Of a stretch of 48,714 nucleotides of DNA, positions 1 through 48,714 are shown in pieces. Numbering within the stretch: the first letter of the stretch is position 1; every line of letters begins with the position of its first letter. Under the pieces are notes generated by a model. That model did not search any database, was not told where the DNA came from, and was given only the letters and a program-made list of their open reading frames with translations. Where the stretch lies: contig CALHLC010000035.1 of the NCBI GenBank assembly GCA_938034385.1, positions 1-48,714 of the forward strand, given 5' to 3'. Source of the stretch: an uncultured Bacteriovoracaceae bacterium. Lineage in GTDB: Bacteria > Bdellovibrionota > Bacteriovoracia > Bacteriovoracales > Bacteriovoracaceae. Made by a program: the position numbers and the translations under genes.

Positions 1-102
1 ATAAAACATCAGCGTTATTTAAGTTTAAGTTTTATCCAAGCAATTAATTCTTCTCTGCTTCTTATGACTGTTATGAAATTGTTTAAAGAATCAATTAAGT
101 AA
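1..102 (+). CDS. C-terminal end of an unidentified protein (partial)
   Basis: The frame is open from base 1 and closes with TAA at 100-102, giving 33 residues that end in KLFKESIK. The rest of the gene lies outside the window. A good rho-independent terminator follows seven bases later, which supports this as a true gene end on the plus strand. The fragment has a mixed hydrophobic stretch (SSLLLMTVMKLF) and no recognisable motif, so no function can be given. It could be a chance open frame, but the terminator placement argues otherwise. Confidence 0.45.
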   Translation: MKHQRYLSLSFIQAINSSLLLMTVMKLFKESIK

Positions 103-108
103 AATTAA

Positions 109-139
109 AAACCTAGGCCTTCGGTCTAGGTTTTTTTTT
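109..139 (+). terminator. Rho-independent terminator
   Basis: An 11-base stem (109-119 with 123-133, one G-U pair) closes a short TTC loop and runs into nine T's. It ends the partial gene at 1-102 and insulates the gene that starts at 221. Confidence 0.85.
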
Positions 140-220
140 GCTTAATTTTCAAGTTAACTTCTTAATAAAGAATAATATCAAAATTATTGACCGGCTAGAG
201 TGCTTGATTTAAAAGAAATC

Positions 221-1444
221 ATGAAAAATATTATTATAGCTCTTTTAGTAACTTTGAATCTAAAAGCTAATTATCCTACAGCTGTAGAAAATAAGAACTT
301 AAAAGAAAAAATTGAAAATGATCCTTCAAGACTTATAAAAAATACAAAATATACTAGCTTTGCAATTGACTCTGAAGTTTATGGACGACTCTTAGGTCTG
401 CATGATTTTTATCATGGAATTGGATATTGGCTACAAGCGAGATCTGAGTTTAGAATTTCTGATAATTTTAGAATAAACTCTCGTTCTATTTTTTATTCTG
501 GAAGTATAAGTGGTGGCTATACAAACCCTTTAGGGAATTATCATTTATTTAGCTTCCATGCTCAAAAAGAAAATTTCATATTTAAAGGAATGATGGAAGC
601 CAGAGCAATGGATTTAGGAAAAAAAACAATAGGAAATGGATTATTTATTCAAGATCAAGAGACAGCTGGGCTTGAGTTAAGATGGTATAACGATCAGCAT
701 TCTTTTACTTATTTTGGAGATGGTACAGGTGGATTAATTCTCAATGCCGACCTACAAAGCTTTGAAGTAAAAGTGTACAAGAACTTGCTTTCATTTGGAA
801 CTATCATATGGCCAAAAGAAGAAGAAGTAGGATTTGAAATCCCAGGAATATATTATTTTTTAACCTCAAATTTTAAGATAATTAATGAAAAATCAAAGTT
901 AATGTTTGAAGCTGGAATTAAAGATAAAAAAGTGGCCTATTTAGCAGGAGTGAAATTAGACTTTGAAAAAGATAGATTCAAATTAAATACAAAAATTCAA
1001 ACTAGGTTTTATCAAGATAGAATAGCTAAAGGATTTTTAGGAGAGATTGCTCCTAACTATATAGCTTATGAACAATATTCAAAAGAATTTGCAGGAGCAT
1101 TCAATGCATTTACAAAAGATGATGATTTGTTCATACATTCTTTAATACTGAATTTTAAGTTTAAGTTCAATAAACAATTTGAACTATCTTCAATGAATGA
1201 GCTTGGAATATTTGATTACAAATCAAGGGTAAATAGAAAGTTTTACTTCTATAGACATGGGATAATGTACGATTATAGTCATTACTTTAAAATAAAAAAT
1301 GTAAAGTCTGAATTATATGCTTCTAATAAAGTTTTAACAAATAGCTTTGATAGACCACCAAGAGGAAACTTTGATTTTAATCAAAATTCAGAAATATTTA
1401 AAGAGCAATTCTTCGTTGGATTTGATGTTAAATTTTACTTGTAA
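221..1444 (+). CDS. Putative outer-membrane beta-barrel protein
   Basis: I do not recognise the family. From ATG 221 the protein has 407 residues and begins with a short basic-hydrophobic signal peptide (MKNIIIALLVTLNLKA). The frame extends to a GTG at 200, but that would put extra residues before the signal peptide, so 221 is preferred. The body is rich in alternating polar/aromatic strands such as FRINSRSIFYSGS and KLNTKIQTRFYQ, and it ends in FDVKFYL, a terminal-aromatic strand like the barrel-assembly signal of outer-membrane proteins. No helical membrane segments follow the signal. A surface porin-like barrel of 14-18 strands is the simplest reading, but this is inferred from pattern only. 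It stands alone, with a terminator before it and a convergent gene after it. Confidence 0.7.
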   Translation: MKNIIIALLVTLNLKANYPTAVENKNLKEKIENDPSRLIKNTKYTSFAIDSEVYGRLLGLHDFYHGIGYWLQARSEFRISDNFRINSRSIFYSGSISGGYTNPLGNYHLFSFHAQKENFIFKGMMEARAMDLGKKTIGNGLFIQDQETAGLELRWYNDQHSFTYFGDGTGGLILNADLQSFEVKVYKNLLSFGTIIWPKEEEVGFEIPGIYYFLTSNFKIINEKSKLMFEAGIKDKKVAYLAGVKLDFEKDRFKLNTKIQTRFYQDRIAKGFLGEIAPNYIAYEQYSKEFAGAFNAFTKDDDLFIHSLILNFKFKFNKQFELSSMNELGIFDYKSRVNRKFYFYRHGIMYDYSHYFKIKNVKSELYASNKVLTNSFDRPPRGNFDFNQNSEIFKEQFFVGFDVKFYL

Positions 1445-1509
1445 AAATTAGTTTTTATAAAAGGGATGTTTTTTGTATCAGTTTCGATACTTCAAAAGAG
1501 CCAAAGATA

Positions 1510-4452
1510 TTAAATCAAATCTTTAATAAGTAGAGGAATATTTAACCTTTGAATTAAACCTTTTCTTCCAGAAGGCATTTTCTCCTCAAGCTCTTCAATG
1601 TTATGTATCCAAGAAGAAGAGTAAATCAAAAAGATCATATCAATCATACCAGTAATACCTTGCCAGCCTCCAACAGTCATCATCGATTCTCCGTCTAGAT
1701 ATTTACTTCTTCTATCTTGATTATGAGATCCTACTGTAAATAGAATTTGAACTTTCTCTAATTGCTCAGGAGTTAGTTCTGATTCAAGTTGATTAATAAA
1801 ATTTGAGTTACCATTAGTTGGAGTTCCAAGTATATACTCAGGAGAAATACTATCCGAGTTTGATCTATTAACAAGAAATTTTTGAATAATGTGTCTTCTA
1901 AACTTATCCTTAAAGATTACAGATGCCTCTTTACTCATATACAGAAGAGTTTTTAAATGAAGCTTTGGGTTGTCGTGAAAACTAGCATCTTGAGTTTCAC
2001 CAGCTTGTAATCTTTTAGACTTTAAGAAGAATTCAATAGTATCAGCAAGTTCTACTGGAATATTTAAGAATTCATTAATATCTTTGTTCTTTCTAATTCC
2101 ATCTATAGTCATTTGGGTTCTTGACGAAAAATTATCAGTTGTTTCATTCATTTCATAAAAACCGATATTTAACGAACCACCAGCTTCTTTTATTCTCTGT
2201 CTGAAGATTTGCTTGAGAGTAACGGCCACACTAAGAACTCTTCTTTGAAGGTCCATAGTTACAGTGGCGGCACTTGGAGCAAAACTTTTTCCAGGACTTA
2301 GAATAAATGCATTTGCTCCTCTAAGAGCGGCTCCAAAAAATGTAGCGGCCCAATAATCACTATTCCACAATGAATCAGGTGAGAAAACAACAGATCCTTC
2401 TCCTGCTAAAGTAAATATCAACATTTTATAAATTGAAGCATGCTTTTTTGCGTAATCAGTTGTGTTCATTGTTAATAATGCACTTTTACTTGAAAGAGCA
2501 GATTTACTAAAAGGCTCAGCTCCTTTAACTACTTCTTTTTTATCAGAGCTTCTTCTAAAGTAAAATGGAATCTTAGATTCATCTTGGCTACCAAGTTGAC
2601 CAAGTAATAATTCTCTAAGTTCTTTTTTAATTTGATGATTGACAGGACCAACAGTCTTTATAGATCTATCTTCCCATTCGTGGTTATGGTAATGTTCTCC
2701 AATCCCAACCCCTGTAAGAACTGCTTCTCCAAAGTTTGGAGAGCTTTTAAATACGTCTCTAAAGTATAATTTTCTGTGATCTCTGATTACCGAATCAGGG
2801 ATCATATAAGCACCATAAGTAGTATCAGCTTTATTAGTAATGTGAATTTGAACTTTCAAAAGGTCTTTGATTTTCTCTTCAGAGTAATTTAAAGACTTAA
2901 GATCTGAGATTGCTTTATTAAACAATGATTTTAATTCGCTAATTCTTTGCTCTTTTTCATTATCTAGATCTTGAGTTTCTATAGAGTGAAGATTTTCTAA
3001 AAAAGTAATAACTTTTCTTGATTTATTTACTTCATAATAATGTTGATCTAGAACAATATGAAATTCAGGAATTTTTTTAGTTTGATCAGATAGATGGTTT
3101 TGCACTCCTTTAAGGATTGCGTTAGGGTAGTCATTTAAAGCAACATCCCAACCTACCTGGTCTGGGTTATTTTGTTTAACACCTGCATAGTCATGGATCC
3201 ATAGAACATGATAAAATTGGGTATTTAGTATTGATTTTTTATAATGCTTATAAAAACCAAGATTATAAATATACTTAATGTCATTTCCATCTTCAAATTT
3301 GTGATCAACAAATCGTGAAACTAAATTTTCAATTTTCTTTTGGCTATCATAATCTTCAGGAGATAAAATAAATTGAAGAGGAATCCAGTTAAGGGTTCTC
3401 TTTTTTAAACCAAAAATTTTCCCATAAAGTTTTAACCTTATATCAGACCATCTCTGATTCATCTCTTCTAATACTAGACCTGTATTTCTTAGCATTGTTA
3501 CATAGAAATTATAAAGATTTGTATGTTTACGTAAACTATCATCTTCTCTGGCCAAGAGGTTTGTTATTGATGTGTTAAAGCTCTTAAGAGCTGTACTAGA
3601 TATTTTTGAATAGAATCTTTTTAATTTTCTTTGTCCAAAACCATGATTGTATCTAATTACAATAGCATTTAAATATTCTCTTTTCACAATAGCAAAAGCT
3701 TTCTTTGCAAGATCAGCATTACCTAGGGCCTCTATGAGAGTTTTTTGAATGAGTTGATCATAGTCTTTTTTGATTTGACTGAAAGTTTTATTTTTAATTA
3801 TAGAGTTTAAATTCTTTAAATATTTTGAGTTTTTCTTGAAATCTCCAACTTCTAAAGTAGGAACAATTAAATGATTCATTTGCTTCATAAGAGTGAGACT
3901 TTTTTCTTGGAAACTCTCAAGAGTATAGTTTTTTAAAACTGATTCAAGTTGAAAAATACTTTTTTTATCTTGAACTCTATAATGAGCATACCGCGCTCTC
4001 TTATGACCTTTCTTTGAATTAAGCTTCTTTCTTAATGAGATAACAAATTGTCCACCTTCATATCCAACCCCAATCTCAGAACCTAATAGGCCTCCTCTAT
4101 TTGGAGCAAGGTGAAATTGAACATATGGTGACCAGTGCTGATTATTTAATTCATGAGTTCTATACTTTATACCGCCTCTTAGAAAAAAAGTAGATACTCC
4201 AAGACCAATAGTAGGAGAGAATTTACTTTGGTAGCGATCTAGACCTATGCTACCTTCGAGATTAAAAACAGAGAGTTGAGGCATTAATAGTGACTTTCCT
4301 AATACTAAATCAATAGAAGATGATTTGATATTTGATCCAACTCGACCAAAAATTTGAATCTTTTCAGGCTGACCTAATGTAGGTGTCGATTCAGCATCAT
4401 TTTGGGCAAAAAGGTTTAGTGTTAGTAAGCAAGTCAGTATAAAAATTTTCAT
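1510..4452 (-). CDS. Exported phospholipase-D-superfamily protein, very large
   Basis: 980 residues from ATG 4452; a TTG at 4470 would add six residues in front of a clean signal peptide (MKIFILTCLLTLNLFAQ). Residues about 30-140 look like beta-strands and are followed by a charged helical region to about 390. The last 550 residues carry two PLD-like halves. The first has a complete HxKxxxxD motif (HRKLYFRD, H559/K561/D566) followed by a glycine-rich strand and a W-E-D element typical of the family. The second has HLKTLLYM (H832/K834), where the usual Asp is Met839, and later GSHN (908-911) with a downstream RRS...DGE. PLD enzymes act on phosphodiester bonds in phospholipids or nucleic acids; one HKD from each half forms the active site. 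The substituted second Asp leaves activity uncertain. In predators such an enzyme could attack prey membranes, but that is speculation. Confidence 0.7.
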   Translation of the reverse strand: MKIFILTCLLTLNLFAQNDAESTPTLGQPEKIQIFGRVGSNIKSSSIDLVLGKSLLMPQLSVFNLEGSIGLDRYQSKFSPTIGLGVSTFFLRGGIKYRTHELNNQHWSPYVQFHLAPNRGGLLGSEIGVGYEGGQFVISLRKKLNSKKGHKRARYAHYRVQDKKSIFQLESVLKNYTLESFQEKSLTLMKQMNHLIVPTLEVGDFKKNSKYLKNLNSIIKNKTFSQIKKDYDQLIQKTLIEALGNADLAKKAFAIVKREYLNAIVIRYNHGFGQRKLKRFYSKISSTALKSFNTSITNLLAREDDSLRKHTNLYNFYVTMLRNTGLVLEEMNQRWSDIRLKLYGKIFGLKKRTLNWIPLQFILSPEDYDSQKKIENLVSRFVDHKFEDGNDIKYIYNLGFYKHYKKSILNTQFYHVLWIHDYAGVKQNNPDQVGWDVALNDYPNAILKGVQNHLSDQTKKIPEFHIVLDQHYYEVNKSRKVITFLENLHSIETQDLDNEKEQRISELKSLFNKAISDLKSLNYSEEKIKDLLKVQIHITNKADTTYGAYMIPDSVIRDHRKLYFRDVFKSSPNFGEAVLTGVGIGEHYHNHEWEDRSIKTVGPVNHQIKKELRELLLGQLGSQDESKIPFYFRRSSDKKEVVKGAEPFSKSALSSKSALLTMNTTDYAKKHASIYKMLIFTLAGEGSVVFSPDSLWNSDYWAATFFGAALRGANAFILSPGKSFAPSAATVTMDLQRRVLSVAVTLKQIFRQRIKEAGGSLNIGFYEMNETTDNFSSRTQMTIDGIRKNKDINEFLNIPVELADTIEFFLKSKRLQAGETQDASFHDNPKLHLKTLLYMSKEASVIFKDKFRRHIIQKFLVNRSNSDSISPEYILGTPTNGNSNFINQLESELTPEQLEKVQILFTVGSHNQDRRSKYLDGESMMTVGGWQGITGMIDMIFLIYSSSWIHNIEELEEKMPSGRKGLIQRLNIPLLIKDLI

Positions 4453-4560
4453 ACTACTATTATTGCTCAAAATCTTCTTAGAATAGCGATTCTGGGTATT
4501 AATTTCAATGTGTTAAAGTTTTAGACATCTATTAAATACTCAAAATAGCTTAATTGGATT

Positions 4561-5439
4561 CTAGTTTTTTGAGTAGTGATTTGAAATGAATATTCCTAAT
4601 AATATCAAGAAAAACCCAGCTAAATGAAAGGTTTGTATCTTTTCACCAAGGATAAGTTGAGAAGCTAGCGCTGATTCAATAGGAAGTAAATAATAAATAA
4701 GTCCAACTTTAAACGAACCTAGAGCAATATTTGCTTTATTCCAAAAGATATAAGCAACCAAAGAAGTAAAAACCCCTACATATAAAATAGCAAAGATATT
4801 TGCTTGGGTGATTGCAAATTGAGATACGTAGAAATACTCATACACAAAGAGAGGAACATTTATAATCATTGCAAATAAGAACATCGTATATAAAAGACTA
4901 TACTCGCTAACACCTTCAATTTCTTTTTCTATAAGTAAGCAATAAATTGCCCACATGATGGCAGCGATGAGCATGAAGAGATCACCAAGAGAAAAAGAAA
5001 GACTCATTAAGATTGAAATATTTCCCGCACTAACTATATAGATAACTCCAAGAAATGAGACAAAGACTCCAAGCAATTGAAAAAGATGAACTTTTCTTTT
5101 TAAGTAGAATTTAGAAATGAGAACAATAAATATTGGAGCAGTTACACTTAAGATTGATAAGTTAATGACATTTGTTAATTTTGTGGCCGCATATAAAAGG
5201 GCAATAAAAGCGCTCATTCCACAAATAGAGAGATAGAAAATATGAGCGGCATTTTTTTTAATGGCCCCTAACTCTTTAGTAAAAGTTTTAAAAACAAAAG
5301 GGGTGAGAACTAAAATTGGTATAAAGTTTCTAAAAAATGCTAAGGCCATAGGCGGAAATGAATCGCCTAAAGACCTTGAAATTATAAAGTTAAATGCCCA
5401 AATTAGAGTCGCTAAGAATGCAAATAATGCATATTTCAT
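4561..5439 (-). CDS. EamA/DMT-family inner-membrane transporter
   Basis: 292 residues with about ten hydrophobic helices and the two-fold repeated EamA layout (roughly residues 1-135 and 148-290). The first half begins FLATLIWAFNFIISR and the second contains LIAAIMWAIYCLLIEKE. The C-terminal half has the usual GEKIQTFHLAGFFLILLGI helix pair. The family exports amino acids, metabolites or nucleotide precursors; the substrate cannot be told from sequence. Length is normal. The ATG at 5439 is preceded by AAGG. It lies upstream of the phospholipase-D-like gene on the same strand with a 108-base gap, so co-transcription is possible but not evident. Confidence 0.9.
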   Translation of the reverse strand: MKYALFAFLATLIWAFNFIISRSLGDSFPPMALAFFRNFIPILVLTPFVFKTFTKELGAIKKNAAHIFYLSICGMSAFIALLYAATKLTNVINLSILSVTAPIFIVLISKFYLKRKVHLFQLLGVFVSFLGVIYIVSAGNISILMSLSFSLGDLFMLIAAIMWAIYCLLIEKEIEGVSEYSLLYTMFLFAMIINVPLFVYEYFYVSQFAITQANIFAILYVGVFTSLVAYIFWNKANIALGSFKVGLIYYLLPIESALASQLILGEKIQTFHLAGFFLILLGIFISNHYSKN

Positions 5440-5553
5440 TGTAGTTTCGCCTTAAGGCCTGCTTTGTAAACAAACCTAGTTTTATAGTTTTATTAAGTGC
5501 TTAGAATCTATTAAAATAAACTCACAATATCTACAAAAAATGCGATGCAATAA

Positions 5554-7179
5554 ATGACTATACTGAACACACAAATCCAAACTAATTCTGATGATTTCAA
5601 AGGAAATCGTGACAACTTTCAAGGTATTAAAACTGAGTTCCTTGAGATTAAAGAAAAAGTCCTTCATGAATTTAGAGGTGGAGCGATTGAGCGACATACT
5701 TCAAGAAATAAGTATTTAGTTCGCGACAGAATTAGAAAACTAATCGATTTTGGATCAGACTTTTTAGAGTTTAGCTCTCTTGCTGGTTTTGGAGTTTACC
5801 CTAAAGAAGTACCAAGTGCTGGTATAGTAACTGGGATAGGTAGTGTGAGCGGGATAGAATGTGTCATTGTTGCTAATGATGCAACTGTAAAAGGCGGGAC
5901 GTACTTTCCTTTAACAGTGAAGAAGCACCTGAGAGCTCAAGAGATTGCTCTTCAAAATAATCTACCTTGTATTTATCTTGTCGATTCAGGTGGAGCATTT
6001 CTACCTATGCAAGATGAAGTTTTTCCAGATAAAGAACATTTTGGTCGAATCTTTTATAACCAAGCAATGATGAGCTCGAAAGCAATTCCACAAATTGCAG
6101 TTGTACTTGGTTCTTGTACGGCCGGTGGAGCCTATGTTCCAGCAATGTGTGATGAATCCATCATTGTAAAAGGTAATGGAACAATTTTTCTTGGTGGACC
6201 TCCACTTGTTAAAGCTGCAACTGGAGAAGAAGTGAGTGCAAATGATCTAGGAGGAGCTGAAGTTCATTCTATGAAATCAGGAGTGACGGATCATATGGCC
6301 CAAGATGAAGACCATGCTTTTTCTATTACGAAAGAAATTATAAAAAATTTAAATTATTCATCTCATAAAAGTGAAAATCTAAAAAAACTAAATGTAAGTG
6401 AAAACCTTGAACCGCTTTATAGCTCTGATGAAATGGAAGGGATCTTATCTGCTGATACTAGAAAGCCTTTTGATATAAAAGAAATTATAGCAAGACTAGT
6501 TGATGGGTCAGACTTTAGTGAATTTAAAAAGCATTATGGAGCTACACTTGTTTGTGGTTTTGCTAAAATTGAGGGAATGCCGGTTGGGATAATAGCAAAT
6601 AATGGAATTCTTTTTAGTGAGAGTGCTCTAAAAGGTGCTCACTTTGTGGAACTTTGTTGTCAAAGAAATATTCCTCTTCTTTTTCTTCAAAATATTACAG
6701 GTTTCATGGTTGGAAAAAAATATGAAGCAGAAGGGATTGCCAAGCATGGAGCAAAATTGGTAACAGCCGTAAGTTGTGCTCAGGTCCCAAAGTTTACCGT
6801 GATTATTGGTGGGTCTTATGGGGCCGGTAATTATGGAATGTGTGGAAGAGCTTTTAATCCAAGATTTTTATGGATGTGGCCTAATGCTAAAATCTCAGTA
6901 ATGGGTGGAGAGCAAGCTGCAGGAGTATTAGCAACTGTGAAGCAAGACGCTCTCGCAAAGAGTGGAAAAGATCAAATGAGTAAAAGTGAATTGGCTGAAT
7001 TTAAAAAACCAATTCTTGAAAAATATGAAACAGAGGGTAAGTCTTATTATTCTAGTGCTAGGATTTGGGATGATGGAATTATTCTACCAACTGAGACGAG
7101 AAGGGTTCTTGCTCTTGCCTTAAGTGCGAGTTTAAATGCTGAAATTTCTGAAACGAAATTTGGTATTTTTAGAATGTAA
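5554..7179 (+). CDS. liuB: Methylcrotonyl-CoA carboxylase, carboxyltransferase (beta) subunit
   Basis: 541 residues, the usual length for the biotin-dependent acyl-CoA carboxyltransferase beta subunit. It moves the carboxyl group from carboxybiotin to the acyl-CoA. The N-terminal crotonase-fold domain carries [12 protein letters not shown] and [13 protein letters not shown]; the C-terminal one carries [16 protein letters not shown] and [11 protein letters not shown]. These match the methylcrotonyl-CoA type better than the propionyl-CoA type. The neighbours (methylglutaconyl-CoA hydratase, biotin carboxylase, biotin carrier, HMG-CoA lyase) fix the pathway as leucine/isovalerate breakdown. It is the first gene of a six-gene operon. 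No strong Shine-Dalgarno site precedes ATG 5554, but the upstream ATGs at 5540 and 5545 run straight into stops. A geranyl-CoA carboxylase is a less likely alternative. Confidence 0.92.
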
Positions 7180-7181
7180 TC

Positions 7182-7976
7182 ATGAATTATAAATATATCC
7201 TTATTCAAGATGATCAAAAAGTGAGAACGATTACTTTAAACCGAGTAGATGTTCATAATGCTTTTAATGATGAATTTATCGATGAGATGATCCATGCTTT
7301 TGATGAAGTTGCTAAGCTTGAGTCTATTCAAATTGTAAAATTAAATGCAAATGGGAAGAGCTTTAGTGCAGGAGCTGATTTGAATTGGATGAAGAAGATG
7401 ATCTCTTATTCAAAAGAAGATAATCATAAGGATAGTCTAAAGTTATCTAAGATGTTCTCTACTATGAATTCTATTCCACAACTACTATTTGGTGTTGTCC
7501 ATGGGCATGCTTTTGGTGGAGCTCTCGGAATGATTGCAGTATGTGATTATGTTATTGCAAATAACAAACCTCTTTATAGTTTTTCTGAAGTGAGACTAGG
7601 ATTAATCCCAGCAGTAATTTCAGAATTTGTCATTCCTAAAATTGGTTATTCTCAAGCTCAAGCGTATTTCACAACTGGGCTTAGATTTGACTCAAAAAGA
7701 GCAAAAGAGATTGGACTTATCCATGAAGTTGTTGAGGATAGTGAACTTGAGTCGAGGTCTTTAAAACTTATAGAGAGTTTCTTAAAAGCTGGAACAATTG
7801 CTCAAGGTAGATCAAAGAGATTTGTTAAAGAAGCAATGGAGAACTTTAAAAATTTAGATTTTGATTATACTGATTGGTGTGCTCAAAATATTTCAGAACT
7901 TAGAGTCAGTGATGAAGGGCAAGAAGGAATGAATGCTCTTTTAGAAAAAAGATCAGCATCGTGGGTGAAAAAGTGA
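7182..7976 (+). CDS. liuC: Methylglutaconyl-CoA hydratase (crotonase family)
   Basis: 264 residues of the enoyl-CoA hydratase/isomerase fold. It likely adds water to 3-methylglutaconyl-CoA to give HMG-CoA, the step after the carboxylase. The oxyanion-hole segments are FSAGADLNWM and HGHAFGGALGM. The first catalytic Glu of classical crotonase is replaced in GALGM, whereas the second is kept in FSEVRLGLIPAVIS. That combination is typical of bacterial methylglutaconyl-CoA hydratases. It starts two bases after the liuB stop and overlaps the next gene by four bases, so it is translated as part of the operon. Confidence 0.88.
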   Translation: MNYKYILIQDDQKVRTITLNRVDVHNAFNDEFIDEMIHAFDEVAKLESIQIVKLNANGKSFSAGADLNWMKKMISYSKEDNHKDSLKLSKMFSTMNSIPQLLFGVVHGHAFGGALGMIAVCDYVIANNKPLYSFSEVRLGLIPAVISEFVIPKIGYSQAQAYFTTGLRFDSKRAKEIGLIHEVVEDSELESRSLKLIESFLKAGTIAQGRSKRFVKEAMENFKNLDFDYTDWCAQNISELRVSDEGQEGMNALLEKRSASWVKK

Positions 7977-9445
7977 AAAAAATTCTCATAGCCAATAGAG
8001 CAGAAATTGCATCAAGAGTCATAAGGACTTGTGATAAATTAGGTATAGAAACCGTTGCTATTTATACTGATGTTGATTCAAATCTACCTTTTGTAAAGCA
8101 AGCTACTTATTGTGAGTGTCTTGGTTCAGGTGAGGTTAGTGAGACTTATATTAATAAAGACTTAATTGTAGAGATTGCAAAAAAGCATAAAGTAGATGGA
8201 ATTCATCCTGGTTATGGATTTTTATCTGAAAACTCTGAATTTGGTAAGCTTTTAGAAAAAAATGGAATTACATTTATTGGACCTAGAGCAAAAAATATTT
8301 TGCTGATGGGTGATAAGTTAGAATCAAAAAAGTTCGTTCAATCACTAAAGCTACCAACAGTTCCAGGATATAACGAAGACAATCAAGACGCTGATCATTT
8401 AAAAAAGCAAGCGATCAAAATTGGTTTCCCACTTTTAATCAAGGCCAGTGCTGGTGGTGGTGGTAAAGGAATGAAGATTGTTGAAAAAGAATCTGACTTT
8501 CTTGAAAAATTAAGTAGTGCTAAAAGTGAAGCGATGAAGTTCTTTGGAAACGATAGGGTGATCTTGGAGAAATATCTTATCAACCCAAGACATATTGAAA
8601 TACAAGTTTTAGGAGACGGACAAGGAGATGCGGTTCATCTTTTTGAAAGAGAATGTTCTATTCAGCGAAGATATCAAAAAGTGATAGAGGAAACTCCTGC
8701 TACAAATATTACCCAAAAGCTTCGCAATGAAATGTGTGAGATGGCAGTTAGTCTAGCCAAGGGAATGAAGTATAGAGGAGCTGGTACAGTTGAGTTAATT
8801 TTAGCTGAATCGGGCGAGTTTTACTTTTTAGAAATGAATACTCGTTTACAGGTTGAGCATGCTATTACAGAAATGATTACCGGAGTAGATCTTGTTCAAG
8901 AGCAAATCTATATTGCTACTCATGATAAGTTGAATATTTCTCAAGATGAGATTCACTCAATTGGTCACTCTATTGAATGTAGAATTTATGCTGAAGATCC
9001 ATTTAATAATTTTCTACCTCAAGCTGGTGATTTAGAGTTTATAGGAAAGTTAAAAGATCCAACTGTTAGACTAGATACAAGTTATGAAGATGGAAATACT
9101 GTGAGTACAAACTATGACCCAATGATGGCCAAAGTAATTACTCACGATAGAACTAGAGTTCAAAATATTAGAAAAATGGTAGAAGCATTAGTTCATCTGC
9201 CTTTTTTAGGAGTCCAGACCAATAGAGACTTCTTGATTAAGACCTTAGAATATCCAAAGTTCTTGGAAGGGAAATATCATACACATTCCCTAGAAGCTTG
9301 GATGGATGAATTATGTGCTAAGAGTGAAGAAGATCTAGACGATGTTTTTGCAAGTTTTAATTTTCTCTCAAAAAAGTCGAGAAAAAGTGGAATAAATATT
9401 ATAGAAGATGCTTGGATGAGATCTTCAGGGCAGTGGTTAGGATAA
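7973..9445 (+). CDS. liuD: Biotin carboxylase subunit of methylcrotonyl-CoA carboxylase
   Basis: 490 residues from GTG 7973 (GTGA overlap with the hydratase stop); the frame also allows GTG 7961. The start at 7973 puts KKILIANRAEIASR at the N terminus, as in the family, although the usual Gly of IANRGEIA is Ala here. The ATP-grasp glycine loop (KASAGGGGKGMK) and the carboxylase signature (FLEMNTRLQVEHAITE) are intact, as is HPGYGFLSEN. It carboxylates biotin with ATP and bicarbonate. Methylcrotonyl-CoA carboxylase alpha chains usually carry biotin carboxylase and biotin carrier in one chain of about 650 residues. Here the chain stops after the carboxylase and the carrier follows as its own gene at 9445; the two lengths add up to the usual total. 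Confidence 0.9.
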   Translation: MKKILIANRAEIASRVIRTCDKLGIETVAIYTDVDSNLPFVKQATYCECLGSGEVSETYINKDLIVEIAKKHKVDGIHPGYGFLSENSEFGKLLEKNGITFIGPRAKNILLMGDKLESKKFVQSLKLPTVPGYNEDNQDADHLKKQAIKIGFPLLIKASAGGGGKGMKIVEKESDFLEKLSSAKSEAMKFFGNDRVILEKYLINPRHIEIQVLGDGQGDAVHLFERECSIQRRYQKVIEETPATNITQKLRNEMCEMAVSLAKGMKYRGAGTVELILAESGEFYFLEMNTRLQVEHAITEMITGVDLVQEQIYIATHDKLNISQDEIHSIGHSIECRIYAEDPFNNFLPQAGDLEFIGKLKDPTVRLDTSYEDGNTVSTNYDPMMAKVITHDRTRVQNIRKMVEALVHLPFLGVQTNRDFLIKTLEYPKFLEGKYHTHSLEAWMDELCAKSEEDLDDVFASFNFLSKKSRKSGINIIEDAWMRSSGQWLG

Positions 9446-9927
9446 TGGATATATTTATAAACAAAGAAGTATTCACACCAGTTGATTTTATTAAAAGTAA
9501 AGATCAAGTAATACTAGGAAAGACTGTCTATAAATTAGTTAAAAGAAAAGACAACGAAATAATTATTTCTAAGAATGGTAAGAACTTAAATGCCTATTAT
9601 AGCTTTAATCACAAAACTCAGGAGTATTCTATCAGTCTCTCTGGTAGAGTTTACAAAGTTAAACTAGGCCAGGGTGGTCATGGTGAATTAAGTACACAAA
9701 GTTCTAATGTTATTATTTCTCCAATGCCTGGTAAGATTTTCAAGGTTTTAAAAACTGTAGGACAAGATGTTAAGAAAGGCGAGACTGTTTTGATCTTAGA
9801 AGCCATGAAGATGGAGCATTCCTTGAAAGCAAAAACAGATGGAAAAATAAAAACTCTCAAAGGAAGAGTTGGTGATCAAGTGAGTGCTGATCAATTACTT
9901 GTTGAGATAGAGGAGTTACAATCTTGA
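9445..9927 (+). CDS. Biotin carboxyl carrier subunit (split from the alpha chain)
   Basis: 160 residues from ATG 9445, which overlaps the previous stop by one base (TAATG). The C-terminal 80 residues are a biotinyl domain with the lysine motif EAMKMEHSL; Lys of MKM is the biotin site. The preceding segment has the PMPGKIFKV strand usual in carriers. The first 75 residues are beta-rich and match in position the BT linker domain that joins carboxylase and carrier in fused alpha chains. The carrier shuttles carboxybiotin between the biotin carboxylase (7973-9445) and the carboxyltransferase (5554-7179). The frame can be extended to ATG 9412, but that would overlap the carboxylase by 34 bases. 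Confidence 0.88.
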   Translation: MDIFINKEVFTPVDFIKSKDQVILGKTVYKLVKRKDNEIIISKNGKNLNAYYSFNHKTQEYSISLSGRVYKVKLGQGGHGELSTQSSNVIISPMPGKIFKVLKTVGQDVKKGETVLILEAMKMEHSLKAKTDGKIKTLKGRVGDQVSADQLLVEIEELQS

Positions 9928-10817
9928 ACAATGTAAAGATTGTTGAGGTTGGACCACGTGATGGACTTCAAAATGAATCTAAGTTTATTCCTACAGAGCT
10001 TAAAGCTAAGTTTATTAAAAATTTGCATCTTGCTGGGTTGAAAAATATTGAGGTAACTAGTTTTGTTAGTCCTAGGGCCGTTCCTCAAATGAGTGATGCT
10101 GATAAGGTTTGCTCCTCTATAGATTTAAAAAAATTTAACGCTTCAGTACTAATTCCAAATTTAAAAGGGATGGAACTTTCAAAGGTTCATAACTTTAATG
10201 AAGTTTGTGTCTTTACGACGACCTCTGAGGCATTTGCTAATAAAAATACAAAGTGTTCCTTGAGTGATTCCTATGATCGAATAGAGAGCATCTTTAAAAA
10301 TGTAAAAGAAGGTCAAAAAGTTAGAGGATATCTCTCAACTGTATTTGGCTGTCCTTATGAAGGAGAAATTAGTCTCGATAAGGTTCTTTATGGCACGGAG
10401 AAATTATTTTCTCTTGGTTGTTATGAAGTTGCACTAGGAGATACTACGGGAATAGGAACTCCTGATAAAGTTCAAAAAATTCTTGCAAAAATTAAAGAAA
10501 GCTTTGATCTATCAAAGATTGCTATGCACTTCCATGATACTTTTGGAATGGGCCTATTAAATGTTCATAGCTCTTATGAAGAAGGCATCAGAGTTTTTGA
10601 TTCTTCAGCTGGCGGGTTAGGGGGATGTCCTTATGCAAAAGGAGCCAGTGGGAATTTATCAACTGAAGATTTATGTTATTATTTAAATGGATTAGATATT
10701 AAAACTTCAGTAGATCTTGTGAAATTAGTAGAAGCTTCGAGAGAGATCTTTAAATTTCTAGGTAAGCCATCAATATCTAAAGTTAACCAATACATAGTGA
10801 GAACTCATGATTTATAA
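9924..10817 (+). CDS. mvaB: Hydroxymethylglutaryl-CoA lyase
   Basis: 297 residues, normal length. It cleaves HMG-CoA to acetyl-CoA and acetoacetate, the last step of leucine breakdown. The DRE-TIM barrel begins with VEVGPRDGLQNE, and the active-site loop GGLGGCPYAKGASGN with its cysteine is intact; the metal-binding HFHDTFGMG is also present. It starts with TTG at 9924, overlapping the carrier stop by four bases (TTGA). GAGGAG about eight bases upstream is a strong ribosome site that decides this start; no in-frame ATG lies near. Confidence 0.95.
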   Translation: MNNVKIVEVGPRDGLQNESKFIPTELKAKFIKNLHLAGLKNIEVTSFVSPRAVPQMSDADKVCSSIDLKKFNASVLIPNLKGMELSKVHNFNEVCVFTTTSEAFANKNTKCSLSDSYDRIESIFKNVKEGQKVRGYLSTVFGCPYEGEISLDKVLYGTEKLFSLGCYEVALGDTTGIGTPDKVQKILAKIKESFDLSKIAMHFHDTFGMGLLNVHSSYEEGIRVFDSSAGGLGGCPYAKGASGNLSTEDLCYYLNGLDIKTSVDLVKLVEASREIFKFLGKPSISKVNQYIVRTHDL

Positions 10818-11580
10818 AAATATCCTAGTACAGACCAAGGATTTAATTACTACTATTACCTTAAATAGAGCTGAGCACTTGAATGCATTCACTCTTGAAC
10901 TTATTGGCGAGTTTCTTGATGCTTTAAGTGTTGCTAGAAATGATGAGTCTAGAGTTATTATTCTTACTGGAGCTGGGCGAGCGTTTTGTGCAGGTGGCGA
11001 CCTTAATGCTATGAAAAATAAAACAGGCATGTTCGCTGGAGATGAAAAAGAGCTAAAACAACTTTATCAAGATGGAATACAACAAATTCCTTTATTAATA
11101 GAGAAGATAGAAAAACCTATAATTGCAATGATTAATGGAGCAGCAGTAGGAGCAGGGTGTGACCTTGCTTGTATGTGTGATATGAGATTTATGAGTGATA
11201 GTGCTATTATGAAAGATAGCTTTATTAACCTTGCTCTGGTTTCTGGGGATGGGGGAGCATATTTTCTTCATCGTCTTATAGGTTATGCTAAAACAATGGA
11301 GTTATTATTAAGCGGTCGAAAGGTTGATTCTAGTGAGGCCCTAAGGATAGGCTTGGTCAATCAGGTTATAGCTCATGATCAATTAAAAGAAAAAACGTAT
11401 GACTTTGCTCAGAAACTGGTAGCTCTTCCTTTCAATGCTCTTAAATTAAATAAGCAAGGTATTAAAGATGCTTATTACTCAAGTTTAGAAGATCATCTAG
11501 AATTGATGGCAACACTACAATCAAAAACTCAGAGAAGTGATGAACACTTTAAATTAGTTAATCAGTTTCTTAATAAGTAA
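10807..11580 (+). CDS. Enoyl-CoA hydratase/isomerase family protein, PaaG-like
   Basis: 257 residues, the second crotonase of the operon, overlapping the HMG-CoA lyase gene by 11 bases. The oxyanion-hole segments are FCAGGDLNAM and GAAVGAGCDLACMCD. The second catalytic position lies in LVSGDGGAYFLHRLIG, where an Asp-Gly-Gly replaces the Glu of classical hydratases. That resembles isomerases such as PaaG more than crotonase itself. The exact acyl-CoA substrate cannot be told. In leucine operons a second crotonase may serve side branches, or it may act on other short acyl-CoAs. No clear terminator follows it. Confidence 0.85.
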   Translation: MIYKNILVQTKDLITTITLNRAEHLNAFTLELIGEFLDALSVARNDESRVIILTGAGRAFCAGGDLNAMKNKTGMFAGDEKELKQLYQDGIQQIPLLIEKIEKPIIAMINGAAVGAGCDLACMCDMRFMSDSAIMKDSFINLALVSGDGGAYFLHRLIGYAKTMELLLSGRKVDSSEALRIGLVNQVIAHDQLKEKTYDFAQKLVALPFNALKLNKQGIKDAYYSSLEDHLELMATLQSKTQRSDEHFKLVNQFLNK

Positions 11581-11683
11581 TCTTTTTAATCAAAATAATA
11601 TTTAAGTGACCACTTTAATTGGAAAGACTCTTCACCGATAATTGACTCTAAGTCTTTATATTTATTAGAATCTATTAAATAGG

Positions 11684-11710
11684 TAAAGTTTTCTTAGATC
11701 CCGCCGATAA
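11684..11710 (+). promoter_or_regulatory. Sigma-28 (FliA)-type promoter, consensus match
   Basis: TAAAGTTT, exactly 11 bases, then GCCGATAA: a full match to the classical sigma-28 consensus. The start codon of the cysteine-repeat lipoprotein lies 44 bases past the -10 element, with AGGAGG in between. A weaker sigma-70-like pair (TTGACT at 11642, 18 bases, TAGAAT at 11666) overlaps the same region. A second ACCGATAA at 11634 lacks a good -35. Confidence 0.88.
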
Positions 11711-11754
11711 GAACTCAAGTATAATAATACTCTAGTAGTACGTTAGGAGGAAAA

Positions 11755-12708
11755 ATGAAATTAACTTACTTAATGGTGACATTACTTACCTTAATAGGGT
11801 GCACGAACAATGCAAAACTTTATGATCCTGCTGCGGCTGGATACAATCCACCACCATCGACAACGTTAGCTCCGGTTAATGCTTGTCAGCCTGTTGTGAC
11901 CTTAGATACATTTTGTCAGCATGCTGATGGAACAAATGAAGATGGATCAGTAACTGATTTAGCTAGTAGCTATCAATCGGCTCCTGGAAAATGTTATTTT
12001 GTTGCTTGTGGTGATACAGATTATTCTGAAGCTGATCAAATGAGAGTCTATGAAGCTTATGTTGCAAAGTATGGTGGGGAAGTTAAGAAAGATTATGATC
12101 TTTGTAAGAACAAGAAAAATACTTATGATGATGAATGTAATGATAAAAATGCATACAACTTTGGAGACCCTGGAAAATGTTATTATAAAGGATGTGATCA
12201 GGTTGGAGATTTAGGAAATGTTCATTATCAAATTCTAACAGAGCTTTATGGTGCAGAAAATGTAACAGTAGACGCAGGTGCTTGTACTCAACTTCCAAAG
12301 CCTGGTTGTATGGTTACTACTGCAGAAAATTATGACCCTGAAGCCGGACATGACGATTGTAGCTGTAGATTTAAAACTTGTACTGATGATAGATATATAG
12401 AATTTACGCAGTATAATACAGCCGTTACAGCTTATGTTGGAGCTTGTGCTTCAGAAAATTTAACTGCAGAGAGTGCAGTTTGTGCTTCAAGCTGTCAGAC
12501 ATTAAACAAAGGTTGTACTGTTACTCAAGCAGATAACGCTGGTCCTTATACAGTTGAAGATGGAACTTGTACTTTTACAGGATGTTTAGATGATTATTGG
12601 ACTGAATATGATCCAGTTTTAAAAGAAGTTGTAATTGATTATGCAGCAACTCATGGATTAACAGTTGATGATATACTTACGAAAACGTGTAAAACACCAA
12701 ATCCATAA
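11755..12708 (+). CDS. Cysteine-repeat lipoprotein A (about 4 repeats)
   Basis: 317 residues with a lipoprotein signal ending in LTLIGC, then a NNAKLYDP segment shared with the two paralogues at 13217 and 15541 and a short proline-rich stretch. From C54 the protein is built of about four imperfect units of 57-75 residues. Each has four cysteines: one opening the unit in a C-x-x-x-x-A element, one in a D/N-G-T/S-C turn, one five residues later, and one closing a helical half. The turn resembles the GCTDPxAxNYxxxAxxDDGSC motif seen in many Bacteroidota surface proteins. Two disulfides per unit are likely. Function is unknown; a surface or periplasmic binding or adhesion role is inferred from lipidation, repeats and disulfides. 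It has its own FliA-type promoter, AGGAGG site and terminator, so it is a single-gene unit. Confidence 0.85.
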   Translation: MKLTYLMVTLLTLIGCTNNAKLYDPAAAGYNPPPSTTLAPVNACQPVVTLDTFCQHADGTNEDGSVTDLASSYQSAPGKCYFVACGDTDYSEADQMRVYEAYVAKYGGEVKKDYDLCKNKKNTYDDECNDKNAYNFGDPGKCYYKGCDQVGDLGNVHYQILTELYGAENVTVDAGACTQLPKPGCMVTTAENYDPEAGHDDCSCRFKTCTDDRYIEFTQYNTAVTAYVGACASENLTAESAVCASSCQTLNKGCTVTQADNAGPYTVEDGTCTFTGCLDDYWTEYDPVLKEVVIDYAATHGLTVDDILTKTCKTPNP

Positions 12709-12722
12709 TATTTTTAATATAT

Positions 12723-12752
12723 CGAGAGTACTTTAAAGTACTCTCGTTTTTT
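12723..12752 (+). terminator. Rho-independent terminator of lipoprotein A
   Basis: A 24-base perfect palindrome (12723-12746, arms ending in CGAGAGTACTTT) runs into six T's. It lies between the lipoprotein A stop and the convergent small lipoprotein gene. Confidence 0.9.
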
Positions 12753-12963
12753 ACTTCAAAGAGTTTTCTAATTGCTTGGCTTGTAAATCGATTTCATCCT
12801 CTAATGACAAATTAATCTCAATACTAGAAATCCCTCTTGTGTGTTTTTGAGGAGCTTTCTTTTCTATAGTTTGATTGTTTATTGAAACCTTTTGAGTTTT
12901 TATAGGGGCCTTCATACAAGATGAAAGAGCTAGAGTGAATAATGTTAGTATAAAAATTTTCAT
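12751..12963 (-). CDS. Small lipoprotein
   Basis: 70 residues: MKIFILTLFTLALSSC is a typical lipoprotein signal with lipobox LSSC. The mature part of about 55 residues is polar and charged and ends in a helical DEIDLQAKQLENSLK. AAAGGA sits about seven bases before the ATG. The first seven residues are the same as those of the phospholipase-D-like protein at 1510-4452, which may only reflect a favoured signal sequence. No function is recognised. It lies between lipoproteins A and B on the opposite strand. Confidence 0.7.
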   Translation of the reverse strand: MKIFILTLFTLALSSCMKAPIKTQKVSINNQTIEKKAPQKHTRGISSIEINLSLEDEIDLQAKQLENSLK

Positions 12964-13144
12964 ATTTTTTCCTTTACTAGAAATGAATAATAAATTTTAT
13001 CATGTCTAAAAATTCAAAGATTTAAGTAGATAGGAATTTCCCCTCTTAAAATGGTCAGTTATTTGAGGTTGATTTATACTCGCCTCGAAAAGTGTGCATA
13101 AAAGAGGAGAGCTAAAACTCTAAGTGTTTGAAATCTCTAAGAAT

Positions 13145-13171
13145 TAAAGTTTTATTCAATTGAACCGATAA
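13145..13171 (+). promoter_or_regulatory. Sigma-28 (FliA)-type promoter
   Basis: TAAAGTTT, 11 bases, then ACCGATAA: one mismatch from the consensus. The -10 element ends 45 bases before ATG 13217, nearly the same distance as in front of lipoprotein A. Confidence 0.85.
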
Positions 13172-13216
13172 ATCTTAGTAAAATAATTTTAAGGAAAAAT
13201 TACCTTGGGAGGAAAT

Positions 13217-15412
13217 ATGAACGTTTTAAAAATTGTAATTACACTACTTTTTATAGCTAGTTGTAATAATGCAAATCTTTATGATCCAGATGTAAGCCCT
13301 GGAACTCAAACAAGTCCAACTAAACCTGTCAATCCAGAAGGACCATTACCACCACCAAATGGAGGAGGCGGAGGAACTACTGCTGAGGTTGCTTGTCATC
13401 ATCCATTAGCAATTGATTACGATGCGGCGGCTTGGAAACAAGTTGGTCCATGTCAATTTCAAGCATGTGCTAATCCTGAATATGCAGAATTTGAATACTC
13501 AAACATTTACTTAGAATATATTGAAAGACATGGAGGAAATATAACTCCTAATAATGAACTATGTTTAACTAAGGTTGATGAATATAATCCCGTTTGCTCT
13601 CATCCTTTAGCTTTTAATAATGGAGTAGAAGGAAAATGTTTATTTAAAGCTTGTGCAACAGAAGGGTTTTATGAGCATGAAGTCTACTTAAGTTTGAAAA
13701 AACTATTTGGAGATGCCGTAAGTCATGACCCTACAGAGTGTAAGACAGCTTTTGTTTATAAGGGTTGTACTGACTCATTGGCAATGAATCATGACGAGAT
13801 CGCAACTTTAGATGATAAAAGTTGTAAATACCAGTTATGTACTGATTCAAGATCTGATGATTATGGAACGACAGAAAATCAAGCAATCTTACAAGCATTA
13901 ACAACTTATGCAGCAACTCATGAATTAAATATTGATGATCTTGTAGCACTAAATACATGTGCAGGATATGAAGAGGTACTTGGATGTAAAGTTCCAGGAG
14001 CTATTGGATATAATGCAGATGCTGATAAAGAAAACGGAAGTTGTAAGTGGGATGGTTGTTTAGATGAGTATAAAGATGGTTTCTCTGCTGAACTCTTAGC
14101 CATCGTTCAAGCTTACGCGACAACTCATGGTGGAACTCCAGAAAGTTACCTTGCAACTAACACTTGTACTGAGAAACCGATTCTAGGTTGTACAGTTACA
14201 GGAGCAATAGGATTTAATTCAAATGCTAACCAAGATAACGGAAGTTGTAAGTGGGATGGTTGTCTAGATGAGCAAAACGCTGGCTATACGAAAAATATTA
14301 AAGACGCAATTGATGCTTATAGTGCTATTCACGGTGTTAAAAATTATATTAGAAATTCTACTTGTATAGTAAAAGTTGAAGGCTGTATGCAAAGATCAGC
14401 TAATAATACTACAACAGGTGCAGAGGTAGATAATGGTAGTTGTCAGTGGGATGCGTGTATCAAGGGTAATATGTATGAAGGTCATGATGAATTGTTATTG
14501 AAGCTAATAACTCAATATGCTTCAGTTCATGGAGGAGTAGCTCAAAATTATATCAATCCAGAGTCGAACCTTTGTAAATTGAAAGGGTGTATGATTCCAG
14601 GAGCGACAAATTATAATAAAGCGGCTCAAGTTGATAATGGAAGTTGTAGGTGGAAAGGATGTATAAAAGGAAATAATTATGCAATCCACAATCCACAATT
14701 ATTAGCGTTACTTACAAATTATGCAAAAACTCATGGTGGGAATGCTCAAAGCTATATTGGTGTAGATCAGTGTAAGTTAAAAGGTTGTACTCACTCAAAT
14801 GCGGTTGGTTATAATCCACAAGCAGAAGTTGAGAATGGATCATGTAAATGGAATGGTTGTATCAATGGAGATACTTCAGTTGGTCATGATGCAGGCTTAT
14901 TAAACTTTTTAAAGAAGTATGCTCAAACTCATGGTGGAACGGCACAAAGTTATATAAATAAAGATTTATGTAAAAAGAAAGGTTGTTTGGCACCAAGAGC
15001 TAAGAACCCAACAGCAGGAGCACAAGTTGATGATGGATCTTGTAGATGGGATGGTTGTGCTGAATCAGCAGGTGTAAAAAACCCAGATGCTGCATTATTA
15101 AATATTATTAATGCTTATATTAGAGATCATGGTGGGACAAAAGCAAAGTACTTAAGTACTAATACATGTATACCTTTTACTAGAGGTTGTACTGAGGCCA
15201 GTGCACGGAATACAACAAACCCTAAGCCTGATATTGATAATGGTAGTTGTAGGTGGAACGCATGTTTAAATAAATGTAAGACTGGATATGTAGGAGCTGC
15301 TGCTGAAGCTTTAATCAGAGCTTACTCTGCAAAGCATAACCTAGGTCAAGGTGTAAGGACTAATACTTGTAAAGGTAGTAATAGATATCAATGTGTTGAT
15401 TCAGATTGGTAA
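13217..15412 (+). CDS. Cysteine-repeat lipoprotein B (about 10 repeats)
   Basis: 731 residues from ATG 13217, with GGGAGG just before it; a TTG at 13205 is in frame but lies before this ribosome site. The signal MNVLKIVITLLFIASC is a lipoprotein signal, followed by NNANLYDP, then a linker rich in Pro and Gly (PLPPPNGGGGG). From residue 60 to the end there are about ten units of 57-75 residues. A typical unit reads C-x3-GA-x-GYN-x6-NGSCKWDGC, then a helix with YA-x2-HGG and a YI-x4-C end, giving four cysteines each. Units 4-9 are the most alike and suggest recent internal duplication; units 1-3 match the first three of the paralogues instead. Function unknown. A long cross-linked stalk or adhesin on the outer membrane is plausible. 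Confidence 0.87.
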   Translation: MNVLKIVITLLFIASCNNANLYDPDVSPGTQTSPTKPVNPEGPLPPPNGGGGGTTAEVACHHPLAIDYDAAAWKQVGPCQFQACANPEYAEFEYSNIYLEYIERHGGNITPNNELCLTKVDEYNPVCSHPLAFNNGVEGKCLFKACATEGFYEHEVYLSLKKLFGDAVSHDPTECKTAFVYKGCTDSLAMNHDEIATLDDKSCKYQLCTDSRSDDYGTTENQAILQALTTYAATHELNIDDLVALNTCAGYEEVLGCKVPGAIGYNADADKENGSCKWDGCLDEYKDGFSAELLAIVQAYATTHGGTPESYLATNTCTEKPILGCTVTGAIGFNSNANQDNGSCKWDGCLDEQNAGYTKNIKDAIDAYSAIHGVKNYIRNSTCIVKVEGCMQRSANNTTTGAEVDNGSCQWDACIKGNMYEGHDELLLKLITQYASVHGGVAQNYINPESNLCKLKGCMIPGATNYNKAAQVDNGSCRWKGCIKGNNYAIHNPQLLALLTNYAKTHGGNAQSYIGVDQCKLKGCTHSNAVGYNPQAEVENGSCKWNGCINGDTSVGHDAGLLNFLKKYAQTHGGTAQSYINKDLCKKKGCLAPRAKNPTAGAQVDDGSCRWDGCAESAGVKNPDAALLNIINAYIRDHGGTKAKYLSTNTCIPFTRGCTEASARNTTNPKPDIDNGSCRWNACLNKCKTGYVGAAAEALIRAYSAKHNLGQGVRTNTCKGSNRYQCVDSDW
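13394..15373 (+). repeat. Tandem in-frame repeats of about 200 bases coding the four-cysteine units
   Basis: About ten protein-coding units of 57-75 codons each. The most similar stretches are around the GGAAGTTGTAAGTGG-type segments coding GSCKW (for example at 14036 and 14241). The copies are too diverged to be CRISPR or satellite repeats. Similar but fewer units lie at 11914-12690 (gene A) and 15730-17580 (gene C). Confidence 0.85.
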
Positions 15413-15435
15413 AGAATAATTTCTTATAAGAAAAG

Positions 15436-15462
15436 AGGAGTCTAATTAGACTCCTTTTTTTT
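15436..15462 (+). terminator. Rho-independent terminator of lipoprotein B
   Basis: A 20-base perfect palindrome (15436-15455, arm AGGAGTCTAA) is followed by a run of T's to 15462. Confidence 0.9.
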
Positions 15463-15486
15463 ACCTATAATTTATAAACTATATTC

Positions 15487-15513
15487 TAAAGTAATCTAGT
15501 ATTTCGTCGATAA
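15487..15513 (+). promoter_or_regulatory. Sigma-28 (FliA)-type promoter
   Basis: TAAAGTAA, 11 bases, then GTCGATAA: two mismatches in the -35 and one in the -10 element, with the conserved TAAAG and CGATAA cores kept. The start codon follows after 27 bases. Confidence 0.75.
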
Positions 15514-15540
15514 GAGCCTTGAAACCAATAGGAGACGAAG

Positions 15541-17886
15541 GTGAAAAATTTATTTCAATTAGTAATGGTATTTATTCTCGTTAGTTGTGGGAATGCACAT
15601 CTATTTGATCCAACCCAAAGTAGTGTTGGAAAATCTACAGGAACAACTAATGTCACTCCTCCACCTGTTGGACCACCAGTACTTCCTCCGCCGGGAGGTG
15701 GAGTTAATCCAATTACTCCTCAACTATTATGTCAGCATCATGAAGGTGAAAACTTTAATGCTAGTAAGTGGACAGAGCCAGGAGCTTGTACTTTTAAAGC
15801 ATGTGATAATGAGAACTATACAGAGTTTGAAAAAAGAACTGTTTTTCAAGTTTATATAGATCAACATGGTGGAAAAATCATTAATGACTCTAGTCTTTGT
15901 AAAAATAAAAAAGATGAGTATGGTAAAAAGTGTGATAATCCAAGGGCCTATAATTTTCAAACTTTAGAGAGTTGTAAGTTTAAAGGTTGTGGACTTGAGC
16001 AATATTGTGAATATCAAGATTACTTAGTGTTACAATCTCTATATGGTGATGCTGTAGAGCATGATGAATCTTATTGTAAGCATAAAAAAGTGTTACCAGG
16101 CTGCCTGGATCCACTTGCTTATAATACAAGTGAAGATGCTGGATATGATGACGAGTCTTGTCTTTATAAGGCTTGTAGAATGAGTGAATATTTAGAATTT
16201 GATTCTGATGAAAATAAAACAATTATTGAAGCTGCAATTAAATACTCAAATAAGTATGGGCTAAGTTTAGACCATCTAATTGAAAATACTTGTCATACTC
16301 CAAAGCCATATAATGGTTGTATGACTCCTGGTGCATCAAATTATGACTCTAAGAATACTGTCGATGATAAAGGATATTGTCGCTGGAGTGCTTGTTTAAC
16401 TCCAGGTTATGCTGAATATAATATTGATATAGTAAGAGTTATAGAAAACTATGCCTTAAAATATTCTGTAAGTTTGAATGACCTAATTGTTTCTAATACT
16501 TGTGTTACTAAGAAAGTAGGATGTACGGTGCAAGGAGCAATTGGATATGATGCTACTGCCTTACAAGACAATGGTACTTGTCGTTGGGAGCAAGGATGTA
16601 TTCGAAGTGGACTTGGTGGTTTCAATGCAGAGTTAGCTCAAAAAATTAATGCTTATGCTCAAAAGCATGGTAGTTCTGCTCAATCATATATTAACAAAGA
16701 TACTTGTGTTGAAAAAAATGGATGTATGGTAAGTGGGGCCATTGGTTATAGTAGCGACAATAAAAATGAAGATGGAAGTTGTAAATGGAATGCGTGTATT
16801 AAACCTGGGTATGGAGGTTATGTTGCAAGTCTTCATAATACGATTAAAAAATATGCTAAGAAATTTAATAAAAGTGAAGAGAGCTATATTAATCAAAACA
16901 CTTGTATAAGCAAAGCTGGGTGTACTCAAGAATCGGCTGATAATTATAATAAAGATGCAACGACTGAAAATGGGAGCTGTAAGTGGACTATTTGTTGCAA
17001 TGAAGGTGGTTATGGAAGTCATCCTGTACCAGCAAATATAAAGAGTTATATTGCGATGATTTTAAATAAAAATGTAAATCAGCTAACTCATGCAGATCTT
17101 GCTAAGTTCACAACTTTAAAGACTGATTGCAAGGATGATGAAGAAGTTGTGGGTTGTATGGACCCTAAAGCTGACAACACTGTTGAGAATGCAACAAAAG
17201 ATAATGGGTCTTGCAAATATTCTTATTGTACGGATTGTACATACAAGGAACAAACTGCTGATATGTGTGTTGATCCATCCATAAGAGATAAAGAAGTGAT
17301 GACCTCAGCAGTAGAGTATGCAAGCATTCATAAAAAAGCATTGAAAGATATAGTTATGAGTACATGTAAAGAAAGCCATAATATGTCAGGATGTACGAAT
17401 CCATATGCTGCAAATTATAGAGCAGAGGCGAGCACAGAAGATAAGAGTTGTTTTTTCTTTGTGTGTTATGAAGGGTCTTATCAAACAAGTGATTCCGTAA
17501 TTACTAAGCATATTCAAAATTATGCGACCTTAATTGGAAAACCAATCGATACAAATTGTCAGAATCCTTTTGATAAAGAAAAAGTTTGTGTTAGACAAAA
17601 ATGTAATGGTGGAGCAGGAAAGAAAGTTATTATTAAGTTAGATGATAGCTGCTTGAATGAAGCTTATCATACAGTCTTATTAAGATTAACTAAAGGTACA
17701 AATACAGAACCAAAATATTTGTCAACACCACAACATATTATTGCTCAAAACATAACATCTGGACTTGATTATAAAATTGAGATTTTAAATGGAGCAAATG
17801 GATTCTACTTTTTCGAAGATGGAGTCTCTAGTGTTTCAGGGAAAGCAACCTCAGACATTATTAAAACTGTAAAGTGTAGAGAGTAA
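15541..17886 (+). CDS. Cysteine-repeat lipoprotein C (about 9 repeats plus C-terminal domain)
   Basis: 781 residues from GTG 15541, with GGAG about eight bases upstream; the next in-frame ATG would cut the signal peptide. The lipobox is ILVSC, followed by GNAHLFDP (compare NNANLYDP in B) and a linker PPPVGPPVLPPPGG. From residue 64 there are about nine four-cysteine units of the same kind as in A and B. The units near the end are longer and less regular, for example one with a CC pair and a THADLAKFTTLKTDC insert. After the last unit a domain of about 110 residues is unique to C: it has two or three cysteines, a beta-rich pattern (TVLLRLTKG, YKIEILNGANGFYFFEDG) and could be a terminal recognition or capping domain. 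Function unknown. Confidence 0.87.
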   Translation: MKNLFQLVMVFILVSCGNAHLFDPTQSSVGKSTGTTNVTPPPVGPPVLPPPGGGVNPITPQLLCQHHEGENFNASKWTEPGACTFKACDNENYTEFEKRTVFQVYIDQHGGKIINDSSLCKNKKDEYGKKCDNPRAYNFQTLESCKFKGCGLEQYCEYQDYLVLQSLYGDAVEHDESYCKHKKVLPGCLDPLAYNTSEDAGYDDESCLYKACRMSEYLEFDSDENKTIIEAAIKYSNKYGLSLDHLIENTCHTPKPYNGCMTPGASNYDSKNTVDDKGYCRWSACLTPGYAEYNIDIVRVIENYALKYSVSLNDLIVSNTCVTKKVGCTVQGAIGYDATALQDNGTCRWEQGCIRSGLGGFNAELAQKINAYAQKHGSSAQSYINKDTCVEKNGCMVSGAIGYSSDNKNEDGSCKWNACIKPGYGGYVASLHNTIKKYAKKFNKSEESYINQNTCISKAGCTQESADNYNKDATTENGSCKWTICCNEGGYGSHPVPANIKSYIAMILNKNVNQLTHADLAKFTTLKTDCKDDEEVVGCMDPKADNTVENATKDNGSCKYSYCTDCTYKEQTADMCVDPSIRDKEVMTSAVEYASIHKKALKDIVMSTCKESHNMSGCTNPYAANYRAEASTEDKSCFFFVCYEGSYQTSDSVITKHIQNYATLIGKPIDTNCQNPFDKEKVCVRQKCNGGAGKKVIIKLDDSCLNEAYHTVLLRLTKGTNTEPKYLSTPQHIIAQNITSGLDYKIEILNGANGFYFFEDGVSSVSGKATSDIIKTVKCRE

Positions 17887-17897
17887 GTAAAATAGAG

Positions 17898-17927
17898 ATA
17901 GTAAGTACTTTTTTAAGTACTTACTAT
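17898..17927. terminator. Hairpin between convergent genes, probable bidirectional terminator
   Basis: A perfect 13-base stem (17898-17910 with 17915-17927, core AGTAAGTACTT) with a TTTT loop. The T-tract is weak on either side. It sits between lipoprotein C and the convergent gene that ends at 17929. Confidence 0.65.
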
Positions 17928-17928
17928 A

Positions 17929-18633
17929 TTATAAAGAATTAGCTTGTTCTTCTACTTTAGAAAACAGAGCAAGAATTGATTCATTTAAATCAGAAAAAAC
18001 TTTACCAGCAACAATTTTTTTATTAACTAGCCAATGATCTGTTGCCATTTCATACATAAAGACAACCTCAGTACTAGTTGGCGAGACTTCTCTTAGAATG
18101 AATTCAGAGTTTGAAACCTTTATTGCTGTCTGAAGCTTTAAGTCTTTCCCTGTGAGTTTCTTTGTCGTTTCATCATCAAGAGTTTCAGTCCAAAGGGTAT
18201 ATTGCTTTTTACCTTCAACCATTTTCTTTTTTATCAAATATAGTTCGTGAACAATTTGATCGCCTCGTTTTTTTATAAACTTTGTTTGCACAAAATCATC
18301 TTTAGAATATCCAGGAATTACGATTGCATGTTTAACGGCTTCAACAACGTTTTTAGAATGAAATTTACATGGATAATTATGATCACTATACTTTCTACTT
18401 GTTTTATAAGAGTTATTACATCTTTGCTCAGCAGATCTTAGTGCAGCAAGCACTGAGTCAATCGGCTTATTGATTACTTTTTTAAAATCTACACTGAAAT
18501 GGCGATTAGAATCCAGTTTACCTGTCTTAAAAAGCATTTCACCCATTTGATCTTTTTTATCAATAGGAAATTCCATCCTTTGAGTTTTTGCTAAAGAAAT
18601 TTGAGAAAGAAGTAGTATTAAGATTATTTTCAT
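17929..18633 (-). CDS. Exported protein of unknown function, possible START-like fold
   Basis: 234 residues from ATG 18633 (MKIILILLLSQISLAK signal peptide); ATGs at 18645 and 18651 would only add residues before the signal. The mature part begins with KTQRMEFPIDKKDQ and contains a helix-grip-like succession: a long central segment with two cysteines (residues about 70-90), strands ending in SPTSTEVVFMYEMAT, and a long C-terminal helix (NESILALFSKVEEQ). That order is reminiscent of SRPBCC/START lipid-binding proteins, but I see no diagnostic motif. The gene starts 53 bases after the histidine kinase gene on the same strand and may be co-transcribed with that two-component pair. Confidence 0.7.
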   Translation of the reverse strand: MKIILILLLSQISLAKTQRMEFPIDKKDQMGEMLFKTGKLDSNRHFSVDFKKVINKPIDSVLAALRSAEQRCNNSYKTSRKYSDHNYPCKFHSKNVVEAVKHAIVIPGYSKDDFVQTKFIKKRGDQIVHELYLIKKKMVEGKKQYTLWTETLDDETTKKLTGKDLKLQTAIKVSNSEFILREVSPTSTEVVFMYEMATDHWLVNKKIVAGKVFSDLNESILALFSKVEEQANSL

Positions 18634-18686
18634 AAGCTCTATCATATTCAATAGTAGAAACTTTTAAAAGATAGACGAAAATTTTA

Positions 18687-19754
18687 CTAGTCGTGATGAT
18701 CTATTTTATTAGGGTTGATAGGAAGTTTAATAAAAAAGATTGTTCCTTGATTAGGTTCACTCTCGGCCCAAATAACACCTTTATGCTTAGCAATAATATG
18801 TTTAACAATTGATAAACCAAGACCAGTACCAGTTGAATCATGTTTCTTATTTCTTGAACTATCAACTTGATAGAAGCGCTCAAATATTCTTCCCAGATGC
18901 TCCTTAGATATCCCTGGTCCATCATCTGAGATTGTAATAATAACTGATTCATTATTATCTATAAAATTAGAAATTTTAATATTGGCATCATTCCCAGAGT
19001 ATTTGCAAGCATTTTCAATAAGGTTGATCAATGCTTGCTCGAATAACTTAGGATCGACTCTAACAAACTCTACTGACAAATCATAAGAGATATTCATATT
19101 TTTATCAGCATAATTTTGCAAGAGCATTGCTTTTACACTTTCAAGCATGAACTTTAGATTAACTTCTTTTTTTAATAGTCTATGGCGTGACTCGATGACA
19201 GATAAATTTAAGAGATCAGAAAAGAGGGCATGCAATCTTTCGGTATTAGTAATAATTTTTTCTAAATAATGTTTTGCTTCTGGTGAAATAAATTTATCGT
19301 TACTATCTAGGACTTGAGCAAAACCTTTGATCGAAGTAAGTGGTGTTCTAATTTCATGACTAACATTAGCTACAAAATCGACTCTCATTTGCTCAGTTAG
19401 CTTAGCTTCCGTAATATTTTTGAAAACACCCATTGCTCCAATACATTCATTATTTCTCAGAATAGGAGAGACAACAATTTCATAATAATGAGTTCTATTT
19501 TTATAGAAGATGGAATGTTCTTGAACTTTCCTGCTTTCGCTAGTTTTAATACAATCTTTAAAAGCACTGATTACTTCTTGATCATCAAAGATGTCTTCTA
19601 TGTGTTTAGAAGTGAGGTCTTTAACAAACTTACTATTAAATTGAGTGTTGGATAAATTTAAATGAAAAGAAGTATCAATCGCTAAAATAGCATCATGAGT
19701 AGATTCAAGAAGAGTTGTGTTTAAATTAATAGGGTTTGAAGAGAGTTTACTCAT
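18687..19754 (-). CDS. PhoR-like PAS-domain sensor histidine kinase without membrane segments
   Basis: 355 residues. A PAS domain covers about residues 10-120 (HDAILAIDTSFHLNLS). The dimerisation H-box follows (FVANVSHEIRTPLTS, phospho-acceptor H133), then the ATPase domain with N-box NLIENACKYS, G1 DDGPGIS, F-box ERFYQVD and G2 GTGLGLSIVKHI. All catalytic boxes are intact. The domain order is that of PhoR, but the N-terminal transmembrane helices of PhoR are missing, so it should be cytoplasmic or needs a partner to reach the membrane. It starts three bases after the response regulator gene, so the two form an operon and almost certainly a cognate pair. Confidence 0.92.
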   Translation of the reverse strand: MSKLSSNPINLNTTLLESTHDAILAIDTSFHLNLSNTQFNSKFVKDLTSKHIEDIFDDQEVISAFKDCIKTSESRKVQEHSIFYKNRTHYYEIVVSPILRNNECIGAMGVFKNITEAKLTEQMRVDFVANVSHEIRTPLTSIKGFAQVLDSNDKFISPEAKHYLEKIITNTERLHALFSDLLNLSVIESRHRLLKKEVNLKFMLESVKAMLLQNYADKNMNISYDLSVEFVRVDPKLFEQALINLIENACKYSGNDANIKISNFIDNNESVIITISDDGPGISKEHLGRIFERFYQVDSSRNKKHDSTGTGLGLSIVKHIIAKHKGVIWAESEPNQGTIFFIKLPINPNKIDHHD

Positions 19755-19757
19755 AGT

Positions 19758-20444
19758 TTAATTAATATCAATAAAGCGATATCCAATTCCTCGTATTGTT
19801 TTTACTATCTCAGAATAAAGGCCAAGTTTTTTTCTTAGACCCGCAACATGGGTATCAATTGTTCTATTGGTAACATGTACGTCTTGGCCAATAATTATTT
19901 TAATAAGTTGTTCTCTGGTAAATACTTTTCCAGATTCTTTGGCAAGCAATGATAAAATTCTAAACTCAGTATGAGTAAGACTGATTTCAGTATTTTGAAT
20001 TTTCACTGAACACTTAGCTAGATCAATAATGAGGTCTTTTACTTGAATAAGATTAGGGTTTTTGGAACTCTCTTTTCTTCTTAATTGAGCTCTAACTCTT
20101 GCTAGTAAAATATCCATATCAAACGGCTTGGTAATATAATCATCAGCCCCTGAGTCAAGACCTTCAATAATATTTTCCGCTTGGGTTAGGGCCGTTACCA
20201 TAATAATAGGAGTCTCTTTAGTAGGAGAATTAGATCGTATAAATTTACAAACTTCTATTCCCGTTAAGTTCGGTAACATCCAATCGACTAAAAAAAGATC
20301 AAACTTCATATTGGAATTGATCATGTCTTTGGCTATTAGCCCAGAATAAGCTATTTCAGCTTGGTGGCCTTGGCTTTCTATTTGCGCCTTTAATAGTAAA
20401 GCAATGTCAGCTTCGTCTTCAATAATTAAAATTTTATTGTTCAT
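19758..20444 (-). CDS. PhoB/OmpR-family response regulator
   Basis: 228 residues. The receiver domain (1-120) has the acidic pocket EDE at residues 9-11, phospho-acceptor D54 (LFLVDWMLPNLTG), T84 in MVTALTQ and K106 in YITKPF. The C-terminal winged-helix DNA-binding domain (about 130-226) has LTHTEFRILSLLAKESGKVF and the recognition helix region VTNRTIDTHVAGLRKKLG, ending with TIRGIGYRF. These are the hallmarks of PhoB-type transcription factors. It is the first gene of the pair with the kinase at 18687-19754. Targets are unknown; phosphate control is possible from the PhoB/PhoR resemblance but no pst genes lie in the window. Confidence 0.94.
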   Translation of the reverse strand: MNNKILIIEDEADIALLLKAQIESQGHQAEIAYSGLIAKDMINSNMKFDLFLVDWMLPNLTGIEVCKFIRSNSPTKETPIIMVTALTQAENIIEGLDSGADDYITKPFDMDILLARVRAQLRRKESSKNPNLIQVKDLIIDLAKCSVKIQNTEISLTHTEFRILSLLAKESGKVFTREQLIKIIIGQDVHVTNRTIDTHVAGLRKKLGLYSEIVKTIRGIGYRFIDIN

Positions 20445-20609
20445 GATAAGTGTAAACTAACATGCTGAATTTATTAGTGATAATTGCAAAGCGTTAAGAG
20501 CTAGATTTGAGAGCTTATTAAACCATACTAGAGTATTAAGTTTTTATGAAGAAATTTACCTATTTAGATATAAATTTATAGGGAGGTTAGATTCAGGCGA
20601 TAAGTGGTT

Positions 20610-21509
20610 ATGTTAAAAGGACTACTACTTATTTTGAGTTTAACCTCGTTTGCAACAAGCAAAAGTGATAAACTTTGGAGTGATTTTCATCAATCGGATG
20701 AGCAAAATATTAGAAGACTTATTTCTATAATTGAAGACTCAAAAGAAGGAAGGCGAGTTCTAGATCTTGCCTATAAAAAATCTGCAAACTATGGAAAAAC
20801 AATTTTTGATGTCATCAAAATAGGTGATGGCTCTGTTACTGATACAACTTTACTTAGAAGGTTTAATCCTGATAACCCTTTAGATGTTGCTTATGATTCA
20901 AGAGCTGTCGTTTATATAAATAAGCACCTTAAAACTTATCACGCAGTCTTAGATCTCTCTCATGAACTTATTCATTATGTTTATAGGAAAGATTTTAACC
21001 CTTATGTGAGAAATTTCTCATTAAGCGGCTTTATAAAAAATACTATTGAAGGCCAAGGTGGAGAAGCAGAAGCATATTTAAGTGAGTGTAAGGTCAATCT
21101 AGAATTATTTCAGTTAAAAAATTTAGAGCAAGCTAGGTGTAAAGAGGTCTTAAAAAGTAATGACAAAAATCAACAAAAAATAGCAGCTGTAAAAAAGTTT
21201 TATCAATTAGGTGATTATTTTAAGAGATTTAAAGATTCAGTTTTAAAAGTTGATCCCTATGTAGATTTAAAAAATGAATTTCCTCATTTAAGTAGAAATC
21301 AGGTGAGTTTTCACTCGTCAGCTTACTCTAAACCTTATCCTATTGCTTCGATTGAAGAATACGTGACTATCTCTCAAGCAGCTTGTCAGAATGAATCTAG
21401 AAGACTTGAATTGGCCTCTCGGAGTATTGCTAGTGCGACTAAACAAAAGAAGCTTTTATTTAGTCTGAAAAATGATTTTGAGACTAAGTGTAATAGCTTT
21501 ATACAATAG
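20610..21509 (+). CDS. Exported zinc-metallopeptidase-like protein
   Basis: 299 residues from ATG 20610 (GTG 20604 is in frame and adjacent). The signal peptide MLKGLLLILSLTSFATS is followed by a helical segment and then a gluzincin-like HExxH motif, SHELIHY (H118, E119, H122). A downstream glutamate in QGGEAEAYLSE (E152 or E154) is placed to be the third zinc ligand. Two cysteines around it (SEC, RCKE) and a C-terminal pair could form disulfides. The peptide-bond specificity is unknown, and the length is too small for thermolysin-type enzymes. No Shine-Dalgarno site is in position: GGGAGG lies about 23 bases upstream. GGCGATAA ends six bases before the ATG, so a leaderless transcript is possible. 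Confidence 0.75.
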   Translation: MLKGLLLILSLTSFATSKSDKLWSDFHQSDEQNIRRLISIIEDSKEGRRVLDLAYKKSANYGKTIFDVIKIGDGSVTDTTLLRRFNPDNPLDVAYDSRAVVYINKHLKTYHAVLDLSHELIHYVYRKDFNPYVRNFSLSGFIKNTIEGQGGEAEAYLSECKVNLELFQLKNLEQARCKEVLKSNDKNQQKIAAVKKFYQLGDYFKRFKDSVLKVDPYVDLKNEFPHLSRNQVSFHSSAYSKPYPIASIEEYVTISQAACQNESRRLELASRSIASATKQKKLLFSLKNDFETKCNSFIQ

Positions 21510-21538
21510 TTGTTCTATCTGTTTTACCTTCACATATA

Positions 21539-21568
21539 TTGACGTCCTACCGCACCAAAAGTTAAAAT
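21539..21568 (+). promoter_or_regulatory. Candidate sigma-70 promoter of the nuo genes
   Basis: TTGACG (21539-21544), 18 bases, then TAAAAT (21563-21568). The nuoB start follows after 26 bases with AAGGA in between. Confidence 0.55.
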
Positions 21569-21594
21569 AAATGAAATTTTCCTAAGGACTTTTA

Positions 21595-22077
21595 ATGCAA
21601 GACGGTATCGTTTTGGCCAAAGTTGATGAACTCCTAAGTTGGGGTAGAAAAAACTCTTTATGGCCTATGACTTTTGGATTGGCATGTTGTGCGATCGAGA
21701 TGATGGCAACAGGTGCAAGTAAATATGATCTTGAAAGATTTGGTTGTGGAGCTTTCATGGCCACACCAAGAAGAGCAGATCTTATGATCGTTGCAGGAAC
21801 TGTAACGCTTAAGATGGCAACAAGAGTAAAGATTCTTTGGGAACAAATGCCCGAACCAAAATATGTTATTTCAATGGGATCTTGCGCTAACAAAGGTGGT
21901 CCTTATTGGCAGCATGGTTATCATGTTCTTAAAGGTGTTGATGAAGTTGTTCCAGTAGATGTTTATGTTCCAGGTTGTCCTCCAAGACCGGAAGCTTTAA
22001 TTGAAGGGCTAATGGTTCTACAAAAGAAAATTGCTAACGAGAGAGTTCTACATGATAAGTGGGTAAGAAATGTATAG
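21595..22077 (+). CDS. nuoB: NADH-quinone oxidoreductase subunit B
   Basis: 160 residues. NuoB carries the N2 iron-sulfur cluster that hands electrons to quinone. All four cluster cysteines are present: C31 and C32 (LACCAIEMM), C97 (MGSCANKGG) and C128 ([10 protein letters not shown]). An AAGGA site precedes ATG 21595. It is the first gene of a four-gene nuoBCDI run with 1-8 base overlaps or direct abutment. nuoA, usually directly upstream, is absent; the preceding gene is an unrelated metallopeptidase. Confidence 0.97.
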
Positions 22078-22645
22078 TGAATTAATAAGTTCTATCAATT
22101 CAGCTGTGCCTAATGCTAATGCTACACTTGTATCGCCTGGAGAAGGTGAGATAGGCGATAGCAGCGTTTTAGTTAATCCTGAATCAATTTTAGAGTTAAT
22201 GAAATTTTTAAAACCATTATATAATGGGTTACAAGTTATTAGCGGTGTTGATTACACCGAATATATTGAAGTTTGTTATTTCATAGCTAACTTTGATCCA
22301 GCTAACCCAAAAGATGTGATGATTAAAACAAGACTAACAGATAGAAAAAATCCAAATCTAGATTCTATTTGTTCAGTTTACCTTGCGGCTAATTGGCAAG
22401 AGCGAGAATGCTACGACATGCTTGGAGTTAGTTTTAATAATCATCCAGATCATAGAAGAATTTTGTGTCCTGATGATTGGGAAGGATTTCCTTTGAGAAA
22501 AGACTATGAAGTTCAAGAAGTTTATCGAGGGATGAAAGTTAATCCTGAGAATAAAATGAATAGAGACGATCAATTATTTGAAGATAACAAACAAAAGGGT
22601 AATGAGGCAGATCTTATTGCGTGGGCCCTTTCAAAAGGATTGTAA
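22070..22645 (+). CDS. nuoC: NADH-quinone oxidoreductase subunit C
   Basis: 191 residues, normal length for the 30-kDa subunit that lines the quinone module with NuoD. The signature [20 protein letters not shown] is intact, followed by [12 protein letters not shown]. It overlaps nuoB by eight bases and abuts nuoD directly. It is a separate gene rather than the NuoCD fusion found in enterobacteria. Confidence 0.95.
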
Positions 22646-23824
22646 ATGCAAACCTGGGATATGGATTTAGAAGAGCTTAAGGAAGAAGAGACAAATCTTC
22701 CTGGGACTAAGCTTAAGACAGAGCTACTGACTGTTAACATGGGACCACAACACCCTGCGACTCACGGTGTTCTAAGAGTTGAGATTAAAACCGACTCTGA
22801 GATTGTGGCACAGGCCATTCCACATATTGGATATCTTCACAGATGTATGGAAAAGCATTGTGAGCATATCGATTATAGAGGAGTACTTCCTTTTGTTGAT
22901 AGGCTTGATTACTTAGCATCAATGAGCCAAGAGTTAACTTATTCTATGGCAGTTGAAAAAATGCTTGGGACTGAGGTTCCAAGAAGAGCACTTGTTATTA
23001 GAACTATCGTTAGTGAGCTTCAAAGAATAGCCTCTCACTTAATGGCTTTTGGAACATACGCATTAGATCTTGGAGCATTTTCTCCATTTTTATATGCTTT
23101 TGATGAGCGAGAAAAAATTCTAACTTTATTTGAAGAATTAAGTGGAGCACGCCTGCTTTATAATTATTTTTGGATAGGTGGAGTTTGGAATGATCTTACT
23201 GATAGAAATGTTGGTTATATAGAAAACTTTTTAGATAACTTTGAAAAAGAATTAGTTAAATATGACAAGCTTGTTAGTTCAAATAGAATTTTCCAAGAAA
23301 GAACTATGGGTGTTGGAACGCTAAGTTTAGCAGATGCCCATTCATTTGGAGCAACTGGTCCAGTTCTTAGAGGTTCAGGTCAAGCTTGGGATTTAAGAAA
23401 AGTTGATCCATATCTTATTTATGATGAATTAGACTTTGATATTCCAATTGGCGAAGGTCAAAGAGGTAGTGAACTTGGTGATTGTTATAATAGATATATT
23501 GTTAGAATGTTAGAAATGGTTGAGTCGGTAAAAATGATCAGACAAAGTATTAAGCTACTAGAGCCAGGTCCAGTTATTGGAAAAGTTTCTAAAGTGATAA
23601 AAGTTCCAAAAGGTGAAACATATACAAGAACAGAATGTCCAAGAGGAGAGTTAGGAATACACCTTGTCTCTATGGGAGATAAAACTCCTTATAGACTTAA
23701 AGTGAAATCTCCATGCTTTACTCACACTTCAATTCTGCCTCATATTGCTCCAGGGCAAATGATTGCAGACTTTGTAGCAAGTATTGGAAGTATAGATATT
23801 GTTCTTGGAGAGGTGGATAGATAA
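22646..23824 (+). CDS. nuoD: NADH-quinone oxidoreductase subunit D
   Basis: 392 residues of the 49-kDa subunit that forms the quinone site together with NuoB. The N-terminal GPQHPATHGVLR and the HIGYLHRCMEKHCEH segment are typical, and the C terminus ends with FVASIGSIDIVLGEVDR as in the family. The TAATG overlap with nuoI shows coupled translation. Nothing looks truncated. Confidence 0.97.
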   Translation: MQTWDMDLEELKEEETNLPGTKLKTELLTVNMGPQHPATHGVLRVEIKTDSEIVAQAIPHIGYLHRCMEKHCEHIDYRGVLPFVDRLDYLASMSQELTYSMAVEKMLGTEVPRRALVIRTIVSELQRIASHLMAFGTYALDLGAFSPFLYAFDEREKILTLFEELSGARLLYNYFWIGGVWNDLTDRNVGYIENFLDNFEKELVKYDKLVSSNRIFQERTMGVGTLSLADAHSFGATGPVLRGSGQAWDLRKVDPYLIYDELDFDIPIGEGQRGSELGDCYNRYIVRMLEMVESVKMIRQSIKLLEPGPVIGKVSKVIKVPKGETYTRTECPRGELGIHLVSMGDKTPYRLKVKSPCFTHTSILPHIAPGQMIADFVASIGSIDIVLGEVDR

Positions 23825-24324
23825 TGAGAAATGATAGATTAACTTTCTTTGGTTATTTCAAAAACATTTATACCGCTGTTAAAAGTAGTATGATCGGAAT
23901 GTGGATCACTTTTAGATATGTATGGGGGAAAAAGGCTGTAACAGTTGAGTATCCAGAAGTTAGAGATGTTCTTCCAGATAATACTAGATCTAGATTATAT
24001 AATGACGCTCTTAATTGCATTAGTTGTAATATGTGCGCCATTAGTTGTCCGGTAGATTGTATCTATATTTCATCAGTGCCTAGACCTAAGGATTTAGATG
24101 TTCCAAAATGTGATGATGGGACGCCTAAGAGGCAAGTTCTTACTCAATACGTAATTGATACGGCTCTTTGTTGTTATTGCGGACTTTGTACTGTTGTATG
24201 TCCTACAGAATGTTTAACTCATACTGATGATTATGAGTATTCTCAATATGAAGTTGCGGATATGAAATATGATTATTTATCTGATGACCTTATTGCTTGG
24301 CGTGATCGATTAGTTAAGTCTTAA
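23824..24324 (+). CDS. nuoI: NADH-quinone oxidoreductase subunit I (two 4Fe-4S clusters)
   Basis: 166 residues. Two ferredoxin motifs, CISCNMCAISCP and CCYCGLCTVVCP, bind the N6a and N6b clusters that pass electrons to NuoB. The N-terminal helix region (FKNIYTAVKSSMIGMWITFRYV) is usual for the subunit. It follows nuoD by a one-base overlap. In most bacteria nuoH lies before nuoI; here nuoE, F, G, H, J-N are all missing from this locus. Confidence 0.95.
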   Translation: MRNDRLTFFGYFKNIYTAVKSSMIGMWITFRYVWGKKAVTVEYPEVRDVLPDNTRSRLYNDALNCISCNMCAISCPVDCIYISSVPRPKDLDVPKCDDGTPKRQVLTQYVIDTALCCYCGLCTVVCPTECLTHTDDYEYSQYEVADMKYDYLSDDLIAWRDRLVKS

Positions 24325-24325
24325 G

Positions 24326-24700
24326 GTGAGAATTTTCTTATTATTTCTTTTGAATTTTAATTTTTCTTGCAATGTAAATAATCAAAAAGTTCGAGTTACT
24401 CCTCAAGAAGTAACTCGCGAATTAAATCAACAAAGCTCAGAGTCTGATGAAATTTATGCCCATGAAGAAGTGGATTGTCCTAAAAGTACAATTGCTATTC
24501 AAGAGCTAATGAAGCAGCTGTGCTCGAGTGAAGAAGGTTTTGCTAGTTACGACTTAAAAAGTTGCTCAGTTGAATGTGAGAGCTATAAGCATTGTGAGAA
24601 TATTGCAATGAAATCTTGTCCGGAAGGGTATATACCTTTCTTTAAGTCTAAGAATTGTCGTTGGACTTGTCAGAAAGTTAGTAAGTTAAAACAGCATTAA
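24326..24700 (+). CDS. Small cysteine-rich exported protein or lipoprotein
   Basis: 124 residues from a GTG two bases after the nuoI stop. MRIFLLFLLNFNFSC is a short signal whose SC could be a lipobox, though FNFS is not a canonical one. The mature part has about eight further cysteines, clustered toward the C terminus (LKSCSVECESYKHCEN, KNCRWTCQKVSK). That suggests a disulfide-linked domain outside the cytoplasm. No Shine-Dalgarno site is evident, so translation may depend on coupling to nuoI. Its link to complex I is positional only. The family is not recognised. Confidence 0.65.
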   Translation: MRIFLLFLLNFNFSCNVNNQKVRVTPQEVTRELNQQSSESDEIYAHEEVDCPKSTIAIQELMKQLCSSEEGFASYDLKSCSVECESYKHCENIAMKSCPEGYIPFFKSKNCRWTCQKVSKLKQH

Positions 24701-24718
24701 ATGAGGAAATAATTCTGT

Positions 24719-24946
24719 ATGGATTTAAATCAAACAGACTTGAAAGTAATCTCTTTTCTCAATAAGCTCTATTTCAGTGTGTGTCTTTGCATTTTTCTTT
24801 ATCGTGCCTATAAACTTTATGGGACAGAGTGGAAAACTTATATCTTAATGCTTACTGGTATTATATTAATCTTTGTTTTATTGAAATTATTTATAAACCT
24901 GTTCGTTAAAGCATATTTTGCAAGAGAAAAAATTAGTAGACTTTGA
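24719..24946 (+). CDS. Small two-helix membrane protein
   Basis: 75 residues with two hydrophobic helices (about residues 14-32 and 42-65) joined by a short polar loop (KLYGTEWKT), ending in REKISRL. GAGGAAA lies about ten bases before ATG 24719. It follows the nuoBCDI run and the cysteine-rich gene on the same strand with an 18-base gap, so it probably belongs to the same transcript. No family is recognised. Confidence 0.65.
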   Translation: MDLNQTDLKVISFLNKLYFSVCLCIFLYRAYKLYGTEWKTYILMLTGIILIFVLLKLFINLFVKAYFAREKISRL

Positions 24947-24968
24947 TTTCTCGAATGCTTATTTGATT

Positions 24969-25106
24969 TTATTGGAAATATAGAGAGTAAATGATGCTAG
25001 CAAGCTCAAAGTCTTTATAGCTCAACTCATCAATATCATGAGTAGTTAGGCAAAGCTTACACTTTTCACCCGCTATATTTAAATCAGGGAATAGTAATTG
25101 AACTGA
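24969..25106 (-). pseudogene. Decayed C-terminal fragment of a pterin-4a-carbinolamine dehydratase gene
   Basis: Read on the minus strand, this stretch codes about 45 residues that align with the end of the intact phhB at 28066-28362. PDLNIAGEKCKLCLTTHD matches PDLIVSFGKCKVSLTTHD, and LSYKDFELASIIYSLYF matches LSYKDFELAHIIESLYF. A stop lies in frame just upstream (25107-25109), and the N-terminal half with two of the active-site histidines is missing. The stop at the natural C terminus (24969-24971) is kept, one residue later than in phhB. It is the only thing I can identify in the 381-base gap 24947-25327; the rest (25107-25327) shows nothing beyond a GCCGATAA at 25313 close to the next start codon. 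Confidence 0.85.
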
Positions 25107-25327
25107 TTAAAAGTACAATAAAATGTTTGATAGAATTAGTTGAGATATACATTGTATTTCCTTACCTGTCGTTTAATATACATTAATATCGCTATATAGA
25201 ACCAATTGAAATGGTGTAAAGAATTCATATGTATGAATAAAAGTTGAACGTTTAACTCTTGTATGAAGAGTAAATATTTTCTTCATTTTTTGATAAGAAA
25301 AAACAGAAAAGAGCCGATAAAAGTTGT

Positions 25328-28012
25328 ATGAACCAATGGGTTATTATTCTTCTTATTTTTACTGTTTTATCTTCTAAAAATGTATTCAGTTGTGAAGAAA
25401 AATCGGCATTCGATCAGTATTGTGCCGTTTATGAAAAGCTCATGCTTGATGATTCAATGGTTTCGATTGGAGATCCTAAAAAGAAAGGTAAGAAAGAAGA
25501 AAAAAGAAAAGAATTCAAAGAAGTTAGAGTTACCGAACAAGCAAAGTTCTTTAATGGTGCTCTTGGGAAAATTCATAGAGTAAATTTACCTAAGTCAGAA
25601 GTTCCTTTTGAATTTCATCGAATAAGTGAACTTAAAAAAGGAATTGCGAGAGCAAATTATCTTGCTGTCTTAAAAGCTAAAAAAGATGATAAGAAAAAAG
25701 GACAGGCTAGACCTTTATCTCAATATGAGCCGCATTTGCAATCTATTGATTTGACTATAAATGTTGAAGGAAACGTTGGAACAGATCAATTTGGAATATT
25801 AGTCGTCTATGATGATCATAATTCTTCTAATGTTAGTAATTCTAGTAAGAAAAATAAAAGAAAACTTCCTGAGTTAGAAGAGATAGAAATAGGAGATAAA
25901 GTCTATTTAGTCGATTTCTTTGGAAACCTCGAAGAAAGTAAAGATCTTGAAACAGCTCTTGAAGTATTGAAATCAAAATCGACAAAATATTATACTATTC
26001 ACTTAAAGAAAAAAAATGAATCTTTACCTGCCAAGGCCCCTGGGATGAGAACTGAAAAAATACAAGGTTGGTCGATGTCACAAGACCTGGGAAGAATAAA
26101 AATAAAAATTCCACATGGCCATCTTGCAACAGGGATCTCATTTTGGGGTAAATCTAAAATAACATCAGCAGAGAGCTTGATTGATAAAAATGTTGGTAAG
26201 AATTATTTAAAAGGAACTCCAATTAATTATGTGATAGAGGACTTAACTTATACTGTAAATGTTAGAGGCTTACAAAAGTTAGATAAGAAGAACAAAAGAG
26301 ATACTTATATAGATCATGATAAAGAAAAGAGTTCTTGCTATGAGCATGTAGAGCCAAGAATGCGAGAAAGTTATATTGCATTTAGTCCGTTTCCTAATAC
26401 TCCTTATGGAGTGGATCCTCTAAATTCTGATAAAGAAAAGTTAATATTAAAAGAAATTGATATTCTTTCAAAAAAGAGAAAAGATGTTATCGCTAGTCTT
26501 GAAAATGAAATTATCTATATACAAAATTTAGAAAAGAACTTTAAAGCAACGACGAGTGACCTGGAAGATGTGATTAAGCTTCAAGAGAAGTTAAGATTTA
26601 TGCCTGACTTTAATGATGATTCTTATAAAGGTACAGCTTTAGTTTTAGATGTCTCAGGTAGTATGAGTGGGAAGCCAGCTCAAGCTTTAAAAAACACTAC
26701 AATAGAAGCATTAAATAAACTCCCTGAAGGAAAAGAATTTGCCATCTTTTATCAACAAAGTAAGAAAGTACAGAAAGTCTCGTTTGACCCTAATCTTTCT
26801 TGGGAAGAAAATAAAAAAAACATGATTGAATTTATAACAAATTTTCGTATAGGAGGGGGAGACTCCGAGATACTTAAGCCTTTATTAGATGTGAATAATC
26901 ATAAGCTAAATCCTGAAATGAAAAACATTTCTCATGTGTATGCAATTACAGATGGTTATCTTTGGGAATATGATGAATTTCAAAATGCACTTGGTACATT
27001 GAAGGGAACGACAAAAGAGTTTAATGTTCTACAAGTAGGAGCAAACTATGAGAGTAAGATCTCTGAAGATCTACAAATGAAAGCTAGAGATGTTAAAGAA
27101 TTAGATAATAAAATATTTAAAAAGAAAAAAGCAGTGTCTCGATTGATCTTGGCCCAAAAGGTTTTAGATCAGAGAAACCCTGTTAAGAAAATGACTCCTG
27201 GAAAAACTATTGCCGCTGTAGACAACAAGAGTGAACAGAAAGAAAAAGTAAAAAGTACTACAGGTCAAACAACGCAGAAAGATAATATACAGAAAAAGAA
27301 AACACCTGAGATTAAAAAGATAAAGATTGAAGTTGATGGCCGATTTCATGAGGATATGAGAGTTATAAAAGATCCTGAAACAGGTAAAGATAAAATTGAA
27401 GTTCAGACAACTAAGGGATTAAAGGTTATTACTCCCGGAGAACTTGAGAAAATGATTAAATCTTTTCAAAAAGAACTTAAGACCATCTCTGCAGAAAAGC
27501 CTAAGTTAATCAATAAGTATGATGCAGAGTTTGCTCAAGTTCAAGGTAAGAGAAAAGGTGATGAGGAGTTGTTAAACTTACTTGCTGATATGACCGGAGG
27601 AGAAAGAGTTCCTATTGGAGACCTTGGCAACTTAGAAGAAAAACGAAGAAAAGCAGAAGCAGATGAGAGAAAATATAAGAAGAATATTCAGAATATAAAA
27701 ACACAACTTCAAGAAAGGAAGCTAGAAAACTTTGATCCTCAATACGTAACAACACTCCAGGAAGAACTAAAGCAAGCGAGAATAGATCTGACTAACCAGA
27801 AGGGAGCAGCAGACCTAAAAGGAAGTCGTAACTCTAATATTGATAAACAAATTAAAAAAGTTCAAGAGATTGAAGCTGTGATTGGGAATATGGTTAATGG
27901 TTGGGAAGAAGAAGTGACTAAGAGTAAAAATAAAAGAGAAGTTAAGCGTTATATTAAAAGAGTATATGTTGATAAATATAAGAGCTATAAAAAGATGGTG
28001 AAAAAGGATTAA
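25328..28012 (+). CDS. Large exported von Willebrand factor A domain protein
   Basis: 894 residues. A signal peptide (MNQWVIILLIFTVLSS...FSC) is followed by a lysine-rich region and a beta-rich N-terminal part to about residue 360. A vWA domain covers about 430-590, with the MIDAS motif DVSGSMS (D441, S443, S445), AITDGYLW as the later metal-site Asp, and RIGGGDSEIL where a Thr is usual. Such domains bind divalent metal and protein ligands. The last 300 residues are strongly charged and helical (coiled-coil-like), with many Lys/Glu runs. The ligand is unknown; a surface or periplasmic scaffold is plausible. ATG 25328 has no Shine-Dalgarno site, but GCCGATAA ends seven bases before it. The gene is flanked by the phhB fragment and by intact phhB. 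Confidence 0.85.
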   Translation: MNQWVIILLIFTVLSSKNVFSCEEKSAFDQYCAVYEKLMLDDSMVSIGDPKKKGKKEEKRKEFKEVRVTEQAKFFNGALGKIHRVNLPKSEVPFEFHRISELKKGIARANYLAVLKAKKDDKKKGQARPLSQYEPHLQSIDLTINVEGNVGTDQFGILVVYDDHNSSNVSNSSKKNKRKLPELEEIEIGDKVYLVDFFGNLEESKDLETALEVLKSKSTKYYTIHLKKKNESLPAKAPGMRTEKIQGWSMSQDLGRIKIKIPHGHLATGISFWGKSKITSAESLIDKNVGKNYLKGTPINYVIEDLTYTVNVRGLQKLDKKNKRDTYIDHDKEKSSCYEHVEPRMRESYIAFSPFPNTPYGVDPLNSDKEKLILKEIDILSKKRKDVIASLENEIIYIQNLEKNFKATTSDLEDVIKLQEKLRFMPDFNDDSYKGTALVLDVSGSMSGKPAQALKNTTIEALNKLPEGKEFAIFYQQSKKVQKVSFDPNLSWEENKKNMIEFITNFRIGGGDSEILKPLLDVNNHKLNPEMKNISHVYAITDGYLWEYDEFQNALGTLKGTTKEFNVLQVGANYESKISEDLQMKARDVKELDNKIFKKKKAVSRLILAQKVLDQRNPVKKMTPGKTIAAVDNKSEQKEKVKSTTGQTTQKDNIQKKKTPEIKKIKIEVDGRFHEDMRVIKDPETGKDKIEVQTTKGLKVITPGELEKMIKSFQKELKTISAEKPKLINKYDAEFAQVQGKRKGDEELLNLLADMTGGERVPIGDLGNLEEKRRKAEADERKYKKNIQNIKTQLQERKLENFDPQYVTTLQEELKQARIDLTNQKGAADLKGSRNSNIDKQIKKVQEIEAVIGNMVNGWEEEVTKSKNKREVKRYIKRVYVDKYKSYKKMVKKD

Positions 28013-28065
28013 AGAAAATGAGGGAAGAAAGCGTATTCCTATTGTTTAGCTGAAACTTAAAGATT

Positions 28066-28362
28066 TTAAAAATATAAAGATTCTATAATATGAGCTAGCT
28101 CAAAGTCCTTATAGCTTAGTCCATTTACATCATGAGTTGTTAAACTTACTTTGCATTTCCCAAAAGAAACAATTAAGTCAGGGTGATGAATATGCTTTTG
28201 AGCTTGCCAAGCAATAGAGTTCACAAAAGCGATTGTTTTATAATAGCCTTTAAAAGTAAATGTTTTAGAAATCTCTAGAGATTCTTGATTGAAATCCCAG
28301 CCATCTAAATTATTTAACTCTTGAGTGATTTCATCATTCGAATAAGCTTTTAAATCTTTCAT
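28066..28362 (-). CDS. phhB: Pterin-4a-carbinolamine dehydratase
   Basis: 98 residues, normal length. It dehydrates the 4a-hydroxy-pterin released by phenylalanine hydroxylase so that the cofactor can be recycled. The active-site histidines are present: KHIHHPDL (H57, H59, H60) and TTHD (H77), with W22 in the GWDF start. The start codon directly abuts the phhA stop, so both are one operon with phhA first. A truncated relative of this gene lies 3 kb away at 24969-25106. Confidence 0.95.
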   Translation of the reverse strand: MKDLKAYSNDEITQELNNLDGWDFNQESLEISKTFTFKGYYKTIAFVNSIAWQAQKHIHHPDLIVSFGKCKVSLTTHDVNGLSYKDFELAHIIESLYF

Positions 28363-29175
28363 TTATATCACCATCGTTGAGTTATCTTTTTCTTTTGGAG
28401 TAAACTTGGGAGGAAAGTTTCCAAGTTCTAAAGATTCTTTTGCGAGACTAATTAAATCAAAATCTAATAACTTCCAAAGATCATCTATTTGATTTAAAAC
28501 AAAATAAACTGGTTGAAGAATATCAATTCTATATGGAGTTCTAAAGGCTATCATAGGGTCGATAAGATCTATTTTTTCAGGTACGTCACTATCAATAGCA
28601 TAAACTGTTTCATCCTTTGATGATAAAATCCCACCACCGTAAGATCTATATTCTCCTTGTTCTCTTAGTAAGCCAAATTCTATCGTGAACCAAAAAAGCC
28701 TAAAAAGTCTCATTCGTACCTTACCAGTTACTTTTGAAGCTAGCTTTCCATATTCTTGCATAAAGTGAGCATAAGATTCATTTGTAAGTAATGGGCAATG
28801 ACCATAAACTTCGTGAAAGATATCTGGTTCTTGAAGATAATCTATATCTTCTTTTGTTCTAATAAAGTTTGCACATGGGAATTTTTTATTTGCCAAGAGT
28901 TCAAAAAAATCTTGAGCGGGAATAATTGCCGGGACAGGTTCAATGGCCCAGCCGGTATGTTCTCTTAAAATATTACTAACTTCAAAATGTTGAGGAACTT
29001 TATTTTTAAATTGGAGCAATTCGACACCACTAATAAATTCCTTGCATGCTCTTGATTGAATTAATCGGTTCTGTCTTGACACCAAAAAGTCCCAAGTTTC
29101 ATTTTCGGTGTCGGAATATTCAACAATTCCATCAGAGTTTAGAGGGTGCGAAACATATTTTGATTTTTCTTTCAT
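28363..29175 (-). CDS. phhA: Phenylalanine 4-hydroxylase
   Basis: 270 residues, the bacterial single-domain form. It converts phenylalanine to tyrosine with O2 and tetrahydropterin. The iron ligands are present: FHEVYGHCPLL (H121, H126) and FWFTIEFG (E166). The conserved GEYRSYGGGILSS and the C-terminal ILQPVYFVL also match the family. It is the first gene of the phhA-phhB pair. The tryptophan-catabolic genes at 43704-45933 show the same taste for aromatic amino acids. Confidence 0.96.
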   Translation of the reverse strand: MKEKSKYVSHPLNSDGIVEYSDTENETWDFLVSRQNRLIQSRACKEFISGVELLQFKNKVPQHFEVSNILREHTGWAIEPVPAIIPAQDFFELLANKKFPCANFIRTKEDIDYLQEPDIFHEVYGHCPLLTNESYAHFMQEYGKLASKVTGKVRMRLFRLFWFTIEFGLLREQGEYRSYGGGILSSKDETVYAIDSDVPEKIDLIDPMIAFRTPYRIDILQPVYFVLNQIDDLWKLLDFDLISLAKESLELGNFPPKFTPKEKDNSTMVI

Positions 29176-29226
29176 CGGTAACGATTTTAGTCTGGTACTG
29201 AGCGTTTTTCAAATTTTACCAGGGCC

Positions 29227-29255
29227 TTGTAAAAAGTTTTTTTATTAGAGATAAT
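29227..29255 (+). promoter_or_regulatory. Candidate sigma-70 promoter giving a leaderless or near-leaderless transcript
   Basis: TTGTAA (29227), 17 bases, then GATAAT (29250-29255). The ATG of the small gene follows six bases later, with no Shine-Dalgarno site. Confidence 0.5.
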
Positions 29256-29261
29256 ATAAGT

Positions 29262-29498
29262 ATGAAAGAGATAAGAATAATTCTATTTATTTCATTCTTC
29301 TTATTAACTCCTCTAATTTCATTTAGTCTAGAGCCAATTGATGGTGGAAAAAGAAATCCAGAACTCGTTGCACAAATTAAAAGTGAATCATTTCAAATGA
29401 ATAGAATGCCAGCTAGTCATACTATAGATAATTGCAAAGATGAACAGAATTGTTTGGAAAGTAGAGAAGTTAAACCTACTAGTTTAAATAACGAATAA
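29262..29498 (+). CDS. Small exported protein
   Basis: 78 residues: a signal peptide (MKEIRIILFISFFLLTPLISFS) and a polar mature part of about 55 residues with two cysteines in DNCKDEQNCLE that could form one disulfide. No family is recognised. It is flanked by the divergent phhA gene and the convergent slipin gene, with its own candidate promoter. Its small size leaves some doubt, but the signal peptide is convincing. Confidence 0.6.
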   Translation: MKEIRIILFISFFLLTPLISFSLEPIDGGKRNPELVAQIKSESFQMNRMPASHTIDNCKDEQNCLESREVKPTSLNNE

Positions 29499-29520
29499 CT
29501 TCTCTTCAAAAATTAAAACC

Positions 29521-30264
29521 TTAATCTTTTTTAAATGCACTAAGTAATTCGATAGGGAAAGGTATGATAGTCGTTGATGCATTATTGTTCAGACTAATCT
29601 CTCTCATTGTATCTAGATATCTAAGAGTAATGGCGTCTTTTTGAGTACTTAAAATTTGTGCTGCTTCTGATAATTTAACAGATGCTTCTAATTCACCTTG
29701 AGCTGAAATAATCTTTGCTCTCTTCTCTCTTTCTGCTTCGGCTTGTCTTGCGATAATTCTTTGCATATCTTCTGGAAGATCAATTGCTTTTAACTCAACA
29801 TTTGTAACTTTAATTCCCCATGGTTCAGTTAATTCATCAAGGATCACTTGGAGTTTACTATTAATCTCATCTCTTCTCTCTAATACTTCATCTAGCTCGT
29901 ATTGACCGATTACAGACCTAAGAGTTGTTTGAGAAATTTGAGCTGTTGCATGAATATAATTTGCAACATTAATAATTGCTTTACTAGGCTCATTTACTCT
30001 GAAGTATACAACACCATTTACTTTCACGGTAACGTTGTCTTTGGTAATGATATCTTGACTGGGTACGTCCATCGTCACAACACGAAGATCAATTTTTTGC
30101 ATTTTTTCAATAACAGGAATTAAGATGATAAGTCCAGGACCACGCACTCCTGTAAACTTTCCTAGTCTGAAAATAACTGCTCTTTCATATTCATTTAAAA
30201 TTCTAACTGAGCTCGCTAGAAAAAATACTGCAATAATGATAATAGGTAAAAAGGCGGTTAACAT
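29521..30264 (-). CDS. SPFH/Band 7 protein, slipin (stomatin) type
   Basis: 247 residues. One N-terminal membrane segment ([18 protein letters not shown]) is followed by the SPFH domain ([20 protein letters not shown] ... [12 protein letters not shown]-type core) and a helical region with [20 protein letters not shown]. Slipins form oligomers on the inner membrane and are cleaved by NfeD proteases in archaea; they are linked to lipid order and envelope stress. It follows the nfeD gene by 16 bases, so the pair is co-transcribed. The C-terminal extension ends in [10 protein letters not shown], the site region cleaved by NfeD partners. Confidence 0.93.
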
Positions 30265-30280
30265 AAATTCTCCTTGATAT

Positions 30281-31600
30281 TTAAATCGATTTTTTTATTT
30301 CTAAAACTAATTCTTTTGCTTCTTTATCTGTAGCGACGACTTTAACTGAATCGCCAGGTTCTAAGATGTCAGCACTAAAAGCATTCCAAAACTGTCCTTC
30401 AATCTTTATTTGATACTTAGTAGGTTTGTGTAGATCAAAGACTTTAAAGACTTTCCCTTTTTTTCCAGTTGGAACAAAGAAATTATCTCCAAGCATGTTT
30501 TTAGAATCTTTATAAAATAAGTAAGCAATATATCCAAAAATTGCAACTAAGGATGCAATAGTAGAAAAGATTACTTTTTTATCTAAAACTAATAAAGAAT
30601 CAGGAGTATCGAATAAAAGTAGGGATCCAAATAATAGACATCCCATAGCTCCTAAAAATAAAACTCCATAACTTGTAATATAAGATTCCATAATAAATAA
30701 GATTAAAGATAGAGCTATTAAACCAAGTGCAGCAAAGTTAATTGGAAGAACTTGAAAACCAATACCAGCGATTAATAAGGAGATTAATCCTAAAGCTCCA
30801 GCAACAAATCCACCAGGAGCTTGTAATTCAAAATAAATTAGGCCTGCTCCGAGTAAGAATAAGATATAAGCAAGTTGAGGGTGAGAGAGTATATTTAAAA
30901 TTTTATCTAAAATAGATTGGTTCAGTTCAACAAAGTTAGGATTATCCAGTTGCAAAGAAAATTCAGTTGATTTGTATTTGAATGTTTTATCATTGAGGTA
31001 GTTAATAATTTCTCCAGGAGTATTAGTAACTTGATTAATAACGTTTTGAGATAAGGCCTCTTTAGAAGTGAAGGACTTGGCTTGGCTGATCATTAAAGCA
31101 AAGGCATCAGCATTTCTACCTTTGGCAACTGATAAGGCCTTAGTGAGAGCAACAAGGTCATTAATGGCCTTGGCCCTTAAGTCACTATTATCTTTTTGTT
31201 CACCTTCTTCTTTCTTTCCAATATTCTCTCCAGTTGTTGTAATTGGGGTCGCTGCTCCTATATTAGTACCATCGTTCATGAAGAGATAGTCAGCTCCTGC
31301 AGAAATGAGAGCTCCGGCTGAAGTAGCACTAGATCCTTCAGGACTCACCCAGATTGCTATAGGAAAGTCTGCATTTCCAAAGAGGGTAAGAATTTGCTTG
31401 GTAGTAGAAACTAAGCCTCCTGGGGTATTTAGCTTAATAAGAGCAAGAGAGTTTTTGTCTAATTTTTCAAACCCTTTTTCTAAATATCTATAGGTAGCAG
31501 GGTTAATAGTTGAATTTATATCAAAAGTATAAACTGTTTTAATCATAAGATTTTCAGAATACGAAAGTAGGGAAATGAGAGCAATCAATAAGTATTTCAT
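30281..31600 (-). CDS. NfeD-family membrane serine protease (ClpP class)
   Basis: 439 residues. A signal peptide is followed by a periplasmic ClpP-class protease domain (about residues 20-200) with [11 protein letters not shown] and the nucleophile region [15 protein letters not shown] (catalytic Ser about S94). Next come five or so membrane helices (about 235-370) and a C-terminal OB-like NfeD domain (about 375-439). The long form with a protease domain cleaves the partner slipin (shown for the archaeal PH1510/PH1511 pair). It is the first gene of the two-gene operon. Confidence 0.92.
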
Positions 31601-31667
31601 AGCAGAGTTATATTAATATGAATTGATGAGATCGTATTTCTTTTTTTCATACTAGATAGTAAAACTT

Positions 31668-31695
31668 TTGCTTTTTTAAAAGCTTAGCTTATATT
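31668..31695 (+). promoter_or_regulatory. Candidate sigma-70 promoter of speD
   Basis: TTGCTT (31668), 16 bases, then TATATT (31690-31695). The ATG lies eight bases later with no ribosome site, consistent with a leaderless mRNA. Confidence 0.45.
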
Positions 31696-31703
31696 TAGTT
31701 CAT

Positions 31704-32492
31704 ATGAACCAATCCAGAGATGAAAAGCTTAAGCTTTCAGGCTTTAATAATTTAACAAAAGTCTTGAGCTTTAATTTATATGATTTTTGTATAACGATGG
31801 ACGTTGAGCAGAGGCATGAATATATCCAATATATCAATAAAAAATATAGTGCCCAAAGGATTGTCGATATATCAAAGCAGATCTGTGAAATTATTGAGGC
31901 AAATATTCTAAATGTCTCTGGTCAAGATTATGATCCAGTCGGAGCTTCAAGCATGGTTCTAATGAGTGATGTTAAAGGAGAAGGAAAATGGGAGGAAACT
32001 CAAAAATCTTTACCACATACTGCTCAAGTAAATTGTCATCTAGATAAATCTCATATCACTGCCCACACTTATCCGGATGCCAGTGACCCAGAAGGGATTT
32101 GTAGTTTTAGAGTAGATATAGATATTGCGACTTGTGGAGAAATTATTCCTTTAAATGCTATTAATTATCTATTCGAATCTTTTGAATGTGACGTTGTATT
32201 TATAGATTATGTAGTGAGAGGTTTTACTCGACGAGCTGATGGTAAGAAGATTTATAATGATCAATACTTTAACTCAATTCAAGATTTCATTAACCCAGAA
32301 ATTCTTGATCAATATGAATTTAAAACGGATTTAAATATGAGTAGAGATAATATTTGGCAAACAAAACTAATGGTGAAGAACTTTGATCCTCAAAGATACT
32401 TAATGGATGAGAGTGATTTTAACCATCCTGAGATAGATCAAAAAATGTCTTTGTTGTCTTCTGAAATGAAAGATGTTTTTCATTTGAATTAA
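31704..32492 (+). CDS. speD: S-adenosylmethionine decarboxylase proenzyme (E. coli type)
   Basis: 262 residues. It makes decarboxylated SAM for spermidine synthesis. The proenzyme cleaves itself at the Lys-Ser bond in HLDKSHITAHTYP; S116 becomes the pyruvoyl group. The length and this motif fit the longer class 1A (E. coli) type, not the short Bacillus type. speE is not in the window. A hairpin at 32499-32524 follows. No Shine-Dalgarno site is visible before ATG 31704. Confidence 0.95.
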   Translation: MNQSRDEKLKLSGFNNLTKVLSFNLYDFCITMDVEQRHEYIQYINKKYSAQRIVDISKQICEIIEANILNVSGQDYDPVGASSMVLMSDVKGEGKWEETQKSLPHTAQVNCHLDKSHITAHTYPDASDPEGICSFRVDIDIATCGEIIPLNAINYLFESFECDVVFIDYVVRGFTRRADGKKIYNDQYFNSIQDFINPEILDQYEFKTDLNMSRDNIWQTKLMVKNFDPQRYLMDESDFNHPEIDQKMSLLSSEMKDVFHLN

Positions 32493-32498
32493 AAAAAC

Positions 32499-32524
32499 AA
32501 GACCGGATAAAGTTATCCAGTCTT
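32499..32524. terminator. Bidirectional terminator between speD and the convergent gene
   Basis: A 10-base stem with one mismatch (32499-32508 with 32515-32524) and a six-base loop. On the minus strand it runs into seven T's, a strong terminator for the gene at 32551-33165; on the plus strand the T-tract is weak. Confidence 0.8.
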
Positions 32525-32550
32525 ATTTATATTTTCTTTAAAGTCTAAGG

Positions 32551-33165
32551 TTAGAGAAATTTAAGTCCTGAACTACTGAAGCTTCCATAGATACTTTTTG
32601 CAATTGAGTCACATTGACTCTTAATATCTGCTGTTCCTTGACCTGCAATTTTCCCCATGATTATTTGATCAAAATCAAAATGTGAGTCATCATCTATATG
32701 GCAAATCGCAATCATTAATGAGTGTGGAGCATTGATAAGTTTTAACTGATTGATTCCAGATGATGAGAATGTTCCATATGTGGCAAGGGCCCTTTGTTTA
32801 CATTCAGATAAAATTTGAGAAATAGAACCAGTGATAACTCCAGCATATGCTTGATCAAAATCAAAATGTGAATCATCATCTACGTGGCATTTTGCTTCAT
32901 AAAGAGCAGCTTGGTTGTAAGGATCATCTCCTCCTGGATGGTCTCCGCCTCCCATACCTTTTACTAATTTAATTGCTTTCTTTAGAATGCTTGAAACTTG
33001 TGACTTTTCTAGAGCACTCATTTGCTGCCCTTGATTTAAAAGTGCTTGTTCAAGCTTACTTGTTTTATTGAGTAAGGACTTTACTGAATTTCTTCTTGGG
33101 CCTCGTTGAGAAAAAGAAAGAGTTGAAAAAAGAAGAATTGAGAAAATACTAATAACTTTAAACAT
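32551..33165 (-). CDS. Exported protein with a duplicated CHxDDDSHFDFDQ unit
   Basis: 204 residues from ATG 33165, which has GGAGG in good position; the frame extends upstream but without a ribosome site. The signal peptide is MFKVISIFSILLFSTLSFS. A helical region (about 20-75) and a GGGDHPGGDD linker are followed by two units of about 50 residues. Each starts with CH(V/I)DDDSHFDFDQ, carries a second cysteine 22-27 residues later and ends with YG(T/S)FSSSG(I/L). One disulfide per unit and metal binding by the acidic/histidine cluster are plausible. I recognise no family; the duplicated motif looks unusual. Confidence 0.8.
   Translation of the reverse strand: MFKVISIFSILLFSTLSFSQRGPRRNSVKSLLNKTSKLEQALLNQGQQMSALEKSQVSSILKKAIKLVKGMGGGDHPGGDDPYNQAALYEAKCHVDDDSHFDFDQAYAGVITGSISQILSECKQRALATYGTFSSSGINQLKLINAPHSLMIAICHIDDDSHFDFDQIIMGKIAGQGTADIKSQCDSIAKSIYGSFSSSGLKFL
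32557..32889 (-). repeat. Two direct repeats inside the CHxDDDSHFDFDQ protein gene
   Basis: The two units start 186 bases apart (coding cysteines at 32889-32887 and 32703-32701). The 36 bases coding the acidic motif are almost the same in both copies, whereas the rest has diverged, which points to selection on the motif. Confidence 0.8.
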
Positions 33166-33190
33166 AACTACCTCCAGATAATTTTGATGG

Positions 33191-33211
33191 TTTGAACATT
33201 CGTTGTTCAAA
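33191..33211. promoter_or_regulatory. Inverted repeat upstream of the gene at 32551-33165
   Basis: TTTGAACA, five bases, then TGTTCAAA: a perfect 8-base inverted repeat about 25 bases before the start codon. It could be a repressor operator or a hairpin in the 5' leader; no T-tract follows on the minus strand. Confidence 0.45.
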
Positions 33212-33333
33212 TATATTTAATACCTTGGGTAATACAAGAATGATGCCAATAAAAAAGATGAGTTTGAAGTCATAATGACCACAAACGAGAGGTTTTATCC
33301 CTATAAAGAGGGGACAATTTGCTACCCCATCTT

Positions 33334-34470
33334 TTATTTAGAGGCACTAAGAAGGATATTTCGTGGAGATATTTTAAAATCAAAGACCTGGTGGACTTCG
33401 ATATTACTGATGTCACTTAATTTCTTTGCTCTATGAAAAATGATCAGTTTTTCCAGTATTCTCGAAAAGTGTAATCTTAAAAAACCTAAGTTAACCAACC
33501 TTTTTACTTGTCTTGAAACATCTACTTGAGAGAAAAATGAGTTTAAATCATATTTAGTGTTAAGGTTTATTCTTCTAAGTTGATGTGAAGCATAGAAAGC
33601 AAAGTCATTTTTATAATACTCTTGGGTAGAGCTTCTGAGTGAGCTTGTTTCTAGAATTCCAAATTCTTTTTTTAGAAAAAGCTCAAATGTGTAACGAAAC
33701 TTTTTTACTTGTATTCTTTTTTCTAGTTCAGCTGAGCTTTGATAAGAAGATCTAATTGCTAATGTTTTTGCATGGTCACCGAGCTTTAAGTTCGTTCCGA
33801 ATTCATGACTACATTTATGGTAACAACAGCCAATATTGTATAGCTTTTTGGATGTAGGAGTATTTTTAAAATAGTCTATAATGTGATCACTTAGATCTCC
33901 GCAATTATGAAGGGCAAGTAGGTGAGGAGTACTTTCTTTTAATTGGAAATTAGGGCTAATTGTAAAATCTTCAAAAGCGACGTTTTTTGATTGGACTCTC
34001 TTTCTTCCTTTTTCTAACAAATCAGCATCTTTATCTAGACAAGTTGATTTTTGATTAGTGTGACTGTGAAATTGTTCGCTTAAATGTCCCGTACCTCCTG
34101 CAAAATCAATAATGGGTTGAGATTGATCTATATGTGGAATTAAATAGCTAAGTTCATGTTTTTTTTTGCTTGAGAGTTGGAAGTTTTTCAAAATACTAAT
34201 TGGAGGAATTGAGGACTGATTTATATGGGAGATTTCTTGGCAAGCTAAAACGTAAGAGTTCATTTGATTTGAAAGTTGGGAGTTTCCACCGTTTAAAAAA
34301 TCAGTAATTGCTTGAGGGTCAAAATCTTCGAGTTCCAAGGTCATTTCTTCTATACTATCTTCGTAAGTATTGGGATAATTGTTTAAGACTTCGATAGACC
34401 AAAGTGGTTGATAGGGTTCTAGAAACTTTTCAATTTCTTTGATGGTTTGAGTTATTTGCAAGCTATCCAT
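33334..34470 (-). CDS. METTL25/RRNAD1-like SAM-dependent methyltransferase
   Basis: 378 residues from ATG 34470 (a TTG at 34494 is also in frame but would overlap murD). SAM motif I is IDFAGGTGHLSE (about 122-131). The next elements, ALHNCGDLSDHIIDYF and YNIGCCYHKCSHEFG, match the LHxCGDL and NVGCCYH signatures of the METTL25/RRNAD1 family of eukaryotes and some bacteria. The N-terminal 100 residues are helical and the C-terminal part is basic (residues 270-378), suggesting nucleic-acid or ribosome contact. The substrate is not known to me in bacteria. It is divergent from murD, with only 15 bases between the start codons. Confidence 0.75.
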   Translation of the reverse strand: MDSLQITQTIKEIEKFLEPYQPLWSIEVLNNYPNTYEDSIEEMTLELEDFDPQAITDFLNGGNSQLSNQMNSYVLACQEISHINQSSIPPISILKNFQLSSKKKHELSYLIPHIDQSQPIIDFAGGTGHLSEQFHSHTNQKSTCLDKDADLLEKGRKRVQSKNVAFEDFTISPNFQLKESTPHLLALHNCGDLSDHIIDYFKNTPTSKKLYNIGCCYHKCSHEFGTNLKLGDHAKTLAIRSSYQSSAELEKRIQVKKFRYTFELFLKKEFGILETSSLRSSTQEYYKNDFAFYASHQLRRINLNTKYDLNSFFSQVDVSRQVKRLVNLGFLRLHFSRILEKLIIFHRAKKLSDISNIEVHQVFDFKISPRNILLSASK

Positions 34471-34485
34471 GAGAGTAGAATATAA

Positions 34486-35733
34486 ATGGGCCAAGAGATA
34501 TTATCAAAAATTAAAGAAAATAAATCCCTAGAGGGGATAAGTGTTCTTATATGGGGGATGGGAGTCACGGGTAAGTCTCTTCATAAAGTATGTGAGAGCT
34601 ATGGGGCAACTGTTTGGAATACCGATAAAGAATATATGGGGTTTGATAAATTCATCTCTCAAGATGAAGTTATTGAATCTAATATCAAATTTGATTTAAT
34701 ATTAAAGTCTCCCGGAGTTCCTTGGCTTCCAGAGCTGAATTATTTTAAAGCTAGTGGTGTTGATATTTTAGGAGAGTTAGAGATTATCTCACTACTTTCT
34801 CCTGTTCCTATCATTGCTATAACTGGAAGTAATGGAAAGACAACTGTTTGTACGATGTTAAAGGAAGCATTTGATATTTTGGGAATTAATGTTTTCTTGG
34901 GTGGAAATATAGGAACACCGTATTCAACAATATTAAATCAAAACGTTAAATTTGCGATATTAGAAACATCAAGTTTTCAGCTAGAATTGATTGAAACATT
35001 CTCTCCATTAGTCGCAGCCATTTTAAATATTGTTCCTCACCATCAAGAACGCCATCCTACTTTAGAGCACTATCAAAACGCTAAGTTTAATATTTTTAAG
35101 AATATGAGCGAATTTTCTTCATTGATAGTTTCTAAAGAATTAAAAGCATTAGTCCAGGGAGATTTTAAGGTTTGCGTTCCTGGATCAATTAAGAGAGATC
35201 ATAGTGCAATGAAAGTTGTTGGTGAACATAATATAAAGAACTTTCAATTTGTTGAAGAAATTTTAGATGTACTTGGCTTAAATACACAAGTGATGAGTGA
35301 GTTGATAGAAAGATTTACTGGAGTTGAGCATAGAATTGAATTCATTGGGGAGTATGGAAAGTTAAAAGTTTATAATGATTCTAAAAGTACAAATATAAAC
35401 TCTACACTCACAGCGTTGCAGTCCTTTCCTAATGATAGTGAAATATTTCTTTTGTTGGGAGGACAATTAAGGTCTGATGATATAAGTGAGTTTTTGAAGA
35501 TAAAGGAATATCTAAGAGACGAACAGGTGTTTTTATTTGGAGAATCTAGAGAGATTTTATCAAGAGAGTTTAATAGTTTACAGGGAGAGTCAATCGAAGA
35601 CTTTTTTAAATCAAACTTACCTCGTGAAGGGACTTTATTATTTAGCCCAGGCTTTCCATCCTATGATCAATATAAGAATTTTGAACATCGAGGTCAGAAC
35701 TTTAAAGAAATGATTAAGCAGTATTATAGCTAA
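34486..35733 (+). CDS. murD: UDP-N-acetylmuramoyl-L-alanine--D-glutamate ligase
   Basis: 415 residues. It adds D-glutamate to UDP-MurNAc-L-Ala in the cytoplasm during peptidoglycan synthesis. The Rossmann-like N-terminal domain starts LIWGMGVTGKS. The ATP site is TGSNGKTT (G114-T120), followed by GGNIGTP and ETSSFQLE. The C-terminal domain begins at HRIEFIGEYG with YNDSKSTN and ends with SPGFPSYDQYKNFEHRG. All are MurD hallmarks. It is not in an mra/mur cluster here; it stands alone between a divergent methyltransferase gene and a convergent membrane protein gene. Confidence 0.93.
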   Translation: MGQEILSKIKENKSLEGISVLIWGMGVTGKSLHKVCESYGATVWNTDKEYMGFDKFISQDEVIESNIKFDLILKSPGVPWLPELNYFKASGVDILGELEIISLLSPVPIIAITGSNGKTTVCTMLKEAFDILGINVFLGGNIGTPYSTILNQNVKFAILETSSFQLELIETFSPLVAAILNIVPHHQERHPTLEHYQNAKFNIFKNMSEFSSLIVSKELKALVQGDFKVCVPGSIKRDHSAMKVVGEHNIKNFQFVEEILDVLGLNTQVMSELIERFTGVEHRIEFIGEYGKLKVYNDSKSTNINSTLTALQSFPNDSEIFLLLGGQLRSDDISEFLKIKEYLRDEQVFLFGESREILSREFNSLQGESIEDFFKSNLPREGTLLFSPGFPSYDQYKNFEHRGQNFKEMIKQYYS

Positions 35734-35792
35734 GTAAACCTTGAAATCCCTTAACACTTAAAATACCTTCATCTATATCTATCGAATGAGGC

Positions 35793-37508
35793 TTATATTC
35801 CTATCCATTCGATTAATAGTTTTTCATCGTTTAGAGGTAATTGTATTGGTCCTTCAAATTCTAGTTGGACTCTGCCTTGTATCATCGTTGGTTCTTCTAA
35901 ATGGAGTTGTATTGCAACATTGGAGATATGCTTTGTTGCTAACTTTATTTGTCTTTTAGTTGAAAAGCTATCTGAATAGACGCGGAAGTTATAAGTTTCT
36001 TTTTGGTTTGATGATGAAATTCTAAACTTAATAATTATGTCTGTTACTTTATGTTCAATTAGTTTTTTGGGTAGAAAAACATCTATCGTGCCTGCTTGAT
36101 TGAACTGAGTATATGGAATATGAGGCCAATTTAAAATCTTATCTACTGGGCCTTGAGCATTATAATTTGATTTATTGAGGTAGTTATATTCATTATGTTC
36201 GATGGCGTATAAAATTTTCTTTTTTCCTTTACAGAGATAATATGAATGGAATGGAACTGCTATTGTACAATAAGAATCCTGACTTCCTCTTTTTACATTA
36301 TTGTTCCAACTTAGTACTTGCAGGTCAGTATAAGCGGTATTCATTTTCACGAGCTGTAAGAGATATCCGTTTATTATAAAAAAACCAATTAAAATAAGTC
36401 TCCTTAAACGGTAATCTTTAATAGAAAAATACTCAAAAGCACAAAAAACTAAGCCTAAAACAATTAGGATCTTAGAATAAAAGACATGTGCTGTATGTCT
36501 ATTAAGTGTAAGGTCATTCATTTCGTAAAAACTATGTGAGGGCCATCCTGCTGCAAATATAAAGACATTTATAAAAACAAGTATAAGTCCGAAAATAGGG
36601 AGATATCTAAAGAATGATTTAATTTTTAAGTATACAGTAATAATAAAGATAATAAGGGTCAGTGGAAGTAATAAAATTGGAGTAATAGAGAGGTCATTCA
36701 AAATTAAATTTCGAGAAGAGGTAATGATAGAGGTTATATGGTTTAAGGAAAAGGTTATAAAGTATCTTGCCCTAAAAGCAAGTGTACTTTCCGAGGCTTG
36801 ATTGGAATTGATTGCACCTAATAAATGAGAAAATGTATCAGAAAAACATATTACAATTAATCCTGAAATAATACACGCAGAGAAGAACTTTTTGTACTCT
36901 TTGTTGACTAAAGGAAATGCAAAAATCATTAAAGGAAGAATAGAGAGATGAAATATTTTACTGAAAATAAATAGTATTCCTACATATCCATAGGTAGGAA
37001 CCGTTTTTGATTTATTAGAGAGACCATCTAACAAGAGATATAAAAAAAGTGGAAAAGCATAGTAAGTAAAATTGGTGAAAGAACTAATCTCTAGACTCTT
37101 AGTAAATGTAATTATTATACATATAAAAAACCTCAAAAAATCGTCCTGGATTACGCTCCTAAATCTTGGGAGACAAAAAACAGAACTAATCAGTACTGGG
37201 ATTGTAATTTGAAAACATGAGTAAACTATTGGGATGAAATTTATTGGAATATTAAGTAAATGTACTAAGTATGTAATTATTCTTTGGGGTATGGAAAAGT
37301 ATACAAAATCAAAATAAAATAATTGTTTTATAGACTCATCTGATCTTGCAAAAAAATCAATCAGAACTTCAGCATCAAATGGTTCTCCTGTGAAAAATGG
37401 GTGCCACTGATACAAGACTGTGAACAAAATATTAGAAATGACTATAAGGCTAAAATAAATATATGTTTTTTTTGTATCTTGTATTTTCATTCCTTTCGCT
37501 ATTTTCAT
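35793..37508 (-). CDS. Polytopic membrane protein, GT-C-glycosyltransferase-like layout
   Basis: 571 residues with roughly ten to twelve membrane helices in the first 410 residues and a soluble C-terminal domain of about 160 residues (from YTDLQVLSWNN). The first loop has an acidic cluster (FFTGEPFDAEVLIDFF) in the position where GT-C enzymes keep catalytic acids, but this is only suggestive. The C-terminal domain is beta-rich (VQLEFEGPIQLP). Function unknown. Next to a surface-sugar operon it could be a glycan-assembly enzyme. The ATG at 37508 has a weak upstream purine run; another ATG at 37490 is possible. Confidence 0.65.
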   Translation of the reverse strand: MKIAKGMKIQDTKKTYIYFSLIVISNILFTVLYQWHPFFTGEPFDAEVLIDFFARSDESIKQLFYFDFVYFSIPQRIITYLVHLLNIPINFIPIVYSCFQITIPVLISSVFCLPRFRSVIQDDFLRFFICIIITFTKSLEISSFTNFTYYAFPLFLYLLLDGLSNKSKTVPTYGYVGILFIFSKIFHLSILPLMIFAFPLVNKEYKKFFSACIISGLIVICFSDTFSHLLGAINSNQASESTLAFRARYFITFSLNHITSIITSSRNLILNDLSITPILLLPLTLIIFIITVYLKIKSFFRYLPIFGLILVFINVFIFAAGWPSHSFYEMNDLTLNRHTAHVFYSKILIVLGLVFCAFEYFSIKDYRLRRLILIGFFIINGYLLQLVKMNTAYTDLQVLSWNNNVKRGSQDSYCTIAVPFHSYYLCKGKKKILYAIEHNEYNYLNKSNYNAQGPVDKILNWPHIPYTQFNQAGTIDVFLPKKLIEHKVTDIIIKFRISSSNQKETYNFRVYSDSFSTKRQIKLATKHISNVAIQLHLEEPTMIQGRVQLEFEGPIQLPLNDEKLLIEWIGI

Positions 37509-37793
37509 TAGACATTAAATTTTTCTTTAAGTTTAAAGAATATAGTCTAGTTAGCTAAGCATTGAAGTTAAAAAATTTAACATCTATTCAAGCTTTAACT
37601 AATATTGAATGATTATTCGAGTTAAATAAAAAATATTATATGTACTTGAATATGGAGGTAGGTTATATAAATAGGGATAATGCAATTATCAGGTTACTGA
37701 GAACTACCTAAGTAATAGCCTAAATCAAGTTAGTGTATGTATAATAAACTTAATCTTTAACGAGAAATACTTTAGAAAGGTCTAAATAGAAAA

Positions 37794-39830
37794 ATGTTAG
37801 AAAAAATATTTCCTAAAAGTATCATTTTATCTAAGATTTTCATCTTTGGAATTGTTGTAAAAATCATTACTTCATGCTTTTTTGGTTCTATTTATCTGCG
37901 AGAGCTTTTCATCCCGTTTAGTAATTATTTTTTAGACTCATTTCTTAATCCTTATGAACAATTTATTGGTCTAAACCCTGATTCATTCCCTTATCCTGCA
38001 GGGATGCTTTATGTTTTATCTTTTTTTAAGGGAGGGATAAGTTATTTATTGGGAATTAACAGTGGAGATCTTTTTTTATATCGAATACCAAATCTAATAG
38101 GTGACTATCTTATTTTAAGGATTCTGGTTCTATGGCTACCAAGTAAAGAAAGATTAATTCTATTCATTTATTGGCTCTCACCTGTGCTTTTTTATATTTC
38201 TTATTTGCATGGGCAACTAGACGTAATTCCTGTAAGTATTTTATTCATCTCTCTTCATTATTTGTTCAAAAGAAGAATGTTACTATCTGCTTTGTTTTAT
38301 GGGCTGTCTTTATCAACTAAAACTAACGTTCTCATTGCACTACCTTTGATTCTTATAAATACATATCGAAAACAAAGATCAAAATCAGATGTCCTTATAT
38401 ACGTTTTAGTTTCACTTCTTTCTTTCATTGTTATTAATCTAGCGTATATTGATTCTAATGCATTTATTAAGATGGTGTTTTTTAATACAACTCAAAGTCA
38501 ATTGTTTGAATCTTTCTTTCAATTTAACAAAGATTACCTGTTCTATTTTATTCCTTTTTTGCTTTTTTGTATGATTCTATTTTGTTTGAAAATCAAATCA
38601 ATGAATCGAGACCTTACCTTAATGTTTCTTGGTTTTAGCTTTTGTATCATAAATGTATTTATAGTGCCTATGCAGGGATGGTACTACTGGTTCCTGCCAT
38701 TTTTAATATATTTTGGAATAAAGTTTAAAGACCAATCTTTCATTTTATTTTTATTTTTTATCCAGCTATTGTATTTTTTGTTTTTTGGCTTAAGCATTAC
38801 TTCTGATTTTTTGATACTTTATAATCCAGTTCTCACAATAACAATTTTTGAATTACTTGAAGGGGTGGGGATTGATGATGGCCTTTTAACAGTTATGCTT
38901 AACTTGATCTTTACTTTGCTTCAAGGCGGGTTATTAATATTATGCTATTGGCTATATAAAAATGGAATAGCTGAAATCTTTAAACGCAAGTTAGCTTATA
39001 AACCATACTTCGTGGGAATTGCCGGTCCTTCTGGAGCAGGAAAAACTACTTTGTCGAGTTTACTCAATGATATTTTCTGTCCACAAAATACACTTACGAT
39101 TTGTGGCGATGGTGTTCACAAATGGGAAAGAGGAGATGAGAATTGGAATGAGCTCTCACACCTTAATCCTAAAGCAAATTTTCTACATTTAGATGCTCTC
39201 AATCTTTCAAAGTTAAGAAAAGGTATCAAGATTAAGAGGAGATCTTATGAACATGAAGATGGCCGCTTTTCTTTGGAAGAAAATATAGTTGTAAAGAAAG
39301 CAGTGATTTATGAAGGACTCCATGCTTTATATTTAAAAAAATCTAGAGAGTGTTATGATCTTAAGATTTATGTTGCTCCTGATGAATCGTTAAGGAGACA
39401 GTGGAAAGTAAAAAGAGATACTCAAAAGAGGAAGAAGTCTAAAGAGGAAGTTCTTAGCCAAATGAAAGATCGTGAAAATGATTTTGACAGTTTTATAAAG
39501 GGGCAGTCAGATTTTGCAGATATACAAATCAAATTCTTCGAAGAAAACAAAAAGAGTGGACTGAAAGTTAAAGTTATAAATGATGTTGAGTGTGATGTCT
39601 TAGTTGGTGAATTTAAGAAAATTAAAACATTAGAGGTAGAACATACTTATGAAGGAGAATATCAATCTCTCAAATTTGTTGGAACAATTGACTTGTCTTC
39701 AATATTGAGAATTAAAAATAAGACTCTGGTCTCTCTTGAAGAATTTGGTATCTTTGAGGATAAATGGTCTGACAACTATGAAGGAATCCTGCAATTAATA
39801 ATCTTTTGTTATATAATTAATCATGATTAA
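37794..39830 (+). CDS. Fusion of a polytopic membrane domain with a uridine-kinase-like P-loop domain
   Basis: 678 residues. Residues 1-400 are a membrane domain of about ten helices, with GT-C-like features such as SYLHGQLDVIPVSILFIS after the second loop. Residues about 405-610 are a P-loop kinase of the uridine kinase/phosphoribulokinase family: Walker A AGPSGAGKTTL (about 408-418), CGDGVHKWERGD, and YEGLHALYLKK, with basic residues in RRQWKVKRD. The last 60 residues form an extra small domain. I know of no common protein with this pairing. It may phosphorylate a sugar or polyol at the inner face while the membrane part transfers or moves the product. It overlaps the aldolase gene by eight bases and opens a five-gene operon ending at 43031. 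The 285-base gap before it shows no recognisable feature. Confidence 0.75.
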   Translation: MLEKIFPKSIILSKIFIFGIVVKIITSCFFGSIYLRELFIPFSNYFLDSFLNPYEQFIGLNPDSFPYPAGMLYVLSFFKGGISYLLGINSGDLFLYRIPNLIGDYLILRILVLWLPSKERLILFIYWLSPVLFYISYLHGQLDVIPVSILFISLHYLFKRRMLLSALFYGLSLSTKTNVLIALPLILINTYRKQRSKSDVLIYVLVSLLSFIVINLAYIDSNAFIKMVFFNTTQSQLFESFFQFNKDYLFYFIPFLLFCMILFCLKIKSMNRDLTLMFLGFSFCIINVFIVPMQGWYYWFLPFLIYFGIKFKDQSFILFLFFIQLLYFLFFGLSITSDFLILYNPVLTITIFELLEGVGIDDGLLTVMLNLIFTLLQGGLLILCYWLYKNGIAEIFKRKLAYKPYFVGIAGPSGAGKTTLSSLLNDIFCPQNTLTICGDGVHKWERGDENWNELSHLNPKANFLHLDALNLSKLRKGIKIKRRSYEHEDGRFSLEENIVVKKAVIYEGLHALYLKKSRECYDLKIYVAPDESLRRQWKVKRDTQKRKKSKEEVLSQMKDRENDFDSFIKGQSDFADIQIKFFEENKKSGLKVKVINDVECDVLVGEFKKIKTLEVEHTYEGEYQSLKFVGTIDLSSILRIKNKTLVSLEEFGIFEDKWSDNYEGILQLIIFCYIINHD

Positions 39831-40761
39831 AGTTGATTCTATTGAGCAATTAAAATTTTTATCTAGATTGTATTCTTCTGGGATTACTCATATTCAAGGA
39901 GGAGGAGGAAATATATCTGTAAAAGATGGTCAGACTATGTATATCAAGTCCTCTGGGTATAATTTTGAAGATGTTTATAAAGATGAAGCCTTCGTAGGTG
40001 TTGATTTTAATACAATAAAAGAGAGTCTTAGAGAAGATGATATAAGTGAGAATTCATACTTTGAATCTTTAAATACCGCTTTGTTACCTGGATTTACAAT
40101 GAGGCCATCTATGGAAACAGGATTTCATGCTGTTTTAGATAAGTATGTCATTCATACCCATCCGGTCGCTGTAAATATTTTAACATGTTCTGATTCTTTA
40201 AATGACTTAATTGGAAGCATTGTTCAAGATAACTTTAGTTGTATTCAATACTCATCTCCTGGCTTAGGTATTACACAAGAGATTTTAAAAGAAATCGGTA
40301 ACGAGTCAAAAGTTTTCTTTCTAGAAAATCATGGCGTTATTGTGCATTCCAAAGACTTTGAGGAAGTTCAATTTCTCTATTCAAGTTTAATTTCACACTT
40401 TGAAGCATTTTTTAAAATTAGCTCTTATGTAGAAATAAAAATGAGTAAGTGTCAATCAGGTTATATAGGATCAAGTTTTCAGGCCGAAGAGATCGAAATT
40501 TTTAAGACTCTTGATAGTAAAGTACTTTACCCTGATCAGGAAGTTTTCCTTAATGATTTATCTCTGTGTAATTTTATTGATAATAAAATCTATTATCCTT
40601 TTGATTTGAAAAAAAGTATCTCGTTAGAGGAAAATGTTAGAGCAATTTTAGCAATTGAACTTGGAATAAGAAATAAAGGGCTTAAAGCAAAGTATTTAAG
40701 CATGAATGAGAGAGCTTATATAAGAAATATGAAGGCTGAAAAATATAGGAAAAAAGTATAA
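39823..40761 (+). CDS. Class II aldolase/adducin family protein
   Basis: 312 residues. The zinc aldolase core covers the first 200: GGGGNISVK (phosphate loop), catalytic E98 in SMETGFHA, zinc ligands H111 and H113 (VIHTHPVAVN) and H170 (ENHGVIV). The pattern is that of L-fuculose/L-rhamnulose-phosphate aldolases, which make or cleave sugar phosphates. The C-terminal 110 residues are an addition with unknown role (LDSKVLYPDQEV). It overlaps the gene before it and abuts the next one by one base. In this operon it probably makes or modifies the sugar phosphate that the nucleotidyltransferases activate. Confidence 0.85.
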   Translation: MIKVDSIEQLKFLSRLYSSGITHIQGGGGNISVKDGQTMYIKSSGYNFEDVYKDEAFVGVDFNTIKESLREDDISENSYFESLNTALLPGFTMRPSMETGFHAVLDKYVIHTHPVAVNILTCSDSLNDLIGSIVQDNFSCIQYSSPGLGITQEILKEIGNESKVFFLENHGVIVHSKDFEEVQFLYSSLISHFEAFFKISSYVEIKMSKCQSGYIGSSFQAEEIEIFKTLDSKVLYPDQEVFLNDLSLCNFIDNKIYYPFDLKKSISLEENVRAILAIELGIRNKGLKAKYLSMNERAYIRNMKAEKYRKKV

Positions 40762-41528
40762 TGCAAATCATTATTCCAATGTCTGGTGAAGGCTCGAGGT
40801 TTAAAAAAGCTGGCTATGAAAAAATAAAACCTTTAATAGAAGTACATGGTAAGCCAATGATTGAGTGGGTTCTAAATATGTTTCCTGGTGATCATGATTT
40901 TACTTTTATTTGCAATGAAGATCACTTGCAAGTTACAGAGCTAGAGGCAACGTTAAAAAGATTAAAGCCTAAAGGTACAATTCATTCCATTGCTCCTCAT
41001 AAGCTAGGCCCTGTTTATGCAGTACAAGAAATTATAGACACAATAGATTTGGAAGAGAAAACGATTGTTAATTATTGTGATTTTTATATGTCTTGGGATT
41101 TTAATGATTATATAAGTAATTTAACTGAAGAGGTTGATGGGAGTATACCTTGTTACACAGGGTTTCATCCTCATCTTTTACATCAAAAAAATTTTTACGC
41201 TGGTTGCAAAGTGACAAAACAATTAGAGCTTCTTGAGATCAAGGAAAAGTTTAGCTTCACAAAAGATAAGAGTAAATCACACCATTCAGTGGGTACATAC
41301 TATTTTAGTAAAGGTGAATTAGTAAGGAAATACTTTAAGGAGTTGATTGATAAGAAGATGACTTTAAATAATGAGTATTATGTAAGTATGGTTTATGAAT
41401 TAATGTTAAAAGATAAACTAAAGATAGAGGTCTATGATAAAATTCCCTATTTTTGCCAGTGGGGAACTCCTTTAGATCTTGAAGAATATCTGACTTATGT
41501 TAAATGTATAAAAAGGTGGTCAAAGTGA
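40761..41528 (+). CDS. Sugar-phosphate nucleotidyltransferase 1
   Basis: 255 residues of the NTP-transferase fold. The nucleotide loop is IIIPMSGEGSRF followed by KPLIEVHGKPMIEWV; the metal-site aspartate is in NYCDFYMSW. It should join a sugar or polyol phosphate to a nucleotide. The length is shorter than glucose-1-phosphate thymidylyltransferases (about 290), and the precise sugar and base are unknown. It is paralogous to the next gene, with which it overlaps by four bases. Confidence 0.85.
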   Translation: MQIIIPMSGEGSRFKKAGYEKIKPLIEVHGKPMIEWVLNMFPGDHDFTFICNEDHLQVTELEATLKRLKPKGTIHSIAPHKLGPVYAVQEIIDTIDLEEKTIVNYCDFYMSWDFNDYISNLTEEVDGSIPCYTGFHPHLLHQKNFYAGCKVTKQLELLEIKEKFSFTKDKSKSHHSVGTYYFSKGELVRKYFKELIDKKMTLNNEYYVSMVYELMLKDKLKIEVYDKIPYFCQWGTPLDLEEYLTYVKCIKRWSK

Positions 41529-42322
41529 ATATAATTATTCCGATGGCCGGGGAAGGAAGTAGGTTTAAAAACGAAGGGTATAAAACCTCTAAACCCTTGA
41601 TTCCGACAACTTTATTAAGTACAGGGGAGAAAGTCCCCATGGTTATAGCTGCCTCCTTGAGTCTTCCTCATATAGATACATCCAAAGTTATATACCTTCT
41701 AAGAAGTGAACATATAAAAGAAGGCGCTGACCAACTAATATCAAAACATATCAAAAATCCTTGTTTTATAGAGGTGAAAAAACTAACTGATGGACAAGCA
41801 TCAACATGTCTTTTAGCTAAGGATTTAGTGGATTTAGATAAAGAGTTATTTATTGCGGGCTGTGACAATGGAATGATTTTTAATTTAGAAAAATTTTTAA
41901 AACTTAAAGATACTTGCGATATAATAGTCTTTACATTTAGAAACCATGATCAGGTTCTAGCTAACCCAGAAGCTTATGGATGGGTGGAAACAATTGAGAG
42001 TGAGAGTGATATTGCTAAAAGTGTCTCTGTGAAAAAATCTATTTCTCAAAAACCTATGCAAGATCATGCAATTACATCGAGTTTTTGGTTTAGGAGAGGT
42101 CGTGATTTTCTTGAATGTACTGAAGAGATGATAGCTTGTAATGATAGAATCAATAATGAATTTTATATGGATCAGGTTGTTAAATATGCGCTCAAGAATA
42201 AGTTGGATGTGCGAGTATTTGAGATTGATAAATATTTAGGTTGGGGAACCCCTTTAGATCATCAAGATTATGAAAACTCTATAAAGTATTGGAAGGGCTT
42301 CATTGATCATGAAAATATTTGA
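41525..42322 (+). CDS. Sugar-phosphate nucleotidyltransferase 2
   Basis: 265 residues from GTG 41525 (GTGA overlap; AAGGTGG lies just upstream). ATG 41504 is in frame but has no ribosome site. The loop IIIPMAGEGSRF and KPLIPTTLLSTGEKVP are followed by AGCDNGMIF as the metal site. It shares the fold and the C-terminal WGTPLD motif with the gene before (QWGTPLDLEEY there, GWGTPLDHQDY here). Two adjacent transferases may act on different phosphorylated intermediates, or one may be a regulatory partner. Confidence 0.85.
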   Translation: MNIIIPMAGEGSRFKNEGYKTSKPLIPTTLLSTGEKVPMVIAASLSLPHIDTSKVIYLLRSEHIKEGADQLISKHIKNPCFIEVKKLTDGQASTCLLAKDLVDLDKELFIAGCDNGMIFNLEKFLKLKDTCDIIVFTFRNHDQVLANPEAYGWVETIESESDIAKSVSVKKSISQKPMQDHAITSSFWFRRGRDFLECTEEMIACNDRINNEFYMDQVVKYALKNKLDVRVFEIDKYLGWGTPLDHQDYENSIKYWKGFIDHENI

Positions 42323-43031
42323 TCTATCTGTTGTGATTCCTTGTTATAATGAAGGTGATAACTTACCTTTTTTAATTGATAAAATTTGTACTTTTGAACA
42401 AGAACACTCTCACCGATTTCAATATGTTTTAGTCGATAATGGATCTACTGATCACTCTTATAATGTTCTAAAAGATTATATAGATCATGAATTTATTAAA
42501 ATTGTGAAGATTGATAAAAACCGGGGGTATGGAGATGGAATACTCAGAGGGTTAGAACAAAGTGATGCTTCAATCTTGGCTTGGACTCATGCTGATTTGC
42601 AAACGGAAATATCTGACTTATTAGAAGGATTTGAACTTATTAAAAACACTTCAGGGGAAAATGTAGTTATTAAAGGAAAGAGAACTAAGAGAAAGTTCTT
42701 AGAAGCCTTTTTTACTTTTGGTATGCAGGCCGTCTGCTATCTGGCACTAAAGGTTTATTTAGATGATATTAATGCCCAACCTAAGATCTTTAAAAAATCA
42801 TTCTTCCAAAAAAACATTCAAGACAAAGCACCTAAAGACTTCTCTCTCGATTTATATTTGCTCTATAGTGCTAAAAAGTTTGGTTCAATTCAGGACTTTA
42901 AGGTTTCATTTAATAAGAGAGTATATGGTGAAGCTAAAGGTGGCGGAGGGTTCTTTACAAGAATTAAATTAATCAAAAGAACTTTTACATATATTTATGA
43001 ATTAAAGTCTAAAGTGAGCAGTAATACTTAA
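42309..43031 (+). CDS. Family 2 glycosyltransferase, DPM1-like
   Basis: 240 residues from ATG 42309 (a TTG at 42303 is in frame). The GT-A fold begins VVIPCYNEGDNLPFLI; the metal-binding motif is HADLQTE, in the place of the usual D-x-D. Polyprenyl-phosphate sugar transferases of this type have the same N-terminal pattern and a single C-terminal hydrophobic stretch (FGMQAVCYLALKVYL). It overlaps the second nucleotidyltransferase by 14 bases. It may transfer the activated sugar to a lipid carrier. Confidence 0.85.
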   Translation: MKIFDLSVVIPCYNEGDNLPFLIDKICTFEQEHSHRFQYVLVDNGSTDHSYNVLKDYIDHEFIKIVKIDKNRGYGDGILRGLEQSDASILAWTHADLQTEISDLLEGFELIKNTSGENVVIKGKRTKRKFLEAFFTFGMQAVCYLALKVYLDDINAQPKIFKKSFFQKNIQDKAPKDFSLDLYLLYSAKKFGSIQDFKVSFNKRVYGEAKGGGGFFTRIKLIKRTFTYIYELKSKVSSNT

Positions 43032-43035
43032 TCAA

Positions 43036-43650
43036 TTAGTTGAATAACCAACTTTCTGGGGTTTTGGTGCAGATAGCATCAGGGTGATTGCTAAGAACAT
43101 GTTTCTTTATTTTTATGATTTGGGAAATCGGTTGACCTTGAAGCTCAGGAGATACAATGCAAGTTTTAAAGTTACATTGCTTTAAAGAGTTTGAGATTTT
43201 TTGATCAAATTTAAAGTGATCAAAAAAATCAATCCAAACCCATCGCACCTTATCCTGAAATCTTAAAACACTTTCAAGGCTTTCATATTCAGAAATTCGA
43301 ATCATGATGTTTTCAGGAGATAAACTTTGAGCTCTAACTTTTTTTATGATTAATGGTAATGAACTATCCAAAAATACAAAGTTTGTGAAATGATGTTTTT
43401 TCATAATTTCGAGACATTTATCCTCTATCCCTTCACTTTTAATATTTATGATTAGAAAGCCTGCATCTTTAACAAACTCTTTCATGAATTGGTCTAAGTA
43501 AGATAAATTTTGATTTTGATGGTTATATGGGTCGTGTTCCAGAATCAAGTCATTATTATAGTACCTTAAATCTATTTCTATTGATTTTGGACTTGTTGAG
43601 AGTTGATTTAATTGATCTAGTGTATTTATACGATGTCTAATAATATCCAT
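43036..43650 (-). CDS. Glycerophosphodiester-phosphodiesterase-like protein
   Basis: 204 residues. The pattern IEIDLRYYNNDLILEHDPY (metal-binding E-x-D, then HD) after an N-terminal HR matches the TIM-barrel phosphodiesterases, and the later WVWIDFFDHF and DAICTKTPE fit the barrel end. The usual HRG and ENT parts are weaker: there is HRINT instead. It is shorter than typical GDPDs of about 240-250 residues. It is convergent to the operon at 37794-43031 with only four bases between the stops. Enzymes of this type occur in capsule and phospho-glycan clusters. Confidence 0.7.
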   Translation of the reverse strand: MDIIRHRINTLDQLNQLSTSPKSIEIDLRYYNNDLILEHDPYNHQNQNLSYLDQFMKEFVKDAGFLIINIKSEGIEDKCLEIMKKHHFTNFVFLDSSLPLIIKKVRAQSLSPENIMIRISEYESLESVLRFQDKVRWVWIDFFDHFKFDQKISNSLKQCNFKTCIVSPELQGQPISQIIKIKKHVLSNHPDAICTKTPESWLFN

Positions 43651-43703
43651 ATATTTAAAGATTATATGTTTTATTCTTTGATTTGGAAAAAGTGAGAGAT
43701 GGA

Positions 43704-44867
43704 CTATTTTGTAGAGAGTCTATTAAATAATTCATCGATATCGCAGAGTTCTTGATAAATACTAAATCCAAACCTGATAATCGACTTTCTTTTATCACAT
43801 AAGATTTTTTTTGTTTTAAGCGAGTTGAAAATTATTTCAGCTCTTTCGTGAGACTGACAATCTATCGCAAAAAAATGAGCATGCTTGTTAGGGTCTGAAA
43901 TCAATAATTTACACCCAGAGAAAAAATCAGATTCGGTAAAACTTGTCAGAAACCTCTTTTGTAAACTTTTAACATGTTGATGAATGGTATCTAGTGTAAT
44001 TGATCTGTTTGAAAGTTCAGTCCAAACTGCATTGAATCGGTAAAGGCCAGATGGATCAAAAGTTGATCCTAAAAATCTACTTGCTCCTTTGGGATAAAAC
44101 ACTTCTTGAGTTTCCATATTTCCAAGTTTTTCTATTTCTGCCATCCAACCTGTAAATCGTGGTCGTAAATTTGAATTCATCGGAGTTACTAGAAAGCAGA
44201 CACCTTCACCACTCATAGCATACTTATAACCACCTGAGGTAAAATAGGCCCTATGGCAAATAGACTTTAAGCTAATAGGCCTAGTTGCAAATGAATGGTA
44301 TCCATCAATTAGTATTTCAATATTCGGGTCTATAGAAGATACAATAGATTCAAGATCTTCTTGGGAAATATAATATCCGCTATTAAAAAAGCACTGACTG
44401 AAAATGAGAATATTAGGTTTGAATTCCTCTATTTGTTTTAATAATTGTTCTTTAATGATTGCACTAGATCCATCTTCTATTGTTAAGGCATGGATATGTA
44501 TATTTTCTTCTTTTAATCTTCTAAGTTGTCTATCAAGAGAGTAGAACTCAGAGTCGGTTGTTAAGATCCTAAGGTTTTCAAATTTAAAGCTTGTTAAAAA
44601 CCGATAAGTTAATTCATGAGTGTTATTTCCAAAAACTACTTGTTTGGGGGAATCAAGCTCGAGCATTTTAGCAACTAAACTTTGTGCTTTAGGAATAACT
44701 TCAGAGAAAATTTTATCCCATTTATCATCAATTAATCCCGTTGAATCATTCCAATACTGATTAATTCCTTCAAGGGCCACATCTGGCCAAAAGTGATGGC
44801 TATGTGCTTGAAAAGGTAATTTATCACCAAGGTGTTCAAAGGTTTTAGAAAATAAGGATTTATACAT
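43704..44867 (-). CDS. kynU: Kynureninase-like PLP enzyme (class V aminotransferase fold)
   Basis: 387 residues. The PLP lysine is in SGGYKYAMSGEG (K215), with D188 and H191 in IDGYHSF as cofactor contacts. The fold type I N-terminal region has SHHFWPDV, corresponding to the NxSLG region of kynureninases. Kynureninase splits kynurenine to anthranilate and alanine. The family assignment rests on the fold plus the neighbour, tryptophan 2,3-dioxygenase, with which it overlaps by eight bases. The glycine pattern after the lysine (GEG instead of GPG) leaves room for another activity. It follows the dioxygenase gene in the operon. Confidence 0.7.
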   Translation of the reverse strand: MYKSLFSKTFEHLGDKLPFQAHSHHFWPDVALEGINQYWNDSTGLIDDKWDKIFSEVIPKAQSLVAKMLELDSPKQVVFGNNTHELTYRFLTSFKFENLRILTTDSEFYSLDRQLRRLKEENIHIHALTIEDGSSAIIKEQLLKQIEEFKPNILIFSQCFFNSGYYISQEDLESIVSSIDPNIEILIDGYHSFATRPISLKSICHRAYFTSGGYKYAMSGEGVCFLVTPMNSNLRPRFTGWMAEIEKLGNMETQEVFYPKGASRFLGSTFDPSGLYRFNAVWTELSNRSITLDTIHQHVKSLQKRFLTSFTESDFFSGCKLLISDPNKHAHFFAIDCQSHERAEIIFNSLKTKKILCDKRKSIIRFGFSIYQELCDIDELFNRLSTK

Positions 44868-45933
44868 TCTTTTTTAATACCTGATAATGGTAGCTCATTT
44901 GATTTTTTATATGCTCTGGAAGATTAGGTCGCTGGCTCTTAGCTATAAGAAAACTATTGAGTTTAAATAAGTCTTTAAATAAGACATGTCTTTGAGCTGT
45001 TTTTTTCAAATATTCATGTCCGGTAGATCCGCCAGTTCCAATTTTTCCACCTAACATTCTTTTTGCCATTAGTGCGTGGGCATATCGCCACTTCGTGATC
45101 CATTCATCCATTTCTAAAAAAGAGTTTAAGATTTTAAATGGTAAATGCATTAAGGGATAGTCTTGATACAGAGTAATGAACAATGCTGTCAGCATCGATT
45201 TTCTAGAGAAAGTGAATTTTTCCTTATCAAACTTTTCTTGATCAAACAAAACATTGAATGATTCTATTGTCTTTTTTAAATTCTCTAGTTCGGCACTTTT
45301 TTCTTTATCATCGAGAGTGATATTATTTTGAATAAGCAACTCATCTTGAGCAAACATTCCTACAACAGTCTCTCTTAATGTTTTCCAAAAGCTAAAACCT
45401 TTGGAATCAATGAGATCAAGTCTTGATAGCCAAATATCTAAGAGCTCTTTAATAGTAGGCTCTTTTAGGGCCGCATTGAGTTCACTCGATTCTTGTTTTG
45501 TCAGTCTGAGATTAAAAAACTTTTTCTCTATTGTTGATCGATCTTCATATTTCAAACCAAGAAGTGTTTCCAGTCTTCTAAATTGTAGACTTTGGAAACC
45601 TGAAGCTGGATTTAGAAGGTTTCTAAATTCAAGAAAAGATGAAGGAGTCATTGTTTCAATAATAGTGACTTGATCGACTAAGAGTTTTAATATTTTATTA
45701 ACTCTATCTAGACGTGATGTAATCGTCCCCAATTTTAAATCATCAACTTCATCAGCTTGAAAGATATCTTTAATAGAGCCTAGCTCGAAGAGAATTTGCT
45801 TAAACCATAACTCATAAGCTTGATGAATGATGATAAAAAGCATTTCATCATGAGCAACCTTGCCAAGCTTTTCACTTTCTAGCTTTTGAGCATCAAGTAT
45901 AGAGTCTAATTTTAGATATTGTGCGTAGTGCAT
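44860..45933 (-). CDS. kynA: Tryptophan 2,3-dioxygenase
   Basis: 357 residues. It opens the indole ring of tryptophan to N-formylkynurenine with heme iron. The N-terminal YAQYLKLDSIL, the HQAYELWFKQILFE helix (distal His region), FLEFRNLLNPASGFQS, and GTGGSTGHEYLK are all family signatures. It is longer than most bacterial forms (about 280) and closer in length to the 350-400 residue forms. It is the first gene of the pair with the kynureninase-like gene. A formamidase for the intermediate step is not in the window. Confidence 0.95.
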   Translation of the reverse strand: MHYAQYLKLDSILDAQKLESEKLGKVAHDEMLFIIIHQAYELWFKQILFELGSIKDIFQADEVDDLKLGTITSRLDRVNKILKLLVDQVTIIETMTPSSFLEFRNLLNPASGFQSLQFRRLETLLGLKYEDRSTIEKKFFNLRLTKQESSELNAALKEPTIKELLDIWLSRLDLIDSKGFSFWKTLRETVVGMFAQDELLIQNNITLDDKEKSAELENLKKTIESFNVLFDQEKFDKEKFTFSRKSMLTALFITLYQDYPLMHLPFKILNSFLEMDEWITKWRYAHALMAKRMLGGKIGTGGSTGHEYLKKTAQRHVLFKDLFKLNSFLIAKSQRPNLPEHIKNQMSYHYQVLKKNV

Positions 45934-45975
45934 ATTTAGCAGTATTATAGATATAATTTACTAATAGGAGAAGAG

Positions 45976-47703
45976 ATGAATCTATCAACTGATGAAATTA
46001 ATAAAAATATATCTTCCATGGCCGCTGCCATGAAAAGCTCTGGGGCTCAGTGCTTATATGTTCCAAGCTTTGATCAATATATAAGTGAATATGTCCCACT
46101 ATGGAACAATTTAAGGTATTACGTAACAGGATTTACAGGCTCTACGGCAGATGTCTTGATTATTGAAGATGAGGCCCATTTATTTGTTGATAGTAGATAC
46201 CATCTTCAAGCTGATGAAGAGATCAATTCAGATAAAGTAGTTGTTCATAAAGCGAAAGGTCGCATATTCCGAGAGCTTTTAGATCTTGCAAAGCAGAAAG
46301 GGATTTCAGAGTTTGGGGTTATTCCAGAGAGAACTCCAATAGGACATTGTAATGAAGTAGGTCAAAAGTTTAAAAACTTCAAACTTGTAAATGTTAACGA
46401 GAAGATGTGTGCAGAAAAAATTAATTTTCAATTAAAAGAGTCTTTTCCTGAAGTTTTTGAAATTGATGCAAAAACATTAGGTCAAAGTGTGGAGCAGAGA
46501 TTAAAGCGATGCAATTTAAAAGACGGGGAGGCACTTTTTCTATCTGCTATTGATGATGTTGCATGGCTAACAAACCTTAGAGGATATCACTTAAGTTTCC
46601 TAAGTTCTTTTTTATCTAAAGCAATCGTTGTTAAAGATGCTATTCATTTATTAACTCCTAAGAATATTAAATTTTCAAATTATAATAGTTTAATAAATAT
46701 TCATCATTATAATGATAATATTTCAGAAATTCTTCCAGGGATTATTTCAGAAAATTCAATAAAGAAAATTACATATGATAAAAGTTTTAGTACTTTAAAT
46801 GATAAGGACGTTTTGAAAAAGTCTTCTGTTGATCTAGTGGAAGGCTCGGGTCTAACCTTTATAAAAAATATTAAATTAGATGTAGAGATTCCAGAGTATG
46901 AGAGAATTTTTAACCTTGGAGACCAAGCCATTTTTGATACAATTCATTGGTGTAAATCAAAAGTTCAGCAAGGAGAAAAAGTCTCGGAGCTAGATCTTTA
47001 TCATCAAACTACAAAATCTTATCAAAAGTACGGATCAGGAGAGCAAAGCTTTAACACTATTAGTGGAGCTGGAGAAAACGGGGCCATTGTTCATTATGGT
47101 GATCCTAAAAGTGATAGAATTATCTCTAAGGATGATCTTGTATTATTAGACTCTGGTGGATATTTTGAAAGTGGTTTAGCTACTGATACTACTAGAACTT
47201 TTCTGGCAGATAGTTCATCAACAAAACATGCTCTGTTTGAAGAATATAAGAAGGCCTATACCTTAGTAGTTAGAGCTCAAATTCAAGCAGAGTCTGCAAT
47301 ATTTAAAGCTGGATCTAAAGGTCGAGAAATTGCAATGTTATCTCGACAAGTTTTATATAAACAAGGACTAGATTTTGGTCATGGAATAGGCCATGGTGTT
47401 GGTGTTCATGTTCATGAACCTGGGGTGAGAATTTCTCAGGCCAGTGACTTACCATTAAATGTCGGAATGATTGTTTCTATAGAGCCTGGCTTATACTTTG
47501 CTGGTAGGTTTGGAATCCGTCATGAAAATATAGTAGTAGTTGAAAAACATCCAAAGTTTGATGGATTTTTAAGATTTAGATCATTGGTGTTTATCGGGTT
47601 AGAAGAGGGCTTATTAGATCTAAGTACTTTTTCTCCTGAAGAAAAACATTATTATGAGACTTATAAACAAGAATGTTTAAAACGATCTAGAGTCTTTTCT
47701 TAG
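45976..47703 (+). CDS. Xaa-Pro aminopeptidase (M24B family)
   Basis: 575 residues, the long three-domain form like eukaryotic aminopeptidase P1. Two creatinase-like N-terminal domains are followed by the pita-bread catalytic domain from about residue 305. Metal ligands: LLDSGG and ATDTTRTF (two Asp), HGIGHGVGVHVHEPG (His), SIEPGLYF and IRHENIV (two Glu). It removes the N-terminal residue before proline. There is no signal peptide, so it acts in the cytoplasm. GGAG precedes ATG 45976. Its stop overlaps the stop of the convergent thioredoxin-like gene by four bases. Confidence 0.94.
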   Translation: MNLSTDEINKNISSMAAAMKSSGAQCLYVPSFDQYISEYVPLWNNLRYYVTGFTGSTADVLIIEDEAHLFVDSRYHLQADEEINSDKVVVHKAKGRIFRELLDLAKQKGISEFGVIPERTPIGHCNEVGQKFKNFKLVNVNEKMCAEKINFQLKESFPEVFEIDAKTLGQSVEQRLKRCNLKDGEALFLSAIDDVAWLTNLRGYHLSFLSSFLSKAIVVKDAIHLLTPKNIKFSNYNSLINIHHYNDNISEILPGIISENSIKKITYDKSFSTLNDKDVLKKSSVDLVEGSGLTFIKNIKLDVEIPEYERIFNLGDQAIFDTIHWCKSKVQQGEKVSELDLYHQTTKSYQKYGSGEQSFNTISGAGENGAIVHYGDPKSDRIISKDDLVLLDSGGYFESGLATDTTRTFLADSSSTKHALFEEYKKAYTLVVRAQIQAESAIFKAGSKGREIAMLSRQVLYKQGLDFGHGIGHGVGVHVHEPGVRISQASDLPLNVGMIVSIEPGLYFAGRFGIRHENIVVVEKHPKFDGFLRFRSLVFIGLEEGLLDLSTFSPEEKHYYETYKQECLKRSRVFS

Positions 47704-48317
47704 TTTTTAAAAGTGTTTTTATATTCTTGAGTCAAGGTTTCAAGAGGAATACTTGGATATTTCTTACCAGATCCAATTTCTTTAAGAACTTTGTTGAGCT
47801 TTATTCCAATCTCATTTGAATAGGCTTGTATTGCCAGTGATTGAACTAATCGAGTGTATGGATACTTTGAAGTAATATCATCTGAGATTTTATAAATAGA
47901 GTTTGTTATAGGATCTATAACTAGAGTAAGAGGGTAGTTCATAAGTGATGGTTCACCAGAGTTAGTAAAACATCTATTCATATCAGCTTCAGTTGCTTGA
48001 TCATATTTGAAATTATTAAAAGCATGTTTTAATGAACAATTCGTTGCTCTTTTCTTGGGAGCAAATCCAAGACTTTCCAATTCTCTATAATCAACATTAA
48101 CAAAAACAAATTTGTTTTTGACTTGATGAGAGCTATCATTTCCAGTGATAAAATTCTTTTTATATTTTATACATGGTGCACATTCTTTAAATCCAAGAGA
48201 GAGAACGACTTTTTTGTTTTCTTTCTTGGCTTGGTTGAGAGCAAAGTTTAAGCTTGGATACGAGTAGCCAAAAGTGAGGGAAGAAAAGATAAATAGTGCT
48301 AAATATAAAGTTTTCAT
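47700..48317 (-). CDS. Exported thioredoxin-fold protein
   Basis: 205 residues: a signal peptide (MKTLYLALFIFSSLTFG) and a thioredoxin-like fold with the redox motif KECAPCIKYKK (C46, C49) and the conserved cis-proline region NYPLTLVID. Two more cysteines (TNCSLKH, NRCFT) lie in an insert between the motif and the cis-proline. It probably reduces or makes disulfides in the periplasm; the many disulfide-rich lipoproteins elsewhere in the window are possible clients. The 60-residue C-terminal tail is helical. Confidence 0.85.
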   Translation of the reverse strand: MKTLYLALFIFSSLTFGYSYPSLNFALNQAKKENKKVVLSLGFKECAPCIKYKKNFITGNDSSHQVKNKFVFVNVDYRELESLGFAPKKRATNCSLKHAFNNFKYDQATEADMNRCFTNSGEPSLMNYPLTLVIDPITNSIYKISDDITSKYPYTRLVQSLAIQAYSNEIGIKLNKVLKEIGSGKKYPSIPLETLTQEYKNTFKN

Positions 48318-48419
48318 TGCTAGTATCTTAGCAAGGATAAGTCACTCCAAACGACAAGCCTGAACTTACTACTTAAGTGTTTAAATTATAGACACTTTTT
48401 AACTTTAATAATAAAAAAC

Positions 48420-48446
48420 TAAACTTTTCATGATTATTTCCGACAA
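48420..48446 (+). promoter_or_regulatory. Weak sigma-28-like promoter before the interrupted gene
   Basis: TAAACTTT, 11 bases, then TCCGACAA: one and two mismatches from the FliA consensus. The ATG at 48454 follows after seven bases, so the transcript would be leaderless. Confidence 0.4.
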
Positions 48447-48453
48447 GTTCACT

Positions 48454-48577
48454 ATGAAAAAATTATTGGTTTTAATGTTCTCCATTTCATTACTGAGCTT
48501 CGCTCAGTCAACATCTGATTATAAAAGGCGATATAATGCCTATGAAAAGCAACTTGAACTTGCAGCTCAAAGCATCT
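48454..48577 (+). pseudogene. Exported protein gene broken by an insertion sequence
   Basis: The frame from ATG 48454 codes a clear signal peptide (MKKLLVLMFSISLLSFA) and about 24 residues more (QSTSDYKRRYNAYEKQLELA...). At about base 48578 the sequence turns into the end of an insertion element, and the frame closes at 48592-48594 after three or four foreign residues. No Shine-Dalgarno site is seen. The rest of the gene may lie beyond the element outside the window. The function cannot be told. Confidence 0.7.
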
Positions 48578-48714
48578 TGACCTTCCCCCATTGACTAGTC
48601 CAGTCGTTATGTCGTAAGCATTGCGTTATCTGGACGCAACAAATGGAGAAGAAAATGGGAAGAAAAAACTTTAAACCAGAACAAATTATTAAGATTTTAA
48701 GAGGTATTGAATCC
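48578..48714 (+). mobile_element. Left end of an IS3-family-like insertion sequence (partial)
   Basis: The end starts near TGACCTTCCCCCA at 48578, the type of TG-starting terminal inverted repeat seen in IS3-group elements. A transposase OrfA-like frame starts at 48655, about 77 bases in. The right end and any target duplication are outside the window. Confidence 0.75.
48655..48714 (+). CDS. IS3-family transposase OrfA, N-terminal fragment
   Basis: The first 20 residues read GRKNFKPEQIIKILRGIE after the start Met, matching the (K/R)xxF(T/S)xEQII..L opening of IS3-family OrfA proteins, a helix-turn-helix DNA-binding subunit. GGAGAAG lies just before ATG 48655; an in-frame ATG at 48643 is less well placed. 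The gene continues beyond the window. Confidence 0.85.
   Translation, partial: MGRKNFKPEQIIKILRGIES

Follow-up and report, generated by a model that had tools for sequence, protein, structure and literature searches.

In an uncultured genus of the family Bacteriovoracaceae (phylum Bdellovibrionota), the sigma-28 factor FliA has, very probably, been kept after the loss of the flagellum as the regulator of a small regulon of surface and exported proteins. This reading is based on genome comparison and includes among the regulon members three paralogous lipoprotein genes, here called A, B, and C. The three genes lie in the window, that is, the entire analyzed stretch of 48,714 nucleotides, a single contig from a draft genome of 2.67 Mb with 99.3% completeness. 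The genus set comprised four uncultured Bacteriovoracaceae, namely, the window genome (G000), G001 (JAHDHG01), G002 (JAHDBN01), and G003 (CALIJZ01).

Results

FliA-Type Promoters of Three Lipoprotein Genes

The identified promoters, genes, and terminators are as follows.

11684–11710, plus strand: FliA-type promoter of gene A, TAAAGTTT-N11-GCCGATAA, exact consensus, 44 nt to ATG 11755
11755–12708, plus strand: gene A, 317-aa Cys-repeat lipoprotein (open reading frame, lipobox LIGC, paralogy; orthologue in G003)
12723–12746, plus strand: intrinsic terminator after A, 10-bp stem, then TTTTTT
13145–13171, plus strand: FliA-type promoter of gene B, TAAAGTTT-N11-ACCGATAA, one mismatch, 45 nt to ATG 13217
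13217–15412, plus strand: gene B, 731-aa Cys-repeat lipoprotein (open reading frame, repeats of about 66 aa, Shine–Dalgarno sequence GGGAGG before ATG 13217; the ORF finder gives an alternative start, TTG 13205)
15436–15455, plus strand (that of the T-run): terminator hairpin after B, AGGAGTCTAATTAGACTCCT, then TTTTTT
15487–15513, plus strand: FliA-type promoter of gene C, TAAAGTAA-N11-GTCGATAA, three mismatches, 27 nt to GTG 15541
15541–17886, plus strand: gene C, 781-aa Cys-repeat lipoprotein with a GTG start (open reading frame, paralogy)
17898–17927, strand unassigned: terminator-like hairpin after C, 13-bp stem

The original prediction described three paralogous lipoprotein genes, each with its own FliA-type promoter and its own terminator, and these features are indeed present. 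All three products have a signal peptide and a lipobox cysteine (…LIGC in A, …IASC in B, …LVSC in C) and share 32–34% identity. The promoters belong to the class TAAAG…-N11-…CGATAA, with the −35 element TAAAG(TTT) and the −10 element (G)CCGATAA; the 11-base spacers and the distances of 27–45 nt to the start codon are as had been described, and so is the exact consensus before gene A. Hairpins followed by T-runs after A and B, the terminator-like hairpin after C, and a small lipoprotein gene of 70 aa on the minus strand between A and B (12754–12963, unlisted) mark A, B, and C, as far as the DNA itself can tell, as three separate transcription units.

The promoter motifs are unlikely to be due to chance: with TAAAGTTT-N11-GCCGATAA as the scoring reference, the observed score was reached by none of 5000 dinucleotide shuffles of the 120-nt upstream region of each gene. 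The strict pattern TAAAGTTT-N11-NCCGATAA has only three matches in the 2.67-Mb genome, two of them being the promoters in the window, and the backward pattern has none. Promoter C is weaker if taken alone (TAAAGTNN-N11-NNCGATAA yields eight matches vs. four in the control), and the gene C orthologue in G003 has a better copy, TAAAGTAT-N11-TCCGATAA. Since at three mismatches the motif barely exceeds the control (104 vs. 81), weight was given to strict matches only.

Several weaker matches were also observed. A second FliA-like match, TTAATTGG-N11-ACCGATAA, lies at 11615–11641, 43 nt 5′ of promoter A, and two more in the window (20577–20603 and 25293–25320) each precede a predicted exported protein, ending 0 and 7 nt, respectively, before its start.

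The lipoproteins belong to no family in Pfam or NCBIfam, and their profile has no match among solved structures. The predicted structure of the full gene A product is poor (pLDDT 54); a single repeat of about 66 aa, modeled alone, yields a confident fold (pLDDT 95) with no significant structural match, and the only piece it has in common with other proteins is a 23-residue stretch with about 50% identity in viral proteins. The repeat unit, GC..A.NY...A..DNGSC.W.GC plus a helix, is found at 13763–15187 and 16315–16917 of the window. The family was found in only seven out of 98 genomes searched.

FliA Without Core Flagellar Genes

According to the profile search, the window genome encodes one FliA, full-length and above the family cut-off (275.8 bits), with its DNA-reading regions. 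No flagellin, FlhA, or FliG was found in this genome, while known flagellates, used as controls, were detected; FlhA and FliG are absent in all four genomes of the genus. FlhA was found in 75 out of the 98 genomes. In Halobacteriovorax marinus the gene order is flhA-flhF-flhG-fliA; beside fliA of the genus (locus L051, 8744–9547), according to tblastn, flhA and flhG are gone, and an flhF-like gene alone stays in three genomes, with none in G001. Thus, the flagellum seems to have been lost in the window bacterium and throughout its genus.

Could the flagellar genes be merely missing from the assemblies, so that we deal with ordinary flagellated Bacteriovoracaceae having an attack-phase FliA regulon of the usual kind? 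The four assemblies are drafts (40–200 contigs, 88–99% complete), which leaves some room for such gaps. However, FlhA and FliG are missing from four genomes out of four, yet FlhA is present in 50 out of 56 other genomes of the family, many of lower completeness, and the fliA neighborhood has been assembled and lacks flhA and flhG. We thus regard this explanation as highly improbable and retain the loss of the flagellum.

The flhF-like neighbor of fliA was considered as a possible relic due to its degenerate P-loop. This reading was dropped, as FlhF of H. marinus also has no canonical loop (L104, 5573–7057, compared to L051, 7544–8671, in the genus) and a dN/dS of 0.053 shows selection on the gene.

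The FliA of the genus is under strong purifying selection: the proteins of G000 and G003 are 98.5% identical (dN 0.02, dS 1.56, dN/dS 0.013). With conserved columns defined in 67 relatives having flhA nearby, changes common to all four members of the genus affect 12 out of 36 such columns in region 3 and the linker vs. five out of 111 in regions 2 and 4 (p = 2e-5); hence, the DNA-reading parts have been held. One possible reading of the changes in region 3 and the linker is the loss of a contact with a partner such as FlgM.

Among genomes that are at least 90% complete, ten have no FlhA, and nine of these ten keep FliA above the cut-off. Genomes with FliA above the cut-off and without FlhA come from several families of the phylum (G031, G062, G070, G072, G077, and G096, loci L055–L060), which suggests that in Bdellovibrionota FliA is often kept when the flagellum is lost.

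Conservation of the Promoters

In G003, the three genes are syntenic and all three promoters are kept, at distances of 44 (A), 49 (B), and 27 nt (C) from the start codon; that of gene A is TAAAGTTT-N11-ACCGATAA and that of gene B is TAAAGTTT-N12-ACCGATAT, with a 12-base spacer. In the alignments of the G000 and G003 promoters, the −35 and −10 elements are held for A, B, and C, while the spacers and flanks have diverged. As dS of the three genes is near 1.1, this conservation is not due to recency.

The 44-nt leader of gene A (11711–11755) is nearly unchanged between G000 and G003, with the region upstream diverged, and holds TATAAT and a strong Shine–Dalgarno sequence; further regulation may reside in this conserved leader.

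For 29 genes of the lipoprotein family in the genus and in G043, the mean best promoter score is 10.4 vs. 5.3 for unrelated genes (p = 3e-5). The scores are split, with 15 genes reaching 9 and 14 falling below it, and the adjacent lipoprotein gene pairs in L178 and L183 (four genes) have no recognizable promoter site. That about half of the family members have no convincing site counts against FliA as their common regulator. Hence, the suggestion that the same control was kept or gained three times is borne out for A, B, and C in the nearest species and fails for several other family members in the genus.

Sites Throughout the Genus

The motif TAAAG-N15/16-CCGATA occurs at 59 sites in the four genomes vs. 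eight for the backward control, and 49 of the 59 precede a same-strand gene by 5–70 nt. The original prediction had proposed scanning the genome for enrichment of the motif before exported proteins. This was done via whole-genome pattern searches with backward controls and a 400-kb sample picked regardless of the motif, whose 383 genes served as the baseline: exported proteins make up 35 of the 49 site-bearing genes (71%) vs. 120 of 383 (31%; p = 1e-8), with the reservations that export was called by a simple, crude signal-peptide rule and that orthologues across the four genomes are not independent. In a random 400-kb sample of the window genome, at score 10, the enrichment of lipoproteins is modest (4/26 vs. 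9/263, p = 0.02), hence the regulon is small and leaves out most exported genes. Near-consensus sites number 26 in the genus vs. four in the control; this is comparable to 50 FlhA-positive members of the family, in which they average 5.96 vs. 1.36 per genome.

The groups of sites seen in more than one genome include those of the Cys-repeat lipoproteins, a second lipoprotein family, a cytochrome c lipoprotein, a phosphodiesterase-like exported protein, and a PilZ-GAF-AAA regulator. For the latter two, the site is also present in flagellated relatives, that of the PilZ-GAF-AAA regulator being common to two flagellated genomes. The motif also lies before the flagellin gene (L228) and the Flp pilin gene (L218) in flagellated relatives, which ties it to FliA.

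The distances from the sites to the genes are structured: CCGATA ends exactly 7–9 nt before the start codon at 15 of the 49 sites, and none of the distances is 15–18 nt. The start of sigma-28 transcription falls about 7–9 nt after CCGATA. Such spacing leaves no room for a Shine–Dalgarno sequence, and thus the close-spaced sites, about a third, probably give leaderless mRNAs. Among the 27 sites at least 15 nt from the start, 20 have a Shine–Dalgarno-like sequence; promoters A, B, and C belong to this leadered class. Motifs ending 7–9 nt before the start were seen in L256, L264, L276, L280, L282, L283, L286, L292, L294, L249, L250, and others, and a close-spaced FliA-type motif occurs in flagellated relatives as well (L227).

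These data bear on the alternative that the motifs are remnants of an ancestral control by FliA, with A, B, and C transcribed from other promoters. Candidate sigma-70 elements do exist near gene A, including the strongly conserved leader with TATAAT and a sigma-70-like match just 5′ of the gene (11642–11671), although such matches are not more common than in shuffled sequences. On the other hand, at dS of 1.1–1.6 unselected relics would decay, yet the −35 and −10 elements persist where the spacers have changed; FliA itself is strongly conserved; and the sites show a genus-wide sevenfold excess, with structured distances to start codons. We therefore find this alternative very unlikely and favor FliA as the acting regulator.

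Discussion

According to the interpretation that we favor, the sigma-28 promoters of A, B, and C would be read by the only FliA of the genome, in a genus that lost the flagellum and retained this factor. FliA would now regulate a small regulon of mainly lipoproteins and other exported proteins, together with a PilZ-GAF-AAA signaling protein. FliA–RNA polymerase would bind the sites before A, B, and C and initiate transcription of each gene separately, so that the lipoprotein family would appear together in any cell state in which FliA is active. The original prediction assigned these proteins to the surface programme of motile cells; this finds no support, since, with FlhA and FliG missing throughout the genus and flagellin missing from the window genome, the regulon has no flagellated swimming cell to be linked with.

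The closest known system is the FliA regulon of Bdellovibrio bacteriovorus from the same phylum, with a nearly identical motif, TTAAG-N16-CCGATA, found in 92 out of 140 attack-phase promoters, and with many surface and exported targets (Bdellovibrio: PMC3627812, PMC5430801), as for 35 of the 49 site-bearing genes here. In contrast to the genus studied here, where core flagellar genes are absent, B. bacteriovorus has a flagellum, with flagellar genes also under the control of its FliA; in the window genome, no flagellin, FlhA, or FliG gene exists for such a regulon to include. Expression of the regulon would be stage-specific, by likeness to the Bdellovibrio attack phase, and the lipoproteins would serve surface contact. 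A role in prey contact or dispersal is plausible, given the attack-phase promoters of Bdellovibrio FliA and the failure to delete its gene (PMC3627812, PMC5430801).

A narrower form of the same explanation, rather than an exclusive alternative, assumes that these are FliA promoters of a motile, prey-hunting, Bdellovibrio-like cell in which pili or gliding replace the flagellum. Bdellovibrio FliA is an attack-phase regulator (PMC3627812) and drives TAD pilus genes (PMC5430801), and the window genome encodes a T2SSE-family ATPase resembling TadA/CpaF and a T2SSF protein; however, none of the 59 genus sites precedes a pilus gene. We consider this version possible, with the chances somewhat against it.

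Two other non-flagellated bacteria provide parallels. In Legionella oakridgensis, FliA has outlasted the flagellar regulon and has non-flagellar targets; there, FlgM is kept and, according to a review, no FliA-dependent virulence genes have been found so far (PMC5655016), whereas in the genus of the window a conserved set of promoters of exported proteins can be recognized in four species. Sigma-28 of Chlamydia trachomatis, which has no flagellum, serves a developmental switch; its regulon comprises two genes, hctB and tsp, and the flagellar-type secretion genes flhA and fliI are kept (PMC10597470), unlike FlhA in the genus considered here. Non-motile genomes often contain FliA matches (PMC12199754). 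In the open-licence papers searched, we found no description of a Bacteriovoracaceae genus that lacks the flagellum and has a conserved FliA regulon comprising surface lipoproteins.

A more general proposal, to which we assign roughly even chances, is that in several flagellum-less lineages of Bdellovibrionota FliA is the master of a surface-protein program for dispersal or attack. As the checkpoint based on FlgM export cannot act without the flagellar export apparatus, a new control of FliA would have to exist, perhaps through the PilZ (cyclic-di-GMP) pathway, which has been retained; leaderless mRNAs would make up part of the program, their promoters lying ahead of the start codon by exactly one transcription-start distance.

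In Bdellovibrio, FliA has been reported to be essential and to act as a global attack-phase regulator (PMC3627812, PMC5430801), and what it does apart from the flagellum is difficult to isolate. A genus that has kept FliA and its targets and lost the flagellum provides a natural separation, the remaining sites being a short list of the purposes that FliA may serve other than swimming. It also raises the question of how FliA is restrained without flagellar export of FlgM.
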